From Massariosphaeria phaeospora (Eukaryota; Ascomycota; Dothideomycetes; Pleosporales), in contig JAADJZ010000007.1 in assembly GCA_011032825.1 (NCBI GenBank), positions 1 through 64,000 of the forward strand: a DNA stretch of 64,000 bases. Direction: 5' to 3'. The translations under genes and the position numbers were made by a program. The notes below the pieces were generated by a model. That model was not told where the DNA came from and did no database searches. It saw only the letters and a program-made list of their open reading frames with translations. Positions 1 through 64,000 of this stretch are shown piece by piece (position 1 is the stretch's first letter; each line of letters begins with the position of its first letter).

Positions 1-539
1 TATCTACAGCGCGGACAAAAGAGCTCTATATACTTTATAGTTAGTTAGCTTCTAGAGCACCTACGAAGCGCTTTTGAAAGCTATGTAAAAACCTAATACC
101 GCAAGGCCTTCGTTAACTAGAAACTAGCGAGGCTTTTTTGAGTATCGTCGAAGCTGTTACGTACAGCGTTAATAGCTACTAAAGTCCTACGACTAAGGCA
201 ATTCATAGAGCTTTTAGCTTATTACACTAAGCAACAAGTGCTTTCTGCACGGATTTAAGCTGCTTAGCTAGTGTTCGTAGTAGAGTTTCGTGCTACTACT
301 CTTCGAGTAGAGCTTTCTATTGCTAAGATAAAAAAGAATTAGCGTTTTGCTAATAAGTAGGTTGCTATTGAAAAGCTAAAGAAACTAAAAGCTGCGCAGT
401 TTAGCGCTGCTATTAATTCTAAGAGTACAACTTCTACTAATAGTTCTGTACTACCGCTATTTAAAACGCTTTCGGCTAACTTAAGCTAGTTACAAACTAA
501 CTTTTCTCTACTTGTTTTTTTTTCTTTTAACTTTTCTGC

Positions 540-3500
540 TTTTTTAGAGGACTTGGATTCTTTGCTTTTAAATTTCGCTAGTAGTACTTTCGTACTAGTT
601 CCTTGTAGTTCGTAAGATTTCGTATTAGTTTCTATGTATTCTAGCTCTCTAGCTATTCTTGCTATTTAACTATGTATTTCTACTAACGTCTAAACTTCTA
701 TAGGTCTTTAACTTCTTCGACTTCGTATTTCTCGTTTTCAAGTTCGATATTGGTTGCTACTTCGGCGTCTAGTAGTGCTAGTTTAAGAAGTAATTTGTAA
801 AAAACTAGATGTATGCGCATGCTTGTAGGTAGCTGTAGTTTAAATAATACAAGTCTTTTAACCTTTAGGATTTTAAACAGTTTTATTTGAAAGTTGTTTA
901 ACTTGTTGCATAGCTTTTTAGTTTTTAGATTTTTTTGTAAAAGAAAAACTCTATTCCTCTCTTTAAGAGTTGGTTTCTTAAGCTTTTTTTTATTTGCTAA
1001 CTTAGCTGTCGTAAGGTTTCTTTAAGCAATTTGTTAGCTCAATTCGTTATGTAATTTTTGCATTCTAAAAGCCTTGTCGTTCGCTGCTAGCGAAATGCTT
1101 TCAATATTCTTTAGATTTTAATAAGCTACTAGCTTATATTTGTAATTTGCGTAGTACGGCGAGTGTTTTGTCGTTGTAAACCTTGTGCTGTTGTATGCTA
1201 ATTGTGCTGTTAGCAGAAGTTTAACCTAGTTGTTTTGCAGCTTGTTAGTGTACATTCGTAGGTACTATTCTAGCGTTTAGTTCGTTCGTTTAGTTTGGCC
1301 GTTTGTTTGCGGGTAGAAGCTAGTTGATAGCTTCTTTGCAACTTTTAACTAGGCTAAAAACGTATTCCAAAACTTTAATGTAAACAGCTTGTTTCTATTG
1401 GTAATAAACTGCTCTAGCAATTTGTAATTAGCAACGAGTGCTTTTGTAACCTCGTAAGCTATTTCTTCTACTGTAATTAATTCTTCTATTAGTACGAAAT
1501 GTAATTCTTTAGTTAATTAGTCTACGATTACCAAAATTAAGTTGCATAGCCGTGCTAATTCGGGTTCTAACGATTTTAAGAGCTTTACTATAAAATCTAT
1601 TGTAACGCTAATTTATAAGCGTGCGAGTAGTTCTAGTAGTTAGAGTAATTCGTAGAGCTTGTGTTTTTTGAGTTTGTTTTTTAAACAATCTAAATAGTTG
1701 CCTATTGCTTTCTAAACTATGTTTCGTATGTAGAGCATTAAGTACTCGTTTAAAATTTGTCAAACTATTTTGTTAATTCTTAAGTGTTTATATGCTTGTG
1801 AAGCATGTAATTTCTAGATAAGCTATATAGCTTAGGTGTTATTCGTAACTATCTATCTTTGCTAATCGTTTTTGCTCTATTTTTAATGCATTTTTTCTTT
1901 AATGCTAGTAACTCTAGCTATCTTAGCTAGTCGTAGTTGGTTATATTTAAAAGTTCCGTCTAAGTTCCGTTGTAATATTGAGTTATGCGTAACCGGTTTG
2001 TTGGTTTCTATAAAATCTAATTTTCAACTAAGCGCGTTCGCAGCTCTATTGTTAGTTTCTTTGCGATAGTAAATCTTGATGTCGTAGTTTGCTATAAATT
2101 CGGCCTATTTAACTTGTTGTTTATTCAATTTCTTAGTTGTAGTAAAGCTAGTAAGGTTCTAATAATTTGAGTACACTTGTACTTAATGCCTTGCTTCTTT
2201 TAGCTATGCTTTTTATTGTTCGAAAGCGTTTATTATTGCTAATAGCTTTTTATTGTAAACGTCGTAGTTAAGTTCTACTCCTAAGAACTTTCTAGAATAG
2301 TAGAATACTAGTTTCTATTTCCTATTGTTGCATTGTTGTAATAGTATTGCTTCTAATACGTAGTCTAAAGCATTAGTTTCTACTTAAGTTTTCTTTTTTA
2401 AGTTGTGCATTTGTAGCATTAGTGCTGTAGTAAACTTTTTTCTAAGTTCTTAAAACGCCTATTCTTGTGCTTCTATCTATTTGAACTTTCTATTTTTTTT
2501 AGTAACTTCTAAGAGCGGTGTCGTAGTCTTGAAGTAATTTTTAATAAACTTTCGATAGAAGTTAGCAAATTCTAGAAAGAACTACACGTTTTTTACTATT
2601 TTAAGAGTTAGCTATTTCTGTATAGTCTAAATCTTCTTTGAGTTTATAAACATACTTTCTCTTAAAATAATAAATTCTAAATAGCTAGTTTTTGTAACGT
2701 GAAATTTACACTTTTTTAAGTAAAGTAGTAACTAGTACTGCTTTATTTTTTGTAGCACTTTTTTAACATGTTTTTAATGTTCTTTGAACGTTTTTTTAAA
2801 GTATATTAATACGTTGTCTAAGTACGTTGTAACAAAAATGTCTAAGTATTTGTATAGTACTTTGTTAATTAAAGCCTAAAACGTAGCTAAGGCATTAGTT
2901 AATCTAAATAGCATAACTTAGTACTTATAGAGTTTATATCTAGTTTTAAAAGCTATTATTTATTCGTGCTTTTTTGCAATTCTAATGCGATAGTATCCGT
3001 TTCGTACGTTAAGTTTTGTAATTTATTTTACTTTTTAAAGTTAATTTATAAGCTCTTAAATAAGTGGTAGTAAGTATTTGTTTTTTTGTATAACGTTGTT
3101 GAGATGTCAAAAATCTACGTACAATCTCAACTTCTTGTTTTTCTTAGGTACGAACAATATTAGCGAAGCTATTGAGCTTTTGCTTAGTCGTATGTATTCT
3201 CGCTAGATATTTCTTTAGATATATTTTTTCAATTTCTCTTGCTAGTCGTAAGTTAGAAAATACATTAGTCTTAGTCGCAGTTTTGTTCCTTTTTTAAGGA
3301 TAATCTTGTGATTTTATTTTTAGTAGTTTGCTAGGTCGTGCTTTTTGTTTTTTTTAAAAAGACTTTTAAACTCTGCTTGGTATTTAGTAAAGAAGTTTTT
3401 AAACTTCTTTTTCTGTTCTTTAGAGAGGTTGAATCGTAGTTCGCTTGCTTTTAGAAGCGCAACTCGTTGTATCTATATAACGCCTATCTGCTAAGAGTTT

Positions 3501-5934
3501 TTTTTACAAATTCTTGCGATCTTGTAGAGTAAAATTAAACTAATTTTCTCGTTCTTAGGTAAGCTTTGAATTGTTAATTCGTTTTGTTGTGTTACAGCGA
3601 CTTTCTTTTCGAGCCTTTAGCTGCGTATTGTTTCGTTTTTCTAATTAATATTAAAATTGTGTTTTCGTAGCTAGTCGTACCTAATATACATGTTAGAACT
3701 TTTAAGGTTTATAATATTAATACACTGTTAGTGCTTAATGCTCGCAACTTCTAACTCAACTTTCTAAGTTTCTAAGTTAATTAAACTATTTCTATATTCT
3801 AGTAGTTGTTCGTTAGCTAACACTGTTCGTATTAGTTAATTTTTAACTTAATAAAGTATCTTGTTTCTTTTTACTTATTCTAGAGAAACTAATGTTTAGG
3901 CAGCTTTGCTATTAAGTAGTGCAGTAAGCTCTTAGCCTGCGACTTTTACTTTTACTTTTATGTAATTCTATTTTAGTTGCGTTTTTTGTACGCTTTGTAC
4001 AGTTGTGCTAGAAGCACTTATACTATTCTAACTGTAAGTCTAGTAGCCCGCTAGTTTTTTGCTAAAAAAGCTTTCGAAGCTTGTTTTTTTAGGATGTTTT
4101 ATTGCTCGTAGTTGCATTTGCTAGCGAAGCATTTCTAAAGCTTTAAGAACTTGTTGTAGTTTTAGTTTTTAAAATTCTATCTCGTTGCATCTTTCTATAG
4201 CTTATGAATAGTGTATTTTGTAGTGCAAAAAAGCTATCGTGCTGTTTAGCACGTATCGTAGTTCTTTGTACATAATTCGTTGTTGCATTCTAAGTAGTTT
4301 CTGTTTTTTAGACTTATAAGCTACTATTCTGTAATATGCTTGCAAAACTAGTGTGTTTAACATTTATTATTATAATACTACGCCTATTCGCGGCTACTGC
4401 CGTAGTTTTTAAACTAATTGTTGTAGTTGTGTACGTAGCATTCTGTTACTGTACATTCGCCGTTTTTAAGCAAAACGTGTAATAGTAGTTTTAGCTATTG
4501 CTGCGCGAGAATTCTATTGTCTGCGTAGTATACACAGTTCTTTTCGTTGCACTAGTGCCAAAGTAGGTTTTTGTAATTTTCTTAATCTGCGAACTGTATT
4601 TTCTTTTCTGTTAGCCTTTGTTGTGCTATTGCTACGTTTGCAACTTTTTATTTTTGTAGTTTTTCGATTTAAAGCGTATAAAACTTACTTTTGCAATACT
4701 AGGCAATGTAAGTTTTCTAGCTGCACATCTAGCATTTGTAGTTCTATAGCTATCCGTTAATTTCTTAAACTTGTAAAGTTAATAGTTCTTTGTTGTCTTA
4801 GTTTGTTAGTTTTGTAACGTTTTCAAGACTTTCTATTCAAATCTAATTGTTTTTCAATTTTTTGAGGTTTTTTGGATATAGTGTAGCTACTTGCTGTAGT
4901 TAAACTATAGCAATAGTAGCAGCTTAAGCGCCTGCTACTTTCTGTTGTGTTTCTAAGCAGTTCTTGCAAAAGTGTTCGTTTTTACTGCATTAAAAACATA
5001 CTTTATTATTGTAACGCCTTTAGCGTTCTTTTTTAGACAGCTTGTTTTTAGAGTTTTGCTTTGTTAAAGTAGCGTTTCTTTTGTTAAACTGCTTTTGTAG
5101 TAGTTTGTCGTTCTAGACTTGTTTAACGCTGTCGATATCTATTAAGTTGTAGTAATAAGTTTTTTTAATCGTTGCTACTAGGCGTATGTATAGTTTGATA
5201 GTAAACTTGCGTTTCTACTATTGTTGCTATAGTTAGTTGTTAATTCGTACTGCGGTTTTAATTAGCTCGTTAAGTTTCTTTAGTTTCTTGTTTTAACTAA
5301 TTTTATCTTTTACGTGTTTTTTTAACTCTGCGTAGTAAAACTCGCATAAGCCGCGTTTTTCTACATTGTCTACTTTAGCCTAAATTCTTTTAAATTTGAT
5401 TGTGTACTCGCTAGCTAAGCTTTTTTGCTTAAGTAGTTTAAGTTAGTTTATTGCTTGCTGTGTTTCGTTTACTTCGCCGTAGATCGTATAAAGTTCTTGT
5501 TTAAACAATTTCTAGTTCTTAAAGATGCGCTTCGTGTTTTGCTTTATTTTCTTTACGTTTTTTACGTGCGTAACGTAATTTTCGGCGTATAGCTAAAACT
5601 ATTCTGCTGCGTTGTCTTTTATGTGCATTTTAGCTACTAGAATCTTGTTTTAATCTATGTAGAAGCTATTGCTATAATAACAGTAGTAAAGGTCTACGTT
5701 AGTAAAAAAAAGTTTTAAATTTCTTTTTCTCTCGCTATACTTCTCTAGAGAGAGTGCTTTTGCAAACTTTTCTTTTATTCTACCTCAAAGCTTTGTAACT
5801 GCTGCTAATAGTTCTTAAATCTATTCTGCTTGCTGCTGTATCTAATTAGCTTGCTTTGCTATTACAGTTGCTAGATTCGTTGTAGGTGTAGTAACGCTGC
5901 TGCTTGTTGTACGTAAGCTCGTAAGTATTGCCAT
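540..5934 (-). mobile_element. Degenerate Ty3/Gypsy chromovirus (gag-pol), RIP-mutated
   Basis: Read on the minus strand, the Gag frame opens at ATG 5934-5932 (MAILTSLRTTSSS). A CCHC zinc knuckle (CxxC-x4-H-x4-C) lies near 4957-5002. Reverse transcriptase is near 2700-3100, with RLTNALATF and a YLDD-type box that now reads YLDN (2813-2824). RNase H is near 2210-2300 (FYSRKFLGVELNYD). The integrase core is near 1100-1560 (TSFYPQTNGQT, YNSTRF). A chromodomain lies near 550-740 (ENEKYEVEEV). The order Gag-RT-RNaseH-IN-chromodomain is that of a chromovirus. In-frame stops occur throughout, so the element is dead. I did not find a convincing pair of LTRs. The outer limits are therefore coding limits, and the low-coordinate end may be cut by another insertion. 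Confidence 0.85.
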
Positions 5935-7807
5935 ATTGTTTTAGTTCTAAACCTAAAGTAGTTAACGTGTTATCAAAAGTGTTCTTTTACTAAAAGTAAT
6001 CTCGATTGAACTCGAAGATTCCGCCTAAGAAATTGTTTTGTATTCGAAAAGCTTAATAACAACAAGAAAAACAATCTCAATTCTATTTAAGATAGAATAA
6101 CAAAGTAACAATTTGTTGCCTATAAATCCAATCTATGTATAAAATGTACTTAGAAAAGTTAACTACAAAGAATCTAAACTGTAAAAGAAATTCTGCTAAT
6201 CTATATAGTTCTATAATTCTTTGCTAAAAGCGTTTTACTTAGTTCGCTTAGTGTGCTTAGTTGCTAAGCGCTTTAGGCTAGCTAAGTGCTTGCTGCTTAG
6301 TATGCTTAGTCTACTAAAGCTCTAATCGCACTAATTACTATTACGTAACTACTAACCTAATTCTGCTTCGCGCATTGCTGTACTTTCGTTTTGCAAACTT
6401 GCAAGCTCTAACAACTTTTCTGCGTCGTTGCTTAGTCTACGATACCTAGTATTATCTCTATTTGTAACAAATAGCACAATTTAAATTTAGCAATTAGATT
6501 CGTAATTAGTAGAAAATTTATATTTTTTTGCTTTTTCTTAATAAAGTTCTGCAGCTAGGTAGCTAACTAGCTATTATCAAAACCTTTAATTAATAGAATA
6601 AACTCTTTTTGCGCTTTGTTGCTAGCTATTTTTAGCATGCTAGCTTTTGTAAAAAGTTGAGTAATTACTACCTACTCGTTAAACTAGGCGTTTAAATTAG
6701 CTCTTTTTAGCTTTATACAAACTGCTTTGTACTAAGCTCTTAACTAATAATTTCTTTCTCTAGTTAATAGGCAAAGCCGCAAAAGTGCTTTTTTAGCGTT
6801 TTTAGCTAGCTGTATGCGTTTGCACAGTTGAGAATAAAGTTTAGATACTTAATATCGATTAACTATACAATCTCTAAGCTTAGGTTTCAAAAAGCTTTCT
6901 CTTTCGTAAGCTACTTAGTTTTATTTCGATTGAATTGTTTAGCTTAGAAGTTGTACGTAGCGAGCTTTGCTACTATTAAGTCTAGAATATCGATCTACTC
7001 GTTTAGCTAAGAATTTCTAAATCTCTTTACTTTAAGCTTAACTAGTTTTTTATTCTCTAGCTTCTTTAGCTTTTCTAGCGTTGAATTTGAATTAACATAT
7101 TTCTACAAACTATTTTGGTTTGCGAAGATTTTCTTTGTAAACAGCTATTTCAACTAGTTGTCTAGCTTTCTAAAAGTAACTAACGCTTTCGCTACCTACA
7201 TTTCTTGCTCTTAAGTAGTTATTACTTTGCTAAATCTACTTCTAGTGTTAAGTATTATTGAACGAGTAAACGCAGCGATTAAATAAAAGCTTCTAGGCTT
7301 ATAACTATAACAGTACAACTAGAGAATAAAAGAAAAAAAAAACTACGCTTAATTAACTACTTAAAGTAGAGTAAGCTACATATATAAATAGTTGTACATA
7401 AGCTATTTCAACTCGTACTAGAATAGGTCTAAGCAAGCTTAAACTGTTACATACTTTGCTACTACTTTTTGCACTAAAAACGCTGTAGTAGTTAAAAATA
7501 CTAAGCAATACGCACAAGTTTAGATCTTAGTTAAAACTTGTACGCAAGTTTTTTACTTAATTACTTGTTATAGCTTAAGCAAGCTTTTTTTAGTTTATAA
7601 AAAGTAGTAAGCTAATGCTGTACTAAAACGCGCTTTTTGCTACTTACAACAAAAAGCTTAAAAAGCAACTAGCAAAAATAACTAAGCAAAAATTGCGCAA
7701 AAGAAAGTAAATTTAGCAAAGTAGTACTATAGAGTATAAAAGTGCTGTAGCGCAAGTAGCTACCAAAGCGTCTACAAAACTTTAGCAATTAAAAAAAGCT
7801 TGTAATA

Positions 7808-7870
7808 ACGTACTTTACGAGTTCGTGCACTACACAAGTTCGTGCACTACTTTTGCCAAGCTCCTACCAA
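7808..7870 (+). repeat. Left terminal inverted repeat of the Fot1/pogo element
   Basis: About 63 bp matches the reverse complement of 9609-9671 with a single C/T difference near 7864. It contains the 13-mer GTTCGTGCACTAC twice in direct orientation (7821-7833 and 7838-7850), a likely transposase-binding repeat. Confidence 0.93.
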
Positions 7871-7959
7871 AACCACTCTATTCTAGCGCAAAACAGCTTA
7901 CTTTAGCCTTGTATAGAGCAATATAACACGAGATATTATTTAGAGTTTACTTTTACTAC

Positions 7960-9591
7960 TTGCTTACACGTACGCGCGTTATGCTTAGTCTAATTGCACT
8001 ATTTACACTACTTTTAAGATAGTTCACCTACTTTAGCGCGCACCTGCGTTTTTAGCTTCTTTTTATTACTACGCGCTTTAAACTCTTTTAGAGCAGTTAG
8101 ACAAGCTTTATTTTCAACTGTCAAAGTTTTTTCTGCCTAAACCTGCTTTCTTTTATGCAATTTACGTCGCGTAGCAGCTTTATTTGCTACTTTTAGCTTA
8201 GCTATTTTCTGTTGCGCTAACACTAGCTTGTGCGCGATAATAGCTGCTTTCTTTGAAACTTTTTTAAAGGCTTTTACTATAAACGTTGGTAAGCTATCTA
8301 TATGCTTCTAAACTTTTGCTTTTACAAGCGTCAATTGCGACTCTAGTTTAAAAGTATTGCTTAGAGTTTGCAACTGCTAGGGCTCGTTGTTAATAAGTAG
8401 TAGTAGTAATAGAGTACGCAACTAAACGTTAAAAGCTGTTATAACTCGTTCTAGGTCAAATAAAACCAATCTAGCGCTTTGAAACTTTTTTTGAATATTA
8501 CTTTTAGTAATTGCAGCATTATAGGCGCGTATGAAGCATAGTAGAAACTCAAGTTTTGTAATGTAAGTAATTTAGTTGCGCATGAGATTTTCGGCTTAGC
8601 GCTCGTACGCTTTCTTTAAAAGAGCAAAACAACCTACATTAAGAAGCTGCAAAAAGTGCGATAAGTGCGAAAGCATACAAATAGTAATAATCTTGTTCTT
8701 TTTGCAGTATTGCTAGAATGCAAGCGAGTTATAGCTCTTATAGCCGTTAATTGCGAGTAGTTAGTAGCTGCTAACTACTTTTTTCTTTGTATGCTTATTA
8801 AAGTGCTTCAACTACTGCAGGCTAAGTTTATTTGTTGTTTAGCTCTTTTTAGAAACTGCAATAACCTAGTTTTAGAGCAGATTTTTTTTCTTGTACTAAG
8901 CAAAGAGGTAGTAGCAGCCTTTAAAGATAATAAAAAGTAGAATAGCTTACTCTATTGCGTTGATGCTTTGGATAACTGTTGTTTACTTTCTATTACTTTG
9001 CTGTATTGCCTTTAGCTTTTCTCGTTTCTCTAAAGCTGTAACAACTGCTCTAGTTAATATCTAGCCTATTATAAAGCCTGTTTTGTTGAAGTTGTACGTA
9101 TTTTTATTCTAGATACTGTACTTAGCTTTTATGTTAGCTACTAGGCGAAACTAGCTTTAAATAACTTTAAAATTCTCGCAAAGTGCTTTTTTGTAATTGT
9201 ACTTGCGATTAAACTTTATTGTAAACTTAAGGCAGTGCATAACCTACGTACTAGGCTAGTTTAAGCTAACTTAGCCTAGATTGCGCTTTGCGCGTAAGGA
9301 ATTGGCTATATCAGCTACAGCTGCGAGCCTAGAAAGAAATCTGCGCGAAATAAAGTTAAGTATATGCTTAACAACTACGCTTTTCTTAGTCTTTGTTAGA
9401 TTCTTTAATTTTAGCTAGCGATTTGCTTGTAGAGTTTGTTTTGCGCGTTAGCAGCTTAGTGTTGTATAAGTAACTTTGTAGATAGCTGCAGCGCGTTGCA
9501 AAAAAAGTGTTACGTTTTGTTTAAAAGCCTAAAGAGCAGTTTGTATCTAACGCTTATTAGAAAGCTCTATTTAGTGTTGTTGTTGAGGCAT
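7960..9591 (-). pseudogene. Fot1/pogo DDE transposase pseudogene
   Basis: The frame opens at ATG 9591-9589 and can be followed in one frame through many stops. Family blocks are clear: YNYKKALCE near 9180-9210, YNFNKTGF at 9073-9096, INGYKSYNS near 8722-8750, ICMLSHLSH near 8660-8690 and LLNVGCF near 8629-8648. In the family the blocks carry the catalytic acidic triad. Here all three Asp codons read Asn (9085-9087, 8746-8748, 8638-8640). Together with the stops, this means no active enzyme can be made. The 3' limit is approximate. Confidence 0.88.
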
Positions 9592-9608
9592 TACGTATAG
9601 AGGTTGAG

Positions 9609-9671
9609 TTGGTAAGAGCTTGGCAAAAGTAGTGCACGAACTTGTGTAGTGCACGAACTCGTAAAGTACGT
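9609..9671 (-). repeat. Right terminal inverted repeat of the Fot1/pogo element
   Basis: Inverted partner of 7808-7870, with the same doubled 13-mer. It is followed by the TA target-site copy at 9672-9673. Confidence 0.93.
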
Positions 9672-9955
9672 TAGTAGTAATTAAAAACGAGCTTAACTAG
9701 CTCTACGGCGCTGTAAAAACTACAGCAAAACTAGGCACAATGCGCAAACGTGCAAAAAAAATACAAAAGCATTTTTTTAATTAGATGCTAGCACGACGTA
9801 CGTAGGCTTTTTGTTTAATAGCAATAAAATTAAAAATGCGTAACATAAGTTAGTTATGCTAAGGCTTTTTGTTTTACTTAGTAGAGTGTTCTACTTAGTA
9901 GTAGATTACGTTATTTAGAGGTAACTAAACTGTTTTTGAGGTGTATGCGTGTTGG

Positions 9956-10807
9956 CGCGCGTACCGTTACCGTATTGCGTAAAGCGTCCGATGGATGCAT
10001 TTCACAGCCGCGCTAACGCCTTGATCATTCCTTCCAACAGTGACCATAGTCACACACACCGCCTCACACGGCTCAGATTACTGCTTCAAAGGGGGACATA
10101 CCTATCATGAGACAGGCGGATGGTTGACCCCAATCCCAACTTCGATAGTCGCAACTCGACGTATTATCCATTGGGTCAAGGCCGCTGAAGCCAAACCAAC
10201 CAGCGTGAGCTCACCAAGTCGTCTAGGGAAGGATGATTGTCAATCGTGCGAGTGAAGGACACGAGAACAGTTGGGGATGAAGACCATTATTACCTTATCG
10301 CCAACGAGTGTCCCCGTGCCGTGCCTCTCCTAGATGAGGCCCAGCTCCATACATGGTACTACAATCTTTTCCTTAGCTTTGTTACCTCTTGCTTTTTCAT
10401 GTAAGGTTTTTATTTTGACGAACAATTTAATTGGATGTGGTGTTGGCCGCGCAATCTAGTCCACTGCATATGGCAAATGGTATGTTTCTCACACAACCTT
10501 CAATCACCTGTTCATCCAACTCCCGCTTGTGTATAGAACCGCTCTCTGTAGCTCTCCCAATACAACATTGTTCTATGTTCCACATAGGTTACATAGTCTT
10601 TCGCGCTTTAGCTCCGAGGGGGGAAAGAAGTAAGCACAGCGCTTCACAGACCACATTCCTTGAGGATTGCAGGAATATAATTATGATTAGGCTAGCAGTA
10701 GATGGTAGCAATATAAACAGTCTAAATAAACATTGGAGTGGCTACTCGTAGTGAAAGAGCGAAGTTGGAGGCCGCAGTGAGCTGAGGGCTCGTCGCATAC
10801 GTACGGT
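9956..10807. other. Gene-free interval next to the RIP block
   Basis: Ordinary base composition starts here. Short open frames (for example 10431-10751, +) have no family resemblance or convincing splice continuation. I see nothing else. Confidence 0.6.
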
Positions 10808-12087
10808 TCAGGTGTAGACTCTTTGCTTGAACGACATTTTGCGCTTGGCCCAATCATGGTTTATAACGACATGCCGCATGAACGGCAGTCCGAGAACTGG
10901 AGGATCATTAGGCTGGAGGAGAGGGCGTACCGTAAGATAACAGAACTCCTGCCAATCCTGGATGATGTAGTCATTCACTGGGATCTTAAAGTACGCTTGG
11001 CCAATCTTGAAGTCGAGGATATCAGGCCCTTCGACTTCGCAGTCCACCATCCATAACTGATGTTTCTTGTGCAATTTCGGAGCGAGGTCCCACAAGGCAA
11101 GGAACTCTTCGAAGGGCTGCGGGGGCAGATGGATAAACACAGAACCTAGGAACAAACATCCACTTGTCAGCATAGTCCTAGTGGTTGGACGGAGTAGCAC
11201 ACGGATCCACGCTTACCTGAATCAATGAGGGTTTTTTGGCTTATCTTTGATTTTTGTAGCTCAAACCCTTCGATAAACCACCCCGGATGTCCCGCATTAT
11301 CAGCCAAGTTCACAGTCTCCCAGGACTTGTGCGTCAAGGGTTCGCCGTCCGGGGGGGTGCCGCCAATGGCAAGGAAGCCGCCATTCTTCTTTCCCTCATC
11401 TTCCCGGTTGACTGCAAGAGTGAACTGTAATGGCAAACGGTATTGTTTGCAAATATCCTGCCATAATGAGTCATTCCCAGAAATTCCAAACGAACCCACA
11501 GTCAAGCCGTCACCTCTCCAGACAAGCTTATCCGCTAAGCCTATCCTAACGTCTGTCACTTTGAATCCTGCTATTTCTACAGTTTCTTTTATCAGCTTTC
11601 CAGCCGCGCTCTCTCCACCTGCATAACTTTCTTTAAAATCTGCGATTGGCCGGTAGCCGTCCTCATCTAGGCCAGGTTGTCGGTTAGGTCCTAGGCTAGG
11701 TCCTAGGTTAGGTCCCAGGCCACAACCTCTTTGGCCTTGGAGCTTATTCTTGAGATCGTAACATTGGAAGTTGGATTGAGCTATCCATGAAGCGGAATTT
11801 CCAGTATCGAGATGGAGAGCGTAGCTATTCCCGCCAAGTACCACGTTGATGGCAAACCGTTGTTGCTGCTGTTGAAGTTGTTCCAAAATGATGACAGGAG
11901 GATCAGCCCGCTTGCCATGAGAGCTATCTTTAGCTCCGCGGATGCTGATCAAATCAAGGACCAGAGGGCCGCAATTTTCAAAAGAGAGGGCAGTATTGCT
12001 ATTTTCAAAAACAGGGGCAGTATTGCCAAAAAGAACCAATAATCCCACAACGCAGAGAATATAGACATTAATCCGGAGCAGCATCAT
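10808..12087 (-). CDS. Secreted pepsin-like aspartic peptidase (family A1), divergent
   Basis: Two exons, 12087-11217 and 11145-10808, flank a 71-bp GT-AG intron and give 402 residues. The N-terminus is a signal peptide (residues 1-24, hydrophobic YILCVVGLLVLF). A KR site at 59-60 may mark propeptide cleavage. The first catalytic motif is H-L-D-T-G-N-S at 92-98. The intron falls inside the second motif, and splicing creates L-I-D-S-G-S near 287-292. Family enzymes usually have DTGS and DTGT; the DSG variant is accepted in A1 peptidases. A low-complexity G-L-G-P-N repeat (near residues 127-141) sits in a surface loop. The enzyme probably cleaves proteins outside the cell or in the secretory route; substrate unknown. 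It is the first gene beyond the RIP block. Confidence 0.85.
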
Positions 12088-12795
12088 GGTCGAGAAGTAT
12101 CAGATCGAAAGGAACAGATGATTGCTATGATATGGAAACGGACAACCTGCGGCATAGGTCATCTTTAACATCACAATCTACTTCTCACAAACTGAACAAC
12201 GTGCCCGAGCTGGAGAATAGGAAGCAACCCAACAGTGATAAGAGCCGTACTCGCCCCAGTTTGGTTGAGGGATGGAGTGAGTCCCGCGCGAAATCGTTGG
12301 GGGTTATCTTGCGTATCGCTCTTGAGTTTGCATTTGATCGGCGCATCGTGCTTATCCATTGCTCCTGCAGGAGGCGCTGCCGGCCGGGCAGTATCCGAGT
12401 GTTGGAGCTATGATGGACATTTTGAGTGTGTGTCAGCGAGGAGATAAGGAGTTCCAAAGAAGCAAGAAGAAGATCTTATAGGAGTTATCTTGATGAAGTG
12501 TAGTTCTGAGAGTGCGGCTCCACAAAATAGCCACCTATTCAGCTTACGCTGAAACAAATGAGGGTCCGCTTGAGCTGCTCGCTCAAACTTTCTCTGTGGT
12601 TAACTGCGGCGCGTGCTGCTCAGATCTGGGGCAAGTCCAGCACCCCAGATTTGTGGCAAAACCTGGACGGTATTAGGGGTGCTTTCAACCCGTATTAGGG
12701 GTGGTTTTGACCCTAAATCTGTAGCAAAGCCCGCCTAAATCAGAGTGAGAATACCCAAATCTGTAGTGCCGCGCCACTGATTCTGGGATACTGTC

Positions 12796-12857
12796 AGGGT
12801 ATTTCTGCCCCAGATTAGGGTATTTCTGCCCCAGATTAGGGTATGCCGCCCCAGATC
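12796..12857. repeat. Tandem repeat, 21-bp unit, about three copies
   Basis: Units at 12796-12816 and 12817-12837 are identical. The third (12838-12857) is 20 bp with a few changes. The shared core is CCCCAGAT. More isolated copies of this core lie at 12610-12720, so the array may be the remnant of a longer minisatellite. Confidence 0.85.
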
Positions 12858-12925
12858 AGGGCAGCACGCGCCGCAGTGTTGCGATAGTGAGCCGTATAGG
12901 GTCTTACATAAGCCCGTGAAGCGGG

Positions 12926-13073
12926 CCACGCCTCCGGCAAAACAAATGAGACTTTTCGGACGATGAGTAAACAAATTCGTATGGGCGCTGGGTTTGGCGG
13001 GGCATGTTAGTCATTATCCGGAAAGTCTTGCCGGAGGCGTGGTCTCATTTATTGTGTCTTGCCGGAGGCGTGG
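12926..13073. repeat. Imperfect inverted repeat with a duplicated right arm
   Basis: CCACGCCTCCGGCAA at 12926-12940 is the inverse of 13028-13042. Similarity extends inward through a GACTTTTCGGA-like segment to about 12968 and 13008. The right-arm word GTCTTGCCGGAGGCGTGG occurs again in direct orientation at 13056-13073. It could be a small non-autonomous transposon end or a hairpin; no target duplication was confirmed. Confidence 0.7.
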
Positions 13074-14284
13074 GCGTGGGGGCGTGAACGAAGAAGCGGG
13101 AACAAGTGGGAGATAAGCGCACAGGCCACCCTCCGACATCGGGCACCTTTGTCGTTCTTCTTAATAGCAAAATACTTGTTATGAGAGCGGATAGCACCTG
13201 GTCGAATATGGGTACTGAAGTTTGGCCGAGTGTCCATCCGACCCGCAAAACAAACATGTGGCAGACCTCAACCCATGGAACTATTCAAACGGACCAAACG
13301 ACGCCTCCATCACGCATAGGAGAATCTCCCGCTTGGTCGCAATTTGGAAGTTCGAGAAAAAATCTCAGAGTTTGACATACCAGAGGATGTATAGGTATCC
13401 CAGAGCACTGGTTGAAAAAGACAGCTAAAAACAAACACATACAGAGACTCTGCTAAGAGCACGCAATCGGAAGACTTAGCCTTCTAACATCCAAGAGATA
13501 GAAAAAGTACATATGCTCTTATATCTACGAAGATTCTTTACCTATGAGCCGCTATCTTCAGTTCAACACTGCTATAACAACAATATTCGATCTTCCATAT
13601 CACAGAACAGTTCTAACGGGTAGCCTTACTACCACACAACTACGCTACGAGTAGTTGACACTCACTTGGACGATATCCGAATTGGCACGGCAACGGTGCG
13701 GCACAGGAAAATCAGCCACCAACCCTACATCTCACTAGCTTTCCGTATAATTCGGACTAGCTGCTGTCCGGTATGTATCAGAAAGATAGTAGGTCTTACC
13801 CTAGTTTTCCCGTTTCGCCTCTTACCTGCTACGACAAAGGGGAGTTGTTCAATCTGTAGATCCTGTTATTAGGTAACAACTAGTCTATACACTATCCTCT
13901 TAAGGCACTGCATGTCCCCACTAATGTTCTTCGTACGTCTCCTTTACGCTCGTGTCTTCTACACTTCTACTTCTTCTTTACGTCTTGTTAACGTCTTTTG
14001 CGACCCTTCTACGTCCTTTCTTCTTCTTCTTCGACGTCGCTCAACGTTCTTTTGTCTTCTTTCCCTCTTGTTCACATTATGCACGCCCTGTTTGTGTCTT
14101 CTCGTCTTGGTGTTCCTCTTAAATCCATCTTGAAATCCTGACATGTTTCCGGGCCTTCCGGATTTTACCGGTCTTCCGCGACTGCTGTGCCCCCCTACCC
14201 TTCCGTGCCTTGCCTGCCTTCCCACTTTTCGCTCATCACAATCCCTTCCTCCTCCTTCCTCCTCCACTCTCAAGTCCGCCCACC

Positions 14285-14422
14285 ATGGCCCTATCCACCG
14301 AAGCCACCATCTCCCTCCTTAGCCTCCTAAGCCAAATCTGCACCACAACATCTGAGATCTTCACCGCCGCGTCCGAAATACTACAGGTTTTTCATAGACA
14401 CCGCAAGGATGCCGCTGAGTAA
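14285..14422 (+). CDS. Possible small ORF, 45 residues
   Basis: ATG sits in an excellent fungal start context (CACCATGG) after a long pyrimidine-rich leader. It opens a 45-codon frame with GC-rich third positions (MALSTEATISLLSLLSQICT at the start) and an amphipathic, Ser/Thr/Leu-rich helix-like sequence. A GTAAGG donor-like word overlaps the stop, so this may instead be exon 1 of a longer spliced gene whose next exon I could not find. No family is recognised. Confidence 0.35.
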   Translation: MALSTEATISLLSLLSQICTTTSEIFTAASEILQVFHRHRKDAAE

Positions 14423-14938
14423 GGGTACCTCCTAATTCGAGTGTTGTCCAAAAGCAGTTTTGTAGAGACCAGTGTAATAGCGGTCCTGGGCCAGTTTCCT
14501 CCCAACGACTGAGCTGTTTCTTGTCGCCGGCAATACCCACTCGATTGTCTTCCTCTCGTTGCTACCTACATACTATGATGGGCTATACTAGTTAGTCACC
14601 TTTGCCCGAGGAAACCGGAATGGAGGAGAATAGCCTTCGATACAGACAGGGAATAGTGGAATAAGTAGTTATATAAGTCCTCGCAATTCCCAAAATTTAT
14701 GCTTTGCACCGATTGCCGGAGACCTCGTGTTTCCATCAACCGCTTTCATTTTCGGTCCCATACATAGCGTCGTCCTCGTTTCCATGTCCACTAGTGCCCA
14801 TCTAGATTCACTTGCAACTGGGGATTTCAGCGGACAGCTTACTGTGTGTGCAGATTTTTTCAGTGTAGGAGGTAAGGATTGGCGGAGGACTGGCTCTTGA
14901 GAATTGAGACCGGTCACTAAATAAAGCAAGCACACTTC
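14423..14938. other. 3' side of TYW1; no gene seen
   Basis: About 0.5 kb between the small ORF and the TYW1 stop. It probably carries the TYW1 3' UTR. Nothing else is recognised. Confidence 0.5.
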
Positions 14939-17412
14939 CTAAATCTCCAACACAGCCTTCTTCGCTCCCAGCCCGCCTTCGCTCTCCTTATCACTCGTAA
15001 CTTTCGGCCCTTTCCCCTTCCTCCACACGCGCTGATCCCTGGGATCAAACCCGCCATTCCCCCAAAGCGCCCACTCAGGCGTCTCCTCGCCAACGTAATC
15101 TTCCGGCCGCCAGCCGACCACTCCAGCAACCCCGTCGTCGCGCACTTCCATCCTTGTGCCCTGCGCTTTCCCTTCATACAGATCGAAGAAGCGCTCAAAG
15201 TCAATACGCGTCGCCCACTTGCCATCTCGCTGAAAACGCGTCGAGTCCGCGAGCAGGATACAGCAGGAGTGCGCGTGCTCGGCGCCGATGCCGTACGTGA
15301 GGCCGCGGGCGCTGAGCTCTTTCTCGAGCGCCGTGACGAACTCGGCAACTTCTTCGTAGAAGGGGACGTTCTGCATGGTGAGGCCTGCAGTGCCGGCTGC
15401 GCTGGTTCCGCAGTATGTGACGCCTTTTACTTCTACGAAGCCGGGCAAGGCGCGCTCAACGAGATCCGCGTACCCTTTAACTTCTTCGGCCATGTTGAAG
15501 CCCTTGACTAGCGTGAGGCGGAAGACGGTGCGCTGCTCGTAGCGACGGTTCCGGAGGATGTCGAGACAGGCGCAGAATCGTTCCCAGAAGTCGCGGTGCA
15601 GGGGTCTGTCGATCTTGCGTAGGGACTCCTTGTTCGAAGCGTCGATGGAGACGTAAAGTTGTGTCACCGGTACCAGCGCAGCAAGTTGGGCAGGGTGTTG
15701 AGCGTTGCAAACTAGGAAAGTGGATATGCGATTCTTGTGCATCATTTCTAGAAGCTCATTGATGTGCGGGTAGAAAATCGGTTCGCCGACAAGTGAGAGG
15801 GCGCAGTGCCGGATACGCATTGCTTCAGCGAATCTTTCAGCTCTCACGCCAGGCACTCCTTTCAACATCTTGATCTTCTTGTAGTGCGCTTCGGTGATGC
15901 CGTCGAAAATAACATCAGGAGCATCTGTGATCCAGCGCCAGGTAGTGCCAACAGGATTCGTACCATGTCGCCAGCAGAAGACGCATTTGTTTGAGCATGA
16001 CAGTGATGGGGTAGCCTCCATACAGAGATGGGAGTGGATACCGTAGAATGAGTACTTATAGCAGGAGCCTCTTCCCCGCAGTGCAGATTTCGTCCATCGG
16101 CAAATCTTCACGCCTGAATGCGAACCAATTATCGAATAACCTTGCTTGGTAAGAGCGGCATAGGTTGGTGAAGTTACAGGAACCATTTCTTTCGGAGCCG
16201 GCGCGGGCGCTAATGCTGGCTTCGCTTTGTAGGTTGTAAAGTCAATCGGATCAGGCATGTCGGTGGTGGATGTTTCGACCATAGAGCCTAGCTCTTCGAC
16301 ATCATCTACTCTTGCCGAGCTCTTTGCCTTCCTAGGCTTGCCGGTAGCCAGCTCAGGGTCGCTGTCTTCCGCAACATCAATATCTTCTTCGTCGCTCTCT
16401 GCGGGATCTCCACTGCCAGGTACTCCTTCGCCCAAACCACGCCCCTCCGCAATCTCGACGAGAGCTTCCTGGACCCCTAAACGCCATTCTTCAAATCTTG
16501 CCTCCGCATCGTCCTTCACATCGCCCATACCCAGTGGATATGCTCGTTTCCTCCCAGTCAGCCGTGCGATCCACTTGTCCATATCCCTAGCCTGACTGCA
16601 GAAACCCTCCTCCTCGCTTGGCCATCCTTCCTTGTCTCCAAAGCCGAACACCGAGTACCCAAGCAGCGCGCTCAAGGGTGCAGTATCGATCCGGAAATCG
16701 TTATGGGTTTCGCGCAAGTTTTCGAGAAACGTGTCCAGAACCGTATCGATGTTGTACGTAGGGACTAGTATCAGGTAAAAGTGTTTCACGTTCGGTTCGG
16801 CTTTCGGAGGGTTAATGAAGTAGTCATCATATTCGATATAGGAAAGGTCGTGGGTCTGAGGTTCGAGTATCGAGCCAGGGGATATATCGCTACTACTCCA
16901 GGCTGTGAATGTTTTGGCAAATAGTGAGGCGTAACGCTCAGTTGTCCCGGATAGCGATTGGAAGAAGATCAGAGGCTGGATCTTGTCTGTCGTGTGATCG
17001 AAGTCCGGTGCGGTCGTGGGTCTTTTACTCTGCACTTTCTTTCCTTTAACGGTTTTTGGCGCCCTCTTCGCCTTCGTTATGCGCGCCACAGCAACTGGGG
17101 AGTCCGCATGGTTGTCGGTATTCAGCGCTGACGGCACAAAGGTAGTATTTTCCGGGAGCCATTCGGGCTTCAGCTCGACTGCTATCTTCTCGATAGGCGA
17201 CGAAGGAACTAGCGTTATAGATATCCTTTCCCGTCGGCTTCGCAGGTATACGGTGAGGCGGAGAACGGCAGCGAGCGAGACGGCCGAGAGGAGGATGGGG
17301 ATGCGATGAGTGTGCCATATGAGCAGCAGTTCTGTATCGCTGTTAGCCGAGTCAATATCAAGGAAAGGCTATATGGCTCACCAGTCGGCAGTTGGCCTAG
17401 TAGTAGAGCCAT
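14939..17412 (-). CDS. TYW1: tRNA wybutosine-synthesizing protein 1 (4-demethylwyosine synthase, radical SAM)
   Basis: TYW1 makes the tricyclic core of wybutosine at G37 of tRNA-Phe from N1-methylguanosine and pyruvate, using a [4Fe-4S] cluster and S-adenosylmethionine. The model has exon 17412-17382, a 50-bp intron 17381-17332, and exon 17331-14939, giving 807 residues, close to the about 810 of the yeast enzyme. The short first exon joins in frame to a hydrophobic segment (about residues 12-33), the N-terminal membrane anchor seen in fungal TYW1. A flavodoxin-like FMN domain follows (about 130-275), then an acidic linker and the radical-SAM core with C456-x3-C460-x2-C463 (CSNKCVFC). The C-terminus has the TYW1 wybutosine domain (YCGTSAAGTAGLTMQNVPF region). 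A start at 17137 would be GTG and would lose the anchor, so I prefer 17412. Confidence 0.95.
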
Positions 17413-17885
17413 CGTCGTTGGCGTCGCCTTGTGCGCAACGATCGGACGCCTCTTGCGAACTTTGCGGTTGTGTGGGGTTCGAGGTGCGGGGAGCCAAGCA
17501 GCGTCCTGATTGGCGGAAACAAGATAACATTAAAGATGATTCGAAATTCATTGCGAACGTAATGCAAGAGATGACTGAAGAATACTAGAACGTTATGATG
17601 GCATGCGCAAGATTGTACGATGATCGCGCACAAGGTGATAGAAACATCTTGTGGATCATTCCTTTAAGCGACATCAGCGAAACTGGCCTTCAATAATACA
17701 AAAGGGGTATCTCTATAGAGACTATACACTTAGATGCCTTACCAGGTAGCCAAAAGTGTAAAGCCTCACTAACATTAATTTAAATAGCGCCGCACAACTC
17801 CCTCGCAATGCTGACGTGATGTAGGTTTTCCCTCCAAATCGTAAATGCTCTCAAAGATCACTACCACCCATGACCCGGCCCGGGT
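17413..17885. other. TYW1 promoter side and 3' flank of the membrane-protein gene
   Basis: No coding signal seen. It probably holds the TYW1 5' UTR/promoter and the 3' end of the next minus-strand gene. Confidence 0.5.
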
Positions 17886-20247
17886 CTATAACTCTTTACC
17901 GTGCTTCTCCAGCAGCGGCTCTTTCTCCTCGACTTCTTTGGCCTCCTCCTGAGCCTTTTCCCTCCACTTCTTCAGGCCCGCATACGTCCCATGCTTCACA
18001 ATCTCCTTCGTCTCGCCCGCCACGCCAAAGCAGCAATGTTCAATCTTGCCGAGCGGGCCTTCTCTCGGGTCGTCCTCCAGCAGCACTCCGAACCGTAGCT
18101 TCGTCCTCGTCAACTCCTTGGGAAACGGATCGCCGCCGAGACAAGCCCCAACACTCAGCCTGTCGATGGTAGGATTCCGTGTCGTAACCATGATGCGCGA
18201 GAACTGCGTGTCGGAGGCGACGCCGTTCTGGTAGATGGAGAATAGTCCTATGAGGACGAACACCAACGTGACGGCGACGGCGGCCGCATATCCAATCCAA
18301 AGCGCTTCTGGCACATACGCGTAGACGGCTATCGTGCGGTGTTTCCGGCACTCGACTTCCTGTCGTTCATAAACCACCATGTTCGGCTCGCTAAGAAGTG
18401 TGATGAGCATGTCCTCGAAGAGCGACTGGACCCTGTCCATTAGATTTGCCACGGGATACGATGTCGAGGGATTGATTAACATGGTCTCCGAGAGGTCACT
18501 GTGGGTAACGTAGTAATTGCCAGTGTACGCGATGCTCCCGCGGAGGAAATTGCGAAGAATAACACCCAGGGCGTGGTAGCTTGCCACGAGCTTGTACTGT
18601 TCTGCATCGTCGCCCGGGCGCACGAAATTCTCCGCTGGAGCCGCTACGTACTCACCGGTATCACCTACCGGTGTGATAGTCGTATCTACAATAGGCTTCA
18701 GAAAGTCTCGTCGTATACGTGTAGCTGCCTGGAGGGAGTCATTGTAGCTCATTCGGAAGGCGTAGACGGTGTGGTACAAAGTGCACTTGAACATCTTGGG
18801 TTCTTGCCTATTGACCCACTTTTCAGCCTGAGGAGAGCCTTTTTCGTATGGTATGGTCGTGTTGGTGGCGTAGCCTACCCAGAGTATTGGTTCCGACTCG
18901 AAGACCCCTAGCGAGTCTGGGTAAGGAGGGTCTTGGATTGGCATTCCGTCTTTACTGTCGATTTGCGGGCTCTTGTAATCACCCCTTCCAACCTCGGAAT
19001 AATAGAGATTATCACCTTGGGGTGCAATGATGCTGAGGTTAAACGGCGCTGCTTCGTTTAGAGGAAAACTGTTGTTGGCTATCTCGTCGCATTTGTAGCC
19101 TGGACCTTTGAACTCGATAACATAAGTGCAGTTCCAGCCCTGACCACATGCGTTGACGGACGCATTAGGATGGGTTGCGGGTTTCCCAAGGTATGCGCTC
19201 GTGATGGCTAAACGTCTAGCCAGTTTGGAGGGCTGATCGTAGTAATCAAACCATCCTTCTTTCTCAGCCTTGATATCCGTGGTGTTGAGAAATGTGAGTG
19301 ACGATCCGAGGAAGTTCTGTTTGTTCCTGAAGTTGAAGGTTTCTTCGCGGGTGAAATTCAATGCGGCCACAGAAGGACAGTGATTATCCCCATACTTTGA
19401 CTGGAGCTCTTGCGTCAGAGCGCCCGGCGCCAGCACAGATGCGATGGGGATGAGCCTGATAGATAGTTAGCCTGCTTTAGCATCTACCTGGCAAATGCAA
19501 ATTCACTCACCAGCCACACAGAGCCATGAACGCGGCCAGCTTCCCGTTTCTGATCATCTCCCAATTCCAGAACTGTGTAAAATCTTCAGTCGCAGAGAAG
19601 AATCCATCGATGGCCTTGATCGTCAACGCGCGTTTTCTAACGGTGTACCATACCCGCTGCCTATAACTCATGACGACACTTCCAACCATTGTGCTCTTGA
19701 CGAAGAACGCCAGCGCTGTACCCCATCTTATCATTTCGAGCTGGTGCTTGGCCTCTTGGCCATCGAGGCGTCTGTAAAATACATGGTGTCCCACTGCTCC
19801 AGCTGCACCTAACAGCAACAGCGCAATCATTGTCAACGGAGTCGCCCAGTGAATCTTCCATTGCGCCAGCTCTCCTGCTCGTCGTTCCGCGAGGGCCTGC
19901 GCATCTAGGTCTCCAGTCTTGTGGTTGGAATAGGAGGAGACTGTGTGCGTGGAGTCTGGAGCTGTTCTATGCAATGCCTCCTGACTCTCATTGTGCGGTA
20001 GGATCCCATACCGAGTGTCTCCTCCCCGCGACCCGGGTAAGTAGGACCCGGCAGGCGGAGCCCTCAGCGTTGTGTCTCCTGGCGAAGGCGTTCTATGGAA
20101 ATTATCGTAGTTGCCCCGCAACTCGGGCGATAGCGGCGACATGTGAATCCGGTCCGGCCCCGGATTGAATGGGTCATAGTGTTCCGGAGAGGTCTCTGGC
20201 GACACGGATCGAGACGAATATGACGAGCGCGGGCCCCGGGCAGCCAT
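17886..20247 (-). CDS. Conserved fungal four-TM membrane protein with a large extracytoplasmic loop
   Basis: Exons 20247-19511 and 19455-17886 are joined across a 55-bp intron; 768 residues. Residues 1-130 are Ser/Pro/Arg-rich and probably disordered and cytosolic. Hydrophobic segments lie near 136-156, 176-196, 236-256 and 631-652. The roughly 370-residue loop between TM3 and TM4 has many N-x-S/T sites (NFT, NTT, NCT, NNS, NTS) and paired Cys, as expected of a lumenal or cell-surface domain. The tail is basic then strongly charged (KEVEEKEPLLEKHGKEL). I recall relatives in many Pezizomycotina with uninformative or misleading labels such as formylmethionine deformylase-like. Nothing catalytic is visible, so no function is proposed. 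The intron lies within the TM3 region and reading is seamless (W-L-I-P-I-A). Confidence 0.8.
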
Positions 20248-21079
20248 TGCGAGGACGTGGTCGGAGGTCCAGCGCTATCGTGAGGAAGGTGGCATTCGAG
20301 CGGCAATGCTTGGGCGGCGAAGGTTGGAGGCGATGCAGTTCCGGAGTTGGTGGTTGTGGTGATATGAGGGCTATGGGAAATTGCCTTCCTTCGGCTGAAG
20401 ATACGATGAGATCTTGCGGCGATCCCAGCTGAACGCAATCCTCGGCACAGCGGAGGAAATCAACAGCGGCGGCTCTGAGAGAAGCATGGCTACAGACCTG
20501 GGAGTGGCCATCATTACAGGTGCGGAGAGACAGCTGAGCATTGACGCGCAAGACCAGCCACAATAACTAAGCAAGATAAGCACTAGAGACCAACAGGGAC
20601 CGTCCGTGTGAACGGCCGTCCACGCCGTCTTGCAACGCTCCACAACGTCTGTTCGCCTCCTGTCTCAAACAAATTCCCTACCTAGGCGCCCGTGCCCGTA
20701 CCACAGCGGCGAAACGCGCTCGGCAGATTACCTTGGTTGGAAATAATGTACCGACAGCCTGGGAGAACCGTGGCCGCTACCCGCAAACACTGTCGGGGGA
20801 ACGAGCCATGTGGAATGAGGAGAATACTTAGGCCAGCCTTGCTCTGCGCACATGGTTGTGGCTCGCGTATTCAGGGCTGACGGCCGCATGGCGTTGATAG
20901 CTGTAGAACCATTCATTCTACAGTACGGACTCTATACTCCGTACACCTGCGGCATATGGCCTCTCAACTGCCTAACGGACAGCTGCATTTTAATCTACAT
21001 ACAGGATACAGTCCCGTACGGAGTACCATGTCGTCGAACATCAGCCCGGTGCTGGCTCTCAAGTCTCAACACAGCCAAC
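20248..21079. other. Interval between the membrane protein (5' side) and the dehydrogenase (3' side)
   Basis: Short noise frames only. It probably includes the promoter of the membrane-protein gene. Confidence 0.5.
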
Positions 21080-22431
21080 CTACGCCACTTTAACGCAAAG
21101 CTTTCCGAAATGCTTCTGGTCCCACATGTACTGATACGCCTCTTTGAGGTCCGCTAGGTCAAAAACCTTCTCGTCCATAATGGGGTGGATGTCATTCCCC
21201 TCGATCGCGCGGTTCATGTCTTCGAACTGGAGCCTGGATCCCACAAAGATGCCGCGCACCGTGCAGAGGTTGTTCTACGCAAGTCAGCAATCGCTTTGGG
21301 CTCAGAGAAAGTCACTTTGGCCCATGACTTACCAGGCAGTCCAGGAAGGTCGGCTGGTCTTTGCTAAAACCGCCGATGAAGCCGATTATGCCAATCACGC
21401 CGTCCAGCTTGATGGCCTTGAGGGACTGCGTCATGGTCGTCGGGCCACCAACTTCGATGACGAATTCAACACCAGCTTGGCCGGCTGAGAGCTTCTTGGC
21501 CTCCTCACCCCAATTTGGGGTTTCCTTGTAGTTGATTACATGGTCTGCGCCGTACTTCTTCAACAGCTCCGCCTTCTTTGCCGATGACGTTGTCGCAATC
21601 ACACGAGCACCTGCAGCTTTGGCGAACTCGAAACATCGTTAGAGGTAACTTGTCACAAACGACAAGCGAGACGTACCTGAAGAGCGAAGATGCTAACACC
21701 TCCAGTACCCTGTGTGAGAACTGTGTGGCCGGGCTTCAACGATTTACCCTCGAGGCCATAGAGTGCGTTCCACGCTGTGACGGCCGCGCAGCTCAAAGAA
21801 CTGGCTTCCATCATGTTCAAATTTGAGGGCGCGGTTACAAGACCTTGCTCGTCGAACTTGGCGTACTCCCGCAGAGTACCGTCCAATGCACCACCAAGGC
21901 CGGTGACAATGGTCGCGGGAGTCGGGGACCCTGCTAGGTGGCCCTGGTTGAATAGAGTGACAACGTTGTCTGGACACAGATACAGTGAGCATATCATCTT
22001 AAACCCTACATCTGCTCATCTTTTGGCATATCGTTGAGAAATGGGAGGTTCCTTACCTCCAGGTTTGAACCGTGTGACATGAGCCCCCACAGCTTCAACG
22101 GTACCCGCCCCATCCGATCCAGGAACAACGCCGTCTGTGACAGCAAACGGGTATTTGCCCTGTTGTTGTTGTCAGCCTGCTTGGCATTCCAGGAAAAATG
22201 TTTCCGCAGACACATACCTTGGGAATGATCAAATCGCGATAGTTCAGAGAAGCCGCATGAACTGCCGTAGTGCATCAGCTAACAGCCGCGCGAAAGCAAA
22301 CATTGGATCGTACTCTTGACCAGGACATCCTTATCGCCGAGCTGTGGAATGGAAGCCTTTTCATCGAACTTGAGCGAATCGAATCCGTTAGTGCCATGCA
22401 ACGTCCATTGCTTTGTTGTAGTGGGCGCCAT
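21080..22431 (-). CDS. Medium-chain (MDR) zinc-type alcohol dehydrogenase-like oxidoreductase
   Basis: Six exons (22431-22314, 22261-22218, 22159-22057, 21969-21677, 21626-21333, 21274-21080) join in frame to 348 residues, a normal MDR length. The N-terminal GroES-like domain has H-A-A-S-L-N-Y-R-D and V-P-G-S-D-G-A-G. The Rossmann domain has the TGGVSIFALQ nucleotide-binding turn, then ATTSSAKK and the DHVINYKE block typical of the zinc-type ADH/quinone-reductase-like group. The Cys-rich structural-zinc loop of classical ADHs is absent. It probably reduces a carbonyl or oxidises an alcohol with NADP(H); substrate unknown. Introns are 49-87 bp. Kozak-like CCATGGCGCC precedes no other in-frame ATG, which supports this start. 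Confidence 0.92.
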
Positions 22432-23579
22432 AGTAGCAGAGACTCTCCAATGGAATCAGGAGAAGAACAAGAAAGGTGTAAGTAGTTTGAATGAAGTACC
22501 TGAAGAATCGCAGGTGGAAAGGAACAAAGAATTCAAACTACAATCAAATTGAAGTGCAATAACAGACGGGTTGCCTCCAGGACTACTTATATACGGTACA
22601 TCATGATAAATCCCAAGTGGGGTCCTGTGGTGACGCAAGTCGGACGTGGTGCATCTTCCCCTTGCCCTAGAATTTCTAAGCGGCTGCATATGCGCCCCAA
22701 TAGAAACCGTGCTTGGGTAACTCTGGAGTACCGTTCATTGAGTAGTGTGCTGCAGTCTTCTAACGCGAGTGGGACGGCGCAGGGAAGATAGCAAGATCCC
22801 CTCGCGGGAATAGCTCGGAGTCGCTCGGAGACGTGGAGCTCCGCCAAGTATTACTGTATGGGGCCAATGCAACATAGCTTTGTAAACTTGCTGGATAAGC
22901 ATTCCTGAATGTTTCGACATGTCGGATTTAACCATCTATGCGCAGACATTGTCTAATATCTCAGATAGGGTGAGGTGTCGTGAAAACAGACATCAAACAA
23001 CATCACTGTGTTAGAAGGTCAACCACATTTCTTTACCATCAATAACGAGCATAAACAGCGATATCACAGCATGTGCACTCAAAACGTTTCAAGAGAATGC
23101 ACTTCTTCGATTCAGTGATCATCGTAAAGTCGGTCCCGTTCCATGCCATGCAGTGAGAAAAAGTCGCGAGCGACTATGGGTATCATCCAGCCGTGTACTC
23201 CGTAAAAACATCATCTCTAACCCAAAATGCGCCGGTACGCAATGCAGTAAAACCGTGTCCTCCAGCAATCCATCAGGCAAGGCCCACCCCAGAGTGACTC
23301 AAACCCCCCTGGCGGGGGGCGAGCATACCCTGGGATGGACCTGTACCTTCCAAACAAACGAGAGAAAAAAGCCTACCTCTATATACTACCCAACGACGCG
23401 GACGTCAACTTGTCAAGTGGGGTAGAAAATGGCCTTCCAAAGGAGTTCCTGGTGGAGGCTGACCCCAGGGTGACTCAACCCTTGCGGGCGAGCATACCCT
23501 GGAGGGCCTCCACTGTACAAAAGAAGGTCCAGACCTAGCCCAGACGCCGCCCCGAAGTGCAACACCATGAGTGTTTAGA
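22432..23579. other. Gene-poor interval with a diverged direct repeat
   Basis: A segment at 23289-23335 (CCAGAGTGACTCAA ... GCGAGCATACCCTGG) recurs at about 23464-23505 with an internal deletion. The two copies lie about 175 bp apart in the same orientation. No coding signal is convincing. Confidence 0.6.
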
Positions 23580-24090
23580 ATGAAGACATGAAGAGTACCC
23601 GTGGGTAGCAGGTCATCATAAGGGAAAGCCGAAAAAGCCGAAATGGTTTCGCGAGCCAACATGCAGAACCGGATTCTTTTGTACGAATTCGTGAGCTAAT
23701 CGCCGGAGATGTGGACTCGGAAAGGAAGATCGAAAAGGCCGTTAAAGGTTTCGCGAGCCAACATGCAGAACCGGATTCTTTTGTACAAATTCGTGAGCTG
23801 ATCGCCGGAGGTGTGACTCGGAAGGGAAGATCGAAAAGGCCGTTAAAGCATCGTGGGCAAATATGCAGGCCGTATTGTTGTACAAAGCTTCGCCAGTTAA
23901 TCGGCCGAAGACTCAGGAGGGAAAATCGTAGAAGCCAAAAAGCTTCGTAGGCAAATATGCAGGCCGGATCGTTTGAAAAGCTTCGCCTGTTGGTCGGCCG
24001 AAGATGAGACTTGGAAGGGAAAATCGTAGAAGCCAAAAAGCTTCGTAGGCAAACATGCAGGCCGGATCGTTTTACAAAGTTTCGCCAGTG
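23580..24090. repeat. Tandem array of about 94-102-bp units at the 3' end of the SUMO peptidase gene
   Basis: The landmark A[C/T]ATGCAG recurs at 23659, 23761, 23861, 23955 and 24053, giving spacings of 102, 100, 94 and 98 bp. The two left units are close to each other (CCGGATTCTTTTGTAC, CGAAAAGGCC). The three right units share AGCTTCGTAGGCAAA-like text. The last unit runs into the final codons and stop (24072) of the peptidase. One minus-strand frame stays open through the whole array (23575-24270), but it differs from the peptidase frame and looks incidental. Confidence 0.85.
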
Positions 24091-26698
24091 GGAATGCCGG
24101 TGAGGAGAGTCAGGGCGATGCGACGACGGGCATCCATCATTCCATTCGAGGAAACAACGCGTTTGAGTGCCTCTCCTCGGAGAAGGACAAGGCCATTCAT
24201 AAGAGTGAAGACGCCGCAGTCGCTGGTGTTTTGCTGCAAGGAGCTGCGCTGGGAAGTGAGAATCGACCACTCCTCCTCTTTGAAATCCTTGCCAAGTTCC
24301 TGTGCCAGGTACTCGAGCATTTTGGTGGTGTATTTATGGCCCTTGCCACCAAGAGAGTCAAGGTATTCGACTGACCGCTCCTTCGGCTTGACGGCGATGA
24401 GACGCCAATGTGAACCATCGCAGATGGGGAACAGCACCAGCTCTGCATTCAAGAAATTCTTGCCACCTAGCTGCTTCCTGCCCGCCCATCGGCCAACTGA
24501 CTTTACGTCTTTCATGGCTGTAGGATACCATTGCGAGGCAAAAGCATGGACAGGGGGTGCAGGACCACCACGTTTGTGCACGTAACCGGCCTTTTTCTTC
24601 TCATGCTCTACAATAACGCTTAAGTATTCGTTGACGACGTTGTCGTTGAGCCACGCACTCGGACTTCCATTGAATAGGCCTGGCAATAATGTTCCAAAGT
24701 CATGAGCTGTTAGCTTGTCGGGGACCACAGGCGCTGAAGACTTTCGGCCATACTCAGTCGACCTTGCGGCGTTGTCGATTGTGTGAAGCTCCTCGCAGGT
24801 GGTGGGTTGGATGATCGGGGGGAGGACATTGACCGCTGGTTCAGGGCTTGCCGAAACCTGAGGCTCATGAACAACTTCTACCGCTGGTTGAAACGATGCC
24901 GGAACCTCATGCGCAGGGTCGATAGCGACAAAGGAGGTTTCTTCATCGGAAGAGTCGAGGAAATTGGCAGGTATACCGTGGAAACCAACGCTCTCAGAAG
25001 CATCCAATTCTATGTTGTCTTGAGCTTGACCAGGCGATTTCTGATGTGTGGGCTGATGGAGCGGCTGCAGCACCTGGACTTTCTCGGGCGGAGACTGCGA
25101 TGCCTCGTTCGATGTTGGAGCAAGACCGGTAGTGGCAGTAACTTCCAGGTCGGCACCATGCTTCGAGGTAGGACTCTCGGCTACCTGATTGGTTTTTTTC
25201 GGAGGGGAGGGCTGGCCTGGTGACGAAAGTAGGTTCTCGATGGTCGATTCCAGGCTGCCGTCGACTGCTTCTTCTGAGAAGAAGTGTCTTACACGGACTG
25301 TCTCTGCGAAACGCGTCTGCTTTGGTGCGTCGGAGAGCTCGGACAGGTCGTTCTGATAATGGAAGCTCGCCTCCTCCTCGACGATCTCGTGCTGATGAGA
25401 AGCCTCTTCCTGGGCGTTCTCATATTGGAGTTCTACCTCATCCTGGGCATCGTCGTTGGGTTGGGAAAGATGGCTGTCTTGTAGGTCCGCCAGATGGCTC
25501 TCGCGATGCTTCCTGGATGCGGCTGCAACTTCTTGAAATCGGTGGTTGAGCTTGCGGACCCTCCGTGCGGCTTGTTGGGCTCGTTGTAGCGCACGCTTGT
25601 GCAGTTGCGCGGATGTGCGGGGGTTCGAGGTGTGATCGGGGGCCGGGGGCAGTACGCCGCTAAGCCGTGCGACGTCCTTATGAGGGGGCTTAAGAACGCC
25701 GACAGTAAGATTGGGCGTCTCCGCACTAGAGCCATCGCCCTGCGCTGTTGGCGGGTTCGAGGCATTGGGCTGAGGCGTCGCCGCGATGGAAGAGGCGTCA
25801 ACCGTCTGCGTGCTGGAAGCATTGGCCTGGCCAGATTCGTTGGCCTGAGGCATCGCCGCGATGGAAGAAGCGTCAACCGTCTGCGCGCCGGCGACATTGG
25901 CCTGAGCAGCGTCGTCGCTGGGAACAATGACCTCAATCGTCTGCGCGTTGGGGACATTGACTTCGGTAATCTGCGCGTTGGAGGTGTCGTCTTGAGTTGC
26001 CGCCGCGCTGGACGCCTGGCCGTCGACATCCTGCGCGTTGCGAACATTGACCTCAGCATTCTCGGCGCTGGGATTGTAGCCCTCAGCAGCCTGCGCGCTG
26101 ACCACAGCTGCCACTGCGCTGGGATTGTGATCCGCTTCGGTCTGTATCCGCTTGGGAGGAGGAGTCGGTGATGATGGTGGAGGGGGTGACGATGGTGGGA
26201 ATGATTGGCTGGTACGGTCTCTGTAGTAGTTGGGGGATAAGTCCATAAGATCATGGTCAAGGGAGTCGTGGTCGAGTTTACGCCTCTTGATGGAACCATC
26301 ATCGCGGAGGACGGGGGAATTGCTGAAGTGGGTCTGAGGGCGGAGGGTGGAGCCGAAATATTGGGCGAATACATTGCGAAAGTCGTCGTGCCATTCTCGC
26401 GTAAAGACGAACTTGAAGACATCCTTTGATATGCCCTTGACGACGGTGTGCAGGCAGGGACGCGGACGCGCACGCGGCACAAGGTCGGGGTCAGGCGTCG
26501 GCCAAGCGCCAGGCATGCCGTCCTGCATCGCGTTAGCTCATTGACAGTCGGGTGGAGGGGCATGGAGGAACAAACCCAGCATTCGGTGCTGTACTGCGCA
26601 GCTGCGAGGAAGCCGGCTTCGGGCATGTTCGCGACGGACGCCTTGCGCTTGAGCTTGTTGCGGCTGCCAGGGGGCTCGGGCGATGCACTGGTCGACAT
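24072..26698 (-). CDS. Ulp1-type SUMO peptidase (family C48)
   Basis: Exon 26698-26576, a 53-bp intron (branch CTAAC) and exon 26522-24072 give 857 residues. The C-terminal 215 residues form a Ulp1/SENP cysteine peptidase: SAWLNDNVVNEYL entry block, catalytic His about 746 (SHWRL), Asp about 763 (YLDSLGG), oxyanion Gln about 805 and Cys about 810 (QNTSDCG). Such enzymes process SUMO precursors or remove SUMO from proteins, usually at the nucleus or nuclear pores. The long N-terminal half is disordered, acidic or Ala/Thr-rich. It contains a 25-residue (75-bp) repeat with units near 25781 and 25856 (DASSIAA ... QANASS type). Kozak-like CGACATG context and the exon-1 basic patch NKLKRKAS (a possible NLS) support the start. 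The tandem array begins at its stop codon. Confidence 0.92.
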
Positions 26699-27623
26699 GG
26701 GGGCGAGTGCAGCGGGCAGGCACGGGAAGCGGCGAGGCTGGAAGCGGTGCTGGTGCTGGTGCTGGTGCGCGCGACTGCAATTGTCGAGGGTGGTGGAGGG
26801 GAAGTGGGAAGTCGCGACGCAGCACAAAATGTTTAAGCTGCGAGCTGCGAGCTGCGAGCTGCGGCGCTAGCGCAGACGCGGGGCAGTGCCTTAGCGTGTG
26901 CCAAGAAACCCGCGGCGCCCCGTGCGCGGCAGGATGCAGGTGGCTCGCCCCACCCTCGGGCGGTGGACGGGCTGTTGCGGGCACACCCCTACCATGGGCG
27001 CAGCAGCTGTCTGCCAAAGTCGTGTTTCAGGTCTTTGGCAAGGCGAGGCCCGCGGCCACCACCCCGCTGACATAATTCGTTGCTGATTGCTCCGTATCTA
27101 TAGAGGAAGGCGCTCCTCTTGACACCTGGGCAGCGGCAACCGAGGAGACTTCAGCAACTAGTAACTAGTCTGCCTCTGTCTTTACAAAGCCCTGTTGTAT
27201 ATACTACAATAGGCATGGTATGTACTCCGTAGACATTGTGTGTAGGCCTTGTGCCACTGAGAATAGTAAACAGAATTCACCTCGGAAATGGATTATGCCA
27301 AGGCGGTGAGGCACTGCCGAGCACGTGATGTCCGGAGCGGCGAAACCTATCGGCGTCCCAGGCCGGCCTTGGTACCAGTACCGCACAGGTGTGGCCTGCG
27401 GGGTGTGACGACCCAACCTCTATTCCTGTGTCCTCATAGCTCAACCCTGCTCCAACGCCCTCTTTGGCGTCCTTACCACACCTCAAGTCTTGTGCCTCTG
27501 GGCTCTACCCCCCCTGCCGCCTGTAGAGCGCCGTCTCCCGCATCTTTTGCACGTCATCCGCCGCAAGTTTGATCCCCACTCACGCACTACACGCGCCGAC
27601 ACCACGCACCGACTGCCGCAATC
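26699..27623. other. Shared upstream region between the SUMO peptidase and PP2A genes
   Basis: Divergent promoter region of about 0.9 kb. A CTGCGAG heptamer is repeated in tandem at about 26837-26863. A TGTCTTTACAAAGC... element at 27178-27213 resembles 29953-29993. No gene is seen. Confidence 0.5.
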
Positions 27624-28873
<1,250 letters not shown>

Positions 28874-29292
28874 ACCATTGACTTGGCGCTCAAAAGCCTA
28901 TGCATACATAGCATGATAACTTGAAAATGCCAAGCGTATGTCGAAACTAGTCCCCCGGATTTCGCGATGACACCCGAGACCGTCGCAGCTACCATGAGGC
29001 TGCACCGTTGGTCATGTTCTTCGTCACACTGGAGGTGCAACGAATTCAGGGTACAGATCACTTGATTTGATGATATGCTACGGGATTGAGTCACCGCTAC
29101 GTTGGTGGTGATACATAGCTACTGAAGACGGTTCTCGATCTTTTGGTTCACCTGCAGTCTCACTCCGTGACCCGCTTTTACGTCTACCAGTAGAGTCTCT
29201 CAATGTGAGCCGGCTGCCATGTCAAACTCAATAGACTCCCGGTATACTTGCAACGTCGCACATGCGTACATCTTGTGTCTTGCATTACGTGG
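28874..29292. other. Convergent 3' interval
   Basis: Lies between the PP2A stop and the stop of the minus-strand small gene. Nothing recognised. Confidence 0.5.
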
Positions 29293-29751
29293 TCATAGTT
29301 TCGTCTTCGGCATTCCATTGAGCTCCGCTTTCCTCTGCTCCATGATGTACCCACAAGCAACGGGACTCCAGCCGTGACTACCCATACTTGGTATCGGGAA
29401 GGGCGACTTCCTTAGATTCTCGGTGAAAAAGACTGGATGCCGAACCGCGCTGTCGTACATAGCATGAGCGGGGAGTAACGAGTTTCGTGCGGGCCCAAAG
29501 GGTGGCATTGCTTTGATCTGCGAGCGGGGTCTCGCTAGTTCGTACCCACTTGAGACTTGTTGTGCAGTATTGAGGGCTGAGCCCGTCAACGGCTGCTGTG
29601 GTTGCTCATGGGAGGCGCGTCTCTGTTGATGGGCGTAGCTCGGTTGCGAGGCCTGCTGCTGCGATGGCTGGAAGAGGTCAATAAGGTGTAAGCGTACGAT
29701 AGGCATTTGACATTATACCTTTGGACGCGAAGGCTGCAGTGCAGGAAGCAT
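29293..29751 (-). CDS. Small hypothetical protein, 135 residues
   Basis: Exon 29751-29719 (11 codons) joins in phase 0, across a 51-bp GT-AG intron, to exon 29667-29293. The first 45 residues are Gln/Ser/Pro-rich. The rest contains an ordered-looking block (PRSQIKAMPPFGPARNS, HPVFFTENLR, GSHGWSPVACGYIMEQRK) that reads like a conserved domain. No signal peptide or TM segment is present. I do not recognise the family. An unspliced alternative starting at 29706 (137 residues) is possible; the spliced form gives a more natural N-terminus. Confidence 0.55.
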
Positions 29752-30123
29752 TGCCAGGTGTTCGTGTGGTGTTCATCCACGCGCAATGTTGGAGGCATGT
29801 ACCTACTGTCTGTCTGTCATCTGTCTTTGAACCTCGGCTGCGGGCCGGCAGATAACGTCATATGAAGAGACCCCAATTCATTTCCAATTAAGACAGCTCT
29901 TGCTAGACAACCCTCTCGACAGAAGAGAAAGTTTTGGTCGCGTGAATGTATTGTCTTTACAAAGCTCTGCTGTCTATTTATACTAGAATGTCGAAATCGT
30001 GTGTCAGTAACAAATCGTGGCAAGGGCAGTGACGCGGGAGACAGAGATCTATTTTCCATCCGGGGCTCCGCACAGCGTCACTCGTCCCGATATCTAATCA
30101 AGTCCTCTTCAGCATCTTCCGAC
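29752..30123. other. Divergent promoter region of the small gene and the ABC protein
   Basis: It contains the second copy of a TGTCTTTACAAAGC-type word (29953-29993). No coding feature. Confidence 0.45.
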
Positions 30124-32220
30124 ATGCAAAGGACGCCTCCCCTGTTCTTTACAGCTTCAAGAGGCGCACGTCTCAGCTCAGACCCGATAGTAAGAATCAC
30201 GAATGGCACCTTCTACCGCCAACACCCTGCGTCGACCCCAGTGGCTAGCCAAGATGCACCATCAAACCCGCCATTGTTTCCCAATCTGACCTTCTCTTTG
30301 CCTTCGTTTTCATCTCCGCCTCAACATTGGGCCATCCTGAGTCCTTCCTCTAATGTTAGGACCGCTTTTCTACACATCATCCGAGGACAATTGCTGTGCG
30401 TGCCGCCTACAGCACGGTCGTTCCCATATCTCGTTACCGACCAGATACACAATAAGAATCCCAAACTTAGCTCTCCCGAACGTGCCATCGAGTACGTTGG
30501 GTTCGATGTTGAGCGCAAAGCCTTCGGTGGCGCCTATCTCAGTGCCAGGTATGAGAGCAGAGTGGAAGAGACAGACTTCACACTGGCGCAATACCTGACT
30601 GGCATTATTGGGATGAATCCTGGAGAAGAGCTTATCAAAGAGAAAACACCCGATCAAAGATTCATGCGCCAAGTTATCAGCGATCTAGAGCTCGACCGCT
30701 TTTTCGACAAGCCTGTAAGCACGTTGAGTAACGGACAGAGCAGACGAGCGCGGATCGGAAAAGCGCTGTTAACCAAGCCAGAGATGCTATGCCTGGATGC
30801 TCCGTTCAGTACGTGTTGGGCAAGTTTCTCATGGGGGCGAAGCTGATAGGGTCCAGTTGGTTTAGATCCGTTTGTATCGAAGCATATCTCTCGTGTACTC
30901 CATCAGTTAGCAGAAGCAAACGCGCCCAGGGTAGTACTTTCACTAAGGCCACAGGATGCTATACCGGAGTGGATCACTCATATCATCTACGCAGGTGAGG
31001 ACGGGAAGGTCGATACTTCAGGTCCTAAAGAAGAGGTGTTTGAATACCTAAAGCAGCAGTACGAACATGTAGAAAGATCGAGCAATGCGCACGGCCATGA
31101 CCAACAAAACGTACACGGGTTCGACTCCAAATTCGCCGAGCTTAGAGAAGTTGGGCGCCATCTCTCTGAACGAGGCGACTTCCCATCGAGCAGCCTGAAG
31201 GCACAGAAAAAGACGTCAAGCACAACAGTACTCAGCCGGGACGCGTATCGGCTGACGGACAATGCATCGGTCTCTGTCGGAGAGCCTGTCGTTGAGATGG
31301 AGGGTGTACGCATCCAGTACCACACAAACTCCGTTCTAGGCGACTGGACACAGGATGTCAATGGATCTGACAAGGATGGCCTTTGGTGGAATGTCCATCG
31401 TGGTCAACGGTGGGGAATATTCGGAGCAAACGGCTCTGGAAAAACCACCTTGCTCAGCCTGGTCACATCCGACCATCCCCAAACGTACTCGGCACCTGTG
31501 AAACTCTTCCAGCGTTCGCGCCTTCCACCTCCTGGAGTCCCAGGCATCACCATCTTCGATATCCAATCTCGAATGGGTCATTCGTCTCCAGAGGTTTATA
31601 CCCTATTTCCGAAGAACATCTCAATTAAACGGACACTGCAAACAGCGTGGAGCGATACCCCGATCACGAAACCCAAGCTCGATGAAGATGCTTTCGAGCG
31701 TGTTGATGCATGTCTTAGGTGGTTTGAAGCAGAGTTGAATCCCCGCCCGGTGGATGGTCAAACACCATCAGTAAACCTCGACTGGGCAACGCACTTCATG
31801 TTCGGGGAGCTCTCGTTCTCAGCTCAACGCATTCTCCTCTTCCTACGTGCCACCATCCGAAACCCGGACATTGTGATACTTGATGAAGCATTTAGTGGCA
31901 TGGATGATATCGTCCGCGATAGATGCCTCCTGTTTCTAAGTAGAGGCGAGAGCATGAGGTTACAAAATACGGAATCCGGCTTAAGGCCTGTGGAGAGCGA
32001 AATGTTTAAGCAGGGCAAGATCGTTGTACCGGGGTTGCAGGATCACCAAGCGCTACTTTGTGTCAGTCATAGCAGGCAAGAAGTGCCCGGCTGCATAAGA
32101 GACTGGATTTGTCTACCCGAACCAGGAACAGGACCGCCAAGATTCGGGAAATTCGATGGCCCAGTGGAACTGAGTTATAAACGGTGGAACGAGATTTGGA
32201 ATTGGCCAGCAAAGGCGTAG
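30124..32220 (+). CDS. Soluble two-domain ABC ATPase (YDR061W/ModF-like)
   Basis: Exons 30124-30808 and 30857-32220 around a 48-bp intron encode 682 residues with no TM segments. NBD1 has a ruined Walker A (SPSSNVRT, 73-80), an intact signature LSNGQ (201-205) and Walker B MLCLDAPF. NBD2 has a perfect Walker A GANGSGKTT (418-426), a degraded signature LSFSAQR (547-553), Walker B IVILDEAF (567-574) and an H-loop CVSHSRQE. The layout resembles yeast YDR061W and bacterial ModF-type ABC proteins, whose cellular role is poorly known. The Arg-containing N-terminus (MQRTPPLFFTASRGARLSS) could be a mitochondrial presequence. The frame extends upstream to 30001 only from a GTG, so 30124 is the first ATG. 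Confidence 0.85.
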
Positions 32221-35082
32221 AGCGAAGGATTGATATGACTACATGTGCCAGGTGATCTCATGCATATGTGCCTGACTAAATCAGATTCAACTCCTCATTA
32301 TCATGTAGTAAGTATTTCTGTATATTTGCTGTCCGCTTACAGCCCATCGCAAGGAACGCTCTACTAGAGCATGTGTCAATATCAAAAAGGTAGTAGTGCG
32401 CAATTATGTAGATCATCATCAGCGATCTTCAAGGATCATCATCAGTATTCCTTCGATTCTACTCTATCAATTGCCAGTCCATAGATCATCGTGGTCACAT
32501 GCACGCCGCATCTCTTGCGTGTATAAGCCTCTCCCTTCTTCTCTCCTGCTTCTTCTTCACTCACTCACTCCCCACGAGCATTAGCTCATAAAACCCTGGG
32601 GGAGGACAGACATGGATTCTGTCATTAAAACTCGCTTGGCTGAACGATAATGGCCGCCGTTGTGGGAGAAGTTGGACTTTCTATTGCCACCAAAATTGAC
32701 CCCGCAAACTCCGCATGGTCCTCTGTCGACAACCGCATTCCATACATCAAGTCGTCATATTTGCGGCTCGATAATAAAAGAACATTATTGCCAGAGCATG
32801 TTTCCCGTTCTTCCAAAAAACTAAACAACGACAAAGTTGGGTTTCTTCTATAAATGATTGACTACCTTTAACATGTCTCGTCGCTGTCTCCAGATCCTTT
32901 TTAAAAAACATGCGAGGCCGGCGAGAGCGATTTCGAAAAGCCAGGGGGTGTCTCAACTATGTATGCAGCCGTCGGGCCAGGAAATACTACTATAATACAC
33001 CCACCCAGTACGCATGAATGGAACTATAAAGACAAAGCGGTAGAAATCATGGAGAAAGGGCATGAGAAACCACTTCAAAATCGACTGTAGTTTCTGAATA
33101 TGACAGGAAGAGACAGAGCTTCCGGAATAAAAAATCGTCGTCAACGGCATATGTGCAGCATAGCTCGCGACATATTTCTACATTTGATAAGAAACAGACA
33201 TGTTTTGCAGATATGTTTGTTTCTATAAAGTCTGAGCACAACCTATGCATGACTGGCGGACTCGTAGCGGAGTCGCGGAATACCGGAATAAGCGGCATAT
33301 GCGTTTGTGCATGAAAAGTACCACTGCACAAGAACTATGTGCACCAATATATGAGCTCTGGATTGTCGGGTCCGTCAAAAGAAAAGCATTCTCTACGATA
33401 TGATGGGGAGCAGAGGTTGACCGCTGTTTCATTGGACTTTACCGGTCGCGCGCTCCTTTCATACACACCGATGGCGGCTTCCTTGACCGCTACCGCTCCA
33501 CCTTCGAACCTTACATCATATGTATTCTCGCTCTTCACCACTTGCCACGTACCTTCGACCAACAATTCCTTTTCTCTTCTTCATCATGGCCTGCCTTTTG
33601 TTGAAGCCTTACGCCGTCCAATTTGTTTCACACACACTCTCTCGCTGGCGGTTCATCGCCGGCTCTTTCGCGGTTGATGACGGCTTCACCTCATGCTCTG
33701 AGGTGAGAGTTGGTTGGACTCGCTGCACTGGGTGGTGAAGGGGCGTACGACAACATTGCGGCGCGGCTGGGGCACGCAGTATGATCTCATCCGAGAGGAC
33801 GCTATTTGCCTGCTAGTGCGCGGTGAGGGAAGGGTGGAAGATGGTGCTGTTAGTAGAATGGGACGTCGTGTCTGGTATGAGCTCGCCTTCATATGGTATC
33901 TGACCCTTAGGGCGTGGCTGATGTTGACGTCAAAGACTTATACGCTGCGGAGCGACAGAATGTCGGATTCTCAGTCGCGTTTACTGGCAGCACCACTGCA
34001 GTTTCGGCGACCGCTTTTATGTCGAAGACCAGACGTCTGTTACTTCCCTACATATCGACACAAAGAGAACGACAACCAACTCAATCACCTTCTTGCTCGT
34101 CTACTTGTGCGTCCAGTCGAGACAGCCAGCTATATATCTCGACCAGTACCCGCAGCCACCCTTCCTTCCCCTCCCCTCCCACACGCCGAGCGCTTCGCGA
34201 CTCCACTAGGCAAGAGCTGAAGAGCCTCCAGCAGCAGTGGGTTACATCGAAGACCAAAGTCGGAAAGTTGCCCACAGCTTCAACGGCTCTCGGAGTCGGA
34301 ACAGACCCGCACGGAAAGAGAAAAGAATCCACAGAAAGACCTCTACGAAACAGACCGAAGAAACACGTCCCAACAAGGTCGAAGGGGCGTACGACAACAA
34401 GCAAGAGTCTCGTCTCTCACCGTCCGACCAGAAGAGGCAGACAAGACAATCGCAGTCGAAAAAGGAAGAAATAACGCATTATGTGCAGTAATAGCGACAG
34501 AAGAGGAAACACGTCCCAACAGGGTCGAAGGAGCGTACGACAACAAGAGAAGTCTCTCTCGCCGTCCAAGAGAAGAGGCAGACAAGACAATCGCTATCGG
34601 AAAAGGAAGAAATAACGCATTATGTGCAGCGCAGACAGCACCAGAGATGTCGCTCAACTTGTTTCATGTGTCTGTCTTGCTTTCGATCGAAAACCACTGG
34701 GGGAGACCTGCAATCATAATAATGGATGACGGCGTCACCTCATGTGCTGCGGCGGGGGCAAGAAGGAGAAGAAGAGGTGCATCTACATGCCTAAGGATGG
34801 ACAAGGACTTTCATGATGGGATGGGCACTTGCTCGGAGGTCTGGGGAAGGAAGCCAGGATATAGGGCAGCGCAATAGGGGAGGGACCGAACACGGATTTT
34901 GACCTGGTGTAAGATAGTTTGTACCATATTGGCGAGCGATCTTCCCTCTGGGGTGCTTGTTTTGCTTTGCTCGCTGGAGATGGATTGGTATACAAGCCTT
35001 ACATAGTATGAATGCATCGTCTATAAACAGCGTCCTCTACATAATAATCACACTATATATCTCCCTCCCTCCCACTCCCTTT
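32221..35082. other. 2.9-kb gene-poor interval with duplicated segments
   Basis: It holds the 146-bp-period duplication listed separately. A GATGACGGC[T/G]TCACCTCATG motif occurs at about 33676 and 34725, and a GGGGCGTACGACAAC word occurs at both about 33740 and 34386. Several frames (for example 33914-34474, Arg/Lys/Ser-rich) lack an ATG start or family resemblance. Pieces look like a decayed repeat family or a non-coding transcript. Confidence 0.5.
34361..34629. repeat. Direct duplication, unit about 125 bp, period 146 bp
   Basis: Copy 1 is 34361-34490 and copy 2 is 34507-34629. Shared text begins AAACACGTCCCAACA and ends AACGCATTATGTGCAG. The copies differ by scattered substitutions and small deletions. 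Confidence 0.88.
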
Positions 35083-37884
35083 CTACAGCCTGCTCGCACT
35101 CCCACCTTGCCCCCCAACCCCCCAACCCCTCCTCCTCACCCTCCCCCTAACCTTAACCTTCACGCCCACCCCCCCACCCTGCTCCCCAACCACCGCCTCC
35201 TCCCACAACCCCCCCGCAACCAGCCCCGCTAACCCCAAAACACGACTCTTGACCGTGCCGCCATCGCGCCGATTCTTGCCTTCGCGCCGACTAGCGCTGA
35301 TGCGCTCGGCGAAAGCCCACAGCGGGCCGGTGGCGAGGATGGCGTTGGAGGTGGGGTCGCGCGAGGGCAGCCAGGCGTCTGCGAGGCGGATTGTCGGAGG
35401 CAGTTTCTTGGGGGGCGAGGGGGATGGGGATGTGGGAGAGGGAGAAGAGGTAGAGGTAGAAGAGGTGGTTGTAGTGGATGTAGCAACCAGCACCATGCCC
35501 TCCTCTTCAAATCGCTGATACGTATTCTTCAGCGTCTCCTTGTTGACGGCTTCGAAGTAGCTCAGGTCGCCCTGGTGGTACAGCGTCTTGCCGAACAGCT
35601 GCGCGCGGTCCTGCACCATCTTCATGTTGAGCCAGCGGGGGCCCCGCACTGCCGTCGTCTGCGTCTCCGTGTCTACCAGCACCGGCGGCGTGAGCAGAAG
35701 CAGCGACACAGCGCCCAACCACGCCGCCTCAATGAACGGCCAAATCAAAAAGCAGTAAAAGTCAAAGTTCTCGCGGCCGGACTCGCGCTCTACGTCGCTC
35801 AGCTCGATGTACGAGACGTCGTTTCCGGTGGCGGTGGCGGAGGACGGGGAGGTGGAGGGCGAGCGCGTGAGCTTGACGACGTTGTCGGCTTCGAGGCCCG
35901 CAAGTGTGGCGGCGAGGTTGGAGGCCAGGCCTTCGGTGGGGAAGATGAATTCGCCGCGGAACAGCTGCGAGAGGAACGAGACTTGGGCGTAGAGATCGGC
36001 GTACGAGATGCGTTGGTTGGCGGGGGCGCCGCCGCGCTTGACGGTCGTGTACAGGGCCGCCGAGACGAGGGATTGGTGGATGAAGAGGTGGATAGTCATG
36101 TTTCGGTAGAAGGAGAGTTGGAACCTGGGAGGTGGGGGTGTTAGTTGGGCGGACTGAAGAGGGATCGTGGGCAAAGGATGAGAAGTGGAGACGTACCGGT
36201 CGACGGCGTAGAAAGTTTCTTCGGGCAGGTCTGGAACAAGGCCTACGAGGCCGGAGCCTAGGACTTCGAGCGCGCGTTCTACAACGACGCTGGTGGGCAG
36301 ACTGGCGAAATGCGCAACTCGTCCGCCTTGAGCGCGAACCCTCTCGCTGAGCCACTCGACTCTTCGGATCAACTCGCTCTTCCCCACGCCCCTGCCTCTC
36401 AGCGTAAGCAGCACCGTGCCCACAAGCGCAGTCGGCATCACCACAGACACATCGTTGATCTCCGAAAGCACCTTATACCCCATGGTGCGCAGGATGCGGA
36501 GCCGTTCGTCCTTCAGGTCTAGCTTTTGCGGTAGTTGGCTGAAGCGTGCTTGTTGCTGGTCGATGAACGTGCGCAGGGACCAGGGTTCGTGGAAGCGCAC
36601 GTCGACACGGCCGAGTTTGAGGGAGAGGACGGACGAGGCGGAGAGGAAGTCCATGAGGTTTTCTTTGGGCTTGGGCTGGCCGAGGAGTTCGTTGATGTAG
36701 GAACTACAGTTGGTTAGATTGTTGGTTTGAGTAAGGAGGGGTGAGCGCGTACTCTACTTCGATGACTTTGTCGTACTGGGTCGATACTGGACAGATGATT
36801 GCATCTTTGACGCGTCCCGAGGCCACGCTGTCCAGCATATAACTCAGAATACCGAATTTCGGCGGTAGAAGCTTTCCCGTTCTGCTCCTTCCGCCTTCCA
36901 CAAAGCACTCTAGATTATATCCATTTTGCAGGAGTGTATCAATGTATGATTGTACAAGAGTAGTGTACAATTGGTCGTCTCCGAAACTCCGCCGTATCCA
37001 CATGGCACCCGTATGCTGGAGGAAAGAGCCCACTACAGGAAAGTTGAGGTTGTCGCCGGCTACGACAGTGGGAAGACCGAGACCGAGCCGGTAGCAAATG
37101 ACCTGGAGAGAGACGTAGTCTACGTGGGACCGGTGACATGGAAGGAAGATGATCGAGTGCTTGTCTTTTGCGGCCTGTTCGGCGACGGAGCGGAGGCGGA
37201 GGACTTCCTCGCTCGAGACGTGGACGCCTACAACATGGCGTCAGTACTGCTATTCCTTACACATCATGTAAACATCGTTGTTCTACGTAGTGCGTCAAAC
37301 TTACCTTGATGATACGCCCTCGTCAAAAGCTGGGAAGCCAAATAATATGAGCCCCTAATAAAACTTTTACTCTCCATCTTACAGATCATGCCATCCGTCA
37401 ATTTCTCACCAACCTCCATCAAGCTCTCCTCAATCTGTATCCTTCGCCTGTCCCTCCTATCCTTCTCGCCAACCCCCACATCCACCCCCTTCCTTGCCTC
37501 CTCTCCCAACAACCCCTCGCGAGCCTCCACATCCACCCTTTTTGCCGCTAACTCCCGTACCTTGGCCACTAGCATCGGATTGCTCAGCACGCGGCCCTTC
37601 ATTTCCTCGCTGAACCCGGGGTAGAAGATGGGCTGGCCGATGATGTGATCGTAGGAGCGCCAGCCGGTGCCGGTGCCGGACATGTGCAGGGAGACTTCGC
37701 GAATGAAGTCGAGGGGCGAGGAGCGGAAGCGCGCCATGCCGTGGATGAGGCTCCCTTTCGCGGATTCATTGTGGCCGGCCGCGTGGAGGTGGACTTGGTC
37801 GTCGGCGGTGATGCTGAGGTCGGGGGCTTGTTCGAGAGGAGAAGGGGTGGAGGCGGAGGCGGGAGTGCGTGAGGAGGGCGACAT
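35083..37884 (-). CDS. PlsB-family glycerol-3-phosphate / dihydroxyacetone-phosphate acyltransferase with a PTS1-like tail
   Basis: Exons 37884-37305, 37227-36753, 36703-36197 and 36124-35083 give 867 residues. Acyltransferase block I HRSHVD (catalytic His225, Asp230) is followed by GAMWIRRSF (267-275), FVEGGRSRTGK (302-312) and ICPVSTQYDK (338-347). That is the complete GPAT/DHAPAT signature set. The enzyme esterifies the first acyl chain in glycerolipid or ether-lipid synthesis. The last three residues are Ser-Arg-Leu, a consensus peroxisomal targeting signal 1, which favours a peroxisomal DHAPAT-like role. Intron 3 (36196-36125, 72 bp, no stop) is a multiple of three and could be retained, adding a Pro-rich insert. 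The C-terminal 100 residues are low-complexity (Ser/Thr/Pro, Gly/Arg/Val). Confidence 0.9.
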
Positions 37885-38688
37885 TGTGGGTGGGTTGTTA
37901 GAGGATGGGAATTTGGTGGAGGTGCGGGATGGATGTTATGAGAAGGCCGTATAGGCCATGGATGGGAGGGACGGATTGGTTCAGGTAACTCATATATTTG
38001 AGCGAGAAGAGCAAAAACTGGATGCGCCGTTTATATCATCACGAAGCGCGAGTATGTAGCAGATCAATTGCGATAGTTAGTAGTTGGTAGGAGTCTCCCG
38101 AGGTCGGAACTTGAAAATCCACGCGTGACGAGGAGCCGAGGTTGCGGGGAAGCGCCTACTTTAATTAGTTAGCGCCTCTTACGCGTCGCGTTATACCACT
38201 GGAATTTATTTATACTCTATATATATTTAATAAATCCTCAAATCGTCAACTAACAAAAGCAGGTCAAAGACAAATGCTCTGGGTGGGACTCATAGCAGAA
38301 TGGGCTGCACATGCTATGGGGGCGGCTGTGGGTTCGAGCACAGTACTCACCTACTTAATTAGAGGGCCGTTGGAATGCAGCAGGGCGTTTGTTTTTTTGC
38401 ACTTTTTTTTGGCTGGTTAGGTAGCAGGTAATGTTTTATGCGTAATTATATGCTGTAGAGCCTTGCAGAGGCGTGTTGACAGTGCGAAGACGTTTGGCAT
38501 AGTAAGTATGGTAGGCTATAAGCTGACTAATGTTCATCTATCACAAATGCACCCTCTACACGCTGCAAAATCAAGGTCGGGAAACGTGCGGAATCTGTGA
38601 CGCAACCAAGTACGGCTCAAATTCTCACCCAGTAGCCTACGAACACTGGAGTGTCGGTAAATATACTATAGGTTCATCATTCCGTACA
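37885..38688. other. Interval between the acyltransferase and Asa1 genes
   Basis: It contains a local AT-rich patch (about 38160-38240) and the tRNA-like segment listed separately. No protein gene is seen. Confidence 0.5.
38282..38415 (+). ncRNA. tRNA-like / SINE-like sequence with Pol III A and B box matches
   Basis: TAGCAGAATGG at 38293-38303 matches the A-box consensus, and GGTTCGAGCAC at 38331-38341 resembles a B box. CTGTG and CACAG can pair around it as a T-arm. The flanks GGTGGGA and ACTCACC nearly pair as an acceptor stem. T-runs follow at about 38390-38412. The T-loop has the wrong length and the D and anticodon arms do not fold well. I therefore read it as a pseudo-tRNA or tRNA-derived SINE fragment, not a functional tRNA. 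Confidence 0.3.
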
Positions 38689-40772
38689 TCAAAACACCTC
38701 CCACAGACTAACTTTTCCATCCTTAGACCCTGCCGCAACCCAGTGCTTGAGCTGCATCTGTTCTTCCCGCTTCCGCTGTAAACGACCCAATCCATGCTCG
38801 CGCCGCACAGCATCCTCCTTTTGCTTGTCTGTCGATGCATCATCCGCTGGTTCTTGTTGTGCATCAGGAACAACTGACGCTGGGTCTAGCACGGCGCCAA
38901 AGTCCACGGCATACACGCTTTCCTTGTGCCACTTCAATACCGCCATCTCCTTCAGCGTTTTCGTACTGTAGATCCGGACTCTGCTGTCCCAGCCTCCTGT
39001 GACGAGAAGGCGGCCGTCGGAGCGAACGTGTAAAGACTGTTGGCCTGCGTGCTTGGTCTGGACGATTTTGTGCGGCGGTTGTGCGGTGATGTTTTGCGAT
39101 GATAAAGACAAGGGTTTAGTCTTCTGTAGCTCTGGGGCAGAAGAGAGGAGGGACGAGATGCCTGAAGGCTTCGAATTTGTTTGTGGATGACTAGTTGGAG
39201 TTTGTTTAACGGCTTGTTTGGTGAACGACAGAGAAGAGCTGTCTGTAGATGGCTTTTTAGAGGAGTCAAGCGACTCGGTTGTAGCTAGTGACCTGGATGG
39301 TCTCGTCGGGTCTGTTGGATTTGACGTTAGATTAGGACGTGTTGATTCGTCCATAGTCGAAGGTGTAACAGAAGGCTGGGAGCCATCTACTTTAGCAATT
39401 GATGTTGATGCCGAACCCTGACTAATGCTAGTATAAGGTGCGGGTTGAGATGTACCAGGATATTCCGAGAGGTTAGCAGTTGGCGAATCCACATTGCTCT
39501 TCATCCTCAAAGACCTCTCTTCGTCTCCTACACCAACGGGTATATTGGAAATACGGTGTAGGGCGATCACCGCATCGGCGGACGATGTGAAGTATGTCTT
39601 GGCATCTGAGGACACATCCAACGACAAGATGGGTTGAGTATGGGGTTGGCTCAGATAGATGATCTGGGCGAACTCCGGTATCGATTGTCCCGAAGTAGGC
39701 TGAATATTGTGTCCTAGTAGATAGACTGCTGTGAAACCCCCCTCGTATCCAGCAATGATTAGAATGCTACCTGAAGGCTGGTGGTGCGTAATCTTGACAG
39801 CCATGACCATACCTAAAGGAATCAGTCAAAATTGTTGTCTCTGACGTCTTGTATAACTAGTTGGCAAGAAAGAAACATTATGTCAAGGTTTTCCCGGAAA
39901 GTCCTTGTCCAATTAGGAAGTAGGAGGTTCGAAATAAGAGTAGTGGGAACCCTACCTGTGTCGGTGGATTGCACCCGCGGCACTACGAACGCTAGCTTCT
40001 CGTCTGGGAATTGATAGACCTCGATCTTCTTGTCGTCCCTGCCAGGCACGGCCACAAGAATCGAGTCGCTTGACCCGGGCGGCGGTACGGACCCCTGACG
40101 ACCATGCCAACCCCCGTTACTTGACGCCGTATCGAATGCACGCCGTGCATAGCACATGGAGAAAGCGCAAAAGTTCAAAGTATTCACGGGCAAGGCATGC
40201 AGCAGCCACGGCTTGGAACGATGCACTGTGGGGCCGTCTGCAGGCAATAGCGTCGAAAACTGCGCTTCATCTGCGGGGCGTGTCTGCCATATCCTGAGGG
40301 TGTTGTCGCGGCCATGACTGGATATGGCAATCGAGGTTAGTCGTCTACCGTCGTTGATTGATTGAGGAATAGTGTCTGGAATGCCAAAAGAAGTAGATGA
40401 AATGTAAGAAGAAGGCAGAGAACACCGGAGTAGCAGAATCATTAGCAGGCGGTCGTTGAAACCCATAAGACGAAGCTTAAGAGCAAGCCGCCCTAGATGG
40501 CATCATTCGTTAACACACGAGAGAACTCACGTCAAAATCTTATCAGGACCCCACTCGGCGGTCCCCAGAATGGCGGCATCGTGAGCTCTCCACACAGCCA
40601 CGGGTCTCTTGGACTCCAGTCTCCAGCACACGATCCAGCCGTCGGCGTCGCCCGTTACGAGGCGAGTGTTGCCACGTACGAACTGGAGACTGTGGATCTG
40701 CGAAGTGTGGCCGCGGAAGATGTAGGCGGGCTGGGCTGGCGGGAGAGCGGGACTCGCAGGCTCAACGGCCAT
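38689..40772 (-). CDS. ASA1: ASTRA-associated protein 1 (WD40)
   Basis: Exons 40772-40531, 40317-39956 and 39812-38689 encode 575 residues. The N-terminal WD repeats read clearly ([40 protein letters not shown], the last rebuilt across intron 1). Further repeats follow ([31 protein letters not shown]), and the final one is [17 protein letters not shown] at the C-terminus. A Ser/Thr/Pro-rich insert of about 170 residues sits before the last repeats. The layout fits Asa1, a subunit of the ASTRA complex with Tra1, Tel2, Tti1/2 and Rvb1/2, involved in PIKK assembly and chromatin. Start in a strong CACCATGG context. Introns 1 and 2 (213 and 143 bp) are longer than usual here. Confidence 0.87.
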
Positions 40773-42830
40773 GGTGGGCGAGTACACGGGTACGGGCAAG
40801 CTGAGGTTGGTGAGTTGGGCAAGCCGGAACGAGGATGATCGACAGCATGGGGCGCGGGCGTGGGCGTGGGCTGGGGGCTGGGGGCGGCGCCGACCGGGAA
40901 CGTCAGACAACAGGTGGAGTGTTCAGGTGTGGTCACTGCGCGCCCTGATTTCGAAGCTCTGCTAAGTTTAGGAGCTACTCTCCAAGCAGTCGAAGCTCGT
41001 CGTCGCTGTCGGTTGTTGCGGGCTCCGAGCACCCCGTTCTGCACGCTTTTGGACGCTGCACTCGTCCCTCTCCAAGGCTACCGAGGTAGGTAGAGGAAGT
41101 CCGGCACTCGTATTGCGACGTCAACCTCTGCGCCGGTTCAGGAACGAGTCGATTTAATATATATCTATCGGTTGCTGCGCGGGGGTTGTGCGCGAGCCGC
41201 CGCACTCTGGCTCTCCAGATTCGTGGAAAGTCAGCAGTAATAGCCCCGTCTATTTTAGGGCCGAGCTTATGTATGCATGCTTCTGCATCAATTGGCCGCC
41301 TGCTGTCTGTACGATGTGGTCGACGGCTGGCTGCCTGTGTGCTGCCCGCGGCTCACCGTGTCCCGCGTGCCAGTGGCCGGCCCCTGGACTGCGGAGGGCG
41401 TCAATACATTGCGACGAGTGCCGTATTCTGTATCTGATCTGGATCTGTATCCGTATCTCTGGCATCTGGCTGTGTGTGCTCGGGAAGGCTGTGCGGGCGT
41501 CAAAAGGAAGTGCTGCTTCCGTGTGGCGGAGAAGCAATAGCTGGACGGTGCATGCGGGCTCCAATCGAGCATGGAATTCGAGTATAGAATTCGCGTCCTC
41601 GCCGTCCTCGAGCCTGGCGGACTGTATGGCACTGTCATCGATGACGAGCAGCCTGGTCGCCAATCGCCCTGCAAGCCGTTACTGCGAGCGCATCTTGTCC
41701 AGATAGTCCCTAGCCACTGCTTGTCGGTGGACATCGCCGCAGCCAGCCCTTCCGCAGACACTGCCGAGCACCAGTTATCTGCTTGCTGTGCGCGCTGCAA
41801 ATCGCTACACCAAGTACTCGGAGGGCCCTAGCATCAAAGCATTTATCTATACCGTTCCCATTTCGTTGTCGCGTCTCGCGAGACCCAACCCTGGCCTGGC
41901 CCTACCTGGCCTTGGACCGCCGCCTAGCGTCGTCGCAAAAGCCTGCCCGCGCTCGACGCTCGACGCTGAACATTCTTATTACACTCCGTTCCTTGCCTTC
42001 GCCGTTCCGGCTGCGAAAAGCGCTCGCCCTCTACTGCTACGGCGCATTCGACTCGTCGTCAGTGCAGACCGCGACCTCCGCTTCCGCGCCGCCGCCGTGC
42101 TGCACCACGCTCACCCTCCATTTCCCAGCGTTCCGGCGCCCTGCACTGCTGCAGGCCCCTCTGGCGGCGCGCTCGATCGACTTCGCCTATAGTTGCTAGA
42201 CCTGCTAGACGTGCTGCCCCTCGCCCACACTCGACCGGCCATCCCTCGCCCGCCGACAGCTGCGTCACTGTCGTTGACGCAATAGCTTCCGAGTCGCTCA
42301 GCCCAACTGCTCGCGTCGCGACGTCTGCCCTGCTGGCACCCGCTCGTAAGCAGAATCCACGCCGTAGCCACCGGAGCTATCTGCATGCGCTGCTGATTCT
42401 TCCTGCGCCCACACCAGTCGCAGCCACCACAGTGGACCGGCCAGCGTCGTTCTCCGAGGCACAAGATTCTCTGACAGCTGTACTTCGTGTGCAGTCGCGC
42501 CTCCAGCCGCGGCTCATCGGCTACCCGTCACCCCCACGACACCATCCCAGAGCCATAGCTTCAGGTGCGCCCGCAGCCATAGTGGCCGCCACAGCTCAAC
42601 AACTCGGCTTCTTCCAGCTCCCTCAAGGCCTGAGCAACCCCTATGACCAAACAATCTCCGCAATCGTACACACTTCTATTACTGGTAGCGAATCTGCCCA
42701 ATCCACGCCAGACGAACGACCCGGCCCCTGCTCATTCAGCTCATAGCCAGCGAAGAGAGCCACATACGGACACCAAGGGCACAATAGCAGGGCGGGTGCC
42801 AGTGCCCTAAAGCACCAGCAAGCAGCTGCA
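40773..42830. other. 2.1-kb GC-rich leader/promoter region
   Basis: Upstream of both Asa1 (-) and the Zn2Cys6 regulator (+). Many overlapping plus-strand frames (for example 41783-42199 in two frames) arise from GC-richness and look non-coding. The 1 kb before 42831 may be a long 5' UTR with upstream ATGs, which would suggest translational control of the regulator. Confidence 0.5.
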
Positions 42831-44956
42831 ATGGCGGGTACCGAGGTGTCGTCGCGATCGTCAAAGTCGCCTAAGAACATCGAGAAAACCGGCCAGGACA
42901 ATAAGCCCAAGAGAGTGCGCTCTGGCTGCTTGACGTGCCGAGAGAGACATCTCAAATGTGATGAGACAAGTCCAATATGCAACAATTGCCGCAAGTCCAA
43001 TCGGGATTGCAAAAGAGGCCTCCGACTGAACTACATAGACAACAAGACTAACCCGGACTTCAAGATGGCCCCACAGACTGCAGAGTGGCAAGTCGCCTTC
43101 CAGGACGAGTCGAGGCAGATCGCCGGCGAGTACGTCGGCGGTACGGACAAATATCCGCCATTAGTAAACGATCCTACCCCGACCGACGGTAGTACTTTCT
43201 TCATGGAAAGCAGCATACACGCTCCGGTAGCAGCATCACACGATGCGCTTCCATCTATGCAGGTCCTTCTACCAGAACCGTATGAGGCTCAGCAAAACTT
43301 CACTCAGGAGCACTCGCGAGCGCCCTCACATCACCACACGCATTCACACACCGAGTCCGCGTATTCTGGATCAAACATAGTAACGAACTCGACCGGCTAC
43401 AGCATCGATCAATCAGGTCCCACCACGAACGCACGCGATTATCTCAGCACGCAAGAAGAGGTCCTATTCATGCAAGTTTTTGTTGAAGAAGTGGGTATCT
43501 GGATGGATAGCATGGATCAAGAGAAGCACGTATGTTCCATGTTTGCTTGGAATACTATGACATAGCTCGCTAACTCTGTTCAGTTTTCGCGACTCCTCCC
43601 GTTTCATGCTCTGAGCGAACCTATGCTCCTCAACGCTTTCTTGGCATGTGGCGCACGGCATCTAGCGCTAGTGAATCCAAAGTACAGTGAGGATAAGGCG
43701 CTCGGCTACTACGACACGGCCACCCGTTTCCTTTTGGATTCACTGCAGAATCCAAATCGGGACACCGTTCTCTGTGCAACTACCGCCGTCATACTCAACG
43801 TTTACGAGATCATGTGCGAGCGAGCACTCCAACGCATGAACCATATCGCGGGTGCTAGGGCTCTGATCAAGGAATGTGGCTGGAATGCAAGGTCACATGG
43901 GATTGGAGCCGCGTGTTTTTGGCTGAACGTGGGCATGGAACTCCTTAGTTGTCTCCACTTCAACTGGCAGGTGGCTTGGGATCCCGACGACTGGGGTCTC
44001 GACATGAACTTCGAGCGCGAGACCGAGTCCGGCAAAGAAGAGACGTGGACACATCGCATCGTCTACATTGTCGCCAAGGTTGCTAACTTCCGTGCCACCA
44101 TCCCTCGATCCCCGGACGCAGCAAGACATACTCTGGAGAACCGGTATAGAGAATGGGAGAGACTCAAGGATTTGGCAGACCATTGGAACGAGTGCATTCC
44201 TCGCACAATGCATCCCATGGCCTATCTCTACCCTGGTAGTACCCTGTCAGGATCGGCATTTCCAGAGGTGTGGCTAATCAAGCGCGCGTCCATTGTAGCG
44301 AGGCTATTCTACCACACATGCATGTGTCTGCTTGCACAGATCAATCCGCTGCTGTCTCCAGACGAACCCGAGATGCGAACCATGCTTGAGCAGCACTCTA
44401 AATTGATATGCGGCATCAGCGCCCACGTAAAGGACCGGTATGTAATGCTCCCAAGAACATGACCTGTGCTGACCCGAATCGCAGTGGCGTTGCCAGTGTT
44501 GCGCTGCGGTCCCTCGCCATCGCCGCTGAGTGCCTGACTTCACGTGTTGAGCAGGAAGAAGTCCTCGAGATTTTCGCCAAAATCCGGCAAGAGACTGGAT
44601 GGCGCGTCGGCTTCCTCAACAATGAACTCAAGTCTAAATGGGGCTGGGAGGCGCAGCCCCAGATCCCGGAGCAGAGCGCAGCTCCTTCTCAAGCTCAGAA
44701 CGGGAACGTAGTATATCAGCAACAGACTCAGCAACAACAACAACAACAACCACAACAGATCGTCCTGCAACAAGTCATACCATCTACGGCACCACCCGCC
44801 GCTCCGCCACGACAACGACCTCCGCCGGGAATACTGAATCCGCTATTGGCCACGGCCGACTTTACCATGGAGAAACATCCCTATCAATCGTACTACGTGG
44901 CGCCAAACACGATGCCCAATCCACCTCAGCAATCACTTAACGGCGGCTTCTACTAA
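42831..44956 (+). CDS. Zn(II)2Cys6 transcription factor with fungal-specific TF domain 2
   Basis: Exons 42831-43529, 43584-44437 and 44485-44956 encode 674 residues. The binuclear cluster is C33-x2-C36-x6-C43-x6-C50-x2-C53-x6-C60, preceded by a basic stretch (NKPKRVR). It is followed by the long helical Fungal_trans_2-type domain (about 220-560, including FHALSEPMLLNAFLACGARHLAL). The C-terminus has a Gln run (CAA/CAG repeats near 44720-44760) and a Pro/Gln-rich tail typical of activation regions. It acts in the nucleus; targets unknown. It is about 14 kb from the RiPP-like genes, so there is no positional reason to link it to them. Confidence 0.93.
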
Positions 44957-46651
44957 TCGAACCGCAGTCTAATTCTCTCTTCTTATCTTGTATTATTCGC
45001 CACGATACTCTACTTGCATATTCGGTGCCGGCATGGGAACGTAACCACATGGGTCCAATCTCCTTTTTGATCCTTCTGTCTCAATTCTCGTCTGTCTCAC
45101 AACTTTCTTCTCGTTATCGTTCTATTGTACGATCTCAGGACTGGCAATAAACCATAATGATGGGACTGGTACTAATTCTCTCACACATGAGAGTGTAGTC
45201 ATTTGGGTGGTCTCTTGGTGCACGCATACACACGCAAATGTTGTTTCCTTATCCGTCGGCGCTTTGAGCGTTCACGAGTTATGATTTCTTTTTGTTTTTT
45301 CGTTTGCAATCTACTGGAATGGGATTCTTGCTAACCCACGAGAGGCCGTTGATGCCCAGAGCCGCTGTTGTTGCAGCACGGCGGAAATCAGAGGGATCAG
45401 AATAGGGCGGAGAACACAAAGGTTGATCATATACCCCTGGGACCGTGGACGAGGTGGGAGAGGATAATAAAACATGCCTGTTGGGTTCCGCGCTGAAAAG
45501 CTCGCATTGCGTGATTCTGTGCGTATGAGCTGCGCCGCTGAAGACGCAGGCGTGTCTCGGCTTACAGTTGCAAAACCAATACATCTACCGGTTTTACTAT
45601 CTTTACGACGGGCCATATAAGTTGGGAGCAATTGACGGACCCTACAGGGTGTTTTTGAAAGGGGTATGCATAGGGTGACTTCTCATATATTGGCTGTATC
45701 GTGAGCTTCCACATAGGGGAAATGGGTTTTGGATGGTGATGGCGGCTGTCAAGATGAGATACATACCCCTGAATTGGCATGCAAGAATGCAGGTATTCTA
45801 ACCCCTTATGTAGACTGAGAGGGGAGATATAGTAAAATATATCTGATATCTATGTACTAGAACTAGCTCATACTGAACAAGCTTTGGCCCTTGCATGCGT
45901 CAGGAAAAACGTCCCAAGGGTCGCTCGTTTCGCTCGGTGTTTGAAGTCGCTCTCCGGCCAACAGCTGCAGGGTCGGGGGCGAGGCTAGGCTGGACTGGGG
46001 AAGTCGGCTCGTTCGTGTTGGTTTCGTCTCGTTCCACGGCTGGCTTCGTCGTTGTTCACGTCGTCTCCACCACGATATAGGTATATATCAGCAGACGTCG
46101 CGGCCGTCTCACGTCGATCAGCGACGCGCAGTGTGGACAGCACATCAACTCCAAGCCGCAGTAGCGCGTTCAGTCACCGTGTTGGCGGAGGGACCCGAAA
46201 ACCAAGCTTTGCGGCGCCGCAGATGCGCATCGTCATGGCGCCATGCCCAATTTCCCAACTCCCATTCCCCCGTCGCTGAGTCGCCTGCCGCTGCGCTCCG
46301 CTCCACCAGCCCGCCAGCCCACCACGGCTCACCGACTCGCCCACGGTTGCACGCAGCCTGCGCCGACCAACGCCGTCCGACCCGTTGGCCGTTGGCAGCT
46401 GCAACGCCATTGCCTCTTTCCTCGACCCACCGCGGTTCCGCCTGGGGAAGGAGATGGACAACACGCCGACTCTGTGTGACGGCGCCCCCCATTGCGATAT
46501 CGCGGCACTGCGCACCCTACCCGCTCTGCTGCGCTGTCCGAGACGCGACAACAGACACGCCCCGAACACTCGTCCTCGCCGGACCCGATTGCACCCCCAG
46601 CATCGCACCCGCACCCGCACCCGCTTCCGCGCGCCCACGCCCGCTGTCGCC
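44957..46651. other. Intergenic and leader region before the 506-residue protein gene
   Basis: No convincing gene. The GC-rich stretch 46130-46650 is open in more than one frame upstream of the chosen ATG and is probably 5' UTR. Confidence 0.5.
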
Positions 46652-48172
46652 ATGTCGTGGTTCCTCAAGGGCGTCCAGTCGGCCGTCTTCCACTACCTCT
46701 CGTGCACCCCGTGTACCGGCTATGGATACCGCAGGAACCGCCGGAAGCATGCCCGGCTGGCACGGAAGGCCAAGGAGAAGCTGCAATTGGAACGGCCTGA
46801 GCTGTACCACCATCCCGAGCCCACGGGCACGAACCCCTACTGGGGAGAAGAGATACTGATGGGTCCGGGGCCGCCGCCTCGGAGGGGCAAGAGAACGAAC
46901 ACTGGCAGCCAGAAGGGCATCGCGCGGGCGGGCACCCACAGCACCGTTGTCAGCCAGGGCGGCAGCAGCATGGATGTCGAGCGCCCTGAGGATATGCGAC
47001 TGAGCGACGAAACGCTGGACGACGACAATTGGAACCACAAGCGCTACCAGAGAGAGGACGAGAACCTCTGGGGGTTCGACGAAGCAGTATTGCCCGCGGA
47101 CCCCGTGCGGCTCGGCTCTTCCGGCTCGTCAGTTGGCGTTGCTGGCCTCTCCAGGCCCGGTACGTCACGGTCGGAGAGCTACTACAGCGTACGTGCACCG
47201 CCTGTGAATGACCTCCACCCGCCAGTAGTCAGCCTGCCCTCGCCACATCCCTTGGACAATCGCTGGATGCTCCAACCGCCGCCCAAAGCTAGTGTCATGA
47301 GCGGGAAAGAGAGAGCCACGAACCGGAGCCGGAGCGGCAGTGGTGCAAGCAGCCGCGTAGAGCTGAGTCTACAGCGCCAGGTCAGTGCCCGGCAGCTGGA
47401 GCAGAAGTTCAGCCGAGGCGAGACTCCCGAACTGCCTCCTCTCTCCAGGATGAGTTCGTACAGCAACTTGATCGCCGCCCAGCGCCATGACCGGCCGAGG
47501 ACACCGCAAGCCAGGCCACTATCTGCAGCCAGCTCACGGAAGAAGACGCGGCGGGACACTGCAATTACACGGACGTTCAGCGTCGAGAAATCTTCTGGCG
47601 ACTCGAGCGACGCAGTCGTGCATCGCAACCCCCCGACACTAATCCTGCCAGGCCCCGATGCGAAAGCAGTTCGTAACCGGACCAGTCGCCCACATCTCTC
47701 CACAGTCATTTCCGGCGGCTCGACCCCATCGCTACCCAGACGATCGTTTACTGAAAGCTCCAGAGCGAGCGAGAACAATAGCCCGGAGCATTTACTCATA
47801 CCCAAGCGCGCCGTCAAGCACTCCACCGAGCAGGCACCTCAGTCCAGCGCCCACCACATACGGCCGCGACGGCCCCTCGTCTCCTCAGACCGCTCCTCGC
47901 TCAACGTGCTCCAAAACCTCGTCTGTCCCCGTGATCTCCTCAAGTCGCGCTTCGTGTCGGCGCCGCTGCTGGAGGCCCGTATTTCCCTCCCGCCTTCGGA
48001 CCGAGACGAGGAGACGATGCTGAGCGCCAACAAAGAGTGGATTCGCAACGGCTTCACCTTCAGTCCGGGTGGGGACGCTGATTTCGCCGACCGGCACGAG
48101 ATAGCTCCGTTTGATGGCCAGGGCGGCTTTCACACGCGAGATCCGAGGATGCGGTGGAGTGTCGATTTCTGA
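46652..48172 (+). CDS. Conserved unknown protein, 506 residues, Ser/Arg-rich
   Basis: Single exon. ATG 46652 lies in CGCCATGTCG context. The same frame is open upstream to 46385, but that part is low-complexity Arg/Thr/Pro and looks like leader. The first 75 residues look conserved: a hydrophobic helix with Cys (FLKGVQSAVFHYLSCTPCTG), then Tyr/Arg/Lys-rich YGYRRNRRKHARLARKAKEK and HHPEPTGTNPYWGEEI. The two Cys next to basic residues suggest palmitoylation or peripheral membrane attachment (inference). The rest is disordered (Ser/Pro/Arg) with a short ordered C-terminus (EETMLSANKEWIRNGFTFSP). I recall similar N-termini in other ascomycetes as uncharacterised proteins; function unknown. Confidence 0.8.
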   Translation: MSWFLKGVQSAVFHYLSCTPCTGYGYRRNRRKHARLARKAKEKLQLERPELYHHPEPTGTNPYWGEEILMGPGPPPRRGKRTNTGSQKGIARAGTHSTVVSQGGSSMDVERPEDMRLSDETLDDDNWNHKRYQREDENLWGFDEAVLPADPVRLGSSGSSVGVAGLSRPGTSRSESYYSVRAPPVNDLHPPVVSLPSPHPLDNRWMLQPPPKASVMSGKERATNRSRSGSGASSRVELSLQRQVSARQLEQKFSRGETPELPPLSRMSSYSNLIAAQRHDRPRTPQARPLSAASSRKKTRRDTAITRTFSVEKSSGDSSDAVVHRNPPTLILPGPDAKAVRNRTSRPHLSTVISGGSTPSLPRRSFTESSRASENNSPEHLLIPKRAVKHSTEQAPQSSAHHIRPRRPLVSSDRSSLNVLQNLVCPRDLLKSRFVSAPLLEARISLPPSDRDEETMLSANKEWIRNGFTFSPGGDADFADRHEIAPFDGQGGFHTRDPRMRWSVDF

Positions 48173-49691
48173 GCCGTGGATATGGTGATATACCGCGTTT
48201 TGATTTGGGCTTTGCTGCTCGGCCGGGAGACCAGCGCTATCAGCACTCTCGCTATTCTGTACAGCATACCTCGTATCCTACATACCGCAACCCGCACACC
48301 GCACACTGCATGCATATCGCCGGCCCCATCTCCTCATCCCACAAAAGAAGCATCTCATGCATACATGCATCCCTACCATCACTGGCACAGCAACGCTATG
48401 CGCTCGCATCCATCGGCTACATCCATCCGTCTCCTCAAACCACTTCTACCGCTCGGCCTCCTATGTCCATACAATACATGCATAGTCACCTTCTTCTGCC
48501 CCCCTTCTTCTTTACAGCTACTGGTCGCTCTCGTTCTTGAAGCGACACTGCTTGGATAGAAAGGAAAAAGGGAGAGATGGCTAAGAGGGAACATATACGT
48601 ACACACACACCCGTGTACATGAATGCATACATGCATACATACATATATGTGCGGCTGCGCTGCGGTTGCGCCCCCTGTCACGAACGAACGTCGACGAGCT
48701 TACGACTCTCCCGTTACCCTTTATGGCGTCTTCTCCTTGTTCTTCTTCTGCTTCTCCTTCTTCTTTTGGGGTTATATGTACGGACGTTTGGTGTGCATCA
48801 TGGCGTTTGAAGCGTTTGGGACGTCGTCGGCTGCCTGCCCGCTTTTTGCATCTAGCCTGTTCAGTTCAGTTCAGTTCGGCTCAAGTCACTGTGTTTTTCC
48901 TTTTTCCGGTTTCCTTTTTCCTTTTCCCGAGTCCCCTTGCCGTACCTACCTACCTACGCTTCCCTTGCGTCTCGATTCGATTCGTCTCTCATCATCTTCT
49001 TTCCTTTCCTGCATGCATGCAAAGCCGCCCGCGCGCTCATCCAAACACAACCTTGGTGGGGGCTGCTGTTGCTTGGCTCGCTTTTTTGCATTTGTACAGA
49101 ATGGTTTTTTGCATATACTTTGGAGATGGGAAACGTCCTCCAGCCCCCGATTCGAGATGTGTTTGTTCGGGCATACGTAGCTAGGTAGCTAGAACGCCGT
49201 GTTCGGAGACAAAGGAATGAATACTCCAAGCTGAAAACTTAAATAACTTGAACTGGACTGAATTGTTGCAAATACATCTTGATCACAGCCTACGGCGGCT
49301 TAGCTTTTATTATTTAGTTAGCTTTGCACGCCTGAGCAGAAACGCACCGAAAAAACTTTTCAGGTGGAATCCACATTCAAGACACTGTGTGAGCAATGTT
49401 TGGCACACACATTGGAAAATTAACGAGTTTGAATTCTGATCACATAAAATCATTGAGCCTGGTATCATGAACCCCAATCACAGACGCCATGTACCGGCCG
49501 GCCATACCATTCCAGTCATCATGTTGATACAAACAGGCTCGAGGCAATTATGCACGCTCACCAAAGTATTGCATTTCAACCGATGCTTAGTTGTGCGGTC
49601 GAAAGACCAAAGGGCGGGCCATCCCATCTGGACCCAGAACATAGATGAGATGCCCATGATCGTTAACAATGTTCTGTTGTGGAGGTCCGTC
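48173..49691. other. Long 3'/intergenic region with short tandem repeats
   Basis: Between convergent genes. Simple repeats include CA and ATGCATAC words at 48598-48650, TTCTTCTGCTTC-type tracts near 48735-48770, GTTCAGTTCAGTTCAG near 48860 and TACCTACC near 48942. Open frames here follow these low-complexity tracts and are not believed. Confidence 0.6.
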
Positions 49692-50901
49692 CTACTGGAC
49701 CATTATATCCGCGGCCTCGCCATTCCCGTTTGCATCATGCATACCTTCATCAGCATCCTGTAGGCCTAATGGCAAAGTGGGTGGCAGGTCTTTTCCAGTA
49801 TCCCTCGCTTGTCTCTCTGCCCAGCGACGGAGTCGGATTAGACTTCGCATCCGAGCTTCACCCCTCGTGCCCATGCTAGTCATGATTGCTTCATTCACTT
49901 TGCTAGCGACCTCTCGACGAAGGGAAGGTTTGAGGAGCTCAGCTAGCTGAGGCTGGAGATTATCGGCGGGAAGGAATATGAGAAGTGACATCGTCAGCTC
50001 AAGATCTTTGAGAAATCCGGCATTAGTTGCTGCTCGGGGCGCGAGCTGTGACGACGCAAAGTTAAGGGCAGGAGCAATGTCCGAATCAGCGGCAGAGGTA
50101 CATGCGCGGATAAGCTCGATTAGCTGGAGACGGAGAAGTGCGAAATGAAGACCAGCATCGGTATCAAGAATCTAAGCTTTGTGGTCAGCTACGGCCTAGG
50201 TATTCAAATGAAGAAACATGTGTAGTGAGCAGCTTGCTATCATACTGAGGACTGAAGGTTTGTTTATCATCACGACCCGAAGGCTATGCGTGGTGCATGA
50301 TACAGTTGTATAATCATAAGAGAGGGAGAGAGTGCTTCGAGACGAACTTGGAGACTTACTTGAGGATTGAGATCGTTGATCTTATTGATAGCGGTATCGA
50401 TGTCACCGGCGTGGATGGCCTTCCGAATCTCAACCCGGGCCTGGATCGACTCTTCCTCGGCAGGCAGTTGTAGATTCGCTTCTTTCGCAAATTTCTCTGC
50501 AGCCTTGGGGTATCCTTCGCTGATGAGATAGTCCATGACAACGAAGTTGATATCACTACAAACAGCAGCGTCAGTGAAAGCTCATCTCGCACACAGATCG
50601 TAGCAAAGGGATGATAGCAAGGCGAGCATTTGTTGCTCACACAATCAGACAACAAGTTAACATAGTCTCCACATTTGGTTTCGGAGAGATTCCCAACTCG
50701 ATTTAGACTCATCATATAGGACACCAGTGATCATCGCGACGGAGGAATGTAGACGTACGCTTTGGATGGCTTGATTTCATCGACTTTCCGCTGGAAAGGA
50801 TGCTGCGTGGGCGTGGCCGCCGACACGGAGACCGTAGAGGAGCTCTGCGGAGGCAGGTCAGCAACACGAAATCGACGGAGGGATGTAGCAGTACTTACCA
50901 T
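49692..50901 (-). CDS. GID8: GID/CTLH ubiquitin-ligase complex subunit Gid8 (LisH-CTLH-CRA)
   Basis: Exons 50901-50899 (only the ATG), 50844-50759, 50555-50360 and 50171-49692 join to 254 residues, near the usual length. After a short tail, a LisH motif (INFVVMDYLISEGYPKAAEKFAKEA, about 32-56) leads into a CTLH domain (IQARVEIRKAIHAGDIDTAINKINDLNPQILD). A CRA helix bundle follows (LHFALLRLQLIELIR, MSLLIFLP, PSLRREVASKVNEAIM). Gid8 is the scaffold that holds the RING subunits of the GID E3 ligase, which degrades gluconeogenic enzymes when glucose returns. The first coding exon consists of the start codon alone, immediately followed by GTAAGT. It is divergent from URK1, with 379 bp between starts. 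Confidence 0.93.
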
Positions 50902-51280
50902 GACGCTGGCGGCTCTCTCAACCGACGTCCATCAGTGAAGAGCCGTGGGCTGCTCGACCGAAGCCGAGTCGTCGTTGTGGGTGAAGGCCGGCAGAGTTTT
51001 CGCTGGCTGGTGGAAGAGGAAGAAAGTTTGCGGAGGCTGGAGGAGGAAGGTCGAGCGGAGCTGCAAGAAAGCCCCAGCTCTGCTTTAGCGAGCCTTGGCA
51101 CCAACTCCCTTAACTAAGCAGGTTCCCGTCCCGAGGTCGTGTCTGAACTCGAAATCCCTCTTTCAACATTCTTGCCTCAGTCGCATTCATTCCTATTCAA
51201 AGCTTCCTGGGTGCATATTTGCTTGATATGAGGCGAGAAATCTGAACAAGTGGCTAAAGTGGTCGATCTAAGCCGCAAGC
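50902..51280. promoter_or_regulatory. Divergent promoter between GID8 and URK1
   Basis: A 379-bp intergenic space with starts facing outward on both sides. No specific binding motif is singled out. Confidence 0.5.
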
Positions 51281-52784
51281 ATGGCATCTGCAGGTTGCCG
51301 AAGCCATTACTCTCCCCCATGGGGCAATGCAAGCATTATTGGAGTCGCTGGTAGCTCTGGGTCGGGGAAGACCTCGTTGGCATTAGCAATGGTGGCTTCC
51401 CTCGACTTGCCGTGGGTAGTAATCATGTCCATGGTGCAGCAGAGCCTCATTCAGACAGTCACGTGGCACGGCTGCTAACGGAAAGTAGGACTCCTTTTAC
51501 AAACCCTTGAGTGCAGAACAGTCGAAGCAGGCGTTTCGGAACGAGTTCGACTTTGATTCACCGGATGCAATTGATTTCGACATACTGGTAGACCGCTTGA
51601 GGGATATCAAAACCGGGTAAGCAGCGTCTCCTTCGAAGCACCATCATGAGTGGCTAATCTTGGACTTAGTCAGGTTGCAGAGATACCGATGTACTCTTTC
51701 GAGAAGCATAACAGGCTCGAACAAACAACCACGATATACTCACCACATGTACTGATCTTGGAAGGCATATTTGCACTGCACGATCAGCGAGTGCTGGATT
51801 TGCTTGACTTGAAGATTTTTGCAGAGGCAGATGCGGATCTCTGCCTCTCAAGGAGACGTACGCCACCTTACATACCAAATCAAAGGCCATGTGCAAGCTA
51901 ACTAGCAATCAGTTGTCCGAGACGTCAAAGAACGCGGCCGAGATATAGAAGGTTGCATCAAGCAATGGTTTGGGTTTGTCAAACCGAACTTCTATAAATA
52001 CGTCTCCCCACAGCGGGAAATCGCCGACATCATAGTCCCTCGTGGAATCGAAAACACTGTCGCTATTTCCATGGTCTCGGATCAAATCCGAAAGACGCTC
52101 GCCCACAAATCCATGGAGCATCAGCAGGAACTCAAACGACTTGGGAAAATCGCCGAAGATGCCCCATTATCGCCTAACGCACTGATTTTAGAGCAATCGA
52201 ACCAGGTCAAGGGTATACACACCTTACTCATGGACCCCGCAACGTCGAGAGAGGACTACATATTCTACTTTGACAGGCTCGCTGCATTATTAGTCCAGAC
52301 AGCTTGCGACTTCTTGCCCTTTACGCCTAGCCAAGTCACCACTCCCCAAGGAAACGTATACATGGGACTGAAGAGGACCGCGGAAGCAAGCGCCGTGGTG
52401 GTCCTACGAGGTGGCAGTGCCTTTGAGACAGGTCTTCGACGAACGATCCCCGACTGCCGGACCGGACGAATACTCATTCAAACGAACTACAAAACGGGCG
52501 AACCCGAACTGCACTACCGAGCTCTTCCATCAAACATTGCACAGCATGGCCTTGTCCTACTCTTAGACCCGCAAATGTCTTCTGGTGGTGCTGCATTGAT
52601 GGCGGTCCGGGTCTTGGTAGACCACGGCGTTCCAGAGAACAAGATCGTCTTCATAACTTACTTGGCAGGTCGAGTAGGCATGAACCGGGTTTTGAGCGTG
52701 TTCCCAGATGTCAGGATAGTCGTCGCGAAGATGGGTGACGACATGGAAGATCGTTGGGTGGAGGCGCGATATTTGGGATGCTGA
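51281..52784 (+). CDS. URK1: Uridine/cytidine kinase with C-terminal UPRTase-like domain
   Basis: Exons 51281-51433, 51489-51616, 51670-51857 and 51913-52784 encode 446 residues. The kinase half starts with the P-loop GSSGSGKT (24-31). It continues with DSFYKPL (rebuilt after intron 1), FDFDSPDAIDFD and the lid IFAEADADLCLSRR. The second half (about 225-446) resembles uracil phosphoribosyltransferase (DPQMSSGGAALMAV PRPP-loop-like, LRGGSAFETGLR). Pyrimidine salvage: it phosphorylates uridine and cytidine with ATP or GTP. In eukaryotic fused enzymes the UPRTase half is often inactive. It converges with the phosphatase gene, with 189 bp between stops. Confidence 0.95.
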
Positions 52785-52973
52785 TGCCTGTAGCCCTATG
52801 CCTTCACTGTATGTACTTGATACGGATAGTACTGGATACCTCCTCGGTACATAATACGCCCCGAACCAGAACCAAGATCACCTTCACAACGTTTGTCCAT
52901 GCGTGTCACTCGGGAACACCCATGGTTCATAATAAGCCCCGAGGGTATCGTGCAGACATTATAGCAACTCGTT

Positions 52974-54040
52974 CTATAGAAAGTACTCGGTTGTCACCTC
53001 CCGTCCTTGTTGCTGTTGCTGCTCGGCTCGGTGCACATCATTCTCGGGACTCGCATCGAAGACGTTGAAGAAACGTTCCCCTGTGTCGCTGACTTCGAGT
53101 ACACTGGCCATATTACCACATCGGTAGCAGTAATTGGGCGCACTCCACACTGTGCTCAGTCGATCGCCATACAGCACTTGGAAACCCTCTTGACAGAGCT
53201 GATGTGCCCGAAGGATATGCGACATGGCATTTACCTCCAAAAACTTCTTGACCACCTGTGCCCCAAATGTGTACCCCGCGCCTCTTGGGCTGAGCGAAAA
53301 TTCGTCTCTGTCGGGATCCGGGTCGCTCCAGACCAGATCCGCCATGGGTCCCTCGTGTGGGATCTCTCTGAAGCGGTCTATAATCTTTATTTGGTCGATC
53401 GAGTGTATAGAGGGCGAGAGGCCGCCGTGGACGCAGAATATCTCGTCGTTGATAACTACGGAGAGGGTGAGAAAGTCGAACATGTCGGTGAAATAGTGCC
53501 ACACATTGGCATTTCCGTACTTGCGCGAGCATTCGGTGTAGAAGCCATATGACTGTGTGACGCCGCGGGACTCGTGGTTGCCGCGGATCAGGTGGACGCG
53601 GTGCGGATAGCGGAGTTTGAGGCAAACGAGCAGGGAGATTGTTTCGACGGAGAAGAGGCCGCGATCGACATAGTCGCCTACATGGAGAGGACTATTAGCA
53701 AAGGTCGCGTGCCACGGGGGGAGGCCGTCTCTGTACCGAGGAATAGGTAGTTTGTGTCCGGGCAGGGCCCGCCGATCTTGAATATCTCGATCATGTCGAA
53801 GAATTGTCCGTGGATGTCACCGACGACAGTCACCGGCGCCCTGATATGCACCACATTGCTCTCCTTCATGAGCAACTCCTTCGTCTTCGCGCATATCGCC
53901 TCCACGACCGACTCGGCTAGTAGTTCCTTCTTGTAAAGTCTCGATATGCACTCATCCAGGTCTACGGTAGCTATTCGAAAATACGTCAGCAGTAGCGTAT
54001 GAGTGGGAGCGAATGTCAACCTACACGGAAGACCCGGCAT
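52974..54040 (-). CDS. PP2A-like serine/threonine phosphatase, Ppg1 type
   Basis: Exons 54040-54025, 53970-53737 and 53677-52974 encode 317 residues. All PPP motifs are present: GDIHGQF, GDYVDRG (across intron 2), RGNHESR, HGGLSPS and [11 protein letters not shown]. It differs from the PP2A at 27.6 kb by [18 protein letters not shown] near the start, [33 protein letters not shown] and a longer C-tail with a Gln run ending TEYFL. These features fit the Ppg1 branch of PP2A-like enzymes, which in yeast acts with the Far complex (a STRIPAK relative). Exon 1 holds only 16 coding bases. A start inside the retained intron (continuing [10 protein letters not shown]...) would give a poorer N-terminus. 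Confidence 0.9.
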
Positions 54041-54892
54041 GGTAGGATTTGTAAGGGAACTGTCGAATTTGCGGCATGCGCGGCGAACTCAGGGTATGGA
54101 GTGTAGACTGGTGGCTAACAGATGTCTGTACCGTACAATCATCCTCGGAAAAACATGGAGGCGCAGGACGGCGGCGTCGGCGCAACAGCGAGAGCAAGAG
54201 CAGAAGACACGAGAGGCGAAAGAGCGTCAGTCGTCAGTCGTCAGTCGTAAGCCGGAAGTGTCCCGGTGCTCCCACTCTCCGACCTTCCAGGTGCATCGGG
54301 GTTGGCCCGGGCGCCGCGCGAGTCCTGCAGCCGCACGTGATTTAGCTCCAAATTTCTGGACATCAGAAGCTCGCCCTCCCCAGCTCAATCGTTCTGTCAC
54401 CAGTCTCTATCACTGCACGTTACTGTGAGCCCTTCACCCATCTCCAGGGCTTTGCGCACTAGCCACTGGCTCAATTTCCTTCCGTGTCAGACACTACCAT
54501 CATCTGTCTCAGTCGTGCCTCCGCTCGCTGCCTCTTTCCTTCCCCTCACATCAGCACGCCTCCTCTGGTAGATCACTCACCTTCAGCTTTCACTGCTTCT
54601 TCATCTCATTTCCCATGTTAGATTAGTCTTTCACAGGATCACCTGCAGACTGGAGCCTTACTGCGGGGCACACTGAGGGGGACATCTAGGGTGTGCAGTG
54701 GTCGCGGTCTTGGCGCGTGTGCGTGTGCGTGCGCCGAACCAAATTTGAGTCGCGCACCTCACACGTTCACCTTTCACCCAACAAACTTCCAAGGTTGTTC
54801 TCGCCTCTTCCACCAGCCGTGAACACCTGCAGTCCCACCACGACAGCTCTCCTACAACCATTCCTGACCATCTCTACGCTCACTGAGTTGGA
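54041..54892. other. Divergent leader region of the phosphatase and the Pro/Gln-rich gene
   Basis: It includes a CAGTCGT tandem (about 54231-54250) and pyrimidine-rich tracts upstream of 54893. No gene seen. Confidence 0.5.
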
Positions 54893-57074
54893 ATGTCTTG
54901 GAGTGGGCCTGTGGCAGGTGCTGCACCATATCAAGCACCGCCCTACCCTAATGGGCAGCCAGGCTACGCTCAGCAGCCAAACTATCAATATGGCCAGCAA
55001 GCAATCTATACCCAGTATCCGCCTGGTCAGGCCTATCCCCAGAGTGGTCCGCCTCAAGTTTCTCAACGACCGCCAGACAATCGGTAAGTTGACCATGTTC
55101 CTAGAATCCCTGACTGCAAGGCCTCAATGATTATATCCACGGCATACTTATCAGATGATTATAGGCCGCCAAAGAAGAAGGGAAATCCCGTAATAACACG
55201 ATACCCTCCACCCCCAGGCTATCGTGGTCCTCAACCTCAACCTCAGCCTCAGCCTCAGCCTCAGGGCCCTTTCGCGAACAATCAGTATACCAACCCTTAC
55301 CAACCTCCTCAGCAAGCTTATCCACAAGGACCCCCAGCACCACCTAGCTATCCGATTCCAGGATATCCCGTTGCTCCTCCGACTCCAGCATACTCGCCAC
55401 AAGCTTACGGTCCGCCTCAGAACCCCCCTTATCCACAGGCTGGCCCACCACAGGCGCAGAGCTACCAGTGGCCTCAACCGGGTTATCCCCAAACTCAACC
55501 GTTCTCGCAGACTCCAACGTATCCGGTGAGTCAAGGTTACCCAGCTAGCAGTTACCAGGGCTATCCACCCCAGCCTGTTCCGGTAGACCCAAATTCACAA
55601 GTCTACGGTCAACCCCAAAACTGGCAACCACAAAATGCTCAAGCGGTATATCCTCCAAGTCAGCAATACAACGCGTACACCGCACCCACCAATGGTTCGT
55701 CTTTCTCCCAAGATCCTAATGCCACCCCCACGCCTACGTCAGCCCACCTCGTCATGCCACAAAGCACGGACCCGACGGCTCATCCGAATAGTTCCACGAG
55801 CGAACATAACCCCAATGAAAAGTCCGACCTGTTTCTTGCATCGGATGATTGGGACTTCGACTTTGATGGCGCAATCTGGCCGAAAGCAAACGAAGCCGTA
55901 GATCCCAACCTGAGTCTCGGTGTGATCATATGGCGACCCGCTAAACAAGTCACCCGGGCTCTACCTTCGACTTATGTGGAAGCAGAAGAACAGGCACTCA
56001 AACCAGCCGCTGAGAAACTAGGTAACGGCGAGTCTGTCTCGATATACTTTACCCTAGAGAATTCGCACGAGGCCTTCTTAGACGTGAGACAAACAGACGA
56101 GTGGGATAGGATAAAGGATGATCCAGTCTTCAGAGTGTTCACGGAGGAGGAGAGGACCCAACATCTCGTACCTGTCGAAGAGTGCATCGCTTTGCGCGAC
56201 CGTCCTGATGTGCCTGTAGAGCAGGGCAAGGAAGGTGAGGATCACGAAATGTTCGACCCGAATTGGAGCGTCATGGACAACCTTGAGAAAGCATTATCAG
56301 CTCAGAACGAAGACACGAAACTGCCAACAAGCCAAGAAAGTCGCCCATCAAGGCTTCAGACACAGGAGGATATCCTAGCGATGCTTGGGGTTACAGGGGC
56401 TCCAAAGCCACCTTCGAATGAACCCATACCATACAACTTGTTTCCGGCCGACAGTAAGACCTCGTCTTCGCTACCAGAGAAGCCTCCAGTACATCCAGGT
56501 ACCCAGTAAGTCACCTCCTTCGAATTGCTGACTGGTCTAATCATCTTCAGAATCTCCGTACATCCTGATCAACCACCCCAAAGGGCGAATTCACATGGTG
56601 GGCCTCATGACCCTACTCACGCGCCTGCGATTCAACGTCCGTATGGGTCCATATCGGGTTCCTACCACTCGCGCCCCCCACCACCTCCTCCGGAGAGCCA
56701 ACGGTACGATCCGTGGACCTCAGCCCCTCCGCAGAATGTTCCCACTGCACATACGTTTGACGGGTCACTCGAGAGTCCAACGCGCTCAGAAGGAAGTAAT
56801 CGAACGCTTGCTGGGTCAGACTTTGAGCCGGAGAAGCCGTCCAACGATATCGACGACGAAGCAACAGTGGCGGAACTTAAACGAAGCGACAGCTCCTTCT
56901 CGAGAAAGAGGAGTTACGAAGATACCGACCATGATGACGAGAGACCGAGGCAACAAGACAACCAAACAAGGCGCAAGAGGCGCTCGCAAGTAGCGGCTGC
57001 TTACAGGTATGACCCATGTGTCCTTGTCCGCATGATAAACGATTTCAAAACTAATTCGAACTAGCCGCCGTTGA
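54893..57074 (+). CDS. Pro/Gln/Tyr-rich unknown protein, 665 residues
   Basis: Exons 54893-55083, 55165-56505, 56551-57006 and 57065-57074 join in frame. The acceptor at 55164 (ATTATAG) is chosen because the earlier CAG at 55154 gives a stop. Residues 1-250 are low-complexity (PYPQ/YPQA, with a PQ hexanucleotide run at about 55229-55264). A probably ordered region follows (DWDFDFDGAIWPKANEAVD, SLGVIIWRPAKQVTRALPS, VSIYFTLENSHEAF, FRVFTEEERTQHLVPVEECI). The C-terminus is charged and ends with a basic stretch (NQTRRKRRSQVAAAYSRR), a likely nuclear signal. The last coding exon is only 10 bp. I do not recognise a named family. The tail suggests a nuclear, perhaps RNA- or transcription-linked protein, but that is inference. 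Confidence 0.78.
55229..55264 (+). repeat. Hexanucleotide CCTCAR tandem repeat in coding sequence
   Basis: Six consecutive CCTCAA/CCTCAG units encode a (Pro-Gln) run in the Pro/Gln-rich protein. Such runs commonly vary in copy number. Confidence 0.85.
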
Positions 57075-58222
57075 AATAAAATGTCTGTTGGCCTTGTTCC
57101 CATCTATCTTCTCTTCGAACTATATAGTTCGCATTGTTGTACAACTGCTGGCGATACCCTAACGGCTGCGTCGACGAAAGCCTGCCATTTATGGTATCCA
57201 TCGTACGTCACTGGTGTACGACCTTTTTTATATCATTCACTATAGCAAGTTAATACTGCGGCAACGGTGGGATTCTCTTCTCTGTCTTTTCCAGTTCTCC
57301 CTCATCATGGTTGTGGTCTTTCTTCAAAACATAAGGTACTCTGGGCACAGGGCCTCTTTGAGCATTCAGCCGGCCGGTATGATGCGCCTCCTTAGATCTC
57401 AACGGTTTTTCAGTCCTAAAAGTCATGTTCTCTATCTGCGCGGGCAGACCTTGTTCTATTCCGTGTTCAGCGACTAGAGTCTATCTATATACTATTCCAT
57501 ATGATCGGCCATGTTGCTTCAGTTCCTTTGGTCAACATACCGTTTCTACAGTACGATAATAATTCATCTTCTCCGTGCGTACAGCGCCGGTCGTCACATC
57601 ATATCATCACTGTCTTCTCCTGTCCTGTCCTACGTCCTGATGCTCATACCTCCGCTACCTAGCTCTTCGTCCGTCACTCGGAGGGGAGCACTTGCAAAGA
57701 GAGTGACAGAATTGTGCTCCTGTTGAAACGCTTTGTTAGTCGCTTTCCTTCCGATTCCCAATGCGCTAGCGGATATCCCACTGGAAAGCTTCATTTGTGT
57801 TTCGATTCCGCTGGAGCTATACCCAAGACTCGAGTTCTGCGATTACAGCATCATTGTGTCTTTGCGATTGACAAGTAAGTTTTTTTTTTCTCGGGTGAGT
57901 TATTGGAATAGCTCGGGATCATCGGATCCATCGAGTTAAGCTCATTTGAGGAGCACGCAATAATGGCTAGTCGAGTAAATCCACAAACAATGTAGCCAGG
58001 ATACAGCCTATGTTAGCTAGCTTCAGCTCTATCCCGAGCGACTAAAACTCGATGTAAAGCGTTCAGCTAAGATCGAAACGGTAATTACATTGACGATCTG
58101 TTCGGGTAAGAAAAGTATGCAGGGGTCAAATATGAAAGCATTCGATCTCTTGAAGAATCACTAGAATTTATGTGTCGAGTTTGCTAGTGGAAGTAAGAAT
58201 CTAACATGGAACAGTGTCCATT
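57075..58222. other. 1.1-kb interval to the left of the RiPP-like cluster
   Basis: Convergent 3' region. A poly-T tract lies at about 57875-57890. Only short noise frames are seen. It may mark the cluster border. Confidence 0.5.
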
Positions 58223-59696
58223 TTAGGCTTGCCATATAGACTCGATAATGGATAGCGAAGCGCCTTGCGGGTGGTAGAACTTCAAGGCGCCAAATCTTGG
58301 GTCGGCAGCTTTGAACAATGGCTCCCATTCCCCCTTCTCTCTTTCGCGTGAGTTATGCAGGCTAAGCATTACCATATCAACACCCCTAATCCGCGTTAAC
58401 CAAAGTTACTGACAGATATTATGGACTATGCTAAGTACTCACCGAATCGTTCTCTCCACATCATATGGTACAGTGTTTGGTCCCGGACAGATACTATCAT
58501 TCACAATGATCCGCGCTCCCGGCCGTAACACCGGAACCAGCTGCCGCAATATCTTGATCATATATTTGTCCGGCCAGTCATGGAAGATCCATCTGAAAAA
58601 GTAAACATCCGCAACTGTGCTCTGTTTTTCGAAGAAATCATGTCCATGGAGCTGGATGCGGTTGCTGAGATGTTCGGGGACCTGTGCATGGCGTAGTACG
58701 TCCGGAAGGTCCATGACGATCAAGTTCAGCTTCGGGAAAGCTTCTGCGAGCATGATGGCAATCTGGGCTTGCGAGCCTCCGACATCTACTACCGTGGCCG
58801 GACCTAGGGACTCCCAAGGATAGCCGTTAATAAGGAAGGAAGGTGAGTTGCCTGGGATGTCCGCTGTGAAGGATTTCATCGCGCCGCCGAACCTCTTTGC
58901 GTCTTCAGGGCGTGATGCAAGGTAAGAAAAGAGACCCTCATCCGTGTTGTGCGCGAGACAGAATCCCTTTGGAAGAAATCGTCTCGTCAGTCAATTTTCT
59001 CGTCCAGTCATGAAGAACAAATACTCACGGTTTGATTGGGCTCCTGGTCATCGAACTGCTGCAGCGCATCGACAGTCTATAGGAGTCAATCTTCAATCGA
59101 AATGTTAGGTTGATCTGAAGACCATACCCAAGCAAAGGAACGGTAGAACGTGTCGTGGATCAGACCTACGCCATCCATCGCAACCGGATTCTCAGCCAGC
59201 CATCTGGAAGTCGCTGAATGCGAAACGAACCCGTCGCGCTTCTCTTGGAACAAACGGTGGTAGGTGATAGCAAAGCGGATTATGCGTCGAAGGTCTGGTT
59301 CGTGGAGTCCGCATTTTTCAGCCAAGTCTTTGAACGATATCTCCCTGCCTAGCGGTACTTTTGCGGGAATGTCATAACGGTGTATGGCTTGAGCGCTTGT
59401 GGCGTTGGCCTAACATCGAAGGACGGATAAGTCTAGTATTGATGGTACGTGGCTACGCATCCACTTACCACTGGCCTCACTAGAGCCTTAGGCCCTTGGA
59501 GCAAGTCCAATAGCTCGTAACAGTTATTTATTGCCTCCCTACGAGCATTGTCGACTTCTTGGGAGTTGATTTGCAGGTCCACGGGACCGTCTTCGTCAAA
59601 AGATGGCTGAGGCAAGGAATGAGATTCAAGGTACTGCGATACTTTCTGTGTGTTGGTGTTGATGTGTTCAGCTAGTTCTTCGATTCTGGGTGGCAT
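58223..59696 (-). CDS. SAM-dependent O-methyltransferase (plant COMT/fungal OmtA-like)
   Basis: Exons 59696-59469, 59409-59128, 59076-59029, 58966-58443 and 58385-58223 give 414 residues. The N-terminal dimerisation/winged-helix part contains PLGREISFKDLAEKCG and IIRFAITYHRLFQE. The catalytic part has the SAM-binding turn VVDVGGSQAQ (245-254), VMDLPDVL and the general-base block FRWIFHDWPD (His315), then LRPGARIIVNDS. That order is standard for O-methyltransferase family 2. It is divergent from the UstYa-like gene at 60285 across 588 bp, so it is a candidate tailoring enzyme of the neighbouring RiPP-like pathway, perhaps on a phenol of a core Tyr; the substrate is inferred only from position. 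A TGACTCA word lies 2 bp upstream of its ATG. Confidence 0.9.
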
Positions 59697-60284
59697 TTTG
59701 ACTCAGTGAGCATGGAATTGGGTGGAAATGCTAAGTTATGATATCGACTATCTGGGTCCTGCTTCTAGGTGGTGAGAGGTGCTTCGATTGTTGCTTGTTG
59801 TGTTCAGTACGGCTACGGCTACGGTCGGGTACGGACACCGATCGCTGCATGTGCAGACTCGGGTAGTACGAAGTATGAGCGTGGCGTAGCATGTTCTCCG
59901 AACCGGGTTCATTGCATGCTTTTGCATATGCAGGATGCGATCCTTGTCTGAGGAAAGAGAACCGGGGTGCTGCGGGGTTGCATGCGTAGGGTTGCATGTG
60001 TTATACTGTTGAGGGGCGTTATGTGCTGGCTTTGAAGATAATGCGCACCTACATGGATCAGAAAGCATCGGTGTGCAGAGAAAGCATTGGTGTGCAGAGG
60101 TAAGCGAGCAATATGGCATACAGAAATCGGAAAACGGGGCCCAGTGACCGGTGCGAATTGGGTTGCAAACCGGATGTACGCGAGGAACAGTCGGTTGCTA
60201 AACGTCAAATCCGAGTACTTGTCAATCTGCTGAGATCTTTCTAAAGGAATATCGGAATCTCTATCTCCTCCAAAGCTATTCCAG
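59697..60284. promoter_or_regulatory. Divergent promoter of the O-methyltransferase and first UstYa-like gene
   Basis: It has TGACTCA at 59699-59705 (AP-1/Gcn4-type site) and a run of TACGG words at about 59809-59835. It also contains several ATGCAT/TGCATGC words and a duplicated AAAGCATYGGTGTGCAGAG segment (about 60062-60101). Function is inferred from position only. Confidence 0.45.
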
Positions 60285-61152
60285 ATGGCGGACTCAAGTC
60301 CACGTGCCTCTACCTCAGAAGAGGAAAATGAGAAGCTACTTCCAACAGATCTTCCAGTCATGTCGACCAGATTGAAGAAAACCAGTCATCTGGGTTCCGC
60401 GTTCTTGTACATCAGCATCGTTTTTGCCGTCCTTCTAGGATTTCTAGTCGGTTTTGGAGTAGCACGATATAGACCAGCTAGAATGGTGGACTTCGATATG
60501 TTAAATGCTGTTCCAAGGGGTGTGTTTCACCTCAACCGCACCCGGTTCCTTAAAACAACGTCTTACTCATAGTATAGTTCCTCTGAGCTACTCTGCTCGA
60601 ACATTTGTTCACGACGAACGATTCGCTGCTCTACCCCCAAAGAACGGTGAGGCAGAAAAAGTGTGGGACAGTTTACTTCCAAGTGAGACCACCGTCGTTG
60701 TTGTAACCTTGAACCTGTACTGACTTGCGAAGAGGGATTAGGTTATGTAAAGCATCCCAAATTTGCACCAGAGGATTCTACGGTGTCAGTCTTCCATCAA
60801 CTCCATTGTCTCGTGAGTAAGTTGTCCTGGAGTCTCGAGAAACAGAACTAACCGTGTTTGCTAGTATACTCTCCGCCGCATATTCTTTTCCAATTCGAAC
60901 AATGGGACACTAGAATCCTTTGATAATGGTGTCGAACGAACGGAACACGCGACTCATTGTTTCGAGTATATCCGACAGTCGCTAATGTGCTGTGCTGATT
61001 CAAGCATTGAGCCGCCAGAGCTCGTTGATGGGTTCCCGGGGTGGGATTTCCAGAGGACGTGCCGCGATTACCAGCAGTTGAAACATTGGGCCTCGAAGTG
61101 GCGTGCGAATGATCTGGAGGGTTTCATACTGAATCATGGCGCGGGTGTTTGA
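60285..61152 (+). CDS. UstYa-like (DUF3328) membrane-anchored oxidase, copy 1
   Basis: Exons 60285-60519, 60578-60682, 60733-60812 and 60865-61152 encode 235 residues. A cytosolic tail precedes one TM helix (about 38-60, SAFLYISIVFAVLLGFLVGF), then a lumenal domain with WDSLLP and the two family motifs HxxHC at 135-139 (HQLHC) and 168-172 (HATHC). UstYa/UstYb-type proteins oxidise and cyclise ribosomal peptides in ustiloxin, asperipin, phomopsin and victorin pathways. The intron-1 acceptor (60577) was chosen because the nearer AG at 60572 brings a stop. It converges on the precursor gene (340 bp) and shares a promoter region with the methyltransferase. No other catalytic domain is present. 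Confidence 0.92.
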
Positions 61153-61492
61153 TGGACATTTTATGAAGAAGCTGAAGAGAAATCTGTCGCGCGCGAAGAA
61201 ATAGCTTATTCGTTCTAGGTTATGGACAGCCGCCGCCGACGACAGCGTGCCATATATCCTTGTACTAGCTACGAGCTGAGGCAATACATGTTGTACCAAG
61301 ATAGTACAAGGCGTCTGGAAAGCAATTATAGTAGAAGAATCCGAGGCTTCAAAACTGTGCACATAACGTGGAAACATATATTGATTGCTTAATCAGCGAA
61401 TGACGTCATTTCACCGTCGGGGCTAACGACAGACGACACGAACACCACCTTCCCTCGAGATAGTTGACAGACAAACTTCCTCCCAGCAACCG
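61153..61492. other. Convergent 3' interval between UstYa-like copy 1 and the precursor gene
   Basis: No coding signal. Opposing transcripts may overlap here. Confidence 0.5.
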
Positions 61493-61913
61493 CTAGTACC
61501 CACGCCCAATGCCATCATAGTTTACTTCGTCCGCATCGTGGACGCGGGGAACCTCCGCATCAGCAGTTCGCTTGTAGCCACGTCCGATCCCATCGTAGTT
61601 CACCTCATCGGCAGCGTGGACGCGGGCAACTTCCACCTCAGCAGCGCGTTTATACCCACGTCCGATACCGTCATAATCGACTTCTTTCGCAGTATGGACG
61701 CGAGGGACGTCGGCCTCCCTCTTATATCCTCGTCCGATGCCATCATAGTTCACTTCTTCGGCGGAGTGAACGCGGGCAACTGCGCTGTTTCCATGGGGAT
61801 CTAAACAGTTCAGAAGCATGTCCAACCAATTCATTTTCACCGCACATACCAGGAACAGGTACTGCTACCGTTACAGTGAGGAAGGTGACGAGGGCGTTAA
61901 GCTTGATGTGCAT
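61493..61913 (-). CDS. Secreted repeat precursor peptide with Kex2-processed cores (candidate RiPP/dikaritin-like precursor)
   Basis: Exons 61913-61850 and 61800-61493 flank a 49-bp GT-AG intron (branch CTGAAC); 123 residues. A signal peptide (MHIKLNALVTFLTVTVAVPV) is followed by four repeats of 24-28 residues. Each repeat ends in a core: NYDGIGRGY three times and DYDGIGRGY once. The first three are followed by Lys-Arg, the Kex2 site; the last is followed by the stop codon. Spacers are also repeated (VHxAxEV). This layout is that of UstA-type and other Kex2-processed repeat (KEP) precursors, where DUF3328 enzymes cyclise the released core. The neighbours support that. The core is unlike the ustiloxin, phomopsin or asperipin cores I know. 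An in-frame ATG at 61982 exists, but it would bury the signal peptide. Confidence 0.88.
61496..61750 (-). repeat. Four in-frame repeats encoding the peptide core
   Basis: The 27-bp cores lie at 61724-61750 (core 1), 61652-61678 (core 2, starts with Asp), 61574-61600 (core 3) and 61496-61522 (core 4). Spacings are 72, 78 and 78 bp. Lys-Arg codons follow at 61718-61723, 61646-61651 and 61568-61573. Confidence 0.95.
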
Positions 61914-62521
61914 TATCGCTCGATGTGGGGTTGTTGTCGGGGTGAGTTTTGTTGATAATCGAGTACTGTAGGAGTTTATCAATTGAACGAAGACTTTGTA
62001 GTTCGTACTAGAACCATAGTCCCATTCATTGCCCTCCCTCTTCTAGGACTACTACGTCCTTGGCTATCTGGGTCTGCATATGGAGCGTCAATTTAATTGT
62101 AGGCAAATTATGCAATGCATACAGTCCTCCAGGTATGTCCCCTTCTTACTCATAATCCGCGCTAAATGATAGAGTGTAGGTGCCGAGGGTTACTATCGGA
62201 GCCCGATGATATCCAGTGATCATCCAGGACAATCATGCAGTCAAACAGTGACCCCTCCTGCTTGCTTGGCTGCATCGAGAATGCAACCAGACAATCACAC
62301 GGTGCCGGGGGCTAGCGAGTAATTCCATAGGTCCTAGGGAGTCATGGTAGGTCTCCTCTTGACTCCCACGAACTTTAACTCAACTAGAAACTGCTTAGCA
62401 CCGCAGACTCCCGCAGCAGCAAGTTCTGCGATCTCTTCTAGTATTAAAGCGCAGACGCATGCCTGAGCTCTACAATTCATCGCACAGGCTGTTCTTCTCT
62501 CGCCATCAATCGACACTCGAT
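61914..62521. promoter_or_regulatory. Divergent promoter of the precursor and second UstYa-like gene
   Basis: A 608-bp interval with an 8-bp inverted repeat GGGAGTCA (62337-62344) and TGACTCCC (62360-62367) carrying two TGACTC half-sites. A similar TGACTCA lies before the methyltransferase. Binding is not shown. Confidence 0.45.
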
Positions 62522-63433
62522 ATGAAGCTTCCGCAATTCGGCTTTGGATTCCTCACGGGGCAGCCATCATACCACTCTGTTGAACAAGGAGAGTTTCTTT
62601 TGAGTGGAGAGAAACCTGCGAACCCTCAAGCACACCGAAACACTTATTTGAGCGGCTCTTGGAAGAGTGCTTGTCTGCTGTTACTCCTCTGTACTAACGT
62701 CGTCACCATTGTTGGCTTATTGTGGTCACCCGGTGGTCAAGAAGGGATCCCTGAAGTTTATGGTACGTAAAACTGACATCTTTCCAACGATATCTGCGGT
62801 GTTAACAAATGAGTAGCGAAGGTTGATTCCATCAAGACCACCTGGACAAAATTTTGGTGGTGGACGGAGTACAGCGATTCTAACCACACTACGACGAATG
62901 AGCTATGGGACGCCATTCTCCCATCCCATGGTTTTGTCGCCATGGATCTCCAGTGGGCTGCTGGGCGAAACTGGCCAGAGACGATGAGACTTCCGAGTGA
63001 TCCTTCCAAAGGAGTCTACCTGCTAGAAGCATACCATCAGCTGCATTGCCTGGTATACTAGTCTCGGATAAAATATCATGGGTTATGCAGGCTGACATTT
63101 TCCTAGCGAATGATACGCAAGACGTTCTGGGAAGCTTACACAAGGAAGCCTTATACCTACCAGCCTTCTCCACATTTCGAACATTGCTTCGATACCCTCC
63201 GGCAGGCTATTATGTGCAACGCTGATAATACCCCACTCTACACATTCGGGGACAATACCGCAGGGGATGGACAGCTTCACAGATGCCACAACTGGGATGA
63301 GTTGCGTGTTTTCGCCACAGAGAACACAGCATGTTATCGCGATACCATCGAGGATGTCTTATTGAAGGAGCATTTCGGCTTCTGTGATGACGGTTCAGAC
63401 GGTCTTCACTGGGCAGAAGATTCCGAAATGTAA
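62522..63433 (+). CDS. UstYa-like (DUF3328) membrane-anchored oxidase, copy 2
   Basis: Exons 62522-62762, 62817-63052 and 63107-63433 encode 267 residues. One TM helix (about 48-67, KSACLLLLLCTNVVTIVGLL) follows a 47-residue cytosolic tail. The lumenal domain has NELWDAILPSHGFVAMD, then HQLHC (154-158) and HFEHC (182-186), the paired HxxHC motifs of the family. The C-terminal part is Cys- and Trp-containing (TPLYTFGDN, QLHRCHNWDELR), as in UstYa/UstYb. An ATG at 62459 in the same frame would add 21 residues, and either is possible. It is divergent from the precursor gene, which suggests co-expression. It is clearly not a recent copy of the first UstYa-like gene: outside the motifs the two differ widely. 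Confidence 0.92.
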
Positions 63434-64000
63434 TTTACAGCGCCGGGAACGTGAGGACGGACGGAGCTATTGTGGACGGGACTCATTTGAACCATTTTTC
63501 TGGTTCATGTTAGGATTCTACAAGATTCATTCCGTTACTTCTTCCAACTTTTAGGCTCCAGGATCAACGCAGTCTCGAACAGCTCGAAATTACCCGGCAT
63601 TCGTTAATTGCTTAACACTCTGATCAATGCCAAATCCAGAGGACGACCATGCAGTGAGCTGCAGAGGGAAAGCGGTCACAACTACGAGGCTCCTTATCAA
63701 CGCTCCATATTCTTTCAAAAGCCTATGGTTTCAACCTCTCATACGAGGCCATCCAGCGGCGTGTATTAGAACAGGGCATCGAGTCGCGCCTCTCGTTACA
63801 GTGCAGGACGTCTCACTGCATGGTCACCATTATCAAGAATGAGATATCGACTAGGAGAGGCGAGCGCATATCTCGCGCGAATGTATCCTCTTGAACTCTG
63901 GATTTAATTTACAACATATCATCGATTGGGTGGGTACATGGAGGTGGAGGGTAGAGCAGCATTATAGGCGAGAGCACGTCTTGTCACGAAGATTCAAGAC
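63434..64000. other. Right edge of the window; no gene identified
   Basis: Short frames only (for example 63627-63842, +). The rest of the presumed cluster, if any, lies beyond the edge. Confidence 0.5.

What the first reader, a model, noticed from the sequence alone, without database searches (positions are those of the whole stretch)
58223..63433. Candidate undescribed fungal RiPP (dikaritin-like) gene cluster
Seen: a secreted repeat precursor with Kex2 sites lies between two DUF3328/UstYa-type proteins with intact paired HxxHC motifs, next to an O-methyltransferase, all within 5.2 kb. Known: precursor plus UstYa-type enzymes define the ustiloxin/phomopsin/asperipin/victorin type of cyclic peptides. 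Inference: the cluster makes a cyclised, perhaps methylated peptide. No tyrosinase, flavin monooxygenase, peptidase or exporter is in view, so the cluster may be minimal or continue to the right.
Basis: partly seen in the sequence, partly recalled or inferred. Interest (0 to 1): 0.95.

Follow-up and report, generated by a model that had tools for sequence, protein, structure and literature searches.

The report
Fungal cyclic-peptide (RiPP) gene cluster
A fungus carries an intact, compact set of genes that probably makes an unknown ring-shaped peptide from a repeated precursor protein, and it may show what kind of precursor to look for in similar gene clusters of lichen fungi, where none has been found.

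Summary
The window is the start of a 1.77-Mb contig, by protein identity Massariosphaeria phaeospora. The four genes are intact: an O-methyltransferase-family gene, two UstYa (PF11807) genes with two HxxHC motifs each, and a 123-aa precursor with four copies of V[N/D]YDGIGRGY, three followed by KR. The copies are nearly saturated with silent differences (pS 0.87) but almost invariant in protein (pN 0.022), so the peptide is under selection. A tyrosinase lies 3.7 kb past UstYa2, outside the window (C49:67094-68575; PF00264, 133 bits). The cluster therefore has the ustiloxin ring-forming set: precursor, tyrosinase and two UstYa proteins. One lichen (Alectoria) contig appears to carry homologues of both UstYa genes and the tyrosinase. 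This resembles the published lichen 'Clan R1', for which no repeat precursor was found (PMC12048977). Best reading: a new dikaritin-like RiPP cluster with an undescribed core, making a Tyr-crosslinked, perhaps O-methylated peptide. No product has been shown.

The parts
58223..59696 (-). O-methyltransferase-family gene (414 aa; exons 59696-59469, 59409-59128, 59076-59029, 58966-58443, 58385-58223)
   Evidence: PF00891 85.6 bits; gene model; solved-structure matches
60285..61153 (+). UstYa1 (235 aa; exons 60285-60519, 60578-60682, 60733-60812, 60865-61153), N-terminal membrane anchor, HxxHC at residues 135 and 168
   Evidence: PF11807 80.2 bits; model; relatives support the splicing; the public model P0001 is 160 aa and lacks the second HxxHC
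61493..61913 (-). Precursor (123 aa; exons 61913-61850 and 61800-61493): hydrophobic secretion-type N-terminus and four repeats V[A/P]RVHxA[E/D/K]E-V[N/D]YDGIGRGY, the first three followed by KR
   Evidence: single copy in the genome; no database match
62522..63433 (+). UstYa2 (267 aa; exons 62522-62762, 62817-63052, 63107-63433), N-terminal membrane anchor, HxxHC at residues 154 and 182
   Evidence: PF11807 81.7 bits; model; identical to public protein P0059

Best explanation
A compact dikaritin-like (ustiloxin-type) RiPP cluster. Shown by sequence: an intact secretory-type precursor with four near-identical Tyr/Ile-containing cores at Kex2 sites, two UstYa-type proteins, a tyrosinase 3.7 kb further right, and an O-methyltransferase-family gene, with housekeeping genes on both sides. 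Inferred mechanism: the precursor enters the ER and Golgi; Kex2 cuts after each KR, leaving 22-24-residue pieces made of a conserved, perhaps recognition, part (V[A/P]RVHxA[E/D/K]E) and a core (V[N/D]YDGIGRGY). The membrane-anchored tyrosinase oxidises Tyr to a catechol, and the two UstYa oxidases close an ether or other side-chain bond from that Tyr, most likely to Ile three residues on (Y-D-G-I) and possibly also involving the C-terminal Tyr. Unknown proteases trim the ends. The methyltransferase, which shows no membrane anchor or secretion signal, may cap a phenol oxygen late in the pathway.
For: PF11807 on both UstYa proteins with paired HxxHC motifs. Tyrosinase PF00264, 132.6 bits. Cores pS 0.87 against pN 0.022 over six pairs. 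N-terminal hydrophobic segments on UstYa1, UstYa2 and the tyrosinase, none on the methyltransferase. Tyrosinase matches fall at 16 or more places in this 42-Mb genome (my merging of 29 matches), so one within 10 kb either side of a given spot is expected by chance in about 1% of cases. An Alectoria contig (length 127,132, by equal length and neighbouring locus tags) holds homologues of UstYa1, tyrosinase (48% over 234 aa) and UstYa2. In ustiloxin, ustQ, ustYa and ustYb are essential for the first cyclic intermediate and gave it as sole product in A. oryzae (passages of PMC6514808).
Against: No expression or product data exist here. The core is not the YxI(G/P) of ustiloxin and phomopsin. No peptidase, exporter, regulator, P450 or FMO was recognised among the frames scanned in the cluster (not exhaustive); an MFS-type frame starts only at about 83 kb, behind housekeeping genes, and no S41 peptidase match lies on this contig. 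No DNA word shared between the cluster's intergenic regions clearly exceeded shuffles. UstYa proteins also serve non-RiPP pathways (PMC12048977). The AlphaFold model of UstYa2 is poor (pLDDT 60), so the active site could not be checked.
Confidence: 0.85

Rival explanations
1. The repeat protein is a precursor of an unmodified secreted signalling peptide (pheromone-like), and the UstYa genes beside it serve something else.
For: Some Kex2-processed repeat proteins are linear signals, and 6120 of 7878 surveyed had no DUF3328 gene among the 15 nearest genes (PMC7329392, passages). A Fung_rhodopsin (PF20684) membrane-protein gene lies between UstYa2 and the tyrosinase and could be a sensor.
Against: The precursor sits directly between two UstYa genes with a tyrosinase nearby. 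Every core holds two Tyr. In the same survey pheromone-type precursors lack DUF3328 neighbours with three exceptions.
Confidence: 0.08
2. Asperipin-like chemistry: the UstYa proteins close Tyr-to-beta-carbon ethers directly; the tyrosinase and methyltransferase are chance neighbours.
For: Asperipin-2a is made with one UstYa homologue from a four-gene cluster without tyrosinase, and its core FYYTGY has a Tyr at the C-terminal end, somewhat like NYDGIGRGY.
Against: Two UstYa genes of two different clades plus a tyrosinase match the ustiloxin set. No reductase or transporter was recognised in the cluster. The UstYa1-tyrosinase neighbourhood recurs in Alectoria.
Confidence: 0.15
3. A decayed or silent cluster that makes nothing.
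For: The public records are poor: the UstYa1 model is truncated (P0001), and the precursor was not found in the protein database. No expression data were available.
Against: All five coding frames are open with ordinary introns. The cores show strong constraint despite near-saturated silent change. HxxHC motifs are intact. The faults lie in annotation, not in the DNA.
Confidence: 0.07

Closest known systems
Ustiloxin B cluster (Aspergillus flavus), dikaritin
   Same: Multicore Kex2 precursor, two UstYa-type proteins and a tyrosinase; the latter three give the first cyclic intermediate. Tyr and Ile lie in the core.
   Different: Core YDGIG in place of YAIG (Tyr-Ile spacing +3, not +2), a second, C-terminal Tyr, four repeats not 16, a PF00891 O-methyltransferase-family gene; no FMO, P450 or PLP enzyme recognised among the frames scanned.
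Lichen 'Clan R1' RiPP clusters of Parmeliaceae (PMC12048977)
   Same: Two DUF3328 genes in two clades, tyrosinase and O-methyltransferase. Named matches of UstYa1 and UstYa2 include Parmeliaceae (Usnea, Alectoria, Imshaugia; family recalled).
   Different: The paper found no repeat precursor there, only some genes with signal peptides and Kex2 sites but no repeats, and raises a single-core precursor or one outside the cluster. Gene order differs. Clan R1 has an FGE-sulfatase gene; the only PF03781 match in this genome lies on another contig.
Phomopsin cluster
   Same: Multicore precursor with KR sites, DUF3328 proteins, tyrosinase.
   Different: Core YVIP, five DUF3328 genes and a methyltransferase acting on the N-terminal amine, against YDGIG, two DUF3328 genes and an O-methyltransferase-family gene here.
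Asperipin-2a cluster
   Same: Small cluster; core with a Tyr at the C-terminal end.
   Different: One UstYa homologue, a reductase and a transporter; no tyrosinase or O-methyltransferase among its four genes.

Membership tests
Dikaritin / ustiloxin-type RiPP | Precursor with secretion signal and repeated cores at Kex2 sites | tested here: met
   Four cores, three followed by KR, the last at the C-terminus. The signal was judged by hydropathy only.
Dikaritin / ustiloxin-type RiPP | DUF3328/UstYa protein near the precursor, with HxxHC motifs | tested here: met
   Two flanking genes, PF11807 80.2 and 81.7 bits, two HxxHC motifs each
Dikaritin / ustiloxin-type RiPP | Side-chain cyclised product | not testable with these tools
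   No metabolite data
Ustiloxin/phomopsin subtype | Tyrosinase in the cluster | tested here: met
   C49:67094-68575, PF00264 132.6 bits
Ustiloxin/phomopsin subtype | Core motif Y-x-I-(G/P) | tested here: not met
   Core is Y-D-G-I-G in all four copies
Lichen Clan R1 | Two DUF3328 genes from two clades, tyrosinase, O-methyltransferase | tested here: met
   The match is at the level of gene content and UstYa homology; Clan R1 sequences themselves were not at hand.
Lichen Clan R1 | FGE-sulfatase accessory gene | tested here: not met
   The only PF03781 match in the genome is on contig C3
Lichen Clan R1 | Grouping by BiG-SCAPE gene-cluster network | not tested
   Tool and lichen contigs not available here
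Asperipin-2a type | Single UstYa homologue with reductase and transporter | tested here: not met
   Two UstYa genes. No reductase or transporter was recognised between 58 and 69 kb, though not every frame was scanned.

The most novel reading that the evidence does not exclude
This locus supplies the missing precursor type for a family of UstYa-pair + tyrosinase + O-methyltransferase clusters that runs from Dothideomycetes to lichen-forming Parmeliaceae. Its product is a new dikaritin scaffold: a Tyr/catechol-to-Ile macrocycle with one residue more in the ring than ustiloxin, possibly a second ring through the C-terminal Tyr, and O-methylation of the catechol. The neighbouring PF20684 membrane protein may be a sensor for the peptide.
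Probability: 0.3. Interest if true: 0.75.

Novelty: new variant of a known kind. Interest (0 to 1): 0.6.

Why it matters
Lichen fungi carry clusters with this enzyme set but no known precursor, so their products cannot be predicted. An intact cluster in a non-lichen fungus (lifestyle recalled) with a clear repeat precursor and a constrained core gives a concrete peptide to look for, exact masses to test, and a template (conserved VxRVHxAxE stretch plus core before KR) for searching the lichen clusters. It also tests whether PF00891 methyltransferases act in dikaritin pathways; the lichen survey states O-methyltransferases had never been reported in dikaritin clusters. It further shows a blind spot: the precursor was absent from the protein database searched and one UstYa gene is truncated in its public record, so mining based on annotated proteins would miss or misread this cluster.

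Tried and rejected
Precursor homologues: none at E <= 10 in the protein database (484 candidates shared words). Relatives' DNA: a scan of viral contigs with the UstYa2 alignment gave 37 pattern matches and 0 relatives. Structure of UstYa2: low confidence (pLDDT 60.0, pTM 0.36), not used further. No solved structure matches the UstYa2 profile at E <= 1. Shared intergenic DNA words: three 8-mers in 3 of 4 regions against a shuffled mean of 1.46 (maximum 5), none longer. S41 peptidase and FGE-sulfatase near the cluster: none. Rfam: 0 matches in the window. 'The OMT-like gene is a pericyclase, not a methyltransferase': its best solved matches are 7bqj ('Methyltransf_2 domain-containing protein') and 7bqo (HpiI), which I recall as PdxI/HpiI-type pericyclases. 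The query keeps the HDW of the methyltransferase MmcR where those two have HKE, so methylation is preferred; not settled. 'Chance repeats': rejected by the control scan and the silent/replacement contrast. My first splice models of UstYa1 broke the frame; the acceptor was corrected and relatives support it. The tree is the quick one: the careful search was not finished; it holds 97 of the 126 found proteins (180 aa or longer, P0001 left out, P0020 cut to its first 130 residues) plus UstYa1; several long branches were flagged; the groups were named from the searches that found the rows.
Full report
Place. The window is bases 1-64000 of contig C49 (1,770,767 bases) of a 42-Mb genome, so contig numbers equal window numbers. 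A public protein identical to UstYa2 and one matching UstYa1 (95% identity, 63% of the query) are named Massariosphaeria phaeospora, both with contig length 1,770,767. I therefore take this to be that fungus (inference). Four papers in the held library name it (listing only; none opened).

Genes in the window. Methyltransferase, minus, 59696-58223, five exons, 414 aa, PF00891 85.6 bits. UstYa1, plus, 60285-61153, four exons, 235 aa; precursor, minus, 61913-61493, two exons, 123 aa; UstYa2, plus, 62522-63433, three exons, 267 aa. All frames are open. Both UstYa proteins match PF11807 over its cut-off, have one N-terminal hydrophobic segment and two HxxHC motifs. In alignments of 18 (UstYa2) and 17 (UstYa1) sequences these His and Cys positions are invariant. 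The public record of UstYa1 (P0001, 160 aa) splices the last intron differently, changes frame and ends without the second HxxHC; its relatives support the form used here.

Precursor. It reads: hydrophobic start, then four units of V[A/P]RVHxA[E/D/K]E followed by V[N/D]YDGIGRGY; units one to three end in KR and the fourth ends the protein. Cutting after KR gives pieces of 22-24 residues (KR not counted) after the first. Between the four cores silent sites differ at 0.87 and replacement sites at 0.022, summed over six pairs; in the nine codons before the core the values are 0.56 and 0.157. The copies are thus old and the core is held by selection, the stretch before it less strictly. The gene is single-copy. 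The scan for three or more similar ten-residue stretches before [KR]R found it. It found 0 in 108 kb of the same contig (window 1-58000 and L010-L014) and 1 in 13 loci around other UstYa genes. The scan does not handle introns.

Beyond the window. A tyrosinase gene lies at 67094-68575, plus, four exons, 368 aa, seen by eye and confirmed by PF00264 at 132.6 bits. It has an N-terminal hydrophobic segment and ends about 54 residues after the Pfam domain. Between UstYa2 and the tyrosinase lies a PF20684 (Fung_rhodopsin) membrane-protein gene, about 64550-66067, not fully modelled. Next come a SUMO-like gene, Nup84, MCM6 and GDA1/CD39. An MFS-type frame starts at about 83 kb and a cation-transporting ATPase at about 90 kb. 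To the left are uridine kinase/UPRTase and a phosphatase, then a 460-aa proline-rich frame at 55127-56509 with no Pfam match. The cluster is thus probably bounded at about 58.2-68.6 kb. On the right I scanned 20 of the 160 frames of 100 aa or more listed, and a few more later, so a further small gene could be missed. Tyrosinase matches fall at 16 or more places in the genome (29 matches, merged by me). One within 10 kb either side of a given spot would be expected by chance in about 1% of cases.

Relatives. UstYa1 gave 58 and UstYa2 68 matches at E <= 0.001. The two sets separate in a quick tree of 98 rows (support 97 for the 22 UstYa1-like rows, 99 for the 52 UstYa2-like rows; 24 weaker UstYa1 hits fall outside); the row groups came from the searches, so this checks separation and is not an independent discovery. 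Both clades hold Usnea, Alectoria, Viridothelium virens and an unnamed ENA contig. By equal contig length (an inference), three other contigs carry both: V. virens (533,224), ENA (21,797) and Alectoria sarmentosa (127,132). On the Alectoria contig one predicted protein (P0020) runs from a UstYa1-like into a tyrosinase domain, perhaps two genes merged by annotation. Its tyrosinase part is 48% identical to ours over 234 aa, and the next locus tag (P0106) is UstYa2-like. So the pair plus tyrosinase appears conserved from this fungus to a lichen. No methyltransferase or precursor homologue in relatives was examined.

Literature. I read the abstract, the Results, part 1 of 2 of the Discussion and the precursor method section of PMC12048977. 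[quoted passage not shown] It reports that no conserved repeated regions were found in either clan, though some clusters have genes with signal peptides and Kex2 sites; it raises a single-core precursor or one outside the cluster, which would count against a repeat precursor there. It states that O-methyltransferases had never been reported in dikaritin clusters. Its main text does not name Alectoria, Usnea or Imshaugia, so the link of our relatives to Clan R1 rests on family and gene content. From passages of PMC6514808: ustQ, ustYa and ustYb give the first cyclic ustiloxin intermediate; asperipin-2a uses one UstYa homologue. From passages of PMC7329392: 1758 of 7878 Kex2 repeat proteins lie near DUF3328 genes; tyrosinase genes total 341 among the 15 nearest genes; ustiloxin and phomopsin cores are YAIG, YVIG and YVIP. 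From a reference list only: a 2025 title reports a copper-dependent DUF3328 macrocyclase; the paper itself was not held. Passages of PMC9233826 agree on Tyr-Ile linkage. Searches behind the statement that this core is not in the held library: (core strings, 0 papers); related topic searches were seen as listings.

Mechanism. Shown: gene content, intact motifs, constrained cores, N-terminal anchors on UstYa1, UstYa2 and tyrosinase by hydropathy. Inferred: secretion, Kex2 cutting, Tyr oxidation by the tyrosinase, side-chain ring closure by the UstYa pair, most likely Tyr to Ile. The methyltransferase shows no membrane or secretion segment, so it would act outside the secretory lumen, on a late intermediate. 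Its best solved matches, 7bqj and 7bqo, are as I recall pericyclases of the methyltransferase fold, but it keeps the HDW motif of the methyltransferase MmcR where those have HKE.

Verdict. The cluster is a new variant of the dikaritin kind: known enzyme set, undescribed core with different Tyr-Ile spacing, and a methyltransferase family not yet tied, per the lichen survey, to a characterised dikaritin. Its main value is as a candidate key to the precursor-less lichen clusters; that link is by homology of enzymes, not yet by a precursor found in lichens.

Noticed in passing
L029 2483-2755 (-), i.e. G000:C33:21182-21454: A second Kex2 repeat protein in the same genome (four units of SDSDEVVGNLWH[A/E]K plus an acidic tail, the first three followed by KR) about 2 kb from a UstYa gene at C33:23321-23879: another candidate RiPP locus with a Trp/His core and no Tyr.
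   Followed up: partly
G000:C18:197058-215370: Tyrosinase matches and a UstYa match lie about 18 kb apart on contig C18: possibly another UstYa-tyrosinase neighbourhood.
   Followed up: no
C49:64550-66067 (just right of the window): A PF20684 (fungal rhodopsin domain) membrane-protein gene lies between UstYa2 and the tyrosinase; role unknown, possibly sensor, transport-related or incidental.
   Followed up: partly
window 60285-61153 and 61493-61913: The public gene model of UstYa1 is spliced differently at the last intron and loses the second HxxHC motif (P0001), and the precursor was not found in the protein database.
   Followed up: yes
P0020: An Alectoria protein record joins a UstYa domain to a tyrosinase domain; either a merged annotation or a real fusion enzyme.
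   Followed up: partly
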